Position numbers and translations under genes: made by a program. From Thermothielavioides terrestris NRRL 8126 (taxonomy: Eukaryota; Ascomycota; Sordariomycetes; Sordariales; Chaetomiaceae), in contig NC_016460.1 in the NCBI RefSeq assembly GCF_000226115.1, positions 1,116,001 to 1,180,000 of the forward strand: a DNA stretch of 64,000 nt. The letters are read 5' to 3'. Below the pieces are notes generated by a model, which saw only the letters and a list, made by a program, of their open reading frames with translations, had not been told where the DNA came from and ran no database searches. Positions 1 to 64,000 of the stretch are shown one piece after another (the stretch's first letter is position 1; each line of letters opens with the position of its first letter).

Positions 1-1015
1 AAGGGGTCTAGACTTGTGTATCTTGGTTTGTGTGTGGTAAGCTGGATGGAAGGGCACTGCATAGTTGCCTGATGAAGCCGAGATGCAGGAGGTTTGAGGG
101 TGATCGGAAGAAAAGAAAAAGATGTCTGGCTTTGGCTTTAGACTTGCCTCGCCGTTGCATCAGGGCATTTCGCATTTCGAAGGCATCTGTATCAGCGTCG
201 GCATCTGCTTGTTCTATCTACCTGTGTTTACGAGGCAAAAGTAAAACAAAACTCCGAGTCGGCGTACATGCATAATACTCGATATTAGGAGGGAGGGCCT
301 CGTGGTCGCTCTTTGTCCTCCCTCGGCCGCTGCTGCTGTGTTCGGTCGACTCCCTTCCATCTTTCTGGCTTTCCTCTTCACCGCCATTCTTAACATCACT
401 GTTATTCTCCTTCTTGATGCTTCTTAACATCGATCAATCTCGGTGCCACCGTGCCCGCCGGTTTGGGACGGCTCACGTCCAACAACAGGGCCTGTATCAC
501 CACCATTGCCACTGCTGGACAAGGTCAGGTGTCATCCCCGCGCGTCGCTGTTTCTCTGGCTTGTGGCATGCCCGGTGGGTAAATACCGTATTAGCAAACT
601 GAAACAGATAACTAAAGGACAGAAACACAAAAAGTGAATCAGATTCGTAATCGCAAACAGAGACAGCAACACTAGGACCGAGGAAAAGCTGCTGCGCATG
701 CTTCCATTCGCTGTGAAACACCGAGTATGGTTTGGTTGTGGTTTCCCCCCTGCCCGCCTCACCAGCTCTGGACTGTATACCTATGTACGCCACCATGCAG
801 GGGAACATACGGAATATTTCCGTCCTGTGCCCTCTTTGCCGTACGCGGTCGTGGTGGCTATTGTGGCTCAGGTAGTGTAACTGCCCTACGTTATCAAGGC
901 AAGGCTGGTAAAGGCAATCCAGCGCGGCGGCAGCAAAGCGGAGCAAAAGCTTTGCTGAGGACGGAGTATGTTGTGCTGTGCGAGGCTATGCAGGGAAGAG
1001 CACGCGCCAAGAAGA

Positions 1016-1063
1016 AATAAAAGATAAAATAAAATAAAATGAAACAAAATAAAATAAAAAAGA
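1016..1063. repeat. A-rich (AAAAT)n-like microsatellite
   Basis: Imperfect AAAAT/AAATA units run for about 48 bases, interrupted by GAAAC. This is a simple repeat with no sign of coding use. Confidence 0.8.
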
Positions 1064-3396
1064 ATCCCGTGATCGAAACAACCTGCTGTGTAACAACAGC
1101 CACCCCTAGTTACCAAGCAACCCAGCCGCCTCTCCGCCGAGGCAGTTTCGCAGCTTTTGTCCCAAGCGCAGCCACTGCAATTTCAGTCCGGCTTATCAGC
1201 AGTTAAGTCAGTCAGTTCGTTACCGCTCGCAGCCAGGCGAGGTGGGACACAAACATTCATTAGCTATCTTAGCTGTCCGCCATGAAGGCAGGGTAAGAAA
1301 GAGAGAAGGTGAATTGGTCCGGTTTTAGTACTCCCCTACGGACGGAGTAATTTCACCGCAACTAACTTCCTACCTTGCCTACTGTGTAGTGAGTTCGTGA
1401 TGCCGGCCCGGCCGGCAGCAGCAACGCCGAATTGTGCACACAGATTATGCAGGCAGCCGCAGTGCCCGAGTGTGATGCTCGTCACACTCCCCAACCTCGG
1501 GGTTTGTGTTGCCCCTTGGCTCGGGATTAGTTCCTTCCTTTGGTGGTGAGCAGAGCGAGGAGTGGTGCGGAGTAATCCGTACTTTGCGCGGTTCGCCGGC
1601 GGTTCGCTACGAACGCATGCAAGGGGAAGGGATGGGCAAGACGGTCTTCCCCATCTGGCGAACATGGATGTCGTGATGGGTGGCCGGTTTGTGGGGAAGA
1701 GGGGGGGGTTTCTTTTCTAGTCCGAGGTTGGGATTGACTTTGCAGCGCGGCTGAGACAAGAAGGTCTTGGCTGGAAGGGGGGAGGTTGTCTTGGGCTCGC
1801 CTGCACAGGGCATTCGTTCATCCACCCAGGCTAGTGTAGACAAGCTGAGAAGTCGTGTAATTCCCTGAGCTGCCCACCAGGATTGAACCTGATGTCGTTA
1901 TCAGCATGGTCTCGCTGATCTGAGCCTGATACGCCGGTCACGACGACCGTGTCGATCGCAGCCAGGCCGTTGCTTGTCCTGCAAGCCTCTCCACAGCGGC
2001 CACTAAGCACTCCCCGCCCCAGACTCTGGAAATGCTCGGGCTCTTCCTAAAGCCCGCGCTTGCAGTTTGCCGTTGCAGGAGGTTCCGTTGCAGTTGCACT
2101 CCCACGCGCTGGGTACCGTTCATTGCCTTGCCGGGAACGCCGCTACCACTGGGACAGTGTCTGCGCGCCTTGGTACCGCAACGTGCCGGAAGGCAGAAAG
2201 AAGCAGAAACAAGGTGGTGTGGAAGGGAGTTGTCGATGCGAAGCTGTGCGACCCTTTATCGTTGATTAATGTCCGTATTATTCCGTGCGGAAGACACGGC
2301 GTGCCGTGGCTGACCGTCTCTGCGGGGAACACCCCGTCCTGTGCTCTGGTGAGCTCGGCGCCGGAAAATTTGGAGAGAAACGCAGCCCAGCGATGCCAAG
2401 GCCGGCCGAGAGGTGTGGCGCTTTTCACGCACACTGAAAGGGTAAGAGGGGGTAAGACAGAGGGGCAAAAGAAGAATGTTTTGGCGTTGGTAGAGTCCGA
2501 GACTGACTGAGATCCTGCGGTCCGTCGAACGAGTTAGTTACACGGCGAAGCCACAAGCCACTGCCGTCGTTGGAGGGTTACGCAAAGGGGCTCCTGGTCG
2601 GCACGCGTGGGGGATGGGCAATGGCAATGACGAGGACGAGGACGAGCTTCAGGCGGTGAGGTGAAGCAGCGAGAAGACCATGTTGGCTCGCACCCAATAG
2701 CGATGGAGTCCGTAGCGACTGTGTACCGCATCGACACCGCAGGCGCAGACTCGGCAGCCCCGACGTTCACACACCGTTGAACCCATGACGGCGTGTCTTG
2801 ACATGCGCGGTCCTCTCCACGTCTCCCATGTTTGTCGCAGGTTGTTGGCTGTCGGGGATAGTTAGTTAATCTGGACGCATAACTGTCAGCACTGTGAAGC
2901 TCGTTCAACGATGCGGGACAGCAAAAGTCCCAACAGACGCAGCGCACACGGCATGGCAGTTTGGTTGCTTGATAGGGATGGTGAGGCGGCGGCACAGCTG
3001 CGGGGGTTTCTGTGTAGATATTCTGAAAGGGGCTCAGCTGACGGGCCCAAGTGGGCAATAACCAACGTTTAAAGGAGCTGGTAAATAAGACGCACCTCAC
3101 TCGTCACAGCAGGTGGGCCCAAGCCCGTAGCGGGATGCGGCCATGTAGGAGGCCAGGCCCTGGTCGACGGACTCTTCCTGCACACCGACGGTGAGTTGAT
3201 GCAGCTACGGGTTACACAGTACACTGGTCTCGAGAGCGCCCAGTGGTGTATGTATACACTACTCCGCACACGAAGGACAAAGTACGGAATACACTGCGCA
3301 ATAAGCCTCTTTGGTGTCGATCCGGAAGCTGTCGTCAGCGCCCCCGGCGCGGCGCCTTGCCGCTTGCGTGCTGCTGCAGCCAACATCTTACACTAC

Positions 3397-3410
3397 CTAC
3401 ACTAGTGTAG
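3397..3410. repeat. Perfect 14-bp palindrome CTACACTAGTGTAG
   Basis: The two 7-base arms are exact reverse complements around a central ACTAGT. Related ACTAGT-centred fragments occur near 4250, 5373 and 5951. This may be the end of a decayed small repeat or a binding site; the sequence does not decide between them. Confidence 0.6.
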
Positions 3411-5524
3411 TTGAACGTCTTGCGGTTGTCGCGGGGGGCGCCTCCATCACATCCGGTTGATGATGCATTGTTCCGGCATGCAAGGATGTCTAGAAGGGGC
3501 TTCGAGGCCGTTTCCTCGGAAGCCACAAGAACCAAAGTAGGTAGGCCACATTGGTGCACTGTGAATTGTTACCGGGGCTGTCGCAGTACTGTGGACGTTG
3601 TATGAAGGTACCTACCTATGTTAGGTACATGCATGCTGCGCAGAACGGAGCACTGCGGGGAGAGCTCGAGACATGGTCGGCGACCATCTTTGCATGAGCG
3701 CACAAACATGCCCGCCCTTTCCACTCGCTCATTGGGAGGAGGCCTTAGTTAACTACGCAGCATCGACGCCGACACGCATCTCTGCCCGAGAGAGGATGCA
3801 CTGGCAGCCACGGCATCTTGATGGTTGCTCGGAGCTGGAGGTGTGGTGTGTTGGGAGGCACAGTGCACGGCACGGACATGGGGTACTTTCGGGCACTCGC
3901 ACTGGGCTTGGGGCCCATGGAGGGAGCTGGAAAACCACCGCCCAGGTGGGCATCCACCGAACCATCAACAAACCGACTGCGTACTTCCCTATAGCAACTT
4001 GACATAGCACTGATTCGTTCCAGATCGCCAAAATCCGCGACTCTTTCCGGAGGTGAGCTGCGCGTCATAGGCATCTATATAGATTGTTGGGTGCTGCCGA
4101 AGGAAACTGAAGCAGGCAGATGCAGCCCTGCGGCCAAGCCGCCAAGCCAGAAGCGAAGGGTCCTGGGATCTCGGCTGTCACTTCATTTTCTTTGCGAGCC
4201 GAGATAAGCTCGCGTCCGTTGGACGGGGCCTGGGAGCTCATAATGTTACACTAGTGGGTGCCCAGTGTTCATGCCGCTGCCGCAGAGAAAACCGGGGCGT
4301 TTAAAGCACAGAAACAAGCGCAAGCACGAAACAGATGGTCTGGACTTGACTTAAATGGCTGGCTTTTCGTCTCACGTTACAGCTAGGCCTGGACAGTACC
4401 TACCTAGGTAGTCAGTCGAACTAAATTCCGTGATCCAGAAAACGCGTTTCCTAGACTTCTCTCTCGTCTTTCCGTGTCCGTCCTTGTTCCTGACCATCCT
4501 TCTTGTCCCGCGCTCACGCACAGGGCTGGCAAGGGCCGTTCCGATACCTCGCCCTCCTGCCGCATCGGACCGTGCAAGTGTGTTCGTGAGAAGTGAGTAA
4601 TCTGAGAATCAAACCCGCCCCGCCTCGACCGCAGATCTGGGTCCGGTACTTTGACCTCGACAATCCTTCCGGGGCTCTCGTGTCATCCGGCAAAGACAGT
4701 GCGGACGGTAACCACGCTGCGCCTGTCCGTTCCCGGCCCGGACAGTGTTTGCCGCGGCCGGATGGCCTTGACTTCCCCATCCCAAACGCAGATCAGGGAT
4801 TCGGCTGCCAAGATTCCACTAGACGGGAGGTGCGCCTGTCCAAGACAACGCTGTGTGGTGGTGGCTTGGATGCTGCTCCACGAACGAGTGCTCATTGGTG
4901 CATCACGATCCTCCAGACAGAACCAACAACAAGCCACGTATCCGGCTGCTTCGTCCAAGCAGAAACGTTCGGCTTTTTTTTTTCTTTCTTTTGTTTCCCC
5001 GACTTAACTGGACAGGGCGCTTCCATTGTTGATATGCCCAAGGTGCGAATTTGGGCCGGCTGCCAGTTCGAGCCCTCTTCCGCTCATCCGGGTACTGTAC
5101 CTCTGAGGGCCCACTCGAGAACCCCCGCTGGTTGTCGAGGTTGTGTACTGTGTACCACTCATACCGAGCGAGGCCCAACAGATTCGAGGCGTCCCGTTGG
5201 CTGTCAACGAATGCATGGAAGCGCAGTGGCGGCACCTTCAACTTCCCTTTCCGTGCTGATGCGTTGCAAGTGGCTTGCTCCTCACGATCAATCGGGGACG
5301 ACCCGACAAGTTGGGCGCACACTTGCAGCCCTGGGAAACAGGTGAACTACCACGTACATACTACACTATACACTAGTTATGCGTGTGTGTACGCAGTATG
5401 TGCGGAATTCAGGTTGTGTCGAATAATCAACAGCTTGCAGCGCAAGGCTCGCGGCAGATGCGGGGTTTGGTTGTCGATCGCGATCCTCGCATGAGAGTGG
5501 AGCATGGATAGGATATGGATTACC

Positions 5525-5919
5525 TACCGTGGCACGCCATGGGGTGGTGGCAAAACGATCTCACATCCGTTTTCCAGCAGGCAATCAAATATTCCGTACA
5601 TACCGAGGTAGCCGGAAGGAGTTCTTGAAATTTTGAAACTATCACTACAAAAGTCACCTAGTCAAATCTCTTTTCCTCTCAGAGTACAATATAGCTAAAA
5701 AGATGTTCTCCAATATAGAAGAATATCTTAAGAATATCTTCTATTCAAGAGATCATTTTTAAGAGAAAATATTTAGGTCCAGGTTGGTGGTTAGTTTAGG
5801 AAGGAGTGACTGCTATACATTTGTCGTGAAAGTGAAAAATTTCGGTCTGTTGGACACTCCGAGACCTAGAAAACGGCAGTCATGATTATTTTAGCACCAC
5901 CCCATGGCGCGCTAGGGTA
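5525..5919. mobile_element. MITE-like non-autonomous DNA transposon, TA-flanked
   Basis: Imperfect terminal inverted repeats of about 45 bp bound a short AT-rich interior. The left end reads GCCATGGGGTGGTGGCAAAA from about 5534; the right end at about 5890-5912 is its near-complement. The match continues inward to a shared CCGTTTTC block. TA dinucleotides at 5525-5526 and 5918-5919 fit a TA target duplication, as in Tc1/mariner/pogo-type elements. The element proper is about 391 bp with no ORF. The interior holds a near-palindrome around AGAATATCTTAAGAATATCT. It differs sharply in base composition from the GC-rich DNA around it. The superfamily assignment is inference from the TA duplication only. 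Confidence 0.75.
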
Positions 5920-8874
5920 TCTACGGAATACAGTACAGTACACAGTGTGCACTAGTTAAAAGCCTACCTTGGCAAGTACTGAGTAGTGCTGATTACAGTA
6001 CGGAATACCCATCTACCCGAGCTACACAGTATGGCACTGTGCTCCCCGGCGCCTTCCTTCCCGCGGTACAGATAACTACCCGCTGCAGCAGAGGACCAAC
6101 AGGGGCAGTCACAACCTTCCCTCTTCCTCTGCCGCAGCATCTGAGTAAAGTTCCCTCCTTGGCCACAGATCCACGATCCCTTGGCCACAGATCCACGATC
6201 GTTGTGATCTCCCTCCCGATGAGGAACACGGAAACACACCTAAGTATCACTCATCTCAGCCCCGCGGCTCCAAGATTACTTTCCTTGGCTCAGTCTGTGT
6301 ACGGAGGTAATCCGTACCTGTAGTTATTTCCCGCCTTCTCTTTCTTTTTTTTATTTCTTCGTCTCTATTTCCGCGCTGCAGTCTCGCATGATGGTATGGG
6401 GACACAACGCTGAACACAGACGAGGGAGGGGCTTGGGGCCCTCGTTCCAGAAGCCCGAGAAGCTGCACGGGTGTCTGCCAATCATGGCGCCCGTCGAGTG
6501 CTTGCATCCTCCCCCTCATCTTCATTCGCTCGCTCGAGACGGAGCAGTGTGGCATCCACGAAGCGTTGGACGATACCGTGAACGTGAGCTGGTCTTGGCT
6601 AGGACTCGGTGCCTGATGCTTCTCGTTTGAAGCGTCCTCGCTTTGGTCTCGGGGGCCGCGGCAGCACCCAGGCGGGCAGCCGAGACATCGATACCGAAGC
6701 GTGAGCGATAACTACCTAGTGATTGACTACGGAGCAACTCGCTGTCGCATGGAGACGATGGCCTCCTTTCGGGACCCGCAAACGGAGACGCCGTGACGGG
6801 ACAGTGTTGGCCCGGGAGGCTGCAGCCACCACTCCGTCAAAGAGACACGCCGAAACGCACACCCCCCGGCTCTCTGTACATTCCAAGCCCAGCCAGCCCC
6901 GGTCAGTTACCGGCTACGCACACAACATACAGTGTGACACCCGACCCAAGCCCGGCAGCGCTCCTTTTGGGGTGGCCTGCGGTGCGAGCAGATGGCCTGG
7001 ACGGAACACTTCCGTACTGCTGGCTCCGCCTTGCACGACCCTCGAGTGACGCTGGCTCGTGTATCGTCACAGAAACAAACGCCTGCTTCGTTTTTTTCAC
7101 GCCTTGCTCGTCCTACGCTACGGACAAAACAGCAAACGTGCTACTGCGTGCATCGGACGGCTGTATAATTCCCATGCTCTCCTGTGGTCTCGAGGTCCAT
7201 CCGGCTCCTTTTCTCTGTCCTCTGGACTCCGCGTCTTCGTGCTTCAACGAGGCCTCGCTCTCGCTCCGGCGAAAAAAGAAAACAGAACTCAACACCCCAG
7301 CCCCTCCAGCACTCGTCCTGCTGAGTGCTGTCTTAGATCCAGACCACCCTTCGTCTCGGCTCTCGCCCCAGCCAGCGTCAGCCCTCGTTTTAGCTCCTCC
7401 TGTCCTTTGCGACCCGCCCTTTGACCGTCAGTATTGTGTCCGTCTCAACCCTTGGTGAACGCCAGCTTAGCACTGGGGTTTCAACCTTGCATGGCAGGAA
7501 GGGGCATTTAACTAACATCAAAAAGGACACTGCCTTCCTATGAGGGGGGCTGATTGCTGATTGGCCTTCCTTGCGTCTTCCTGTTCCGGGCTCCGAATCC
7601 CAGATCGCCGTCTCCCCAGCCGTCCGTCTCCACCCCATCGGCTGTACTCCGTCGCCCTTTCGAGATCTCGATTGGACGACGGGTGCCGTTGCTCGCCTGC
7701 CTGCCTCGCCGTCCAAAACAAGACGCCCGTCTTACCTCCCCAGGGGCCGGACACCGGTCCCCAGGGGTCCAGATAACTACACTAGGTAGCCAAAAACCTC
7801 AGCTGCTGTCCGCTAGGTCGCCAATCGCCTTCGGCTGCTCCACGCGCCAGCTCCTATCTTGAGCTTGCCGTCCCATCTCCACAGGGAACCCTGTCAGCCA
7901 CCTCCAGCCTGTGATCCTTGCGCCCAAGGGTCCTTGCCAGTTTCTGGCACTACGAAAGGTAGGGGGCGCCCTCCACACTCGAGCTCACACCCAGACGCCT
8001 GCACGCCCAACCACACGCCACGCACCCGCTCAAGATCTTGCATGACTGCCGAGGACGGCGCAGGTGGAGAGCAGCAGACTAGCGCGCACTATTCTCTCCA
8101 AATAGTCAGTCAGGGCCCATGATGTCTCATAGCCGCGTAGACAGACAAAGAAGACTGACCGCAGGGCGCCGCCTCTCAGTCCTCACCATCGGCCAGCTGA
8201 TATAGTTGTCTGAGACCATCTTCCCCGCTTTCCAACATCGCGAGAGGCTGTGAACGCCTTCGGCCTTGACCTCCGACAGCCGCCTCTCCTCGGATTCCTT
8301 TGTTGCGCTGTGTGTCGACGCGCAATTCGCCTAGCAAGGTCCTCAGGCCTGGTCACTGCCTGGCCCCCTTTCAATCCCCTGCTCTCATTTTGCTTCCAAA
8401 CCGCACGCGTCCTTTCCAGCGGACGTCTCTCTGTCCACGTTCTTTGGGAATACGCCTTGGGCAGCAGCAACCCGCCTACATCTCGAAAACCATTGATACT
8501 GGCTTGGCCTGGGACAGCTGGTCCCGGTGAAATCTTGCGACTTGCCACTCATCAGACACCAACCCCCCCCCCCCTCCCACCCCTGATCGGCTTCACCACG
8601 GCAGAGACCCACCACGGCAGACCGTGTCTCATTAACCTAAGCCCCGGATCTCGACCGGGGGTTCACCCACGTTTTGATCATTGAAGAAAGTCATATACCA
8701 ACAAGCCCTTCTTCTGTGTTTGCTTCCGTCAAGATCGGCAGACAACCTTCTCGCTCTTCGTCGTGCAGTTGCTCCGGTCCTCCATCGACGCGTCTGCGGG
8801 CATAACGGGATCAGTCTGCTTTTCCCACTGTCATTACTTTATTCAGTCCCTCTGGACTATTCCACATCAACATC
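5920..8874. other. Gene-free region upstream of the YDR124W-like gene
   Basis: No supported coding region. The last part (about 8650-8874) is C/T-rich with CATCAACATC just before the start codon and is probably promoter plus leader of the gene at 8875. The 221-codon frame at 6793-7458 is Pro/Ser/Leu-rich with no recognisable motif, and I take it as chance. A poly-C run lies near 8562-8575. Confidence 0.5.
6157..6200. repeat. Perfect 22-bp tandem duplication
   Basis: The unit CCTTGGCCACAGATCCACGATC is present twice head to tail, at 6157-6178 and 6179-6200, with no mismatch. This points to a recent slippage event in non-coding DNA. Confidence 0.85.
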
Positions 8875-11094
8875 ATGGTCACTGTCAACGCCAACGACTC
8901 CGGATCCTACTCGCGGCACTGGGGGACAGACCGGCATATACTGGACCATGGTCAGACGGACAGCGCTCTGTTGGAGTCAAGATGCTCTCCGCATATGGTA
9001 TGCGCTGTATCCGTATCAGAGGACGGCTTTCCACTGGGCCGCCGGGGGCTTCGGGGAGACACTGACGGCGACGCAGACTGTGGCCAGGGCGCTGCGTGAG
9101 CAATGCAACATCCACTTCGAGAGCTTCTTTCTTGCCATACACCAGGGCAAGGGGAACTTTCTCTGCTTCTCCGGACCCCACACCATTTCGGAGGAAGACA
9201 TTCGCCAGATATTCCGGAGAGAAAAATTCCTCCAGTTTCAGAACCTGGCCTCGCCAAGTAAGCAGAGCGGGGGGAGGGGGGAGGGGGGACTAACATCGCC
9301 CCCTCTTTCGACAGTCACTAATCCGCAGGTTAGGGGAGCGCCTTTCGCGGACACACGAGGATGACGACTATCAAGATACAAATGACGGGCGGTACGTCGA
9401 CGACCAGTGGGCGCCGCAACCGAAGCGCAGGAAGCGAACGCGGAGGCCGGGGGCGGCACGGGGAAACGTGGACGACGATGTGGCTCCCATCGTCGTTAGC
9501 TCCAGGAGAGCCATCGAGATTGGCGACTCGGAAGCCGTGCGGCAATACTACGAACAGTGCTTCAAGTGCCTCCAGCAGACGGCCTGCAAGATCATCGCCA
9601 AGTACATCATCAAGCTGATCGCGCCCAAAAAGCAGGCCAACAACCCGTACACTCGAGGCGACGCCACCGCCCCCGCGTGGTGGCCGAAGCCCTGGGGCAC
9701 GGGCGAGAAGGACAAGGTCCGCCATGTCGAGCCGGACCATCAGTGGAAGAAAGGTTGGTTTGCGCGCGAGCGATCCCGATTGTCGATGGCTCCTCTGACG
9801 CCGAAACAGAGCGCATCTATCTCCTGACACACATCATAAAGTTGGTCGTCGACCCCGAAAAGCAGCCGCCTGAGATGCGGAGGCTGGGCATCAACGTGGC
9901 GAAGCTCGAGACCGTCGCGATGGAGTCTCTGTCGAGTTTCTTCGAAGACCCAAGCAAACCCAAAAATGAGCAGAAGAAGTATATCCTCAAGGAGCTCTTC
10001 AAGCTTGCCAAGATGGAAGAGAAGTATCTGAGGAACGAAATAGGTCGGTTACCTGGCCCGGCCCTCCTCCCTCATGTCTTGCTTGTTCGCGCTGACCACT
10101 GGTCCGCACAGATGGGACTACCCAGGTCTTCGTCCCGGCGGACGATATGCTCATGAACTATTACTTTGACGAGGACGACAAGGAGGAGGACGAGGGAGAC
10201 ATCGGCGAGCTCAAGGCAGAGCGCGCCCGCACAGACTCGCTCGCTTCCTCGGGCCCCTCGCCTGGAAATGCCATGCTGGCATCGCTGCCGCCGCCGAGCA
10301 CCAACGCCCTGACCGCCGAATTGCAAGCCACGTCGTTTCTGCACAACTCCGCCGCCGTCCGCAACCACCAATACGGCGCGCCGGCCATGATCCCGTCCGA
10401 TCTCGCCCCGGAGCAGTATGCGTTCTCTAACGCCGCCGGCGGCTTAGCTACCACCATGGCCGGCCCGACACCGCCCCCGCTGCAGCCGCACACCACGGCG
10501 GCCGCGCTGCAGCTGCACCAGCTGCTGGGCAGCCCGCTCCACCACCAGCACCAGCAGCCCCATCACGACAGCGCCAACCGACGCTCGCCGCTCTTCGCCG
10601 CCCCGACCACCGAGTTCAGCGCCTCGCCCACGACCGCCTTGTACCACAACAGCCCCTGGGAGACGCAGTCCTCGCCGGCGCAGGACACGCCCAGCACGAC
10701 GGCCGCGTCGACGCCCGATGCCGCTCCACTCTATGCCTACCCCTCTGCTCATCATCAGCAGCAGCAACCCGCGCCAGCCCTGCCCCGACCCCTAGCCCAG
10801 CCGCAGCTGATGGCGCTCCCGCACCACCCGCACCCCGGCAGCCCCAGCCAGCATCACCATCAGCAGCAGCAGCACCAGCATCAGCAGCACCACCAGCAGC
10901 AGGCGTACCCGGCCGTGTTTGATGGCCTGCCGCATCATCCCCTGCCTCACCAGCCTGCCTATCACCACCACCACCACCAGCAGCAGCAACACCAGCAGCA
11001 GCAACACCAGCAGCAGCAACACGCTCAACGACAACCCAGTCATCAGCAGCACCAGCAGCAGCAGCAGCACACCCAGCAGCAGGGCTTGTTTTGA
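8875..11094 (+). CDS. AFUB_079030/YDR124W-like helical bundle protein with Gln/His-rich tail
   Basis: Proposed exons: 8875-8997, 9077-9257, 9334-9753, 9810-10043, 10112-11094 (646 aa). Intron 1 has GTATGC, a CTGAC branch and GCAG; introns 3 and 4 have clear branch sites and keep frame. The exon 2/3 junction is uncertain: the GTAAGC donor at 9258 needs the acceptor at 9333 to stay in frame, and a GTTTCA donor at 9235 joined to the acceptor at 9328 also works. Residues of about 165-320 match my recollection of the fungal domain first described as DUF2841 (subtelomeric hrmA-associated cluster protein/YDR124W-like): the run from EAVRQYYEQCFKCL through NPYTRG, WWPKPWG and EPDHQWKKERIYLLTHIIKL is characteristic. 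An acidic stretch (DEDDKEEDEGD) and a long low-complexity tail follow. The molecular function is not established; the acidic and Gln-rich regions suggest a nuclear regulatory role (inference). Confidence 0.82.
10846..11085 (+). repeat. CAG/CAA/CAC codon repeat (poly-Gln/His)
   Basis: Long runs of CAG, CAA and CAC codons encode alternating Gln and His blocks at the C-terminus of the YDR124W-like protein, which ends QQGLF. Mixed codon use shows the tract is not one pure recent expansion, but it is likely length-variable between strains. Confidence 0.85.
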
Positions 11095-14000
11095 AAGCGG
11101 TGGGAATATGCAGCAGCTACAGGCGCAGCCGGTTCAGCAGCGGTAGTGGTGGCCGTGGTGGCAGCGATGGCCACGCACCGGCGGGGTCGCACCTCGGGGG
11201 CCGGGCGGGCCGGGTAAGGGTGAGTGAGTGCCGGGGAGGGGTCAGGGCTGCTCCCTCTGGGGCAGCAAAATGGGGAGGGATTTGGAAAGAGGGGGTGGTG
11301 TCGTTGTTGCGGTTGGGTTTGAGCTGGACTGGACGGGGTGGGATGGGATGATAATGAGGTTGCTTTGGTTTGGTTTGTCTTGTTGGCGGGGGCAGACACG
11401 GAGGGGGTGGGGGATTGAAGGACGCGCTGGATGAGATATCGGGTTGCTGTTGCTTTTGCTTTGTTGGGTTGGGAATGGCTCGCTTTTCGGTGGTCCAACC
11501 TACCGACTCCCATCCAACCTCTTTGGTCTTTCCTCGCTTCCTCCTTTCCCCAATATCTATCACCTTTCACTTGCTTCCATCTTTCTCTTTGATTTTCTAT
11601 CCCTCCTCCGTGGTTTTCTCCTAAGTCCTCCACAATGGGCTTCTACGACGGCTCGTGAGTTACTGGCCTCTAACTAGTTCTTTTCTTTTCTTTCCGTTTT
11701 ATCTTTTTTCATGCTTTCCATGCTTGCACATGGGATGCGATGAGAGATGAGACAGAAATTGGGAGGTGGAAAGGTGGGCTGCAAGATTGTGTTATGGAAA
11801 GCCCTGAAGGGAAGACTGATCGTTCCTAACAACCCGCGAGGGCTCGTGTCTTGTGTCTTTTTCTTTGCCTTGGCTTTGCCTTTGCTTTGCTTTGCTTACT
11901 GGCTGGCAGACCTTGTGCCTGGGTGGATAAGTGCTTACCGTTCCAGGGGAGGCTACTCTTGACTAGATTGACGCAAAAATTACTCTTCTCTTCTCGCTCG
12001 GTTCGGTATGCTGTCGTTGAATGGCTTCTCCCGGGGGTGGGGGGGGGGCGATCCGGGCTGCGGGATGGCTTTTTGCTGGTTCCGGGTGGCACGTCTCCTA
12101 ATTTCACGAGCAAGTTGTCGTCGATGGGACAGCTTCAGCAGATTACAGATAAAAGCGAATTTAAGCCTTTCCCTTTCGTCTCTTCTACTAGATTCTCCTT
12201 CTCGATGATGCTGGACTGTAACTTCCCACGGGTTTGTCGTTGTCTACCAGGGTGCTGTTGCTTGAGTCGCCTTTAACTGAGCGGTAATCTCCTACCTTAC
12301 TGTGTGCCTCTTGCATCCTTTCATCTTAGACCTTACCTTGTACCTCTCCCGGCATCTATCTTCCATCTCGCATCTAACCCCTTATCACGGAGCTTTCCCG
12401 TTCGGCTTTGAATAGCTCAATGCTTAGACAATCGAGATAGATACACCCCTGAAGGGCCAGCATTGGGATGTACTCAACAACGGAGCAACGGTTTTCCTCC
12501 CTTTTCTGTTTGATTCAGCAGACAGCGGTCCCCAACCCATTGGTGCGTCAACAAAGAACTCGGCATCTGCCTGCACGGTCTAATAACATCCGACAGAACG
12601 GTGCGAAGTGCAGCCGCGGCTGAGCAACGGTATTGGCTAATGTGAGGTTCTTTTGATGGGGGTAGTGTGGGGGGCGGGATGCAACTTTCCCAGGGGAAAA
12701 GGGGAGGAGAAAAATGAAGTTGACTTGTAGCTTTTCCGTTTTTCCTAACGGTAGCGTAGCGCAGCAGGAGACGAGCCAAACAAGTGAGTGATGCGAGATT
12801 GCCTTCTTGGGCATACTCTGCAGAGCATCCGAAAGTTTGCGCTATTGAGGTTGGGCGTGTCTGGCGCCGCTTGACCTGTGGGTTGACTTTCTTTGTCTTT
12901 GTCTTGGGCGGGGAGGTGGGCGAGGAAAAGGGGGCGGCGCGCCGCCGCCTTCTCGGGGCTGCTCTACTACCCCATTCCTCACTCGCTCCGGTTTTTGGTC
13001 TATCCGTCTGCCTGTCCGTCGCGCTTGTCCGTTGCGCTACCATCCCCGCTGACCTAAGAAGAGACAACGATACGACATCGTATTCCGGGGGCGTTCGCCG
13101 TCTGGCTGAGACGGACCGGGGGGAAGGGGGGAAGGGGAAGGGGGGCGATATCTGGCTGGGCTCGCACCCCATAGTTACCCACCCACTCTCCGTCTGTGTC
13201 CCCCGAAAGTGCCAGCGAGTCGGACAACATCTTTGCTCGGCCCGAACGACATGTTCCTCCCAAGTCACGTACGCCAAGTGTCCTGCTTGCATCGAGCTGT
13301 CGGACCGCGGAAAGGCGGAAGGGAAAGGGAAGCATGCAGACAGATAGACAGCAAGCGAGCAAGCAAACAGGACGGCAGAGATGATGCGGGAATATCGTGG
13401 CAGTAGCTTAGTAGGGGCGCAGATCGCTTTTCCAGCTTCCATTTTCTTCAACTCCGCCACGCGGGAGGAGGGGGAAACCAGCATGCGGCGATCGGGTGGC
13501 GTCCCATGGTCTCCCGGCCAAGAGAGGGGGCGTCGGGTTGCTGGAGATATCCGGGAAGCAGACGCGAATACCGGGAGCAGGGCTGTAATCTGTAGCTAGT
13601 TTAACCCCCCCTTCTTTCCCCTCCCTCATCTCGCCCGTTTCCCTGGCACCCGGATGATGGATCCATCCAGGTCATGTGCGCCACGCCAATCACAGACGCA
13701 GTCCGATGGGGGAGGGGGGTTGTTTCGTTTGGGTAGCAAGGGGCGGGCGGTCCTCCTGCACGCGCGAGCATGCATATGCGGATCTGGACTAGCTCAATCT
13801 GTGAAGGAGCCGTCTCCAATGTCCGATGGGCCGTGAGCGGCCAGCCTGTCTCTGCAGAGCATGCGCGCCTGGTGCTTTTCCTACGGGTCGGGACGCGGCA
13901 TGTACTGCGGTAGGTCGCTCTGGGAAGAAAAGCTGGCACTACAGGGCCGGCCCGGGAGCGGGTTACCTTTCGCCCGCCTGACGCGGCTTGTGGGATTCAT

Positions 14001-15255
14001 CCGCGGGTCGGGACATGGGGGGAAGGCCGACTGGACGGATGACTGCAGGAGGGCTACGGCGCTTTGGGAAGCTGAAGGGGGCTTGTGCATTTGCACTGTG
14101 TTGCGGTATCGTCTTCTCCTGAGCATGTACCAAAGGAGCGGGTAGCCCGGGAGTGTCCTGTCGTAACGGCGCCGGGGAGTGTCCCCAACATAACGGAGCC
14201 CGAGCCCGGTTTGGCTTGCGGCGGGATATCTCGACGATCATGTAACGTGATAGACCGAGCTCGGCCTCCGGCTCGCAAGATCCTGCACCCGCCGAGCCTC
14301 GAGTTACCTCGCACAACATCCTTTCCCTTGACTGAATACGGGGCTTTGGTCACGGGTTACGGACGCGCGGTTAGGCACCGGATGCCCCGTTGGGCATTAT
14401 CAGAAAGTGACGCGGACTCTATCGGCACCGGCGCAGGAAGCACGGAGCCCCGTCTCGAGTCCTGAAGACTCCATCGGCTCACGTGAATATTTAGAACGCA
14501 CTGCCTGTTGTGTTATAGTACAGACAGGCGATACAAGGAGTCTGCTCAGGTTGCTGGTCGCCCATGGACAAATATGCCATGGGCAATGCTGCCCGCTCGC
14601 TGGGCGTTGACATTGCGGTAACTGATGCTGACAGTACCATCGCTAGAGGCGGCCGCAATAGCAAAAGGCGGTGCCAGCACGGCTAGGCTTCCGTTGGTCT
14701 CCTCGGCAAAGGACATAACACCCGATGATACTAGAGGGGGAACCAACAACACCAGATCTGGGCACAACCTCCCTCCGTGGTGGGTTCCTGGCAAGCTGTG
14801 CGCCGTGATGGCTCCAGTATGCCCCATACCCTTCATTGTCCCTGCGGCACTCCGCGTCCAAAGGGGAAGGGTATGTCCCATATCTGCACCAGGAGGTCGC
14901 GCCGTGCGCTGTTCGAGAGGCAACGACGGAAGGCTTCCGTGATGCCCATGTGACCGCTGAGGATCAGACGTCTTCTTCCGTTTGTTCTGTGCTCCGTGCT
15001 CGCGGCCTGCCGCCGCTGACTCGTTCGCCAGATCAAACCCGTACAGGTGATTGCGGGAGATGTCAGCTCTTGCAACAGGCTGGCGTCTCTGCCGCTTCTG
15101 GAGAAACCGAGGACCTGTGAAGACAAGATGATCCGAGTATCGCGACTCGTGCACAACAATGATGCAGAAACCAGCATCCTTGTGTTGACCTGGCCCTGAG
15201 CGTTCGGCGGCGCCGAGGTGGGATGATGCCGTAAGTGGGCGTGACACCCGCACCG
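11095..15255. other. Intergenic region without a supported complete gene
   Basis: Mostly low-complexity G- or C-rich DNA (G runs near 12030-12050 and 13110-13145) with overlapping chance ORFs on both strands. The largest, 12474-13484 on the minus strand, lacks family features. Two points stand out: a possible first exon at 11635, and weak WD-repeat-like stretches in two minus-strand frames at about 14640-15180. Both are treated separately. Confidence 0.5.
11635..11654 (+). other. Possible orphan first coding exon (MGFYDGS)
   Basis: A strongly pyrimidine-rich leader is followed by CCTCCACAATGGGC, a good fungal start context. After 20 coding bases comes GTGAGT, a consensus donor. I could not find a convincing second exon downstream; 11655-12300 has CTAAC-like and YAG sites but no protein-like frame. 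It may be a small gene with short exons, a leader-only transcript, or chance. Confidence 0.25.
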
Positions 15256-16581
15256 TCAATCCCCATCGCTCGAGGCATCGCCGTCTCCTGGGATGAAGTC
15301 TGTGCCATGCTCGTCCGCGGCGCTGTCCATAGCCTTGCTACCATCCTGGGGTTTGTTTGTGAGCTTATCCCCTTCCTCGCCATCTTCGCCCTCAACTTCG
15401 GACTCATCCACTTCTCCATCACCGCTTGATCCGATCCCCTCTTCTTCTTCTTCCTCCTCCCCCTCGTCGTCCTCACTCCCCGGAGCCCCAATTTCCCCGC
15501 CATCATCCTCCCCGCTCTCCTCACTCTCCTCATCGCTACTACTACTCCCCTCCAGCCTACCTCTCTTCCTCTTCCTCCCGCTCCCACCGGCCCCCACCAC
15601 CACGCCCTCCTCGACCTCCCCCTTCCTCACAAACACGTAACTCCTCGCGGGCCTGTCCTCGCCCCGCCAGGCGCGCGACGCGACCTCGCCGCGGCGGTTG
15701 CGCACGACGCCGAGGGTGCGGGCGTGCGCGTAGCCCGGGTAGGCGGCGGCGGCGAAGCGGAAGCTGCGCTGCACGGCCAGGCCGGCGTGGCGGGCCAGGT
15801 CGCGCACGTTCCACAGCGTGTAGGGCTCGCCCTCGAACAGCGTGACGACGATGCTGCCGCCCGGCGCCAGCGACGCCTGCGCCCGCCGGAAGAAGGCCAC
15901 CAGCAGCTCCTGGTTGCGGCGCACCTGCCGGTTCACGTCGGTCGACTTGCCGCCCGTGTGCGGGAAGTTGAAGATGATGCGCTGCATGGCGCCGGTGGTG
16001 GCGGCGGCCGGCGGCGTGGGGTGGTGCTGGTGATGCTGGCCAGGCGAGTGGTCTTGGGCTTGAGATATGGGTGGTGGTGGTTGCTGTTTTTGTTGCTGTT
16101 TGGTGGTGAAGGCGGGCAGCTTGGTCGCGTCGATGCCGTAGAGCAGGCGGCAGTGCGGGTGGGCGGGCGACTCGATGACGGCAACGTTGGCGCCGACGTG
16201 CGGGTATTTGGCGGAGAGCTCGGCGAAGTCTTTCTCGAGCACGGTGGCGGTCACGTTCGTGCAGTGGTGGTGGGTGATCAGGGAGGCGGCGAACGAGAGG
16301 TCGCCCTCGCCGACGAGGAGGATGGAGTCGGTCGGGGAGAAGGGGATGGTGGGTTTCTGGTTTTGCTGCTGGTGCGCCTTCTTGTTGTTACTGTTGTTGT
16401 TGTTACCCGGCTTCGTCGTCGTCTTTTGCTTCTTGGTCGCCGGCGGGCCGGACCCGGCCTTGGTCCCTGGTTTTGCTCCAGAATCCGATCCCGGCCCGGA
16501 CTTGGCGCCGGCGGCGGCTGCTTTCTGCTGCTGCTTAACGGCCTTGACGGCGTGCTGCAGCAATCCGCGCCGTTTAGCCAT
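15256..16581 (-). CDS. BMT5: BMT5-like 25S rRNA (uridine-N3)-methyltransferase
   Basis: A single exon of 441 aa. Known members of this Rossmann-fold family (BMT5-like domain, formerly DUF2431) methylate a uridine of large-subunit rRNA in the nucleolus using S-adenosylmethionine. Visible hallmarks are a Lys/Gln/Asn-rich N-terminus (1-80), SAM-binding GEGDLSF at 91-97, NFPHTGGKSTD at 205-215 with the following NQELL helix, FEGEPYTLW near 249-257 and the typical YPGYAHARTLG at 281-291. A Gln/His/Pro-rich insert lies at about 160-197. The last 100 residues are extremely acidic (Ser/Asp/Glu), as in nucleolar ribosome-biogenesis factors. The ATG at 16581 begins MAKRRGLLQHA, the expected basic start. 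Large open frames on the other strand are GC-rich shadows. No intron is needed. Confidence 0.88.
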   Translation of the reverse strand: MAKRRGLLQHAVKAVKQQQKAAAAGAKSGPGSDSGAKPGTKAGSGPPATKKQKTTTKPGNNNNSNNKKAHQQQNQKPTIPFSPTDSILLVGEGDLSFAASLITHHHCTNVTATVLEKDFAELSAKYPHVGANVAVIESPAHPHCRLLYGIDATKLPAFTTKQQQKQQPPPPISQAQDHSPGQHHQHHPTPPAAATTGAMQRIIFNFPHTGGKSTDVNRQVRRNQELLVAFFRRAQASLAPGGSIVVTLFEGEPYTLWNVRDLARHAGLAVQRSFRFAAAAYPGYAHARTLGVVRNRRGEVASRAWRGEDRPARSYVFVRKGEVEEGVVVGAGGSGRKRKRGRLEGSSSSDEESEESGEDDGGEIGAPGSEDDEGEEEEEEEGIGSSGDGEVDESEVEGEDGEEGDKLTNKPQDGSKAMDSAADEHGTDFIPGDGDASSDGD

Positions 16582-18819
16582 GAGAAGTGTTGACGATGGA
16601 TTGCTGCAGTCGAGATGCGGGGATTGTGAGAGCGCCGAGCGGGAGGTGACGTCGTCGGGCTCGGTGCTGATCCGTCGCAGGAAGTTGTCGGGATGGGGAT
16701 GGGCAAGGGGCAGCTCCGGGCGGCCGGAAGTTCGGCATTGGCTGCAAAAGGAAAGAAGAAAAAAAAAGTGAAGCTTGACTTCCTAGCTCCCGAGTCCCGC
16801 TTGCTCGGGACCAGCCGCCAGCTGTGGGTTCTGGAGCACGTACCCTGCTGCTTGGCCGGGGGTTGTATTGGACAGCAAGCGCCAAGCGGGGCGTTAAGGT
16901 ACCGAGCGTTGCCGCGGCGGCGCACCAACATCACCCACGACGGCACGGCGTCTGCTGTGTCAGAGGCAGCCGTGGGCTCGGGATTGTGACACTCGTCGCA
17001 CACATCTATGTTGGTTCTTTAACTCTTATCTGGTTTCTTCTGTGATGCTGCGCGCTCTGTTTCTGTGTCTGTTTCCGTTTCAGCCGGATCTTTCTAAAAC
17101 GCTGTCTACCATCGCTATGTGCCCGGGTGTACGGAAGTACTGCATTACATTCGGTACTGTATTCTGTACTCATTAGACCGGCAGCGCCGGCTTCCCCGGA
17201 GCTGCAGCAGTTTATGAAAAGTCTGTTCCATTCAAACACTGTCCAGGTCACTGGGCATAACAATGTTTGAGCCAGGGAGAGGATGTAAACTCGGACAGCG
17301 ACGTGAGGGATGAAAACGACTTCCAGACACCGACAACCGTCCACAGCAACTGTCCGCCCGGAGCCCGCATCTCTACACAGTAGATCCAGTCGAGCAGGCA
17401 GTCGAGACGTTGACACTAAGTAAATAAAATGCCTGAACTGCAGCTGCCACCGCGTTACTGCAAATTGGTTGTGACGAACTTGGCCTCGTCCTCTTTGCCT
17501 TTCTTCCCCACAAACACGACTCCGGGCGAAAACGGGCCAATGGGCCTGCTTGCCACTTTTCGCGACCTCGAGCGGCGCTGCAATGAGAGCATCTTACACA
17601 GCAGGCGATAGAATTAAGCAGATGGCATAGCGTTTTACATGCGTAGCTAGGTTGGAATGATAATAAGCAGAACAATAACTGCCTTCGTAGCCCATCCTCC
17701 ACACAATAATTACAATGTGGTGTGGCTTGTGAGTCGTATTCGAAAATGCGGGCAAAGCCGGCCCCGGCAAGCTCAGCCGCCTGTTCCTGATCGGGAAGGA
17801 GAGCAAGCGCTCTGATTGGCCCGTGACTCGGTTAAGCCTCAGTGGAGCCCTGGCTCCTGGCTGCTGGCTGGCTGGTTGCCAGAGCCGGCCCTCGCTGCAG
17901 GGGAGTCAGGGTGGGTAAGGTACCGTATTAGGTAACCGGGGGCTGCGTTGGTCCGCCAGTGGGAAAACCAGCGGCCAGCGAATGCAGGTCTCTTACTGCG
18001 CATGTGTATTGTCAGGACCTGACCTGCACAATAGGGCGATGCCTCTGTTGACGGGCAGAGCGAGAAACAATTGTTGAGGGCCTGGCGATCTATTGACCTA
18101 TTCACGCCGCTCTCGTCCTATTGTCTCGTTCGCCTCTTGCACCGGCCTGCCCTGCCGCCTGGCAACTATTAAATCGGTGCTTCCGCTCCCATCTCTCGAC
18201 TCTCGACCTTCGACTTCCCAACTCTCATCTTCCATCTCGCATCTGGCATCTCTTCCTTTCGCAGTCGACTGCACATTGCACCGCAACCGCACTGCATACA
18301 TACATCGCCGGTCATCGTCGGTCGTCACACTTCTCTCTCACTCTCTTTCAGCCTCCCTTCTCATCAACCCCATCGACCCATCGACCCTTGCGCTGTTGTC
18401 TGTAGCCACATCTTGACAGGCTCTCTTCGCCTCATTTCACTCGAGACGGCGCATCCGCAGGTTTGATCGCAACGGCTTTCTTCTGTCTCTTCGCAGTTTT
18501 CGGTCTGGACCGCTGCTGCTGGCATTGCCGCACCCGATTTTCAACCTGCACCATTTCAACACAATTCCAATCCACCACCAACCGTCTCTCTCCCCCTCCA
18601 CTTCTTCAATTCCAGATCTGGGCCCCAATTTCATCTTCTCTCCTCGGCCTTAGCGGTTGGGCCATCGACGTCTCGGGCAAGCTTTTGCAAGTCAAGTCCG
18701 AACAAAGCACTTATACCTCGCGCACCGACTGTGTCCGCGCCGACCCAACAGCCACCGGCATCAACGGTCGCTCTCGTCATCACCAGCACTCTAACAACAC
18801 CTCCCACTACATCAACACG
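16582..18819. other. Divergent intergenic region between BMT5 and the 18820 gene
   Basis: Contains the BMT5 promoter on the left and, from about 18110 to 18819, a long C/T-rich promoter and leader for the gene starting at 18820 (repeated CTCTCGAC, CATCTCGCATCT, CACTCTCTTTC). The frame of the downstream gene stays open upstream to 18463 but has no good start before 18820. Nothing else is recognised. Confidence 0.5.
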
Positions 18820-21090
18820 ATGAGCCATCACAACCTTCTCACGTCCGACATTCCGGAGATGGATGACGCCGCTTCCATGGACACTCCACTCAGCAACCCT
18901 GCCGGGCCTACCCGCGCCTCCACCACCACCAGCGGCAGAGGCAGAGGACGTGGCCGCTGGGCTCGCGTCAAGAATGCCAGAGTCACCAAGACCGCTCAGC
19001 CGCGCGCTTCAGCCGGTCGTGGCCGCCGCCAGAAAGTCTACGACTCGCTCAAGATCCAGGCCGCCCACGAGCGTGCCCAAGAACTCAAGCAGGCCTTCGC
19101 AGCCGTCGGGAAGCTGGTTAAGCCGGCAGTCCAGGAGATTGCCGACCGTTCCATCAACGAGCTGCTCGAGGACCCCGCTGCCTTCGAAATGGTGCCCGAA
19201 TATGCCACCACCAAGACTTTTCTCCGCAAGCGCCGCGACGACACCATCAAGCTGGAAGATGTCCGCCTCAAGCACCGCCTGGCTATGATAGAGCACGTCT
19301 ACAAGGCCGAATGCCAAAAAGCTCACGAGGCCTACACCGTAAGTGTCACCAGCCCCTCTACCCTGTGTTGCCACCTCGGCCCTGTTGACTAACCGATGTT
19401 TTCGCTCCCGAAACAGACCAAACTCGCCGAGCTGTGCGAGGACAGATACGGCCAGCTCCTACAACAACTCGACATTCTCGAGTACCTCTTCAACAACAGG
19501 CTGCCTGTTGATGTGAGTCCTGTCGTCTCGGTTTTGACTCGCTGTCCTTACTGACTTGTCCGCCCTCGCCCGAAAAGCTGCCCGCACTTCCCGACGATCG
19601 GTATCTCTTCCGGGAGATCACCGAAGAGGACGCCAAGTGGCAGGGCGTCTTCTACCAGACCCGGGACGGCATCGAGGTCCCCCACTCCGGCGAGACCATC
19701 TCCCAGCTGATGGTCAAGCCGCAGACCCTTCCGCTGGAGGCGCTGAAGCGGAAGGCGGACGGCCAGCCGGACGGCCAGCCGGCGCCCAAGGCGGCCGCCG
19801 TCGCCAAGGACGACGACGCGGTGGCCCCGATGCCCCGCCACACGGCCGGCCTCCTCGGTGCCGTCGAGGCCATCGAGGAGAGCGCGGCGACGACGCCAGA
19901 CTCGGGCTCCATTGCCCCGACGCCGACCCCCGCCGCCGAACCCGCCGAGGAAGCCGCCGCCGACCGGGCCCGCCAGCACGCCGCCACGGGGTCCGAAACC
20001 CCCGCGGACGGTCCCGACCTCCCAATTCCCCGTGGCGCGACGGCGCCAGACGAATACGGCGTTCGTCTCATCTCGAGGAGGGCGACGCGCATGGACCTGC
20101 CCAACAACAGGGTCATGCTGCCCAACCTCTTCGAGTGGGACGACCTCGACATCGGCTTCCGGGACTCGACCAACTGCGCCCAGAAGGGCGCCACCAAGCA
20201 GCGCCGCGGCAAGTACCTGGGCCGGCCCGGCTCAAACTTCATGTTTGTGGACCGCCGGGCCGGCATCTGGGACTCGACCCTGGCCGAGGGCGAGCTGGAC
20301 GAGGAGCTGGTGAAGAAACACAATCTTCACCCGGCGTACGGCCTCGCCCTCCCCAACTCGGTCAACGAGTGGGAGCCGCCGAAGCCCGTCGTGAGCGGTT
20401 GGAAGCCCGTCGTCTTCGTCGCCCCCAACGGGGACACCTTCCACTCGTCGCGGACCATCGAGTCCGCCCGGATCGACGCCGAGACGGACGCCGTCGAGAC
20501 CCGGATGAAGGTCGCGCACCTGGTGCGCACCTTCTGCGAGCAGGAGGGCATCCCGGAGGAGGAGGTCGCGCCAGACCGGGAGCTCGTGCAGAGGAAGCGG
20601 GCAGAGGTGTTGGCCGCCCGGGGCATCGACCCCGCCCAGCTCAGCGAGCCTGAGCCCTCCCCGCCGGCCGCGCCGTCTCCTGCGGCGGCCGAGCCGCCCG
20701 CCGCTGGAGACGCCGCCGGTCTGGCCCAATTCGCCGACGCCGTCCTCAGCGCCGCCGCTGTCGTCGATGCCGAGGAGGAGGCCGCCCGCATGGCCGCGCC
20801 AAAGCGCGCCCAGGCGTCCCGCCCCTACGACGCCATCCGGGACGTCTTCACCGACAGTCCCCCCACCCGCCACCCTTCTCCGCCCGCTCCGGCTGCCGTC
20901 GACACGAGCAGCCTCTCCTGTCTCGCAGACGCCGCCCTGCAGCCGGAGCCTCCCATCGTCGCGCGGCCCGAGCCTCCGCGGACCAACGATTTTCTGCGGA
21001 CGGCGCTGAACACCGAGCCGCCCGCCTTCCAGCCCGCCATGCCGGCACCTCCCCCTGGCCCGCCCCTCCCGCCGCCTCCGCCGCCTCCGC

Positions 21091-21125
<35 letters not shown>

Positions 21126-21965
21126 ACCGCAGCCCCCGGCCCCATCCTCGCCCAAGCGCCGCAGCCGGCCTCGGGCCGAACTCCATTTTCCAACCCGGGG
21201 ACCGCCAAGGCCCTTCCGGCGCTGCGCCCCATGCGGAGCCTGCTCAACGAGCCTCCGTCGCTCACCGAGCCGCAGGGCAGCACGGCTCTGCTCCACGGCA
21301 CCATGGTGACCTCGAACAGCGGTGCATACTTCCCACCAGCGGCGAGCCGGCCTTACCATAACAGCTACTCGCTCCAGGAGTCGTCGGCCCGCCCTATGCA
21401 GCCGGTCATGCCGCAGCAGCTGCTCGGCAACCCGCTCCAAGCGCCGCCCCTCGCAGCCGCGCCCATGGGATCGGCCCCTCCTCGGCGAATGAGCCCATAC
21501 CCGGTCTCCCCCCCTCCTTACCACCCGCACGCTGTCCCTGCACCGGTGCCGCCAATGGGGACCCAGCCCCCCCTCCACCTCCAAGGAGCGCCGCAGCCTC
21601 TCGCACCAGCAGCGATCCCGAGCGCTCGCCCCCTTCCCGGCAGCTCCTCCGCGACGTCCGCCGCCCTGCCCCCAGCTTCGTCGAAATACCGCAAGCTCGA
21701 ACCAGCGCCGACTCCTCCCCATCGGCTCTCGTATTCCGGCAATGGACAGGAGTTGCGGACAGTCCAGTTCGACTACCGCGAAGCGATTAAGGATTACACG
21801 CCAGTCGAAGCTCCGCCGCGGAGTGGTCCCACTCAGATTAGGGGTTGGACCCACAACAACATCAAGAAGGCGGCTCCCCGGCCGACCTCCTCTTCGTCCA
21901 AGGGCGACGCTGGTGGAAGCGCGGTGCCCGGCGCTGGTGCCAGCTCAGATGAGCCGTCCGTTTAG
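18820..21965 (+). CDS. Large conserved-looking protein of unknown function, Pro/Ala-rich C-terminal half
   Basis: Exons 18820-19338, 19417-19512 and 19578-21965 (1000 aa to the first stop). Both introns have GTAAGT/GTGAGT donors and an actaac/actgac branch, and keep phase 0. The start context is ATCAACACGATGAG. The N-terminus has a Gly/Arg-rich segment (SGRGRGRGRW near 40-50) and then a compact, probably helical region (about 70-240) with heptad-like KAHEAY...LCEDRYGQLLQQLDILEYLFNN. A second ordered segment at about 360-520 includes NNRVMLPNLFEWDDLDIGFR and GSNFMFVDRRAGIWDS. Beyond about 600 it is mostly low complexity, with polyPro and (PA)n near 21060-21130. I do not recognise the family. 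A chromatin or transcription role would fit the RG-rich and disordered make-up, but that is only inference. The frame reopens directly after the TAG. Confidence 0.8.
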
Positions 21966-22613
21966 AACGCGGATGGCGGAGATGGCCCGCGCGCTGGTGT
22001 TGCAACCAGGACACGAACCAGGAAGCGCGCTCGGGAAGATGACGACGACGACGATAGAGCGCGGGAGAAGAAGGTAAAGGTGGCTGGTCCCACCCTCTCT
22101 TTGGCTCCTGGCCGTCCCCTGGCTTCGAAGCCAGCGTCGCAGCCCGGTCTTATACCCCTCGCACCTGCGGCACACCGAGAGGCCAGCAGCACAACAATGA
22201 CCATGCCTCCTGTCAGCACCGGCGCTGATATCGCACCAGCGAATGGAGAGTCTACGACTCGCGCCCCGCCGAAGCCCCCCGGCAAGATTGTCTTGAAGCG
22301 GAAGTCGCCGCCAGCACCAGCCGACAACTTGGCCCAAGGCGCCCTTCGGGATGAATATAGCATCCCTAATCCAGGACAATCCGCACAGGCAGGACAGGCA
22401 GCGCCTCTTCCCCCGGCCGGTGACAATGACGAGCAACAAGCCCCCACCGAGCCAGCGACCGCCAACGAAGCTCCCGCCGCTGCCGCCCCGAACTCGCCGT
22501 CCGCCCAGCCGAACGTTCTCCAGCCCAAGAAGAGGTCGAGGACCCGGGCTCTGGCCTCTGCTCCGGTGCCGAACAGGAGCCCTTACAACTTGCGCCGCCG
22601 TCGCGGAGCATAG
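21966..22613 (+). pseudogene. In-frame 215-codon continuation beyond the TAG stop
   Basis: Directly after TAG (21963-21965) the same frame runs open to TAG at 22611-22613. It encodes protein-like sequence: a basic/acidic patch (RTRTRKRARE followed by six Asp, then REKKVKV), a Pro/Ala-rich linker, PKKRSRTRAL and a terminal SPYNLRRRRGA, so two candidate nuclear localisation signals. Composition and codon use match the upstream exon. Explanations: a nonsense change (CAG to TAG would be a RIP-like CpA to TpA change), readthrough, or a missed intron. Donor GTCCGT at 21956 joined to an acceptor ending at 22009 or 22021 removes the TAG in frame, though no branch site is evident. A separate short gene from the ATG at 22200 is less likely. 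Confidence 0.6.
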
Positions 22614-22792
22614 ATTGCGACTTCGGCCTCCGCTCCCTCCCGCTAACCCCCCGGGAGTGTGAACAATTATCTGAAGAAATACTTCGCCGAATTCAGAGAA
22701 GAAAGGCTGCGCAATTGAGAACACGTTCGGAATACCCAATTTTGGGCATGGGATGATGCATCAGCTTGTCACGATTGGGGCGGCAAGACGAT

Positions 22793-22969
22793 GAGATGAG
22801 CTCTCAAGTGCCCTTCTTGAACGGCATCAACGGGCTGAGCGACAACAAAACGGAGATGATCTCACGTGTGTCCTTTCTGAACGGCATCAACGGGCTGGGC
22901 AACAACGAAACGGAGATGAGCTCACGTGTGTCCTTGAACGGCGTCAACTGGCTGGGCGACAACGAAACG
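22793..22969 (+). repeat. 60-bp tandem repeat, three units, frame-preserving
   Basis: Units 22793-22852 (60 bp), 22853-22912 (60 bp) and 22913-22969 (57 bp) share a GAGATGAGCTCACGTGTGTC start, a GAACGGCATCAAC core and an AACAACGAAACG end. The only length change is 3 bases, so a plus-strand frame stays open and reads a peptide of about 20 aa (core LNGINGL, end NETE) three times. Each unit has a CACGTG or a relative. Coding use is unproven because there is no good ATG. Confidence 0.85.
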
Positions 22970-23782
22970 GAGGATGAGTTCATTCGTGGATGATGCATGG
23001 ATACCTATATGGAGGGATGGATGAATACACGGGATGGACGAGCTTGGACGAGACGGAACTGGGCTGAGCCCTCCTGTCTTGCACTAAGGTACAGGACTGC
23101 ATTGTGGACTGGACTGGGGGTTTGATCGGGGATTTAAAACCAGGGAGGCAGGGCTGGGATGTCTTGGGAATCCTGCCTTGAAGTTGGGACTGCATGCTTC
23201 GCCAGCTGGACTTGCTGGATATCGAGATACCTTGGTCGCCATTGCATTGGCAAGTACTTACTTGGTCGGCACTGGACTGGGAACTTAGGGCATTGGCGGA
23301 TATGGGCCAAATGGGATGACGAGATGATGGGGAGATGGGAGATGATACCCACCCACCTGCATATTTATTCATTTTTTGTTCATTTTGGCCGTCTGTATTT
23401 GGAGGAATAGGATGGATGGATGGACGGTCTTGTCTGAAGCATGAAGGTTATAGAGATAATTATTGAGGCTTGATGAGCACTTCCTGGACTGGGCATGGTG
23501 ACGTGGTGGTGATGGTTGCTGTCGTGTTTGGTCTGTGACTGCAGAGCGAAATAACAACGACGAGCTTGATGTCCAAACAGGGTAGTTAGATCCGGTTTTT
23601 AAGACTCAGACAGACCAGGCGATGTTTTCTCTCTTCATCCTTCCGCTTGGTCGGCCACCTGGAATCAAGTCATTGAACCGAAACCACGCGAAGAGATCCA
23701 AACAGATTGTGTTGTCCAGAGCCCAGCCACCTATCGGCCGAAATCGAGCGTCACAAACAAAATACCAGACCGGGAGACGGTC

Positions 23783-23853
23783 CCAAGCTGTTTGACGGGG
23801 CCAAGCTGTTTCGGAGTTCCAAGCCATTTGACGGTCTCAAGCCGTTCGCATGC
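23783..23853 (+). repeat. Degenerate 18-19 bp tandem repeat, four units
   Basis: Units starting at 23783, 23801, 23819 and 23838 share CCAAGCYGTTTGACGG-like sequence with a few substitutions. Read on the plus strand they give K-L/P-F motifs, but no gene model supports translation. Confidence 0.65.
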
Positions 23854-24507
23854 TTAGATGGCGGAACAACTGGGCACGCCTACACATCGTTACAGTGGCA
23901 CTTGTGGCTTGAGTCAACGGAACGCGCCAGCATCTACGGAGATAAAGGGGGAACACAGCAATGTCGGAAGCAGTTTTATCAAGGAGAATGCTTATATTGC
24001 GAGGCTGGAGTGGGATGAAAGGAGCAGCTTCGCTCAGAAACTCGCGACCTTCAACTCTTCTTCTCTTGCTTCTGGTATTCCGCGTACTCTTGAAGAGTCG
24101 ACCAGCTCGGTGAACACTCCAGCCAGATGAGCCATTCTGCCCACTACTACTTGTGACGATTTGCGGACTTCATGTGCCATGTCTCTGTGGGCGGAGATCG
24201 CATTGGGGCATCGTGGTTTGCATTGGATGGATTACCCGCACGCCAGCCACTCAACCAAGGCCCTGTCCGCTTGAACACAAGCAGAAATGTCTAACTCCGC
24301 CGCCGTACCCATCATCTCCCATCCAAGATCCTGCCCCAGGAAGGGAGTCCGCAGGATGCCGAACCAAACCAGGCGGTCTGAAGATCAAGCCAGCCGCCGA
24401 GATGTATCTACTCTTACAAGAAATTTTGTAACGACGTCTGCCCAACTCACTGCCAGCCCCTTGTTTTTACAAATAACCGAACCGGCAACCCGTTCCCAGA
24501 CCAGAGC

Positions 24508-25884
24508 TCAACCAACCGGGCCAACTCCCACCGCCCCAACACCCACAGGCGCCTCGACACCTCCCCCGCCAGCCGCAGCCGCAGCAGCCGCAGCAACACC
24601 CACACCGCCGGCGGACAGCGGCAGCAGCGCCCTGCCGAGGTCGCCGTCGGGGTGCAGGGCGTAGACGGAAGCCTCCATGGCGTCGCCGTCAAAAACAACC
24701 AGGTTCTGCAGCGGCTGCTGGGTCTGGCCGAGCACGTTGATGACGTCCTGGGCGAGCTGGCCGCCGAGCACGGCGGCGACGGGGGCGATCTCGCCGCCGA
24801 CGTCCTGCAGGAAGGAGCGCAGGGCCTCGCTGCGCAGCGTGTCGGCCGGCAGGCCGAGCGCGCGGTGCTGCTCGGTGCACAGGCGCGTGAACTGCGCCAG
24901 GTGCGCGCGGTTGTCGCGCTGCGGCGGCTGGCCGCCGTTGAGCGCGGTGAATTCCCAGAGCGCGCGCAGGCAGGAGAGGTACGGCGTCACGGCGCGGCGG
25001 CGGCGCGGCGAGCGCAGGATCTCGGCCGGCAGCTGCGACGCGCCCGTGGCGAGGTACCAGGTCGAGTACAGCTCGCGCTTGGTGACCAGCTCGGTGCGGG
25101 CTTCGTCGCCCGGCTTCGGGGAGACGGCGAGCACGGAGCGCGTGCGGGTCTCCGGCCCCAGAGGGGTCGGCACGTTGGCCTTGGCGCGCGAGATGACGAA
25201 GTCGTGCTCGATCAGGTCGGCGAAGAGGAAGCCGTGCATGCCGTGGCTGCCGGCGGCGTAGAAGGGGCGGTTGTTGAGGCGGGTGGCGGTGTTGATGATG
25301 TTGAGGGTGTCCGAGTCGAGGTCGGTGGCGATCACAACGTCGAAGGGCGCGAAGAAGGAGGGCGGCTTGAGCCGTACGTCGATCGTGTCGACGTGCACGC
25401 GGACGCGCGGGTTGAGGCGCTGCAGGGCGGCGGCGGCGGCTGCTGCGCGGTTGGTTCCGACGGGGTTGTCCCCTTCGGAGAGGAGGAACTGGGCTCCCAG
25501 GTCGGCGGGCGTGACGACCGCGGAGTCGAGTATGGTGATGGAGCCGATGCCAGCGAGAACCAAGTTCTTCGCAATCTCGTTGGCCAGCGCCCTCATGGTG
25601 ATCAGGAGGATGTTGGCATTGCGGATCTTCTCCTGGGCTTTCATCCCCCACAGGCGGATCTGCCGGTCATACAGCGCAATCTCATCTGGCCTGTGGTTAG
25701 CTGGACGTGCGATGTGAGCAGTTGTAGGAGGGGAATCCTCAGACTTACCGGCGCTAATGCCGTTCGACGGCGCCGGCACCGAGCCATTGGCCTCTGTTTG
25801 CGTGTTGTTGTTGATGGCGTCTGCCTGGGTACTTCCGGTGCCAAGACCGGCTGTTGGGTCCTGTAACGGAGCTTCTTGGGCCAT
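24508..25884 (-). CDS. AOS1: SUMO-activating enzyme E1, Aos1-type small subunit
   Basis: Exons on the minus strand: 25884-25749 and 25685-24508 (437 aa). The 63-bp intron has GTAAGT, a GCTAACC branch and a CCAG acceptor, and splicing gives ISADEIALYDRQIRLWG, the typical Aos1 start. Aos1 pairs with Uba2 to adenylate SUMO and load the E1 cysteine, mainly in the nucleus. Hallmarks: IALYDRQIRLWGMKAQ near 55-70, the nucleotide-fold region RALANEIAKNLVLAGIGSIT, ILDSAVVTPADLGAQFL, and a conserved C-terminal PVAAVLGGQLAQDVINVL segment. Aos1 lacks the catalytic cysteine domain, consistent with what is seen. The tail (about 400-437) is Ala/Gly/Val-rich low complexity. The long plus-strand frame across the gene is a GC-rich shadow. 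Its 3' end faces the unknown gene at 18820. Confidence 0.9.
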   Translation of the reverse strand: MAQEAPLQDPTAGLGTGSTQADAINNNTQTEANGSVPAPSNGISAGKSEDSPPTTAHIARPANHRPDEIALYDRQIRLWGMKAQEKIRNANILLITMRALANEIAKNLVLAGIGSITILDSAVVTPADLGAQFLLSEGDNPVGTNRAAAAAAALQRLNPRVRVHVDTIDVRLKPPSFFAPFDVVIATDLDSDTLNIINTATRLNNRPFYAAGSHGMHGFLFADLIEHDFVISRAKANVPTPLGPETRTRSVLAVSPKPGDEARTELVTKRELYSTWYLATGASQLPAEILRSPRRRRAVTPYLSCLRALWEFTALNGGQPPQRDNRAHLAQFTRLCTEQHRALGLPADTLRSEALRSFLQDVGGEIAPVAAVLGGQLAQDVINVLGQTQQPLQNLVVFDGDAMEASVYALHPDGDLGRALLPLSAGGVGVAAAAAAAAGGGGVEAPVGVGAVGVGPVG

Positions 25885-26751
25885 CTTTTACATGTAGAGC
25901 CGGTTTATGGTGTTGAAAGACCGATGGAAGGCCCTCTCGAGTTGACTGAGCGCAATTGGCACAGACCGGTCAGAAACTTCTTGAACGGGCTCTGCCCGAT
26001 CTGAGCCAGCAGCTTGGCAGTCCGGTGGAATCCAAACAGCTGCTTAAACGGCGCGCATCTCCCAACGACTTGAATGACACTCCGGCTTGCAGCTGCGTCG
26101 ACCCGAACGCCCTGGTGGATCCGGCCGGCGACCTGCAGTGCAGAGATAAAAACTCAAGCTGGCCGCCAAACCTCTCTAGGCCAGTGTCTAATGTGTACCT
26201 CTCGTCCGGCGTTGATTTGAAATTTGAGGTAACATTAACGCTTCGCGTTGCACTAACAAGTCGAAATTCTGCTGAAAGTCGCGGCAGCAGCTTTGCATCA
26301 GCAGGTGGCCTGGCGTTGTCGTGTTTAAGAAGAACTCAAATTGAGCGTTGGCAGTAGCGGGAACGAGGAGCATATTTAGGTACCCACTAACATGTAAATG
26401 AGGAAACGCGAAAATGCCTGGTGCCACTGTCTGCCAGGTGCAAGTCGTGCGTGCCACGGTTGAGTGACCCCGCGGAGAGTCAAATGCCACCTGCTAAGAA
26501 TCGCTCCGGACCCTGAGTGGCACCTGCCTCCCGCAAAGCCCCGGCCTTGCCTCAACATCCACACCTATCCACTGCTCCGCTCTCTGCGAGACTCCGAGTC
26601 GCCCTCTAGGACCGCACTGCACCGCGATATTTAGCAGTGTCAACCTCCGACTCTCGCCTCTACGCAGTGCAGCGGTCCAACATCGACTTGCGCCCTGCAT
26701 TTCCGTCGTGCTTGCGTCTCACATCGGACTCAGGTTGCAGCTTGTTGCCTC
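25885..26751. promoter_or_regulatory. Divergent promoter region, AOS1 / 26752 gene
   Basis: About 870 bp between two divergently transcribed genes, so promoters for both must lie here. No TATA box or known operator is clear enough to place. Small overlapping ORFs at 25956-26357 and 26188-26490 are on opposite strands and have no recognisable content. Confidence 0.5.
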
Positions 26752-28720
26752 ATGGTCAGTTGATGTTGCTTGTGTGATTGCCTGATTATATGAGCTTCGT
26801 GCGCTCTTGCCTGTATGGAGCCCCGATTTTCCAGGCGCCCGATTTTCGTCTGATCTGAGGGCACTCGCTGGCAGTCGAGCCGCCATTTAACGTCGCGCAC
26901 CTTTCGGTCGGCCATGGCTAACCTCCTCTCCAGTCTGACAATCATCGCCCGCCGCTGGAGCCTGGAACTTTTCGAGCTGCCGACGGAACCATCCGCCGCT
27001 TCCGCTTCAGCATCTCCCGCCCTACACCTACATCCAATGACCGACCGACCGAAACTACTTCAGAGAGGTTATACACTGTGATCCAGCAGTTCCACCACGA
27101 TCTCGACAGGCTCAGTCGCCATTTCTTTGTCTCGACCACCGGCATCGATCCCGGCACGGGCAGCATGGCCTCGGGCTCAGACCGGGGCTGGCGACGACTT
27201 CTCACCGACCCGGACGCGCCCAACTTAGACGACCGGACTCTGCCCGACGGCTCCGCCATCTTGTCGAACCCGCCATCCCTCCCACCTCTACGATCCCTCG
27301 GCTCGAGAGCGCGGCCTCCGATCCCACCTGCTGAACCCCCATCGTTTCGCTCTAGCCGTTACCGGCCCGCCAACCGCCGCCCGTTCGTTGACGGCAGCGT
27401 TATTAACTCGACACTGGACGAGCTGAACAGAAACATCGACGACACCAACTCACAACTCCGAGCCTTGCTGGATTTCACGAACTACTCCGGCATCATGCCA
27501 CGCCAGCCGCCTTCCGTGTCGCCGCCTCTGCTTCACGACGCGGCCGAGGAGAGTCGCCGCGTCAAGCGCCGCAAGCTGGACTCGGACCGGCTCGGCCCGA
27601 GCTTCCGGGGCTTCCACTATGGAAGGTACGGCCAGATCGAGCCCGGCCAGCTAACCATGGAGATTGTGAGCTGCGACGGGGGCCTGTATTCCGACGAGCA
27701 CTCGTACGCCCCCGAGAACATTCTCAAGAGCGACGCCTCGGTCTATTGCACCAAGGGGAACCGCTGCAACATTGTCTTAAAGCACCAGGGCGGCACCGTG
27801 TTTACCCTGGAGGAGCTCATCATCAAGGCGCCTGCCGGCTCTAGATTTTCCTGTCCGTAAGTTGTACCAAACCCGACCTGAGCCTCGCCAGTCTTTCTGC
27901 TTGCTCACAGCTGGGTGGATGCAGGGTCCGTGAAGGGATGGTGTTTGTGGCGATGGAGTCGGACGAGCTCCTGACTCGCACGGCGCAATATCAGATCCAG
28001 TATCTACCAGTTCGCGGCCAGAGGCGGGGCCCCGTGATTTTCCGCCACGACGAAGATGGCGGCGGCCTTTCTCGGCTCCAGTCACGGCCTTTGAGGGCAT
28101 ACAGTTACGGCGCCGATGACGACGACGAGGACGATGACGACGACGACGAAGACTGTAGGACGGCGCAGATCCCGCCCGAGTTCGCTATCTCTTCAGCTAG
28201 CTTCAACGCTACTACCGAGCTCAGCGACGACGAGAGCGACGAAGACAACCCCTCGCGCTCTCGCGCGCCTCCGCGACAGACGCCCAACCGGATCGGCCAG
28301 CTCGCCTTCGAAAGCGATACCAGTGACGAAGGCATTGCCATCTACCGGCAGTTGCCGGCCCGCGAGGAGCTGCGCCGACGCCACCGCGTCGCGTCGTCGT
28401 CGTCCGCCTCCCGTGCTCGCCGCGCGGCCGGCGTTATGACACTCGAAGAGGCTCAGGAGGCCTCACAGATTGCGACGCAGGAGGCTGTGCGCGCCGTCGG
28501 CGGCGAGCTCATGGCGCCGCTGGCCCACTTCTTCATCGAGAAGGACAAGAACAAATGCACCATCCGGTTCGACCCGCCGGTCAGCGCTCGGTTTCTCCTG
28601 CTCAAGATGTGGAGCCCGCGCCATGACCCGCATGACGTGCCCAAGAACATCGACATCCAGGGCGTTGTGGCCAAGGGCTTTGCCGGCCCACGGTACTCTC
28701 CTGCCATTGACCTAGCTTAG
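26752..28720 (+). CDS. Protein of unknown function, possible galactose-binding-like fold split by an acidic insert
   Basis: Exons 26752-26754 (ATG only), 26934-27856 and 27925-28720 (573 aa). The frame at 26934 has no upstream ATG after a TAA at 26919. The intron 26755-26933 has donor GTCAGT, branch GGCTAACC and acceptor CTCCAG, giving an MSDNHRPPLEPGTF start. Intron 2 has GTAAGT and GCAG. After a disordered N-terminal third (Ser/Pro/Arg-rich) comes an ordered block: GFHYGRYGQIEPGQLTMEIV, APENILKSDASVYCTKGNRC, FTLEELIIKAP and REGMVFVA. An acidic, Ser-rich linker (about 390-440) precedes a C-terminal block with CTIRFDPPVSARFLLLKMWS and a final PRYSPAIDLA. The NIL...D...W/Y and RF-L-LK pattern recalls F5/8- or APC10-like beta-sandwiches, but I cannot name the family. 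Function is not assigned. Confidence 0.8.
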
Positions 28721-30059
28721 CGTCCATGGGAAGTGGACAAAAGAGGGTTCTTGCTTTGCGAGGCGTTTTAAGGCGTCCCTGTGTTTCTGATTATGGCGGG
28801 GTTTGGGCTGGACGGTTTGGGGACGGAATGGAATGGGTCTCATTGATGCAACATCCCTTAGATATGTGTGTGAGGGACGGGCCACACTGGACTGGCGTTC
28901 TGGCTGCTTCTGGCTGGGTTATGATGACTCGGGAACTCGGGATGAGGCTAGCGAAAACGGAATCAGGGATGCACTATGCATGATTTTATTGAGATGCGAT
29001 ATGCTCTGGAGCTGGGGAAGCAGCGGGTTCATGGATAAAGCATACGGGACGTATATCATCCCTTAGGGTTGGGGATGGATGTGAGCAAGGTCTGTATGAT
29101 TTTGATGCTCTTCTGGGAAGTTGGTGCGCGACTCATTCTGATACACCGGAGCCCTCGCCGGGGTAACATGACGGAATTTCCAAGGTCGCTGACCTACAGC
29201 AACTCAGCATTGTTCTAGCCTTACCATACAGGACGGGAGGCCAATGAAACGGTCTCGGCGATGAATCATCGTGAATTTGGCTTGAGTCACCAACCACCAT
29301 GTGGGGCGGCGCTTCCGTCTACTTCGTACTGCGGTATCAATCAGCCTTGCCTTGCCGTGCCGTGCCATTTGCAAAGCGCTTGGGAGAGAGGCCTGAGTCA
29401 ACAGAGACGATTTGCAACTTCGAGTTTCGTTAGCGCTGGGAGTCAAGCAAACATAGCCACTCTCGGGTCAAGATTGAGGGATGGGTTGCTAACCTTGTGG
29501 TGAAGTCGCAGTTACAGGGTTCAAAGGTCGTAATTTACAGGTTTTCCAGGTTCCCAGACTCATGCTACGAACACGTAAGTACAGAATTCAAGGCAATACT
29601 TCCCCGGCTTGAACCGATTGACTGCTAATCAAACAGCCCGGAGCAAAAGGCAGAATGAACTCTGAATGGAAAGTTTAACAACGAGAATATGACGGGGCGG
29701 TTGGCTCAAGTTTACACAGAGCCTCACCTACCAATCGGGAGGCAATATGACGTTAAGCAATGGGTGTTCCGTACGGAGTACAATACTTGTAACCGGACTT
29801 GCCGGCCTTGTTGTACCGTGGATTTCAAAACTTCGCCCCACTAAGATTTCTGCAACGACGACAGACAGCCACCGTGTATCCGTATCAACTATATCTGCCC
29901 GCCTTCTCGCCTCCGCACCCTCGTCATCCCACCAGCAAACCCGGCAAACACCACGGCGACAGACCTGCGAGGTCCCCAGCGAGTAGTAGAAGACCCTCGA
30001 TCTCCTTTTTCCTCCTTTATCTACAAAGCGCCGGCAAGAAAAAGCAGATTTCGCGAGCC
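28721..30059. other. Intergenic region upstream of TIF6
   Basis: No supported gene. It contains the 3' region of the preceding gene and the TIF6 promoter. A CCGTACGGAGTAC palindrome-like motif lies at about 29770-29782, matching similar motifs in the first 8 kb. The TIF6 leader (about 29960-30059) is C/T-rich and then A-rich. Confidence 0.5.
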
Positions 30060-31041
30060 ATGGCGGTCCGAGCACAATTCGAAAACTCCAACGAGTGAGC
30101 ATTGCTTCCAGTTTTGCACTGCCCCACCATCCGCGATAGTTACCTATGCGCCGCCGTTTGACCCCGCGGCGATATGCCTCTGCCTCCTTGCGATACAGAA
30201 GGGTGGCAACCCCAAGCTAACCAGTGCGCTAAAGAGTTGGCGTCTTCGCGACATTAACAAACTCATACGCCCTGGTGGCGATCGGCGCGAGCGAGAACTT
30301 CTACAGCGTGTTCGAGGCCGAGCTACAGGACGTGATTCCCATCTGCAGGACGACGATCGCGGGCACGAGGATTATCGGGCGGTTAACAGCGGGGTATGTC
30401 CCTCCCTCCGGCGTCGTTACGTTGCGAAGCAAGCTAGCGAGCGAGCGAGCAAGTACAGGGGGGGGATATACTGACTTTTGATGCCACTGTCCAGCAACCG
30501 CAAAGGCCTGCTCGTCCCCACATCCACAACGGACCAGGAGCTGCAGCACCTGCGCAACAGTTTACCGGACGAGATACGGATCCAGCGCATCGAGGAGCGG
30601 CTGTCGGCGCTGGGCAACGTGATCGTGACCAACGACCACACGGCGCTGATCCACCCGGACCTGGAGCGCGAGACGGAGGAGATCGTGGCGGACGTGCTGG
30701 GCGTGGAGGTGTTCCGGCAGACGGTGGCCGACCACGTGCTGGTCGGGTCGTACATGGCGCTGAGCAACCAGGGCGGGCTCGTGCACCCCAAGACCAGCAT
30801 CCAGGACCAGGACGAGCTGAGCAGCCTGCTGCAGGTGCCGCTCGTCGCCGGCAGCGTCAACCGCGGCAGCAACGTCATCGGCGGCGGCATGGTCGTCAAC
30901 GACTGGATGGCCGTCACCGGCCTCGACACCACCGCGCCCGAGCTCAGCGTCATCGAGAGCGTCTTCCGCCTGGGCGAGGGCGCCGCGCCGGGGAACATCA
31001 ATACCAGCATGAAGGATACGATAGTCGAGTCGTTCTACTGA
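30060..31041 (+). CDS. TIF6: Eukaryotic translation initiation factor 6 (60S anti-association / ribosome biogenesis factor)
   Basis: Exons 30060-30094, 30235-30393 and 30495-31041 (246 aa, the usual eIF6 length). The family binds the 60S subunit, prevents premature joining with 40S and is needed for 60S maturation and nuclear export; release is by Efl1/Sdo1. Whole-length match to my knowledge of the family: [25 protein letters not shown] start, [14 protein letters not shown], a GLLVP segment, [67 protein letters not shown] and the [10 protein letters not shown] end. Intron 1 (140 bp) has GTGAGC, a GCTAACC branch and AAAG; intron 2 (101 bp) has GTATGT and a CAG acceptor. It is the last host gene before the AT-rich transposon block, which begins only about 1 kb downstream. 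Confidence 0.97.
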
Positions 31042-32029
31042 TCGGTTGGAGTGGGGCTAGGGCTGTTGAGACGGGGAAGGGATGGGGGTGTGTGGTAGGC
31101 AAAAAAAAAGCCCGCCTGTCTGCATTAAGAGGCAGGCAGACGTGATGGGTTTTTGTTCGCACCCTTTGAGGTGCGAGATGGCAGTTGGCACACACATGAC
31201 ATGTTGCGCGCTGCCTCAGCGGATCATCATTGGTCTACCTGATAGGCCTACCTAATACATCCACTACCCCACCAGGTCACTGTCTTGGTGCGATACCTTA
31301 TGCCAGAAGGCTCTCCGGTCGACCTGCGATGTCGAACAGATATTGGCTTCAGGAAAGAGCGAAGGGTTAGGGTTGAGTGTCGTGTGTGATGTTCCTTCTT
31401 CCTCATGTTGCCTCATAATGATTGCCAGACCGACATAACTAGACCGGTCAGCTCCTGAGGACGGATAGTGCTGGCGGCCGCCATGCCATTTGTTCGCCGA
31501 AATGGTCGATCTCCAATGATGCGCTGAAAGCCACTAATCCAGCCAAGGCCAGGAGTTCCGGCAGCGACACCCTGGGTCGACCACGTAGGAGCAGTGTATT
31601 GGTGAGACAAGGTGACTCCTCGCAAAATACGAAGCGTTCCTTCGCTGTTGGCCTTGATGTCGGCTTGGAACAGCCAACAGCGATTTGTCGAGAAGGCTGC
31701 CTGCACAGTAGGCGTGATGAGGATGTCTTCTTCCAGTGTTTTCAGATGGTTCCTTCACTTCCCGTCCCGCTGTGTGGTGGGGCCGTGGTGACAGTGGCCA
31801 CCCACTCAACCCTGGAGACCACAGCAGCTCCCTCATGCAGCCCAAATGAGGAAGGCGCGCTTGCGTTGTCCCGTTGTCCCGTAAACATACGCTCCCCACC
31901 GCTTTCCAGACTCGGTTACGGAGGCTCAGAGCTCGGACTCTTCGTAAACCCAAACCACCTGGCAAATTTGGCGCAACTAGACCCTGGCCACCCACCTACC
32001 CCGCCCCCGCCCAAAAGTTTTCTCTAGCC
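31042..32029. other. TIF6 3' flank and GC-rich boundary segment
   Basis: About 31090-31145 has an A run and an inverted repeat (GCCTGTCTGC / GCAGGCAGAC), perhaps in the TIF6 3' region. Overlapping open frames of about 140-150 codons on both strands at 31534-32027 end exactly where the AT-rich block starts. They have no motif I recognise and may be a fragment of an unmutated repeat or chance. Confidence 0.45.
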
Positions 32030-33727
32030 GCTATAGAAAACAAATCCCTTCTACCTACTAGCTACCTAGGCCTATTTTCTTCCTAAGTTGCTAAGCCCTC
32101 TAGCTGATAGACTGATTTAGCTATACGCTTCCTAGCTTTAATTGCGTTTAATTAAGTTCAATTGTAAATATCTAGTATTGATTCTCTACTATTAGAAGTT
32201 TCTAAGCGTAGGTTGCTAATAGTTTTTATAGTCGCCTTTAGTCGCCTTTAAATTACTATTAGTTAGAATCTTTAACCTCGATTAGCAGTTACTATAGCGT
32301 CTTCCTTTAACGATAATAGCCTTTAGATATAGACCTTTAAATAGACGTTAGAGAAGGGTTAATTAGCTCTAGTACCCTAAGACCTTATAATAGCGACTAT
32401 AAAGTAGCTTAAAGAGTCTAAGTATAGTAATATCTAGAAGCTATTTATTTAGAAGCTAGTTGATTATCTTTAATTATTTTTAATTATATAAAAATATTTT
32501 TTAATTATTTTATAAATTGTTTAACGACCTTTAATGTTAAAGATAGTCTAGGTAAAGGGCGAAAAGAAACTAGCAACCTTTAACTTTAATAGACAATCTT
32601 ATATTATAGTAATAGCGCTATTTCTTTTTAATAAAGGTAGAAAATAGAATATAGACTATGAAAATTATAGTAACCCCTATTTCTATAGCCCCTATAAGAT
32701 ATACTACTAGCTAGCTAATAAATATAGTAAAGGAGTATATACCAACTGTTACTACTCTAGCTTAAATACCTAGTATTCGCTATATCTAAGTATATTTTAA
32801 TTCTATTCCTTAATATTAGTACAATATTAATAGGAGTAGACAAAGAATGTAAAAAGCTTATTTAAAAGGGTAAAAAGGAGCTTAGAAACTTTAAAGGTTT
32901 TATATTTAAGTACCTATAGAAGTCGACGATAGAGGAGCTTAAGACTTTTAAAAAATAGATTAAAGACGTAGAGGAACTCTAAACTAAGAGGAGGAGCCTT
33001 AAGAAATAGATATATTAGTAAATGATAATAGATAGGGAAATATAAAGAGATATAATTATAGGGTCTAGGCGATAGATAGAGGGGATTAGGTCTTAGAGAG
33101 AAGGATTAAGTATAGGGTATAGATACTTATAAGGGATATAGATAATATATAATAGGTAAAAGATTATATAATAAAGCTATATTTTATAGAGTTAATAAAG
33201 TTAAAATAGCTTTATTTAAAAACTTTTATTTAGGACTATATCTAACCTTTAATAGAAAAAGTAATATACCTATTACCTAGGATAATAGAAGATGATTATC
33301 CCTAATATCTTTAATATTAAAAACGAATATAAAAAGTAGCTAAAATCCCTTCTATTTATTTGTCTTTTCCCTAAAGTTAACTAAATTACCTAAGCTTAAA
33401 CTCAATTATATATAATTAAGTATTATTATCTATTAATAATGTTATATAATAACTTTTAGAAATACCGCTTCTACTCTATATTAGGTCGTTCCTATAATAA
33501 TATTTATATAGAATATCCAACTTGTTACTTATATCCCTTCTACTAATCTTAGATTACTTCTATTATAATTAAGGATTCTCTAGAGAAGCCTAAACGTAGC
33601 TAAACCCTATAGGTACTACTAGTCGCCTATACCTATTATTCTACCCTTTCGTTTAGCTTTTCTTCGCTTTCTAGGATAAGCCTAAGCTTAGTAAATTCAA
33701 TAGCTTCTTAAAGTATATTGAATATAG

Positions 33728-34560
33728 CGAGCCTAAACTTCGTTTATCGAATAGTAGAGTTCAACTATACTAAGAGCATTGCTAAAGACGGCTATAGTAT
33801 ATAGCAAAATCTTATTATTAATATCGCTTTTAAACTCTAGGTAAGAGAGTATACTACTTTAACAGTTATAGGCTATATATATTAACAATAGACTAAAGTT
33901 ATATTATTTAGTAAATATAGGTTATAGCCCTACTTACTTTTAAAACGCTAGGTCAATTACTATAAGCTTATTAAAAGGCTTTTCGAACTAGCCTATATCA
34001 ACGAAGTCTATAAGCTATTAGACTTCTACTTCGTTAATTAAGTTGCTTTAAAGGTATAAGTCCTAATTACTAAGCTCTCTAGTTTAAAACTCAATAAGCT
34101 AATAACCTTATAAAAGCTCTAAGCTATAATAGCCAATAAATCGAAGTTCAGTCCTAATAAAGTAATATACTTTAACTTATTAATAAGTTAAGAGCTAATA
34201 GCTATAGATAAGGAGGATATTCTTCTACCTAAGGCTAAATAAGCTTAATTATATTTAAAAAAGGCTTTTTAGCCAAAGTTAAAAAAGGGCTTTGTCAAGC
34301 TCTAGATAGAGTTAAGAGATAAAGGAGAACGCTTCTATTCTAACTTCGATAACGACCTATTTATTAAGTCGAAGGCGAGTTATATTAAGTCGGAGTAGAG
34401 TATTAAGTCTAAGCCCAACGCTATTAAATTAGAGCTAGGCGTTATTAAATTAGAGCTAGGTATTAAGTTGGAGTATAATATTATTAAGTCAGAGCTAGAT
34501 ATCGTTAAAGCTAAACGTTGTAACCTAGGCAAAGGCAAAGAAAGAGGTAGCGACTAAAGT
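33728..34560 (+). pseudogene. RIP-damaged plus-strand ORF with IK(S/L)E repeats
   Basis: One plus-strand frame stays readable for about 270 codons, interrupted almost only by TAG and TAA, the products expected from Gln (CAG/CAA) and Trp codons under RIP. Visible pieces include YYKLIKRLFELAYINEVYKL and DNDLFIKSKASYIKSE, then repeated IKLEL/IKSEL units. The opposite strand shows nothing comparable. The family is not recognised; a transposon-encoded protein is likely from context. Confidence 0.5.
34383..34500 (+). repeat. Short tandem repeat within the damaged ORF (ATTAARTYRGAG units)
   Basis: Five or six degenerate 18-22 bp units such as ATTAAATTAGAGCTAGG follow each other, each encoding about IK(L/S)EL plus one or two residues. 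The repeat was part of the original protein. Confidence 0.6.
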
Positions 34561-36899
34561 TGTATATAGCTCAAAGCGAAGGGCCTATTCTAAGGCTATA
34601 TAAAACTAAGAGGATTATATAAAGAAGCGCTAAGAAGTAGCTTATCCTAACCCTAATCTAGGCCCTAAGACTAAGTATATACTAGAGAAGCTAGCTAAGT
34701 TCAAAGATAAAGGTATATAGCTACCTATAAATGGTTTTCCTTTTTACAATATAAGGTATCTAAATTAGCTAGTAAAAGCAATAAACATTGTTGAAAATAC
34801 CTTTTCTAGCGAGCCTTTTAATTTAACTAACATCGATTAACGATATTATATTAACTATCGAAGACCCTTATTCTATATTCTCTACCCTATTTTTATTTAG
34901 GTTTATCCTCTTCCTCTTTAAGCTTATTGTCATTATCCTATCTTTTACTACTTCCTTCAACGAGATTTAAACCCTATTGTAATTTATTAATCACTATAGC
35001 TATAGGATCGTCCTCTCTACTCTAAAACTCTTCTAGAAAAATACTTTAATATTTAAGATTAAGCTTGAACTATATCTATCTACCAATAGGCTTTATAAAC
35101 AAGTATAACTAAGGTTAGTACCTCTAAGACTTATAAAGTGCAAAGTAATTCTAGAGGTATATATACTTATTAAAGTAGAGCGAGTCTAGCTAGTTGTTAA
35201 CTAATTCGTTAAATATCGTTATAAGTAACTCGCAAAGGGTCAATATATCGTTAGAGAAATATTGGTCGACCTCAATATTATCGATCTTTGCAAGCTCGTT
35301 AAGGAACTTCCAACGGTTATATAACAACGGTAGACGATAGTCGACTACCTCTACCCCTAGCTATATATAGGTAAATATCTTCTAAGGGGTTTCAATGTAA
35401 ATATACCGCTAGTTCTTCTACTTATAAATAGTATAGTTGTTCTAATAATTAACAAAGTTAATAACTTTAAACTGGATAATAGGTATATAGATATAGAGCA
35501 GAGCAATATAATCGGATAAACGATCGCTATTCCAACTATCTTTATAGCGAAGCCTTCTAAAGAGATCCTAATAATAGATTAGCTTAGGTAACTAAATATA
35601 ATTAGACTTAATTGTATACAATCAAGTATAAACTATAGTAACTTACTTATTAGAAACTTAAACGACCTTTATAAAGCTAGTTCTACTATAATTTAATCTA
35701 CTAGTTCTTAGTGCTCTTTCTAAAGGTGTAGCAATCCTTAAATAAGAAAGGTCGTTTAGGAAATTAGGAGATATCCACTTCTCCTAGAAGAATAGGGAAA
35801 TCTACTTTACCTCTCCCCCTAGGGGTATACTATCTAATGCCTCTATCTTTATTCTTCCTTAGTTTAAGTCGACGATAGTCCTTTATATCTAGAGAAAGCT
35901 AAATATAAGCAATTGCTATTATTAAAGTCTTAACTCTTTAGTCTAACCGAATTATTATTAGAAGAAAATTAAGCTCTTTAACAACCCTAAGATATTAAAG
36001 GAAAATAGAGTGTTCAATAAGTATAGAAATCCTAATATAGTACTATAGAACAAACTGCGAGTAGGCGTCGATCCCTATATAGATCTCAATGCTATAGTCT
36101 ACTAATTTGCAATAGCTATTGACACTCTAAGTATAGTTTAGACTAGGCAAGGTAAATCCCCTTCGATATATCTATATTCTCTATATTCGTTTAAGGATAT
36201 AATTAGAATAAAGGTTCTAGGAAAGAAAGGTAAAGGTTCTTTATAGAATATAGATCTTTATATTCTAATAGACAAACTTCTATAGACTACGACGACTATT
36301 ATACGCAGATGGTGCTTAGTAACTATCTAGCGGTAAACGTGTAAGGGTGAGAAAGATCAATGCCTCTTAGCCTCGTTAGCTAATAAGGTAGTACTTCTAA
36401 ACACTAGTATATGTTACAAAAGTATATTAATATAGTCTGTCTTCCTATAAAGGGGTTCTAGGTGAAGTTCCCTTTTTAAAGAAATACTCGTTACCTCTGA
36501 CCGCGGTGCGGTTATAGGTGCCCTTGCTATAGTTGTATATAACAAGTGCCTAAGGATAAAAAGAAAAAGATAGCGTCCTCGCTATTATTATAGAACTTAA
36601 TATAGGATAAAGGAGCATATAGAAAGAAAGGAAACTAATCTATATTATACCCTATATAGGTTTTTATATTCGTTATCTCGTCTTATAGCAAAGTCCTCTA
36701 TTACGATATATCTATTTATTTGTTTTACTTATCGAGATCGACTATACTATTACTAGTATAAAGGTCGTCTCTTCCGACCTTAGATATTTTTATTGCTACT
36801 TTGTATTTAGCGGAAGCGAGCGTCTTCTTAAGCTTCTTAGGAGGACATATTAACGTCTTCTACACCTTGTCGTCAATAGTTACTTTACATTAGCGCTTA

Positions 36900-38709
36900 G
36901 TAACGGTAACTTTAGCCGTTTTAGCTCCTAACGTTGAATAGATGCTTTTATTGCACTAGCTTTATAGTGTCTTAGTTAGCGTTGTTAGTGCAATTGGTAG
37001 CATAGCTTTGATGATAGGTACCTTGGTAGGCGTTCTCTAAGTAGGCGGCTATATAGTCTTGGTAAAGTATATAGTCGTTATAGTTATAATATAGCTAATC
37101 TTAGGCGCTACCTCTTAGTATCCGATAGTTTAGATAGCCGTAGTAGCCTACTTTGTAACGTCTATCTTTATAATAAATGAATCTATTACAATAGTTTAGG
37201 ACTCGATAGTTGAAAGGCAGTACTCAACGTCCTATATACGCTATACTAGTCTTATATAGATACTATTATATAGGTTTACTATCGTTTAGGTAGCGAAGTT
37301 GATCTTCTCTAGAAGGGCATTATTCTTATAACGGAGATCTATTATAGTCTTATTGTACACTAGCTATAGGTCGCTAATCTTTAATATCTAGTGATAGTGT
37401 ATATTATTAAAGTCGCCCTAGAAGGTAAGACTACTAAGATCTAGGTTACTAGCTTTGCTATTTGTTTTTAACGTACTAATAAGCTTTGCTAATTCTACTA
37501 TAGTTTTTTCGACTTCCTTAATATAGACTTGGTACTTCTAGGTAAATTAGAGTAGATCCTTAGTTAGTATTTATACTGCTTTTATATCTGTTTATAGAGA
37601 TTTAATAGCATTATTGTTTATAGTAACTATATAGCTAGCATCGCTTGCTATATCTATAGCTTAAGCGTTATTATAGTAGGCGAGTCTAAGCTTTATTAAT
37701 ATTACATTTATAGAAGGGTTGCCCTCGCCCTTAGGCGAGATATAATGTAATATAAGGATTTTAATCGCTATTAGTATATAGCTCGCTATAACTATACTTA
37801 TCTCTTAGAACTCTTTAAAGGCTCTTTTAATTATACTCTTAATCCTCTAGATATATAGTTGTATATAAAGCTAATAGGCTTATTACTAAAATTCTTCTTT
37901 AGGACTATATAGTAAAACCTAGTAAATTGCGTTGCTAGCTTAGCTATATACTCATTATCGTAACTAAAATCTATATATATATAAGCAAGTGCTTTACTTA
38001 TAGTAGCGATATACTTATTTATAGCTTTAGTTAAACGTTAAAAGTACCTATATGATATATAGGTTTCTTAAAGCTCTAAGATATAGTATAGTTTAGTCGC
38101 TATATCCTCTTTATCACTAGCGTAATTAGCACTATTATCGTTAGAGACGTCTAGGTCGTCGTTAGTTGTAGTAGCCTTGTCTTCTAACGTAATATATAGA
38201 GCTTGCTAGACTTCCTAACGCTATACGCTAGTAGAGGTGACGTTACTAGTTTCTAGATACTTAATCCTTAGCGTATATTATAGGGGCTACTCCCCTTCTA
38301 TATACTTATAAGTTAAGAGAGTTCCTAAGCGCTTTTATATAGTGTTGTTGTCTAGTACTTCGTTATAGTCCTTATAGACTTCCTATTTATCGTTAGAGAC
38401 TATAATAGGGCCTAAGGTAGCAGCTTACTACTGTTTCTTATAGGCGGTCTCTAAGCTATTCTAAATCGCTTTAGCTATATTAGCTTCCTTAGCGGCTATT
38501 ATTTTATTGTTTTATATAGTTTTTAAAGCGATGTTCTTAGTTATAGCTTAATAGGATATATATACTCTTATAGTGTATAAGGGAACATTAGGTATATCGT
38601 CGGCTTTTTTTATACCTCTTGCTTACTTAGCAGTAAGATAGGCGCTCTCCCTTTTCTAGGTGCTAGCGGCGTAGCCTTTAGTAGGCGTCTTTCGTATATA
38701 GGGAGGCAT
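36900..38709 (-). pseudogene. RIP-damaged minus-strand ORF, gag-like position
   Basis: From an ATG at 38709 a minus-strand frame reads MPPYIRKTPTKGYAAST, stop, KRESAYLTAK, stop, ARGIKKADDIPNVPLYT and onward for several hundred codons, broken almost only by TAG/TAA as expected from RIP. Hydrophilic, Lys-rich composition without a catalytic motif would fit a retroelement gag (inference). The left limit is approximate, since frame becomes hard to follow near 37,500. Confidence 0.45.
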
Positions 38710-39599
38710 TTTATATACAATGAAGGCTAGTTAAGTATCTCCCTCTATAATATTGATATAATTATACTTAAGCATCTTACTACTCAATAACGTTAGTAAG
38801 CTAAGAGAATCGACTATATAGTCGTCTCTATCGTTGATATAGGCACTATAAGAATATATAGTAGATTGTTTTAAGTTGCAAATATAGTATAAGCGTATAC
38901 TAACTAATAGTAGCTTATATAAATATATATAGCTTAGTGATAAGAAGGTCTAACGATCGATTATATAGTAAACGCGAATGACTATAATAAAGAATTGTTA
39001 AGGAAGATAGATATATTGAAGTTAATATATAAAGAGAAAGGAAATTATAGTGGCCTACGTTAGGCTATTCTAGAAGTAAATAAAAACAATAGCGCAATAC
39101 CTATAGCTAATGAACAGTGTTGCTATCTAGCGGTAGCTAGAGAATAGAATATTATACCCTTAAGGCTCGAAGCTTTATACCTTTATAGTAATAGGATAGC
39201 TTTCCTTAACTATTTGTAGGTTAAGGTTAATAGCGAATCTATATATAGGAAAACTAGGATAGGCAAAGTGCTTAACGAACTAAATAATTATAGTTTTATA
39301 ACTAAAAGTGTTAATAATGTCTAAGTAAAAGGTAAAGAGAAGGGAAACTAGGAGATCTATAAGATAGAGGACAACGTTTATATATTTAATAGCAGTATAG
39401 TAGTAATAGATATACTAAAGTAAATGTATTTTAATAAGGAAAATATAAATAAATAAAAGGAAGAGAGGGAAATAGGAAAGAAGAAAAGAGAAAGTTAATA
39501 ATAGTATAGCTATTAGTAGTCGTTGCCCTTCCTTTATAGTAGCTCAACGACAACTTGGTTCTAAGACTAAGGGATCTCCGTCAATGTTTCTTACTCTTT

Positions 39600-40679
39600 A
39601 ATAGTAATGCCTTTGTTACAGTGTTCCTTTTCCTAATCGATAGGATATACTCTTTTATATTCTTCGACAAGCTCTCTAGCGTCGTTAATAAGCTAAATAT
39701 ATTCGATCTATTAGTTATCTTTAGTAGTATACCCTTTCCATTGTACTAGATACTCGACCTTAGGTCTCCTATTTCTCTAAGTAATATACTATTGTACAAT
39801 TCTCTTAACTTTCTAATGCTCGTCTCTATTAACGATTATAGGGCTAGGGGGTTCTACATTATAGCTAAAGGGGTCTTTCCCCTAATCTGGTTTCTATAAT
39901 TAGGAAACTGAAACTATAGGATAGACTTTCTAATTAGCTAGGAAGTTAAGCTTATAGACGTTTCTATCGATTTTATAGACAATCTTAAATAGTCCTATAC
40001 ACTATAGTGACTACTTTCGTTTAGGTTTTCTTAAAAGATAGTATCTATTGTATAGTTGTAGGTAAATAGTGTCTTCTACTTTAAACTTAGTAGATATATA
40101 CTTATCGTTATAATATATCTTTACAATAGTACCTATATAATTAATTTATTTTACTATTTCCTTCTAATACTATTGTTTAAGGATACTAATAGCTTTGGTA
40201 GAAGCAACGGTGCCCTTCTTATAGTAAAGTATATCTAGGATAGAACGTAGTTTAAAGCTATATACCAACTCGTTTAACGATCTTCCAATAGTGACTATAA
40301 ATATATTATTAAGGTTATACTACAATGTAGGGAGAAGTAGAGGCTATAGTATTCCTAGTTTTTCTATAGCTTCTATATAGATAGCAATTTCTACTATCTA
40401 GTTTATCCTTTCTAACTGACTATCTATCTAGGGGTAATAGGCTATCGAGAAAAGGAGACTAACGCCTAGGATATAAAAGATTTCTTTCTATAGGTCGGAG
40501 GTAAACTTAGTGTCTTAGTCGCTAATGATTTACACTAAGAGTCTCTAATCTATATACGTTAGTGCTCTAAAGATTATAACTATCTATTCCTCTATTGATA
40601 TTTTATCGTTTTTAGCTATAAGAAGCTTCTTTTTATTGAACTTATAAGTGATAGTATATATAGCGTTAAGGATTAAGTA
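39600..40679 (-). mobile_element. Gypsy-1 relic (chromovirus-type), 3' part: integrase end and chromodomain
   Basis: Minus strand, RIP-damaged. Near 40500-40540 an integrase core is readable (IISD, stop, DTKFTSDL), followed leftward by ILGVSLLFSIAYYP (about 40430-40480), the usual segment between the catalytic Asp and Glu. At about 39640-39765 the frame reads KVEYLVQWKGYTTKDN with two stops and then INDARELVEEYKR: a chromodomain, the C-terminal module of fungal chromovirus Gypsy elements. The element is cut at 40679/48249 by the Copia insertion and continues on the other side. Confidence 0.75.
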
Positions 40680-40684
40680 CTTTT
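40680..40684. repeat. Target-site duplication, left copy (CTTTT)
   Basis: CTTTT directly outside the left LTR equals CTTTT at 48244-48248 outside the right LTR. A 5-bp duplication is the normal product of Ty1/copia integrase. Confidence 0.92.
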
Positions 40685-40866
40685 TGAGAAGAGCAGCGAA
40701 GTGGGGCCATGCAGGATGCAGAGGCATGTGTATTGAGAGAGGTGCTCCTCTCAAGCTGGGTGGGAGGAGCGCCGAGGTCTATATACATGTGTGGGCAGAG
40801 CTGACATGTGCCCCCTGAGCGCAGGGAGCCTGGCAGATAGAGTCACGTGTGCACTAGCACGCGACA
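40685..40866 (-). repeat. Copia 3' LTR (182 bp)
   Basis: On the plus strand it starts TGAGAAGAGC and ends GCGACA, so it is bounded by TG...CA in both readings. It is identical to 48062-48243. It holds TATATA at 40780-40785 and a 6-bp hairpin (GAGAGG TGCT CCTCTC) at about 40736-40751, which in the sense RNA could lie near the polyadenylation region (inference). Confidence 0.95.
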
Positions 40867-40876
40867 CACCCCCCAG
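40867..40876 (-). other. Copia polypurine tract
   Basis: The plus strand reads CACCCCCCAG, so in element sense CTGGGGGGTG directly abuts the 3' LTR. A G-rich tract here is the expected primer for plus-strand DNA synthesis. Confidence 0.75.
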
Positions 40877-40948
40877 ACAGACTCTCAGGAGGCTGTCTGT
40901 GGAACACGCATGCTGGGCACTGACTCTGGAGCTCGCACTGCCAGGCGC

Positions 40949-41338
40949 ATTGAACTGTGGCCTCCGGTATTGATCCCACCATTGCGCGCAGCCGCCGCCA
41001 TTGTGCAAGTTGTCCGCGCGCCATTGTGTACGCGTTGTGGCGCGTGCGTTGGCGAATTGCGTGCTGCGCTGAATGCGGTCAGACCCAGGGGCGCCAAAGT
41101 TGACATTCAGGGGCGCTGTCGTTGGCATTGTTGCGAGCGCCATTGATCGCATTGTGCGCAGTTCCCAATTGCGCAGCGCGTTCCATCCCCATCCTCCATT
41201 CAGGCGCGTATCTTGAATCGTGCCGCCTCGATTGTGGGTGCAGGTTGCGCAATTGAGCATTGCGATCATTCGCATGTGTGCCATTGTGGCCTTTGTTGCC
41301 CAACGTCTTGAATGCACGCCCACCATTGCTACCCATTG
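40949..41338 (+). repeat. Strand-biased ATTG array upstream of the passenger gene
   Basis: I count 16 ATTG tetramers on the plus strand in about 390 bp (for example CCATTGCGC, CCATTGTGC, GCCATTGATC, GCATTGTGCGC, CGATTGTGGG, CCATTGTTG) against about three CAAT over the same stretch to 41360. None continues as ATTGG, so these are not reversed CCAAT boxes. Spacing is irregular (about 10-60 bp), like a decayed tandem repeat or a dense binding-site array. It lies between the 3' LTR and the start of the spliced gene, hence in its likely promoter. Confidence 0.7.
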
Positions 41339-41513
41339 TTGCATTCGCGCCATGCAGACAATACCGCAGTGCCGCAGGCCGGTCGATGGCTGCACTCCTG
41401 GAAGTATTTAATCATGGTGAGTGCGCCTCAAACCATCTCCCGAACTCTTCCTCTGCAGACCGCGAGCAACAGCAGCAGCATCAGCAACAACAACAACATC
41501 AACAACAACAACC

Positions 41514-42427
41514 ATGCCGTCCTCTGCTCGCCTCGCCGCTCTCGAGAAGGCCCGCGCCGCCAAGGCGGCCAAGAACAAGCCTCCCCCGCTCCCGGCCACC
41601 CCCACCAAGGCTGGCGCTGGCGCCAGCAAGAAGTGAGCACACCACAATCTGCCCGACTGGCGCGGCGCGTACATCCGCGTCTCTGACACTTGCAGCAGGA
41701 CCCCCGCCACGCCGAAGACCCCCTCCAAGCGTGCGGCGCCCCCCTCCTCCTCCTCCTCCTCTTCGGAGGATGAGGAGGAGGAGGGCGCCCTGAGAGAGCA
41801 GCCCTGCCTGGGTTGCCTGAAGTCCGCCATGCGCGGCAAGAGCTCTGGGGAGTGCCGGGAGGCCCCCGGCAAAGCGGCCCGGTGCGCGCGCTGTGCGCGC
41901 GGCAAGAAGTGTCGCTCCATGTAAGTCTGTCAGCACAGTTGCAAGGCGCACGGTACTGATGAATCAGCCCCGCGAGTGTGCTCCCCGCCGCCAAGCACTT
42001 CCTGGCCCTGATGCAGGGGCGCCAGGAGCCCAAGGCCAATCTCGTGAGTACAAATGAAAAGACAAAGGAAAAGAGCTAGTCTGACTGTGTGTGGTAGGAC
42101 CAGAAGACGCTGCGCGCCACCCTGCGCGCCCTCCTCGCCATGGAGGGCGAGGACGCCGACGCCGAGGATGACGACGACGATGACGACGAGCGCGCGCCCG
42201 CGCCCGCCAAGGGCAAGGGCAAGGGCAAGGCAAAGGCGGCCGCGCCCACCAAGAAGTCCAAGAAGGCCAAGAAGGCCAAGAAGGAGGAGAGCGAGGAGGA
42301 GGACGAGGATGAGGACGAGAGCGAGGAGGAGGCTGCTCCGGGCTTTGACCCGGAGGCGCTGGCGCGTGGTGTGGCGGCGGCGGTGCTGGCCGCCATGACT
42401 CCCAAGAAGAAGAAGGGTGGCAAGTAG
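41514..42427 (+). CDS. Spliced antisense passenger gene of the Copia element; six-cysteine, highly charged protein
   Basis: Exons 41514-41632, 41696-41920, 41968-42043 and 42098-42427 (249 aa). Introns of 63, 47 and 54 bp have GTGAGC, GTAAGT and GTGAGT donors, AG acceptors and CTGAC/CTGAT-like branch sites, and join in frame. Start context is ACAACCATGCC. Residues 1-56 are Ala/Lys/Pro-rich; 57-69 are seven Ser then acidic residues. A cluster at 77-112 has cysteines 77, 80, 93, 103, 106 and 112 (CX2C-X12-C-X9-CX2C-X5-C), resembling Zn2Cys6 topology with a longer first loop, perhaps the DUF3716-like fungal cysteine domain (from memory, unverified). Residues 140-220 alternate Asp/Glu and Lys blocks; the end is KKKKGGK. 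It is convergent with pol, 87 bp between stops. A zinc-dependent nucleic-acid-binding accessory protein is likely but inferred. Confidence 0.82.
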
Positions 42428-42514
42428 TTCCGCGTTGTTGTTTGTTGTTTCGCGGGTGCGGGCACCCCCCAGTCTGTTTTGCGCCGGCGTGCGCTCCTGT
42501 GTTTAGTTTGTTTT

Positions 42515-45500
42515 TTACTCAAGCCTTGCGTTCCTGTCCCCCTGATCGTCTCCCTGCACCATATGACGCACATCCTGCAGGTTGAGGAGCTCCCTGAAGT
42601 GCTCGAACTTCTGGCGAGTCAACACCTTCGTAAGCCCATCTGCAGGCATCTCAGCAGTTGGCAAGTACGCGACCTCGAAAGATCCCTTCGCGTGTTCCTG
42701 ACGCAGCCACATGTTGTGGATGTCAACATGACGCAGGCGAGTGCTGATGCGTTCGTTCTCTCCCACCACGAGCCGGATGGTCTGCGTGTTGTCACAGAAC
42801 ACAGTCCAAGGCACACCCAGCTCAAGTTGCAGGTCGCTGAGGAAACGCTTGAACGCCATTGTCTCCCGCGCTGCGGTGGACAGAGCGAGGAGCTCCGCCT
42901 CCGTAGACGAGGTGGTGACTGTATCTTGGCGCGCAGCCTTCCAATGAACGAGCCCACCGAACAGAGAGATGAGATAGCCTTGTGACGACCTGCGCGTATC
43001 AGGATCATCCGCATGCGACGCGTCCCCTGCGATGAGCAAGATTTGCGTGGGAGCAGCATCCTGCGGCACACCCCCGAACTGAATAGCGAGGAAGCGCGTG
43101 CCAAACAGGTAGGAGATTGCATGCTTTGCAGCATCAATGTGTGTCCCCGAGGGGTTCGTCAGGAAGTGCGAGAGCAACGATGCCGGGAACGCGACCTCCG
43201 CGCGCAGTACGACCGCGGCGTAGAGTAGCGATCCAACAAGCTCCTGGAACAGCCTGATCTGCGCTCGAGTGGCAGTGCCAGTGAACTTGCGGAGTTCCAT
43301 TACAGGGAGAGGGATGCTTGGAAAGGTGATTTGATCCGCGAGACCGAAGCGCTTCGCAATCTTCTCGATGTACTGGTCAAGGCAGAGCCAGATCTTGCGT
43401 TGCGCGCGGTCGCGGATCACCCTGATGCCCAGGAACCAAGCCACGTCCCCCTTTTCGTGCACTTCGTACTTCGCTTTCAGAGCGTCGATGATCCTCTGAG
43501 CTGTCTCCGCGTGGTCTCTGTGGTAGAAGACTAGGTAGTCGTCCACGTAGAACAGCACGAGCACGCGCCGTTGGCGATCGAAGAACAAGCATGGCTCCTC
43601 AGGCGAAGCTGTGAGGCCGAGCTTCCGAAGTGTGCCGGAGAACTCTCGGTACCAGAGCAACGGAGACTCTCGCAAGCCGTACAGAGCTCTCTGCAGTTCC
43701 ACAAGAAATCCAGGCTCTTCGAACCCCTCAGGCATCTCGCAAACAACACCCTCAGGCAGGTCCGCATTCAAGAACGCCTGCGCTACGTCGAACTGCTTGA
43801 CCTCAAGATCAAACTGCGCGGCGATAGCCATCATTGTGCGGAACGAGCGCGCTGCGAGTGTGGCTGCATAAGTGCTTTGCAGAGTAGTGAGCTCCTGAAG
43901 GTCGCCTCGAACGCAGATGCGAGACTTGCACTTCTCGAGGTTGCCATTCTGATCGAACTTGTAGACGAAAACCCACTTCAGAGGGAGTGGTCTTCCTTTG
44001 AAGGTCTCGCGCCGAATCTTGCGCCATGTCTTCCTGTTGACGAGATTGCGAATCTCTTCCTCAGCCGCTTTGATGAACTCGGGCCCTTGAGGGTGGTTGG
44101 CGAGATCCCTCCAGCGCTTAGGAAGCTTGGCGAGGTCGTCAAAATGCACCCGGGGCCTGCTTGGCGTTGCCCCAGGACGCGCGTCACGATGTTGGCGGAC
44201 TGCCGCCGCGAAAACCGCATGCAATGTGCGGTGCTGGATGCTGTCGCCCTCCTGCAGAGCGATTACAGGGTCATCCAAAAATGTGTGGCTGAACGAATGC
44301 CACGCGTGCTGATCTGGTACGTCGATGCTCTCCTCATGGTACATGGGGGCTGCGAAGCACACCAGACCGCCGCTTCCGCCTGCACCGCCGCCGGGAGACT
44401 GTCTACGGATCCGTCTTGAGTAACGAGTTGGTGGTCCGTATACCTTGCGCACGTACTTGCGCTTCTCCCTCGCTGGCGTGGCTGCGGGTGTTCCAGAATC
44501 AGGCTGAGAACCATGGTTTGAGGCGTCTTCCCAGTCGTCTGGAGCCTCTGGCTGATCGCCAGGGCGGTCGACCTCCTCTTCACTGCTAGGAGTATCGACT
44601 GCGGCAGCACTTGCCGTCGTGCTGCCCTGGCTGGCACTCCTAGTTGTGCCGCCAGCGACGCTGCTACTGGCGTCTCCGATAACTGCATCAGGGGCCTCCG
44701 ATGATGCAGTTCCCACCGGTCTGCTGTCACTGCTAGCACCGTGATCAGCAGGGGGGCCGCTCCCTCCAAAACCGTCCGGGCGTTCCTGGCGCGGCTCCGG
44801 TGTTGGTTCTGGAGTGTAAAGACCACCAGTGGGCTCCTCACCCGAACTCTGGCCGCGATGCTCGAGTACTTCCGCACCCCCCAGACAGGATGGAGAGTGG
44901 GGAGGAGCCTGCCCTTCCGGTTCCCGTTCAGTCACACCCCCCAGATGTCCTGGAGAGCCGGGAACCGTCACTGGGTCTTCATGGGCATCTGTAACTCCGA
45001 ACGGCACTGCCTCGGCGTCCCGAGGCTCTATGGGGAGTTCGATGAGCTCAACAACCTTTCTGGCGACTGCCACCGATTGAGCATCAAGCTGCTCCTCTCC
45101 CTCCCGGTAGAACGTGCGTTCGTCAAAGGTCACGTTGCGCGTTGTGATGACCTTCCTGAGTTTCGGTACCCAGATGCGGTAAATGTTGGACGCCCTGTAT
45201 CCAACAAGATACCCGATGTGCGCTCTGGGCTTGACCTTCCCAGCACGCCTCTCAATCCCCTTTTCGCGTTCCTTCGTCAGCGGGTACGCTCGGCAGCCGT
45301 ACGCATAAACGCCGCCCCAGTTAGGGCGCAGGTCGGCAGTCAGGGAATGCACGAGACCGGGCTGATACCAGCGAAACCAGTGTCTGAACCAAGAGTCGAG
45401 CACCTCGTTCGGTGAGCGGTAGTTGCGAGCGCGACTTGGGCTTATGCCGTGCAAGTACGCAGCTGCAACCGTCGACTCTGGCCACAGGTTCTGAGGAAGT

Positions 45501-47884
45501 CCGGCGCCCGTGAGCATTGCAAGGCTCTTTGTGATAAGTTCTTTGCCTGCGCGTTCTGAACCGCCGTTGGGCTCCTTGGTATCCGAAGGCGTAACCTCCA
45601 AGTCGATGCCCTGCTCCTGCGCCCAGAGCTCGTACGCTGTGTATCCCTTGATGCCAATGACACTGGTGTCGCCATCCTGCCTGATCTTGCAGATGGGCAG
45701 CCCGAATTGGCGTTTCACCCAGCGTTCGAAGCGGACGAGCTCATCGTACACACTGTCGTGCGTCTTGCGTATGAGTGGAGTCGCGAAAAGCTTCCCACTG
45801 TACTCGTCCTTGATGACCAGCAGCCAGTTCGAGCCGTCAAGTGCCCTCGGAAAGTCGAACAGGTCCCAAGAGACCCTCCAAAATGGGCGTGGTGACGGCT
45901 TCGATGGTGGGCGGCGCGAAATAACCTGTTCCGCGTATGCCTGCGCGCATACCTCGCATTCCAGTCTGCGAGGCCCGCGAATCCGCACACCTCTGGCGTT
46001 CAAGACGAGATGTTCCAGCGCCTCTGAACTCAGATGACCAGATCTGATGTGCCAGAGAGCAGCTGGGTCTTCTCTCTCTGGGAGCGGGTCCTTGGAGGGC
46101 CTGCTCCTCCCAAAGTTCTTCACAACTGCAGCGCTCAAAGTCACAAGTCCGGCAAAGCTTCTGGGGAGCACCCGAAGGGCATCAGAGTAGGAGGAAAGAG
46201 CATTGTATTGCAAGAAGGTCAGGTTGAACTTCTCGACCAGCTGCCTGAGTACAATACTCTTCTCCAAAGTTCCCCAACGCAGCGTGCAATCCAGACCGCA
46301 GTACCAAGCGCCCTGCGCTCGAAGGCGTCTCTCAGAGACAATGTTGACGTGAAAGCCCTCGACGACAGCAACGTTGTCTATGACAAGGTCCTCAGTGTTC
46401 GGGCCGCGCGCGCCGTTCAAAACGTTCTTGATGATCCATTTGCCGCGGCCAGAGATTGGGAAGGATGTGGTGCCTGCCTCAACAGTCTCACCGCTCGTCT
46501 TGACGAACGTGCCAGGGACAAGGAGAGCCCTGTCATTGACGAGATTGACCGCTCCACAGTTGTCAAACAGAATGCACTTGCTGAGCGGGTGTGGGCCAAA
46601 CTCGAGAGATGCGAACACGCCACGCGCTCCTTCGAGCTCGCTTGCGATCGCTGGGTCGATGACAGCGTGCACCTGGAGCGCTCCCGGAAATGAAGGACCC
46701 GCGCCACTATTGGAACTAGTGGTCTTGGCGTTTGACGATGCGTTCTGGATCTTCCAACCGAGCTTCTGGAGCTCCACTCGAAGGTCGTTCCAGCGCTCCT
46801 TGGCGAATCGTTGGCGCACTGCATTCACCGCGTCGTTTGGGAGCGTCACGCCGTTCAGGGATTCCCCTGTCAGAGCGTACCGAAGTTGCCGACATTCCGA
46901 GGGAAACCACCAGTGGCGAAAAGTCTTCGGCTTGCACGGGCAGTCGCGGTTCTTCTTGCGCTTCTGACTGCCCTTCTGACCGTTCTGCGCTCCTGGAAGC
47001 ACGGGGTAGGCTCCAGGCTTCGGGTGGACCACCGCTTCAGCCTGGAGGATCGCCTCGAGTGAGAGAGCCAAGTCGAGAAGGGTTGGTCCTTTGCCGCCGA
47101 GCTTCTCAGTCACACTGATATCCTTCAGCATGCGAGTCGCCCACTCTGGATCCAAGCGTCTCTGCACAGTCTTGAGGAATGTGGTGACGGCTGTTGCGTC
47201 GGTGACTGCGGCGATGTTGGCCGCCCTTGCGCGGTGGAGGACCGACATGTACTCGAGAATCCAGGTCCTGGGTTCGACGCCGCTCTGGCTGCCTCTGGCA
47301 AGGACAGTTGCGTACTCCTCGGCAAGCGCAGTGAAAGTAGCGCTGTTGGAGGGTGCGATAATCTTGCGCAGCGTCTGTATAAACCCGCGTGTGCCGGTGA
47401 CGTTCTCGGCCTCCATGATGTCGTGTGCGGTGTGTGCGTAGCGGTCGCTGACAGACACGTTGATCATCTCGCGGAGCTTGTTGACGGCACGGAACGCCGC
47501 AGTGTCGATGGCGGACTTCGAGAACGCCTCGCACAGCTTGAGGAATTCACGGCGGATCTCCTCCTCAGTAGGATTGGTTGACTGAGGTTCCTCGCCACGG
47601 GTGGTGGGATCGGCTGCCTTCCAGGCTTGCAGTGCAGTGTGCCACGCCTGAAGATGGCGGTCCTGGACCGCCTGACGTGCCGCACCCTGGGTGGGCTGCA
47701 CAGGAAGGCCGAGCATCTCAGCCTCGGTGGCGAGCTCGGTGTCTGGGTCGATGATGTGCCAGACACGCAGGTTGTTGGCCTCTTGGCGAACAGCAGAGAT
47801 CCATCTTGGCCAGTCCTTGGGGCTGTCGAGGGTTGGAAGCGCTGCAACAGCAACGGTGACGGTTTTCTCAGTTTCGAGTGTCAT
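42515..47884 (-). CDS. Copia gag-pol polyprotein (Gag, protease, integrase, RT, RNase H), intact
   Basis: One uninterrupted 1789-residue ORF. The Gag-like region covers about 1-310, followed by a noncanonical zinc-knuckle-like CPCKPKTFRHWW...C near 314-330. Protease active-site region FDNCGAVNLV lies near 440. The integrase HHCC finger has WHIRSGH near 610 and CEVC near 643; catalytic Asp is in SWDLFDF (about 671), Asp in RQDGD (about 735) and Glu in NGGSERAGKE (about 776-781). The GYLVGY/TTRNVTFDE segment is the usual copia domain after integrase. Low-complexity Pro/Ser/Glu linker spans about 990-1180. RVT_2 reverse transcriptase has QFDVAQAFLNADL and YVDDYLV (about 1445); RNase H has AGDASHADD (1621), SSTEAELLAL (1661) and FCDNTQTIRL (1696). 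Integrase before RT is the defining Copia order. Gag and Pol are fused in one frame. It replicates the element in cytoplasmic particles and integrates the cDNA (family knowledge). Confidence 0.97.
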   Translation of the reverse strand: MTLETEKTVTVAVAALPTLDSPKDWPRWISAVRQEANNLRVWHIIDPDTELATEAEMLGLPVQPTQGAARQAVQDRHLQAWHTALQAWKAADPTTRGEEPQSTNPTEEEIRREFLKLCEAFSKSAIDTAAFRAVNKLREMINVSVSDRYAHTAHDIMEAENVTGTRGFIQTLRKIIAPSNSATFTALAEEYATVLARGSQSGVEPRTWILEYMSVLHRARAANIAAVTDATAVTTFLKTVQRRLDPEWATRMLKDISVTEKLGGKGPTLLDLALSLEAILQAEAVVHPKPGAYPVLPGAQNGQKGSQKRKKNRDCPCKPKTFRHWWFPSECRQLRYALTGESLNGVTLPNDAVNAVRQRFAKERWNDLRVELQKLGWKIQNASSNAKTTSSNSGAGPSFPGALQVHAVIDPAIASELEGARGVFASLEFGPHPLSKCILFDNCGAVNLVNDRALLVPGTFVKTSGETVEAGTTSFPISGRGKWIIKNVLNGARGPNTEDLVIDNVAVVEGFHVNIVSERRLRAQGAWYCGLDCTLRWGTLEKSIVLRQLVEKFNLTFLQYNALSSYSDALRVLPRSFAGLVTLSAAVVKNFGRSRPSKDPLPEREDPAALWHIRSGHLSSEALEHLVLNARGVRIRGPRRLECEVCAQAYAEQVISRRPPSKPSPRPFWRVSWDLFDFPRALDGSNWLLVIKDEYSGKLFATPLIRKTHDSVYDELVRFERWVKRQFGLPICKIRQDGDTSVIGIKGYTAYELWAQEQGIDLEVTPSDTKEPNGGSERAGKELITKSLAMLTGAGLPQNLWPESTVAAAYLHGISPSRARNYRSPNEVLDSWFRHWFRWYQPGLVHSLTADLRPNWGGVYAYGCRAYPLTKEREKGIERRAGKVKPRAHIGYLVGYRASNIYRIWVPKLRKVITTRNVTFDERTFYREGEEQLDAQSVAVARKVVELIELPIEPRDAEAVPFGVTDAHEDPVTVPGSPGHLGGVTEREPEGQAPPHSPSCLGGAEVLEHRGQSSGEEPTGGLYTPEPTPEPRQERPDGFGGSGPPADHGASSDSRPVGTASSEAPDAVIGDASSSVAGGTTRSASQGSTTASAAAVDTPSSEEEVDRPGDQPEAPDDWEDASNHGSQPDSGTPAATPAREKRKYVRKVYGPPTRYSRRIRRQSPGGGAGGSGGLVCFAAPMYHEESIDVPDQHAWHSFSHTFLDDPVIALQEGDSIQHRTLHAVFAAAVRQHRDARPGATPSRPRVHFDDLAKLPKRWRDLANHPQGPEFIKAAEEEIRNLVNRKTWRKIRRETFKGRPLPLKWVFVYKFDQNGNLEKCKSRICVRGDLQELTTLQSTYAATLAARSFRTMMAIAAQFDLEVKQFDVAQAFLNADLPEGVVCEMPEGFEEPGFLVELQRALYGLRESPLLWYREFSGTLRKLGLTASPEEPCLFFDRQRRVLVLFYVDDYLVFYHRDHAETAQRIIDALKAKYEVHEKGDVAWFLGIRVIRDRAQRKIWLCLDQYIEKIAKRFGLADQITFPSIPLPVMELRKFTGTATRAQIRLFQELVGSLLYAAVVLRAEVAFPASLLSHFLTNPSGTHIDAAKHAISYLFGTRFLAIQFGGVPQDAAPTQILLIAGDASHADDPDTRRSSQGYLISLFGGLVHWKAARQDTVTTSSTEAELLALSTAARETMAFKRFLSDLQLELGVPWTVFCDNTQTIRLVVGENERISTRLRHVDIHNMWLRQEHAKGSFEVAYLPTAEMPADGLTKVLTRQKFEHFRELLNLQDVRHMVQGDDQGDRNARLE

Positions 47885-48050
47885 CTTGAAGCAAACTGAG
47901 GTGTGCTGCGTTGTTCAGACTGAACGATGGGGGTGATGTGAACTTGTGGGAGTTGTTGACGATCGAGAAAACTGGAAGTGGTTGTTGGAGAAAAGAAGAA
48001 GGATGGCCCCAACTGGGCTACACCGCTGTTATGAGTGTTGTGCGCGAACC
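47885..48050 (-). other. Copia untranslated leader
   Basis: About 166 bp between the primer site and the polyprotein ATG. The right end forms an inverted repeat: GTTATGAG at 48028-48035 pairs with CTCATAAC at 48054-48061, so the primer site could fold into a hairpin. No upstream ORF is evident. Confidence 0.65.
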
Positions 48051-48061
48051 GGGCTCATAAC
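48051..48061 (-). other. Primer binding site matching the anticodon arm of initiator tRNA-Met (half-tRNA priming)
   Basis: The plus strand reads GGGCTCATAAC immediately next to the 5' LTR. This equals the anticodon stem-loop of eukaryotic tRNA-iMet (GGGCUCAUAAC, anticodon CAU), so the element RNA is complementary to it over 11 nt. Drosophila copia and yeast Ty5 are known to prime from the tRNA-iMet anticodon region rather than its 3' end. No match to a tRNA 3' CCA end is seen here. Confidence 0.85.
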
Positions 48062-48243
48062 TGAGAAGAGCAGCGAAGTGGGGCCATGCAGGATGCAGAG
48101 GCATGTGTATTGAGAGAGGTGCTCCTCTCAAGCTGGGTGGGAGGAGCGCCGAGGTCTATATACATGTGTGGGCAGAGCTGACATGTGCCCCCTGAGCGCA
48201 GGGAGCCTGGCAGATAGAGTCACGTGTGCACTAGCACGCGACA
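48062..48243 (-). repeat. Copia 5' LTR (182 bp) with promoter
   Basis: Identical to 40685-40866. TATATA at 48157-48162 is a plausible core promoter box, with transcription leftward. Equality of the two LTRs, which are made identical at insertion, indicates little time since insertion. Confidence 0.95.
48157..48162 (-). promoter_or_regulatory. TATA box of the 5' LTR
   Basis: TATATA is palindromic, so the copy in the 3' LTR (40780-40785) could in principle also serve rightward transcription toward the antisense gene. That second role is inference only. Confidence 0.5.
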
Positions 48244-48248
48244 CTTTT
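48244..48248. repeat. Target-site duplication, right copy (CTTTT)
   Basis: Matches 40680-40684 exactly. Removing the element and one copy rejoins the Gypsy-1 integrase reading. Confidence 0.92.
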
Positions 48249-51200
48249 TTATTGACTATAGTGTCCCTTTAGAGGGTATAGTAGGTAAATCGACGATAAA
48301 ATCTATAATAATAGTGTAGAAAGGCTATAGCAGTATCTAAATTAGCTAAAGGTCTCTAAGCTTTAGTTCTTTTAAGGTCTAGTTCTCTTTGTATATAGGG
48401 TAGTGCTGAATATACTTATATACTATCTAGCGTTTTCAGTTAAATACAAATGTTAAGAGGTTTATTATTATATTGTCTATACCAAAGTAGTAAGTATTGT
48501 TGTATATAATAGTAAAAATGTCTTTAATATAGCTACTAAGGATATAAAGCTTCTTCGCTCCTTTATAATCAACGTAGTAGAGGAGTCTGTCCTTTAGCTT
48601 ATAAGGCCTAATCTATAGTTTTCAGTGCTATTTCCTATATAGCTCTCCTTCTTACTCTTTACGCTCTTTCTATATAGCGATCTTTTTAGCCTATTCTTCT
48701 ATATTGTAGAGACTTCTAATAATCTTGTTATATTAGTGGTCGTTAGAGGAGGCTACGATTAGCTTAGCTTTGAACTTGTTACTAATAATTAGCTCGAAGG
48801 TACTAGTGTCTATAGTATAGTATTCCTCGGTATCGATCTAGGTAGTAGACCAAATGTCCTTTAGTTCGTTAGTAGTATCCTAGTTTTATTAGGGGCGTCC
48901 TCCTCGAAGGTCGGTAGGCGTAATAGGGCGTCTAGTACAACGTTAAGCTTTCCTAGTATATAGAAAATATTGAGGTCGAACTAGAATAGCTAGTTTATAA
49001 CGTTGGCGAGCTTTAGGTTGGCCTTTGCAAAGTCTATAGTAGCGAGAGATATATACTTTACAATACCTCTAGTTGCTATATAGTATATTAGAATGTTTAT
49101 AGGGTATTAGTTTAACTATACTATCTTTTAGAGCTTCTTAACTACCTATACGATAGTAGCGACTTCTACTTTTATACTCCTATACTTCCTTTCTATATTG
49201 GAGGTTAGATAGGAGAGAAATATAATAGGCTAGATCTCGCTATTTAGGATATTTTAGCTAAGGATATTAGTACTGTTCTATTCGCTATAGAGTTAAAAGA
49301 CGATTACTCTATATTCTTTACCATTTATATTGAGTTTAATAAATAGTAGCTTGTTAGGATAGTAATAATATAGGAAATACTATTTATATAGGTGTTTCTA
49401 TAGTAGTTTAAAGGGCTTTAGTTCCATTAGTATAGGCTTGAATTTAATGTTCAAGGTAAATGCTTTTCTAGCATTCTTTGACTTAGCAATAGGAAGGTCT
49501 TTACTTACTCTCCTTTAGGCAAGGAGCTTAGTTTTATAGTCTTATAGAGGCTATGCTTTCGCTATATATTATAGGATACTCTTATATAGCTATTTAGCTA
49601 TACTAAGGTACTGCTCTAAGGTCTTAAGGGTATTAGGGAACTTAAGTTTCTTAAATATAGTAATCCTATTGTCCGTTTTAGCTACTTCTTTGCTATTGAC
49701 TATATAGCTAAGAAGTCTCACTGATAAGTAGGCTACAAAGGATTTTTCTACTAAAATATAAATATATACTTTATCGAAGATGTCGAGAACCGTTTTAATA
49801 TACTTAAGGTACTCCTCTATATTCTTATTAGCGATAATGATATTGTTAATATAGATATATATAAAGTGCTTATACTTATAGAATAAATAGTCTATAAAGC
49901 GCTATATAAAAGCTAGTAAGTTTTTAAATCCTATTAGTATAACGTTTAAACGTTCTAAACCTCTAGGACTAATGACCACTATATAGTTATAGTGTTCTTT
50001 TACGATTGGAAGCTAGAAGAAGAATCTAGAGATATCGAATACTATAAAGATTATATTGCCTATTATTATATTTATAATATCGTTTTAGTTAGACAATAGG
50101 TATATATTCGGTACTACTAACGTATTTAGGGGCTAGAGGTCTACTATAGCTCTACCTTTCGTTTTTCTAGTAACTGTACAGTAGACTATAAAGACTAGGT
50201 AAACGATAGGGGTTGGCTAGTCTATAAAGTCTATCTTTCCTTATATATATAGTTTATTATATTCTTCATCGACGATCGCTTAGTCTTTAGTACTTAGTAG
50301 GTAAACCTAAATAGGCTTAAGCTAATTCTACTATCCGTCGACAAGTGGAATTCTTATCTTCTAATCCTCTAGTATAGAGACAATGCTATAGTTATAAAAG
50401 ACGTTATATTTGTCTAGCAATGCCTTTATTTCTTCTATATACTGTTTATCTTTGTTATAGACGCTTACCCTTACTACTAACTTAATATATAGGATGTCGT
50501 CTAGTTTCTCAATACTATAGAATAGCGTATAGAACTTTTGCTTAGTAGGTAGCTTATATTTATCCTCTATCAGTGTCTTTGTTATTAGTTCTTTACTACT
50601 AGGCTCCTATTGTATAGTTGTCGTTATCTATATATATTTGTTATCTACGATATTATCCTAGGTCTACTGTATAAGGTTCTATACTATTATTTAGATATCC
50701 TCCTCTAGGCTATACTAAAGGAGGTGTCTAATGCATTGTCCTTCGACAATGGTGATTAGGCGAGTAGTATTGTTCTTTACAATAGCTTAGTATATATTCT
50801 TTATATCTACAATAGTGTCTAATATACCTTCGACGTATAAAGCGAAGTAGAGCTTACGTTTCTAGCTACCTAGATTGTTATTATTAGTGTCTATAGGCTT
50901 GAACGTAGTCTTAATTAGGTATTCCGTTATAGGTGTAACTATTACAGTGTTTATAGCTTTTACCTTCTAGATTATTCTTTTTTATTCTATATATACTTTT
51001 ATCTTTATATTATAAATAGACTAGAAGTAATAGATAGATATATTAAAGTTAATCTTTACTTTGTTATAGAGTATAAAGTTAGTTCTAATTAATAGTTTTA
51101 CTTTTAATCCTTTAATAACGTTGGCTATTATAGTGAAGTAATTATCTATATTAGTACTATAGATAATTCTTTAGATATAGAAGTCGAACTTAACTTACTT

Positions 51201-52527
51201 CTTGACTTTAGTATAGGCTTCAACACCTTTGACAAAGTATAGCTTTATATTAATCTAACGTAGGTTCTTAGCCTACTTGGAGATAAACTCTTTGTCGACG
51301 AGGTTGGTATTATTGCCTATATCAAAGTAAACCTTAGTGTCTAGCTCGCCTAGGTTTATACTAATGTTGATTATAAGGTATATAGCTTGCTTGTCCAATG
51401 CTTTTAGTAGCGGTATATAGGGCTATACTTCTATAATCTATCCTTTGGTTAGTATAAAGTTTATATCTTTACTATTAAGCTTATCTTCGTTGTTATTAAG
51501 GTTGTGCTAATAGTCTATTTAAGGTTATATAGGTTTATACTTATCTTCGTCGCCGTTATTGGCTATATACTTAAAAAGCTTATAACGTACTGTAAAGACT
51601 TTGCTATAGGCAGTACATTGCTAAATCTATAGGAGCTATTGTAGTAGGTTGTTCTAACTTAGTCTAGGTTAGCGAAAGGTGTAATATAAGTAGTAAGAAC
51701 TATTAGCTTCCTCGTCTTCCAACTCTTTATCCTTAGCTTTAGTGTTATATTTATTAATAAGAATATACCTAGTCTTCTCTAACATTTTATAGTAAAGGTT
51801 GGCATCTTCGTTATCTCTTATCACTATAATCTTACTATAGTATAAGAAGGTGCTATCTTTGAACTGCTTTTTATATATATATATCCGAATCTATTAGAGT
51901 TATCCAAGTCGAGGTGGTCTTCCCTAGTTGCCGTTGTCGCCTCTCCTCTAGCCGTTGAATAGTCTAAGTCCTTCTCTATAATCATTAAATAGTTAGTATC
52001 CTCTTTTATATTTAGTTATATTATAGAAGTTTCAGTTATCGAATAGTTGTATTTAGTTACTATCTCTATACCAATTATTTCTAGGTCGCTAGGGTTTATC
52101 TCTATCTCTTTTCTAAGGATTGTAATATCCTCTTTTACCTTTTTCTATTTAGAAGACTTCGCTATCTTCCTAATTGTCTCTTTGTCCTTTATCATTGTAC
52201 TCTATATCTATATTGTTAGCGATAGGACTGTAGCTAATAATATAGCCTTTAGCAACGTCCTAGTGGAGCTTATCTCTAATAATATATACTTTAGTATCGA
52301 GAATATTAAAGAATATACCTATCTCTATAGTTATATCCAGTTTAAGATATAGCTAGCGAAGTTCTAGATAGAGGTAGTTGTATAGGTATATTAGACATTA
52401 CTCCTTAGTAATATCTCCCTAAATGTATATATATTTAAAGTATTCTATAGCGAATTTCTAGATTAGCTTATCTTTATAATTGTCTTTTATAGTATATTGG
52501 TTTTCGTTTAGCTATTTCTCTACTTTA
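48249..52527 (-). mobile_element. Gypsy-1 relic, 5' part: integrase start, RNase H, reverse transcriptase and upstream
   Basis: The minus-strand reading continues from 40679. At 48285-48330 PFYTIIIDFIVDLP is the integrase start around the first catalytic Asp. At about 49750-50010 a reverse transcriptase is readable: SPRGLERLNVILIGFKNLLAF, then YINNI at 49838-49852 where YIDDI is expected (both Asp codons changed G to A, the RIP direction), then NIEEYLKYIKTVLDIFDKV. Stops are TAG/TAA throughout. Protease and gag should lie at 51-52.5 kb, but I cannot identify them. Confidence 0.75.
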
Positions 52528-52553
52528 TATTATTATTATTATTATTATTATTA
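52528..52553. repeat. (TTA)n microsatellite
   Basis: About eight TAT/ATT trinucleotide units in a row, marking the change from AT-rich Gypsy-1 DNA to a more CpG-rich segment. Confidence 0.85.
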
Positions 52554-53325
52554 ATCTTATACTAAAGAGGCACTTAGCGCCTCGCCACTAAGGGCAAGCG
52601 GTCCCTCTACCTTTATATATACCACTTACACGTAGCGCCTACGCTACGTTCCTGCTATATAGGGCGGGCCTCCCTAGTTCCTTCTCTCCAACTCGCTAGA
52701 ACTCACCTTTCTAGCCTAGTAGCGACGGAGACATAGCGGCCTATACAGCCTGTTGCACGCCACTTACATACGTAATACGCTCCTAGCACAAGTGCTATAG
52801 CCGCTAGGCGCACTATATACTCGAGGGGAGTGGCTAGAGGCCAACCTTCCTACGCCTCCTCCTCTTCCTATTACGCCTCTCGCCTATACCCCGGTCCTCG
52901 TAGCTAGCTACCTAAGGCTCCCCTACTACACTATCCTAGCTACTACGCTCCTACTATATACTTATAGAGCTCTTCGCCAATCCCCTATATTCTGCCTCGC
53001 CTTTAACATTCAGCTTAAGCGCTAGCTAATACTCCTATAGGCGCCTAGTATATATTAGCTATCCTATAAGCCTCTAGGCGCCTCTCCTACTCCTAAGTAG
53101 CATAAGTAGTATATATCGATCTTAGATGTAAGGCCTTCCTATAGTAATTATAAGGTCTCTATAATATATTGTAAGGTAGACAACGGTCTTAGGTACCTTG
53201 CTATAGCGACAAAGTGGTATAGGCGTATCTAGTACCCTCTTCTAGAATAGGAACTACCTAAGGCTAATAGCCCTAGTTTACACTTATATAAGGAAGGAGC
53301 TTTATACTTTGCTAAGATCTTTATT
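52554..53325. other. CpG-rich segment inside the AT-rich block, possible LTR remnant
   Basis: More GC-rich than its surroundings, with many CGCC, GCGCC and CTACG words but still few CA/TG steps. Its position at the 5' side of Gypsy-1 would suit an LTR, but I found no matching copy near 39.0-39.6 kb. No ORF. Confidence 0.35.
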
Positions 53326-53590
53326 GAAGTAGTGCAAAACCTCCACACCAACCTACCCCACCACACCCAGAACCAAGCGTACAAGATAGCTTCCAAAGGA
53401 ATACAATGTCCCTCTAGTCGGATAAAGATAGTACGTATCGAGTGGTGGGAAGGCTATCTTCCAAGAGGAAGACACGTAGCTCAGGTACGTCTAGTAGGAT
53501 ATAGCGGAAATATAAGAAAGGACAACAAGAATACGGTTAGAGCTCAACAGCTCGAATGCCCATCGTCTAGACAGAGGTAGAACAACAGAA
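53326..53590 (+). other. Short island that escaped RIP
   Basis: From about 53330 CA dinucleotides are suddenly frequent (AACCTCCACACCAACCTACC, CCACACCCAGAACCAAG), unlike all nearby DNA. An open plus frame gives 82 codons (QNLHTNLPHHTQNQAYK... to SSRQR), with no motif recognised. It may be a fragment of an unmutated repeat or displaced host DNA. Confidence 0.45.
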
Positions 53591-53939
53591 GGAGAGGCTC
53601 AACAGCCTTCCTAGAAGAAGGGGGACTACCAACGTAGTATCAACGAACATATATTAACAACTGCTTTATATCTTACTTTATAATGAAGAAGATAGGCTTA
53701 GCCCACTTAAATATATATGACTAGAGGGTTAGACCTCCCCTAGTAACGAATACAACGCTCTAAGACAAATAGAAAAATAGAAAAACTAGGTCCCCTATAC
53801 CTAGGTAGTCTATTACCCTAATTTACACTTCCCTTTCGAGCTTGCTATACGCTCCTATAGGCAAGCTCGTACTTTAAAAGCTCTTTGATATACGCCTCTT
53901 ATCGTCGCTACTCTTTAAGCTACTCTCTATATATAGCTC

Positions 53940-54065
53940 TCTTAGCTCGCGAAGGTCCAGCTGGCTATAGTAGTTGATTACGCCGTCTCTCGTACTCCTC
54001 CATCTCCTTAATATATATATCCTAGCCTTGCCATTATACTAGATACTTATACTTATAGGCAAAGG
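53940..54065 (-). pseudogene. Second chromodomain relic
   Basis: The minus strand reads YKYKYLV, stop, WQG, stop, then MEEYERRRNQLL and AGPSRAKR. The YLVxWQGY core is the chromodomain signature, so the C-terminus of another Gypsy pol ends here. It is a different family from Gypsy-1 (WQG rather than WKG, different tail). Whether it belongs to Gypsy-2 is unclear because about 5 kb lies between. Confidence 0.5.
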
Positions 54066-57000
54066 CACAGTTGTATAGGTTATATAGTAGTAGGCGAAGT
54101 AGACGTCTAGGCTTCGCTAGCTCCTTACAAAAGCATTTACTATAGTGCTACACTGAGGATAACGTTTAGCTAGATAATATAGATAATCCTTATACTTAAA
54201 GATGCTTCTATACCAGAGTATAAGGCATCTCAAGGTAGTCTAGCCTCCTTATAAGCGTATAGACAAGCGTCTCCTCTTCCTAGAGGTAGGGATTAAGTAC
54301 TATCTTCTTAAGGGCTACTTATACCAGTGCTTCAAGGTTTTTAACTAGGTTACTGCCGAGAAGGCGTTTATAGTCTATCTTGTCTATAGGGGCATCGACA
54401 AGCCTTCGTATTACAGTTGCTTATAATATAGTAATCTCTATAATCTTAGCTCTAATATCCTACTAGGTCAATATATTGTTAAGATCCTCTATAAATATTG
54501 CTAGTAGACCTAAAGCAACTAGCTAGTCCTTTAGTCGAAGGGGTAGAACAGCGCTAGGTACTAGAAACGTGCTTTATAGCTATTGTCCAAGGTCGCCTAT
54601 AGGGTCTTATAAAGGTAGTACACCGCTAAACTGTCTGTCCGGTAGAAGTTCTATGACCCTATAATAGTATATCTAGTATACTACGTCCTTCTTTGACTAG
54701 GGCGCGAGGATAATTTAGGCAATAGCGATTACTCCTTCCTTGCTCTAGCTAGGGAGCTAGGCTTCCTTGAACGCCACTAAGTATATAGCTAGGATCCTAA
54801 GTTCTATATCACTGAAGTGGTTATAGAGATATATAAGTAGGTTATCGAATTTAAAGGCATTGGGCGTAAATATATCGTCGGCTTAGAGGACTTCGATCAC
54901 CTCGTCTTCGTTGTACTCTAAGAGTATAGGCTACGTAGGTTCTTAGGTCGAAGACAATAGGTCTAGAGGAAGCTTGTATATCTTCCCTTCGTTCTACTAT
55001 AATAAAGGGATTCCTTTAGTATAGAGCAAGCAATCCTTAAAGGTACTAAGAGTATTCCTATAAGCTCCTAACTATAAGTGTAGTATACACTGCTATACAA
55101 CTATCTTACTATCTCCCTAGTATAGCCGAAGCTAGGGTAGCCTAAACTACGTCTATCCGTCTAGAAGACGGGGCTAGAGCTCTTAAAGAAAGGCCTATAT
55201 AAACTCGAGGATGAACTATCTATATTCCTATTCTAAACTTTGCTAAAGGCAATGGATAATAACCTCCTTATATAGCTATAACTAAGGGAACCTATAGACG
55301 GACTAGAAAGTAATCTAGACCTCTAATAAAATATCGGTATATATCTCTATACTCTTAAGTATAGAGTCGAAGTAGTAAAGCTGGCCTACGACTTAGTCGA
55401 AGATCGTAATAGCCCAATGCCTTCCGTCGACGAAGCAAAGGAAGACCTAGAAACGACAATGGTTAGCAATGACCTTCTAGCTAGATCGGTAGAACTCCTT
55501 TAGTATAGGACTAGTATCTAAGATAGGCTATAGGTAGAACTAGAGATAGTCCTTATAAAGACGAAAGAAAAACTATATAACGTCTAGGATTATCTGGCTC
55601 TCTAGCTATTCTTTAGCAAGTAGTATACCTTTTACGTCGAAGAGCGAAATACCTATATCTATAAAACTGACTTCAAAAAACTGATCTATTATATACCTTC
55701 CCTCTAGCTAGCCTAGGAATAGATAGCTTATAATCTTAAGGTTTACGCTAAGCTGAGGGCTCTAAATCTAGTTGGGTCGCCAATTAGTTATATTTTATAG
55801 GTACTTCTTTAGGGTCTATAGAAATAAAAAAAGCTTAGGACTAGTCTCTCCAAGGTGACTTAGTATCTTTAAGTCTAGCTCTTGCTCTACGAAAGAGGTG
55901 TAATGCCTCACTTGATCGCTATCTTCTATAAGCTTCTACGAACCTAGTGGTATATAAAACTTGAGCTCTCTAAGTAGCTACTTCTATCCTAGGGCGGCGG
56001 TCACATTGGCCTAAGGTTGTATAGGCCTTGCGAAATCGGGAATCCTACAACGATCTATAGCAATGTTTGCGATAGTATATAAAAATTTAGTTCGATAGAA
56101 AAGTCGCTCTCTAGACAAAAAGATCTAGACCAATTGAAGCGATTATAAGAAAATCCAAAGCGCGATAGACAAGGCGAAAGAAATAGCTAATTGTAAAAGA
56201 GCTAGTAAGAGGATTAAGAAAAAGGGGTAGGCAAGCCTTTAAAGGCAAGAGGGCTACTTAGCTCTTTCCTAAACTAGGCGAAAGAAAACAGATAAAGCTT
56301 ATAGTATCTATTGATTAGCTAGAAATAAGCGTTTACCCCCTAATTTCTTAAGGCCTTCCTCTCCTCCTTACTATCTTAGAAGCATTTTTTTCCTTTAACC
56401 TTCTCGCTACTTTATTCTAGTACCTTCGTCTCTCTAGGCAGATCGGGTTCTTAGTAGTTAGGTCTTCTACTTCCCTTTTAAATTCGTATATAGCTCCTAT
56501 ATATAAATTCGCAACCTAGAAACTATAATACCAAGTAGCTAGTGTACCTATGATACGTTATAGGAAATTACCAATGAAGTAAGCGACTAGAGGCCACTAT
56601 TATATAGGATTATAAACCGTTAGATCGATCTCTTACTAGTACTAAAAACAATGATCTTTATAGCCTAGAAGTATATCTAGGTAGTCTAAAGCAAGATAAA
56701 GGATCCGCCAATATTAAAAGATAAGCGCTATACTAACGAATATACTATAATTTTAGTCGAATATAAGACTATTTATAATATAATTAAGATCTTCTAACTA
56801 AATGTTAGATTGCTATATATCCAATAGGTCCTACTAAGCAATTAGTAAGATTAATGTAGAATATAGCGATCAGTTTATATCGACAATAGGCTAGTTAACG
56901 TAATTAAACGGCACTATAATACCTTAGTTCTTTGTCCAATATTCGTAGAGTATTACAATGATAGACCACTTAGACGTTAAATACATCATCTTACTATACG

Positions 57001-58499
57001 CCTAAACCGAGCTTCAACTCTCTTAATCTAGGTATAGGGTCGTAAGTAAATGCTATACTTCCCTTTTATACTCGCCCTCTAGGCAAAGGAAGACTAACAC
57101 TCCTATAGCAATAAAGTTCTTTACTAAAGCTATAAACTTTCGTACTAGCGTTTAACAACTCCTTTTAACAAAGATAGGGATATCTATATAACTTAGCCCT
57201 TTAACAACTACGCTTCTCTCACTCCTTTCTTTACCAACAAATATACCAACTATATCTAGTCGAAGAAGGAATATATCTAGACTCACGTCTATAGGAACGA
57301 TTAGAAGTACCTAGCTTAGGACTTAATCTTATAGGGCCACCTTCTATATAATCCAAAGAATAATCCTAGGCTAAAGCTACGCCTAGAAGAGGTAGGCCAA
57401 GAGTGGTTTATCCTACTAGAGGATACTATTAGAGAGTAAATAGCGTAGTACTAGGCTAACTGTAAAAGCTTATATCGCTAAAGGACAGAGACAACGGACA
57501 AGGATAGGCAAGGGGTAGGATATAGTCTAGGAGCTTAGCCTATAGACAATAGATTAAAAGACTATATACCCTAATCATAGATTTTTCTTAGCCTTAGCTT
57601 TGGCTCTAAGAAACTTAGTCCTATATAATAAAAACCATCTGTCTAGAGGGCAGAAGTGAAAAGAAAAAGGTATAAATGACTATAAGGCTTTTAAAAGTAG
57701 GGTCACCCCCTAGGAGGAAAACTTAGGTACTAGTGAAAAAGAATAAGGTCTTAAGGGCTAAAAACGAACGAAGGATAGTAGATAGACGAAGACTAAGTAA
57801 GATATAGCTAACAGAGATATTATTAGCGAGTAGGAGGCCGATATAACAATAGGTATTAGGAAGGAAACGTAGCTAAACGCCGATAAAACTATCGGAGGTA
57901 GTAGCTTCTACGCCCTCCCCCCCTTCTAGAACGTACGTCCCTATATATCTAGAGGGCCGGTGTTAAAAACTAGGTAGCTTTCTACAAGAGATTTCGACGA
58001 TAAGCTCCTAACAAGGTCGCTCTTTCCTTGCCCCCTTCGTAATCAAGCGAGTCCAACTAGCCTAAGGCGCTATAGTACAACTAGGGGTTTCTTCCTTAAA
58101 GACCTTTTCCTCTACTATAATCGTAACGTCCTCTATAACTATTTATACAATTTCCTCCCTCGGTAGGCCGTCGCTATAAACGCAATAAGGATCGCCAAGG
58201 CGGTACTGTCGACTAGTCAAGGCATTGTATAGTTCGCCACTATAAGGAAGCCTAACTAGTTAGCTACTATCGGAATTCTTAGCTAGTTGATAGGAGTAAC
58301 AACCTATAGTCTAGTCGCTAGTATTCTAGTTGTCTTTAGTAGCGCTAGACCCCCCTTCACTATCCTTATAGAGCCTTAAGCAACCGTCGAGGTAGTAGCG
58401 TTCTCCCTAGAAGTGTCTAGTATACGTCTCCCTATCGCAATACGTCGAGGCAGCTAAGCCTTAGCTAGTACTAAGGTCAGGATTAGCTCCCCCACCGTT
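54066..58499. repeat. RIP-type AT-rich DNA, element identity not resolved
   Basis: The same TA-rich, CA-poor texture, with stops in all frames. No catalytic motif could be read with confidence on either strand. No intact gene. Confidence 0.6.
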
Positions 58500-61400
58500 C
58501 TACACTTCGCTATAGCGACTATTGTAGCGGTGCTCGTCGTCGCTATGCCCCTCTAAGCAAAGGAACAGGTTCGTACCGTCCACTTCTAGCTAGACGTTAT
58601 CTAGCTTGAAGAACTTCTTTATACGGTTCGGAGGATATAATGTCTAGATAGGTATATCGTCTAAAGTCTCTAGGAAGTAAATATCCTAGTCTTTGATCAT
58701 CCGAATATAGAATAGGCCGAACTAGCGATACTCTAGCTTCTAGACTAAGCTTATATCTAGCTACCGAATATTGTTGTAGACAAGGACAAAATTACTAATA
58801 GATATTACTACGTTTTCTAGGCGAAATTTACATTTATAGGCTTTATTATAGCGTTTAGCTAGCTTTTCGCGAGCCGTAGCAACCTGTTTAGCGACAATCT
58901 CACAGTTATACTCAGCTTCCTAGAGGATATAAGCATAGAGGGCAATGAGCTTCGTATAGCGTCTAGCGGGATCCTTTCTCTTTATCTAGGTATAGATAGA
59001 GTCCTAGGTAAGAATTTGCTAGGTAGGAACATTAAACTCGACTAGACTAATAGGCTTATAGTTGTAGGTAAGAAAGAAGGGAGATATTCTATAAGAGCCT
59101 TTAATAGTTGTATAATCTATATATAAAATATATAGAAGGAGCTCCCTCTACCTCTTTCCTATGTCATTAGTCATCTTTATAAACGAGGTAGTAATTGAGA
59201 TATAGCTAGCCTCATTTACTCCGTTTATACACGAATTGTATAGCGAGATAATAACTCTCTTGATCCACAGTTTATAGAGGATCTCTTTAACTTCGCCTTT
59301 GAACTTAGAGCCTCCGTCGACAACTATAATAATAGGGTAGCCCTAGCGACAAAGGATGTACTATATAATAAAGGACTTAATAGCCTTAGAGGACTTATTT
59401 AGTAGGATCTTAGCCTCGACGTATCCTATAAGATCGTTATAAGCCTTAACGAAGAAATACTTCTTCTCCCTATAGCTAGACGGTATATATTAGATATCGA
59501 GGTGCTATTTAGCAAAAGGAAAAGGCGGAGGCGCTATCCAACCTACTGTTTCCTCGAACCTCTAGGCATTGTACACTTGATACAGTGTACAAGCCCAAAT
59601 CCACTCTACAACATCTTTATATATCCTACGCCAATAGTAGTAGTTCGTCACTTGTCGGTATATCGCCTTTCTTCTACAATGGCTAACCTCGCTATAGTAT
59701 CGGTCGAAGATTAGACGCCTCTCTTCAGGGGTATTAACAATATGCCTATAGCACTACGTATAATTTGTACTTCGGAGGAAAAGGTGACGATCCTCGACGA
59801 AGTATTTCAATACTTCCCTTTTAAGCTAACGTCGTTTCTAGTATAGACTATAGCTAAATAGAGCTTCTATCGTCGATAAGAAGTAGGTGATATCCTAGAA
59901 GCGCTAGGAGTAACTATCTCGAAAGTAGATAGGTTCTAGTCTCCCCTTCGGATACGAAGTCTCTTCGCCTATATAGTTAATAAAGATTTGGGCGTCGACC
60001 TAGTCGTCGATATCCTCCTCCGACTCCTTCTCTATATAGTCAGAGGGCCTAGGTAGCTTGTAGGACAACACGTTGGCTACAACGTTCTTAGGGCCTAGGA
60101 TATACTTGACCTCGAAGTCGAATAGATAGATCTAGGTAATCCAACGTATTATAAGAGTACCTAGAACATCGTTTATAGCACCATTGAGCTAATGGACTAG
60201 AACGAGAGTATCGGTCTCTATAGTGAAATGTATATTAAAAAGGTAGTAGCGAAAACGCTTTAGAAGGAAGAGCAGCCCCTTTAGCTCCCTCTTCGTAGTA
60301 TTATATCGCTTCTTTACCTCTGACTAGATGCTACTCTTGAACCTATATAGGTGTCTCTTACTATTGGGACCGACCTATTTGAGTATACCTCTCTAGCTAA
60401 GGATGCTAGCGTTGTAAACTAGGAAGATTATACTATACTATAGATCGCTATAGACGAGCGTCGTAAAGACTAGAGTAATAGTGATTTTCTTCTTTAACTC
60501 GTTTATCGCCTTTTACTTAATAGGCCCCTAAGTCTACTTAGTATCCTTCTTTATTAGGGTATAAAGAGGAATTACAATAATCGTAAAGCCCTTAATCTAG
60601 ATCTAGTAGTATCCAACTATTCTAACGAAGGTATATACCTCTTTAATGTTAGAATAGGTTTTCTATTCCTTTATCTTGATTACCTTTACTTCCTTAGGAA
60701 AGTGCTTGTCAAGTATATAAAGATAACTAAGTAAGACCGCTTTCGGCTATATCTACTTCGACTTTACTATAGCGATAGTCGTACCTATTAGCTCTATATT
60801 TAGCAATACTATATCGATATTCTTAAGATGCTCGATAATAAATTCGTAATATCCCCCTTTGTCTAGATAGCTATTATAATTAGATCGAAGGCCTTTTACT
60901 ACAATGTCGTCTAAGTAGACTCGACAAACATCTAGGATAAGGTTACTAAAGATCGTCGTTATAGCTCGCTAGAACTAGGCAATAGAATTTATACCCCCTA
61001 TCGGCAGTGTATATATATGGAAGAGATTAATTAACGTCGAAAAGGTCGTTAAATCGTAGCTCCGCTCATTGAGATTAACCTAATTATAATTAGAGAAGAG
61101 ATCTAGGAGAGACATTAGCCTATAGCTACTGAAGTCCTTACTAAATTCCTCTATAGTAGATAGGACGAAAGTGTTGTAGATCGTTATAGTATTGGCCTTT
61201 TAAGCATTATTAATAAACTATAATCCATTGTCCTTCTTAAGAACGAGGAACTAGTTATTACGATAGCTTGTATAGCTATACTCGATAATTCTATATATTT
61301 GCCTCTCTCTAAGTAGATCAATGACCTTCTATATTAGCGGTTTTGGAATTAGAATAGACTTACTCTACTAAGCCTTATATAGGATAGTCTTAATATACTA

Positions 61401-64000
61401 GGGTAGGACAATATCCTTATAAATACGCTTGTACTTAGTGAAATCCTATATAAGCGTAGCTTCCTAGTTTTATAAGATTTTAGCGAATATCTCCTTTTCT
61501 AGCTTATTAAGGAACCTATCTATAGTAGTAAACATCGCTTGAAGGCGCTCCTTGGTAAGCCTTGAGCCTAGCTTAAGATCCGAGAAACGGAGGACTACGA
61601 GGTTGTTCTATTCCTTTTTAAACTATATCTTCGTCTTAGCCTTTGTAAACCGCTTTTTTCACTATAACAGGTCTCCCTCTAGCGTAGAGCCATCTAATAG
61701 TGCTAAATCGACTAGTCGAACCTTGTTCGCGATATTCTTCTAAAGTATAAACGTCTTTAAGGTACGTTTAACCTTATATTCAAATCCCCGCCTTAGCCTC
61801 CGGTTAGAAAAGGGGCTTCCAACGGGGGTCCCCCTCTTCCCTCTTAAATAAGACAACAATTCGATCTCCGTCCGTCTAGACGGAGAAGATAAAGAATAAG
61901 AACGTACAATATAAAAAAGAGTACTAAGGAACGGTATATAGAACTTCTATAAAACGAGATGAAAAACCGTTTTACCTATATTATCGTCGAGGAAACTAAG
62001 GGTAGTCTCGCCTTCCTTTATCTCTACTTAGTCAAAGATTCTTTTAAGACTCTTCGTTAATCTCTAGAATTATTTCTAAATAGCTAGTTACGTCAAAGAT
62101 AGCGAGTAGCTCCGCTAGACAATCTTCTTAGAGACGATATATACCTAGACTATCTTTCCTTCTATAAGTAGATTAATAGTGATTAGATTACTATTGTAAT
62201 AATCGAAGGTCAGAGCGGTATCCTTAATAAATAGTATATCGAGGATTACTTTGTACCTACCAACGATATCCTTGGTTATAAAGAAATGAAGGTTGATGCC
62301 GACTCCGTCTAGGTAAAGAGCGACCTAGGTCTCCCCAAAGAACAGTGCTAAGCTATAAAGACCCTTCGAAACGACCTTAGTAGGTTAGTATAGCAATATA
62401 TATTTCTCGACGACGCTCATCAAGATATAATTGCATTTCGAACCAGAGTCGATTAAAGCGAGATACTTATTATAATGACCTTTCTCGAACTAGATATACA
62501 AAGTAGGCAACGACTATACTCTTATCATCGTACTAAGTTCTATATATTCCAAGACCGAAAGCGTCGAGATAGATTTCTAGAGTAGAGTGTAGATACGATC
62601 GTCAACGTCTCTAGGCAGACCTTTACAAATCTAGTGCTCCTAGAGGCTTCCTATATAGATGCTCTATACACTGTCCTTAGTAACTCTAAAGATTACTAGA
62701 ACTATCTTAGTCTAGCTAGAGCAAAGGCTACTAAGTATATTTACATTAGTATATAGAGCCTATATATAGACTCCTATATCTTTTAGTACAGTGGCTAGCC
62801 TATTAGGCTTAGGAACATTGGACCTTTTATAGTCGATAACCTCGATATTAGCGGAAATGCTCTATAGATATATAATTAGAGCGTCCTTGTACTTAGGCGA
62901 GATATAGACCAAGTCGTCAAGGGTTAGACTAGTTTTCGCTTTCATCGTAGTATAGATTATATCCTTTATATATAGAGGCAACGTAGCAACCTTCGACGTA
63001 GGCGGCTTAGACTATAGCTCCTCTTTCTTTATACGATTTGCTATAGCTAGGTTCTTAAGGATAGTTATACAAGGAGGCTCCGCTAGAGGTATAGGAGTAC
63101 CGCCTATCTAGATATCGTCTTCCCTTTTGTCCTTAGTGAACCGACGCTTAGTAAGTAATATACCCTAAAGTATAGTCTCCGTTTCCTCGTCCACTTCCCC
63201 CTTGACTTCCCCCTTGGCTTCCCCCTTAGTCTAGCTAAAAAGAGGAAGAGGTAGTCGGTAGAATTCGTTAGCCTTTAGCGTAGATTGTAGGACAACCTTC
63301 TAAGTTAAGATACAACCTCCCTTTAATGGAACTATATAAAACGACAACTGATTAGACGCTATATAATGGAAGGCGGAGGTAAGCTTAGGCTCCCCTTTAT
63401 ATATAAGACGATTGATCGTCGTCTAGACGGTTGTAGGCTCCTAATATAGCTTAGGCTACTAGAGGTAGTGCTTATTTAGCACTAGGGATATATCTAGCTT
63501 GAATAGGCAACCATTTAGACGTTTATACTTACGACAGTACACTTAGTATATAGGGTAGCTGTTATATTGTAGGCAATAGGCTATATATATAAGAACGAGC
63601 TAGCTAATCTTGTCAACCTCTTATACACTATCAATATCCACCTTCGTAAAGGTGATCGTCTCGGCTAGCGTATAGCCCTTCTTACTCCTATCACTAAGGC
63701 AGTAATCTATACCTTTACGATACATTAGACCTATAGCTATAGCTTTTATAGCCTCTATATACTTAAGAACTATATAGTCAAAGTCACCGTAGTAGTAGCA
63801 ATAGCCAAAACTTATAGGTCTACTATAGCTAGGGGGACGACTATTAATATATAGACTAGTGACGAAGCTAATACATCTCTCTTATAAGCGACTCCACTAC
63901 TGCTAGAAATACGTTCGGAGAACCTTAATCTCATTAGGAGTAGAATCGATTCTATATAAACGGAGGGCCTCGATCTTCTACTCGAACTACTCGACGATCT
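58500..64000 (-). mobile_element. Gypsy-2 relic (integrase, RT, protease; runs off the window)
   Basis: Minus strand. Integrase near 59050-59325: VDGGSKFKGEVKEILYKLWI and leftward ISLYNSCINGVNEASYIS. Reverse transcriptase at about 60880-61250: SYDLTTFSTLINLFHIYTLP, then CRVYLDDIVVKG at about 60890-60925 with the YLDDI box intact. Aspartic protease near 62438-62460: ALIDSGSKCNYI with DSG intact. Order protease - RT - integrase is Gypsy-type. Gag should occupy 62.6-64 kb and beyond the window. Stops by TAG/TAA are scattered, but the catalytic boxes survive, so damage seems lighter than in Gypsy-1. Limits are approximate. Confidence 0.75.

What the first reader, a model, noticed from the sequence alone, without database searches (positions are those of the whole stretch)
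41514..42427. Intron-containing gene on the antisense strand inside an intact Copia retrotransposon
LTRs, target duplication and polypurine tract place this four-exon gene inside the element, between pol and the 3' LTR and opposite to it. Introns in the sense strand would be lost in each retrotransposition cycle. Antisense introns cannot be spliced from the genomic RNA, so they persist. The frame joins perfectly across three short fungal introns and encodes a 249-aa protein with a six-cysteine cluster and charged arms. I know of no described fungal Copia with such a spliced antisense accessory gene. It could be a captured host gene acting as a silencing suppressor, chaperone or host-gene regulator (all inference).
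Basis: partly seen in the sequence, partly recalled or inferred. Interest (0 to 1): 0.93.

Follow-up and report, generated by a model that had tools for sequence, protein, structure and literature searches.

The report
Spliced antisense gene inside fungal Copia
A fungal retrotransposon carries, on its opposite strand, an intron-containing gene that travels with it in each of the 19 full-length recent copies found and shows signs of natural selection for its protein, an arrangement known from some plant elements and human T-cell leukaemia virus but not, in what could be searched here, from a fungal Copia element.

Summary
Window 40685-48243 is a complete Ty1/copia element on the minus strand: identical 182-bp LTRs, CTTTT target duplication, open 1,789-aa pol. 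The plus-strand gene 41514-42427 lies between pol and the 3' LTR and joins to 249 aa across introns of 63, 47 and 54 nt, each with a branch site and an in-frame stop if retained. The genome holds 19 near-identical copies of the gene, introns included; 8 of 8 elements held at both ends have their own 5-bp target duplication. Four share a frameshift in pol but keep the gene intact. Of 20 older, RIP-mutated gene matches 11 were read; 4 form a diverged subfamily. Against it, changes that RIP cannot make favour synonymous sites (15 of 36, 7.4 expected, p=0.002; dN/dS-like about 0.3; pol 0.12) and avoid splice signals (p=0.04). So the gene is an old, selected component. Expression is unshown. The six-cysteine protein matches no Pfam family above its cut-off, DUF3716 included. 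Antisense accessory genes are known (Boty brtn, Grande gene23, HTLV HBZ): this is a new variant. Best guess: a nuclear regulator of the element.

The parts
40680..40684 (.). target-site duplication CTTTT, 3' LTR side
40685..40866 (-). 3' LTR, 182 bp, TG...CA
   Evidence: identical to 5' LTR
40869..40874 (-). G6 run (minus strand) next to the 3' LTR, likely polypurine tract
   Evidence: sequence; assignment inferred
40867..41513 (+). 647-bp region between 3' LTR and gene: presumed antisense promoter and 5' leader; TATTTAA at 41405-41411, 11 CATTG words
   Evidence: promoter role inferred
41514..41632 (+). exon 1 of the antisense gene
41633..41695 (+). intron 1, 63 nt, GTGAGC...CTGAC...CAG; in-frame stop if retained
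41696..41920 (+). exon 2, encodes the six-cysteine cluster (C77, C80, C93, C103, C106, C112)
41921..41967 (+). intron 2, 47 nt, GTAAGT...CTGAT...CAG; in-frame stop if retained
41968..42043 (+). exon 3
42044..42097 (+). intron 3, 54 nt, GTGAGT...CTGAC...TAG; in-frame stop if retained
42098..42427 (+). exon 4 with acidic and lysine-rich arms; stop 42425-42427
42515..47884 (-). gag-pol ORF, 1789 aa from the first Met; RVT_2 and retroviral SH3 domains; tail-to-tail with the antisense gene
48040..48061 (-). likely primer-binding site directly after the 5' LTR; its plus strand ends CTCATAAC, as in the anticodon loop of initiator tRNA-Met (recalled), suggesting a half-tRNA primer
   Evidence: sequence; assignment recalled and inferred
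48062..48243 (-). 5' LTR, 182 bp
48244..48248 (.). target-site duplication CTTTT, 5' LTR side

Best explanation
The feature is a genuine accessory gene of a recently active Ty1/copia retrotransposon, read from the strand opposite to gag-pol. SHOWN: it lies inside the mobile unit, was copied with it to many sites with all three introns intact, existed in an older diverged subfamily, and its spliced reading frame carries the marks of purifying selection between that subfamily and the present one. INFERRED: a promoter in the 647 bp between the 3' LTR and the gene drives a spliced mRNA running towards pol. The introns persist because the genomic RNA carries them as unspliceable complements, so the element can keep an intron-containing gene in spite of reverse transcription. 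INFERRED, weaker: the product, a small cysteine-cluster protein with lysine-rich and acidic arms, acts in the nucleus as a DNA- or chromatin-binding regulator of the element, as HBZ does for HTLV-1 and as is proposed for plant antisense ORFs such as Grande gene23.
For: 19 near-identical full-length gene copies and 20 older matches. TSDs in 8 of 8 elements held at both ends. Antisense register with an RT in 35 of 40. Four copies with a 22-bp pol duplication (frameshift) have an intact gene; 3 of these 4 were held at both ends and have their own TSDs. Three of three introns have a YTRAY word shortly before the acceptor, of five such words in 914 bp; all three give stops if retained. Diverged subfamily (L030, L048, L049, L050), shared non-RIP differences: 36 in CDS at codon positions 10/5/21; 15 synonymous against 7.4 expected, p=0.002; third position p=0.0009. 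Ratio 0.27-0.33 for the gene, 0.12 for pol of L030. Introns 13/164 against CDS 36/750. Splice signals 0/42 against rest of introns 13/122, p=0.04. Distinct exon indels: 7 of 9 are multiples of three; intron indels 0 of 2. None of the 21 non-synonymous changes hits a cysteine. Protein pI 9.2, 50 K+R, 41 D+E.
Against: No RNA data: transcription, promoter and splicing are unshown. The selection test rests on 36 changes along one divergence and on RIP-damaged copies, where C-to-T and G-to-A changes had to be ignored and later mutation can blur a base. Two exon indels in L048 are out of frame, read as later decay. Exon 4 is repetitive, so some in-frame indels may be mechanical. Exon 1 alone shows no third-position excess (3/0/2). 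The p for splice signals is marginal. The seven older copies of the common type are too little diverged to test (1-4 non-RIP CDS changes each, 3 of them without any synonymous one). Nine of 20 older matches were not read. Two of the 19 recent copies (L015, L022) share an identical 1,168-bp flank, so they are one insertion copied with its surroundings. The model of the cysteine exon has low confidence (pLDDT 57); zinc binding and nuclear location are inference.
Confidence: 0.72

Rival explanations
1. The antisense product directs or restricts where the element inserts or survives, by binding AT-rich RIP-mutated heterochromatin, a job done in chromoviruses by the integrase chromodomain (recalled).
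For: 16 of 17 distinct sites examined have AT-rich flanks on the 5' LTR side (GC below 0.45, over 1,168 bp and over the nearest 200 bp alike) against 8 of 40 genome samples of 200 bp, p=2e-7. The protein has charged arms like chromatin proteins.
Against: Selection against insertions in genes, or integrase preference, would give the same pattern. Nothing links the antisense protein to integration. Elements without the gene were not compared. The nineteenth copy was not examined for this.
Confidence: 0.15
2. A captured host gene of the DUF3716 or Zn2Cys6 kind that counteracts silencing or alters host genes.
For: Six cysteines in two groups (C-x2-C-x12-C ... C-x2-C-x5-C) line up loosely with host DUF3716 domains, of which this genome has 10 over the cut-off. 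Introns of fungal type suggest an origin as a spliced host gene.
Against: No Pfam match above cut-off. Match to a profile of eight host DUF3716 domains is 1.8 bits; hhalign probability 6%. No host progenitor in the genome: best non-element hit E=0.13 at 20% identity.
Confidence: 0.2
3. The antisense transcript works as RNA (double-stranded RNA or transcriptional interference) and the protein is incidental.
For: Spliced antisense non-coding RNAs from transposons are reported in Blumeria hordei (passages). The transcript would run towards pol.
Against: Synonymous bias, third-position excess and mostly in-frame exon indels point to selection on protein.
Confidence: 0.08
4. A recently transduced host gene fragment or chance ORF in GC-rich DNA, carried passively.
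For: GC-rich DNA gives many long ORFs in this stretch.
Against: The gene is in 19 recent copies and in older matches, with a dN/dS-like ratio near 0.3 against the diverged subfamily.
Confidence: 0.05

Closest known systems
Boty-like Ty3/gypsy elements of Botrytis cinerea with antisense gene brtn (Zhao et al. 2011, Virology; paper not held; known here from its title and from passages of PMC7264820, PMC8365987, PMC4227169)
   Same: Filamentous fungus; additional antisense gene between pol and 3' LTR
   Different: Gypsy element (BcGypsy1; CHROMO domain in gag-pol), not Copia; whether brtn has introns or a cysteine cluster was not seen here; no sequence comparison was possible
Plant antisense aORFs: Grande gene23, RIRE2, Retand, PvRetro13 (PMC7264820, passages and section 5)
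   Same: [quoted passage not shown] Grande gene23 has its own promoter and a nuclear product
   Different: Plant elements; the word intron does not occur in that review's main text; no shared domain found here
HTLV-1 HBZ and HTLV-2/3/4 APH (PMC10186651, passages)
   Same: Spliced antisense coding transcript of a retroelement, acting on the element's expression
   Different: Promoter in the 3' LTR; bZIP in HBZ; the present gene has three introns inside the coding sequence and a 647-bp upstream region outside the 182-bp LTR
Spliced antisense lncRNAs of Blumeria hordei transposons, with Ty1/Copia antisense lncRNAs among the examples (PMC10648671, passages)
   Same: Fungal transposons with antisense RNA and introns on the antisense strand
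   Different: Reported as non-coding and antisense to the element's own genes; the two introns verified there by sequencing were in a Ty3/mdg4 antisense and an intergenic transcript

Membership tests
Ty1/copia LTR retrotransposon | RVT_2-type reverse transcriptase | tested here: met
   PF07727 4.1e-32, residues 1305-1529
Ty1/copia LTR retrotransposon | integrase region before RT | tested here: met
   retroviral SH3-like domain 863-935 lies before RT; GAG-pre-integrase match is below its cut-off and the integrase core was not matched by Pfam
Ty1/copia LTR retrotransposon | paired LTRs and 5-bp TSD | tested here: met
   8 of 8 elements held at both ends
antisense accessory ORF (aORF-3R) elements | ORF between pol and 3' LTR, antisense | tested here: met
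antisense accessory ORF (aORF-3R) elements | present in most copies with conservation of protein | tested here: met
antisense accessory ORF (aORF-3R) elements | transcribed from its own promoter | not testable with these tools
   no RNA data; TATA-like word only
HBZ-like spliced antisense gene | spliced antisense mRNA | not testable with these tools
   introns inferred from sequence and conservation
HBZ-like spliced antisense gene | bZIP domain | tested here: not met
   no bZIP family among the matches up to E=10
DUF3716 (PF12511) | match to profile above cut-off | tested here: not met
   not among Pfam matches up to E=10; host profile 1.8 bits
Zn2Cys6 (PF00172) | match to profile above cut-off | tested here: not met
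   not among Pfam matches up to E=10
Boty brtn family | sequence similarity to BRTN | not tested

The most novel reading that the evidence does not exclude
Antisense placement is a general refuge in which retroelements keep spliceosomal introns through reverse transcription. This Copia uses it to run a spliced chromatin-binding accessory protein that guides or confines the element to RIP-mutated AT-rich heterochromatin.
Probability: 0.12. Interest if true: 0.85.

Novelty: new variant of a known kind. Interest (0 to 1): 0.6.

Why it matters
Retrotransposition strips introns from the sense strand, so an intron-rich gene kept for long inside a retrotransposon is unusual. Here many recent copies keep three introns, and RIP-mutated relatives of an older lineage allow a selection test that leaves out RIP-type changes. 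It gives a tractable fungal case for asking what antisense accessory genes of LTR elements do, a question that the plant review seen here leaves open (PMC7264820, passages).

Tried and rejected
DUF3716 and Zn2Cys6: Pfam scans negative, profile of eight host domains 1.8 bits, hhalign 6%. The Pfam matches that were listed for the protein are all below their cut-offs and mostly on the charged arm (best Pox_Ag35, E=0.006); taken as composition. NCBIfam: nothing. PDB by sequence: nothing for the cysteine region or for pol. Structure of the cysteine exon from a single sequence: pLDDT 57, pTM 0.24, so no fold search was made. CATTG words upstream: 11 against 2.5 expected in shuffles (most in 1,000 shuffles 9), but some 5-mer reached 12 in the shuffles, and non-RIP changes in L030 hit the words (2/40) as often as the rest (23/456), so no role is claimed. 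Relatives of pol in genome contigs and viral contigs: none (these hold prokaryotes and viruses).

Errors of mine found on re-checking: the 200-bp flank of L016 and L019 was cut at a wrong place (a base change in their LTR), giving 15 of 18; one search repeats it correctly (17 of 18; 16 of 17 with the duplicate L022 left out). The p of 8e-8 compared flanks of 1,168 bp with samples of 200 bp and is not used. My note says that exon indels are all multiples of three and that all four duplication copies have own TSDs; the right counts are 7 of 9 and 3 of 3 held at both ends, of 4.

Rows dropped before counts: C-to-T and G-to-A changes relative to the window were left out of the selection test as possible RIP; a difference counted as shared if all or all but one of the diverged copies with a base there have it; the seven older copies of the common type were scored singly.

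Full report
What is there. The window is G000:C4:1116001-1180000 of a 36,912,256-bp genome in six contigs. From memory, that size and number fit Thermothielavioides (Thielavia) terrestris; no call names the organism. The element runs on the minus strand from 40685 to 48243, with 182-bp LTRs that are identical, CTTTT duplications, an open gag-pol of 1,789 aa from its first Met and an RVT_2 reverse transcriptase. On the plus strand, tail-to-tail with pol and 87 bp from its stop codon, lies the finding's gene (41514-42427). Each intron has a branch-site word shortly before the acceptor and reads a stop in frame if retained.

Is it part of the element? Nineteen places match the gene over its whole length at essentially 100% (13 at 1649 bits, 6 at 1645 bits). 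The six carry G>T at 42146, changing Gly157 to Cys (seen directly in 5 of the 14 loci walked; six; codon). Pol is open over its full length in 14 loci; in four it carries a 22-bp tandem duplication that shifts the frame; the nineteenth (C3) has a shorter open frame around its RT (817 aa) and LTRs 7,378 bp apart instead of 7,377. Eight elements were held at both ends, and 8 of 8 have a 5-bp flank repeated on both sides, different in each: separate insertions that brought the introns along. Three of the four duplication copies are among those eight, so frame-shifted elements were probably moved in trans with the gene intact. Against full independence: L015 and L022 share an identical 1,168-bp flank, so these two are one insertion copied with its surroundings. 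Of 40 gene places on the gene's strand sense, 35 have a Copia RT on the other strand in the expected place (34 of them 889-1,017 bp away); the other five are one with pol adjacent (L034), one internally deleted element, and three with an RT 8.3-9.1 kb away, unread between. Sixty-one of the 96 RVT_2 matches have no such gene within 3 kb (the three distant ones are among them), so other Copia lineages of this genome seem to lack it, with the caution that very decayed genes would be missed.

Is it older than the burst, and was it selected? Older copies are mutated by RIP (C to T and G to A; 81-92 TAG codons in each of eight older pol frames). Eleven of the 20 older gene matches were read. Seven (L027-L029, L031-L034) differ from the window's gene almost only by RIP-type changes. 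Four (L030, L048, L049, L050) also carry shared differences that RIP cannot make, so they descend from a diverged subfamily. Using only those differences: 36 in the CDS fall 10/5/21 on codon positions; 15 are synonymous where 7.4 are expected when the same base changes are dealt over the CDS (p=0.002; third position p=0.0009). The dN/dS-like ratio is 0.27-0.33 depending on the transition weight; taken copy by copy in the four it is 0.22-0.33. The same measure for pol of L030 is 0.12. The third-position excess is present in exons 2, 3 and 4 (6 of 11, 5 of 9, 8 of 11) and its phase shifts across intron 2 as the spliced model requires; exon 1, with 5 changes, shows none. Intron sites carry more shared changes (13/164) than exon sites (36/750; no test made), and none of the 13 falls in a donor, branch or acceptor site (0/42 against 13/122, p=0.04). 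Distinct exon indels in the eleven copies are multiples of three in 7 of 9 cases; the two exceptions are both in L048. The two distinct intron indels (+4, +1) are not.

L033 has a pol of the diverged type (158 non-RIP differences, 120 shared with L030) but a gene of the common type (4 non-RIP CDS differences), so lineages seem to recombine around the gene.

What might it do? The protein has six cysteines (77, 80, 93, 103, 106, 112), pI 9.2, a lysine-rich arm and acidic runs. No family was found above its cut-off; a resemblance of cysteine layout to host DUF3716 domains is not significant. I infer a nuclear nucleic-acid or chromatin binder that regulates the element, as HBZ does (PMC10186651, passages) and as is proposed for plant antisense ORFs (PMC7264820, passages). 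The recent copies sit in AT-rich, RIP-type DNA: 16 of 17 distinct sites, over 1,168 bp and over 200 bp alike, against 8 of 40 genome samples (p=2e-7). That is compatible with targeting, but selection against other insertions would do the same; I have not raised the odds of that reading.

Novelty. Ten full-text searches were made. Seven bore on antisense, accessory or intron-containing genes of retroelements, one on retrotransposons and RIP in Thielavia terrestris, one on DUF3716 and one on AT-rich regions. No listing named a fungal Copia with a spliced, protein-coding antisense gene; the library lacks most subscription papers, the Boty brtn paper among them. A survey of Copia elements in filamentous ascomycetes (PMC5445492, term search only) has neither antisense nor intron in its main text. 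The kind (antisense accessory gene) is known; the variant (fungal Copia, three introns within the coding sequence, selection seen with RIP-type changes left out) appears new within these limits.

Noticed in passing
L091 (G000:C1:9629000-9630800): An internally deleted copy: LTR plus 3' region up to window position 41677 (inside intron 1) joined directly to the last 104 nt of the LTR.
   Followed up: partly
L023-L026, pol, window equivalent 43408: Four copies share a 22-bp tandem duplication that shifts the pol frame; the three of them held at both ends have their own TSDs, so they were probably moved in trans.
   Followed up: partly
L033: Mosaic of two subfamilies: diverged-type pol and far upstream region, common-type antisense gene.
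   Followed up: partly
5' LTR-side flanks of L009-L026: Insertions lie almost always in AT-rich RIP-type DNA: 16 of 17 distinct sites against 8 of 40 genome samples.
   Followed up: partly
L015 (C1) and L022 (C2): Two recent copies on different contigs share an identical 1,168-bp flank: a recent segmental duplication, or an assembly matter.
   Followed up: no
window 40948-41338: Eleven CATTG words, none of the reverse complement, between 3' LTR and gene; enrichment is not safe after the fact and the words are not specially conserved.
   Followed up: yes
G000:C1:4908027-4908208 and C1:4384547-4384728: LTRs without a listed partner at 7.4 kb, apparent solo LTRs (40 of 90 candidates scored).
   Followed up: no
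genome-wide, (L035-L044): Ten DUF3716 domains over the Pfam cut-off; no paper in the library holds the name.
   Followed up: no
genome-wide: The 13 best-scoring RVT_2 loci, with fewer stops than the other RIP-mutated ones, have no antisense gene of this type beside them: apparently another Copia lineage.
   Followed up: no
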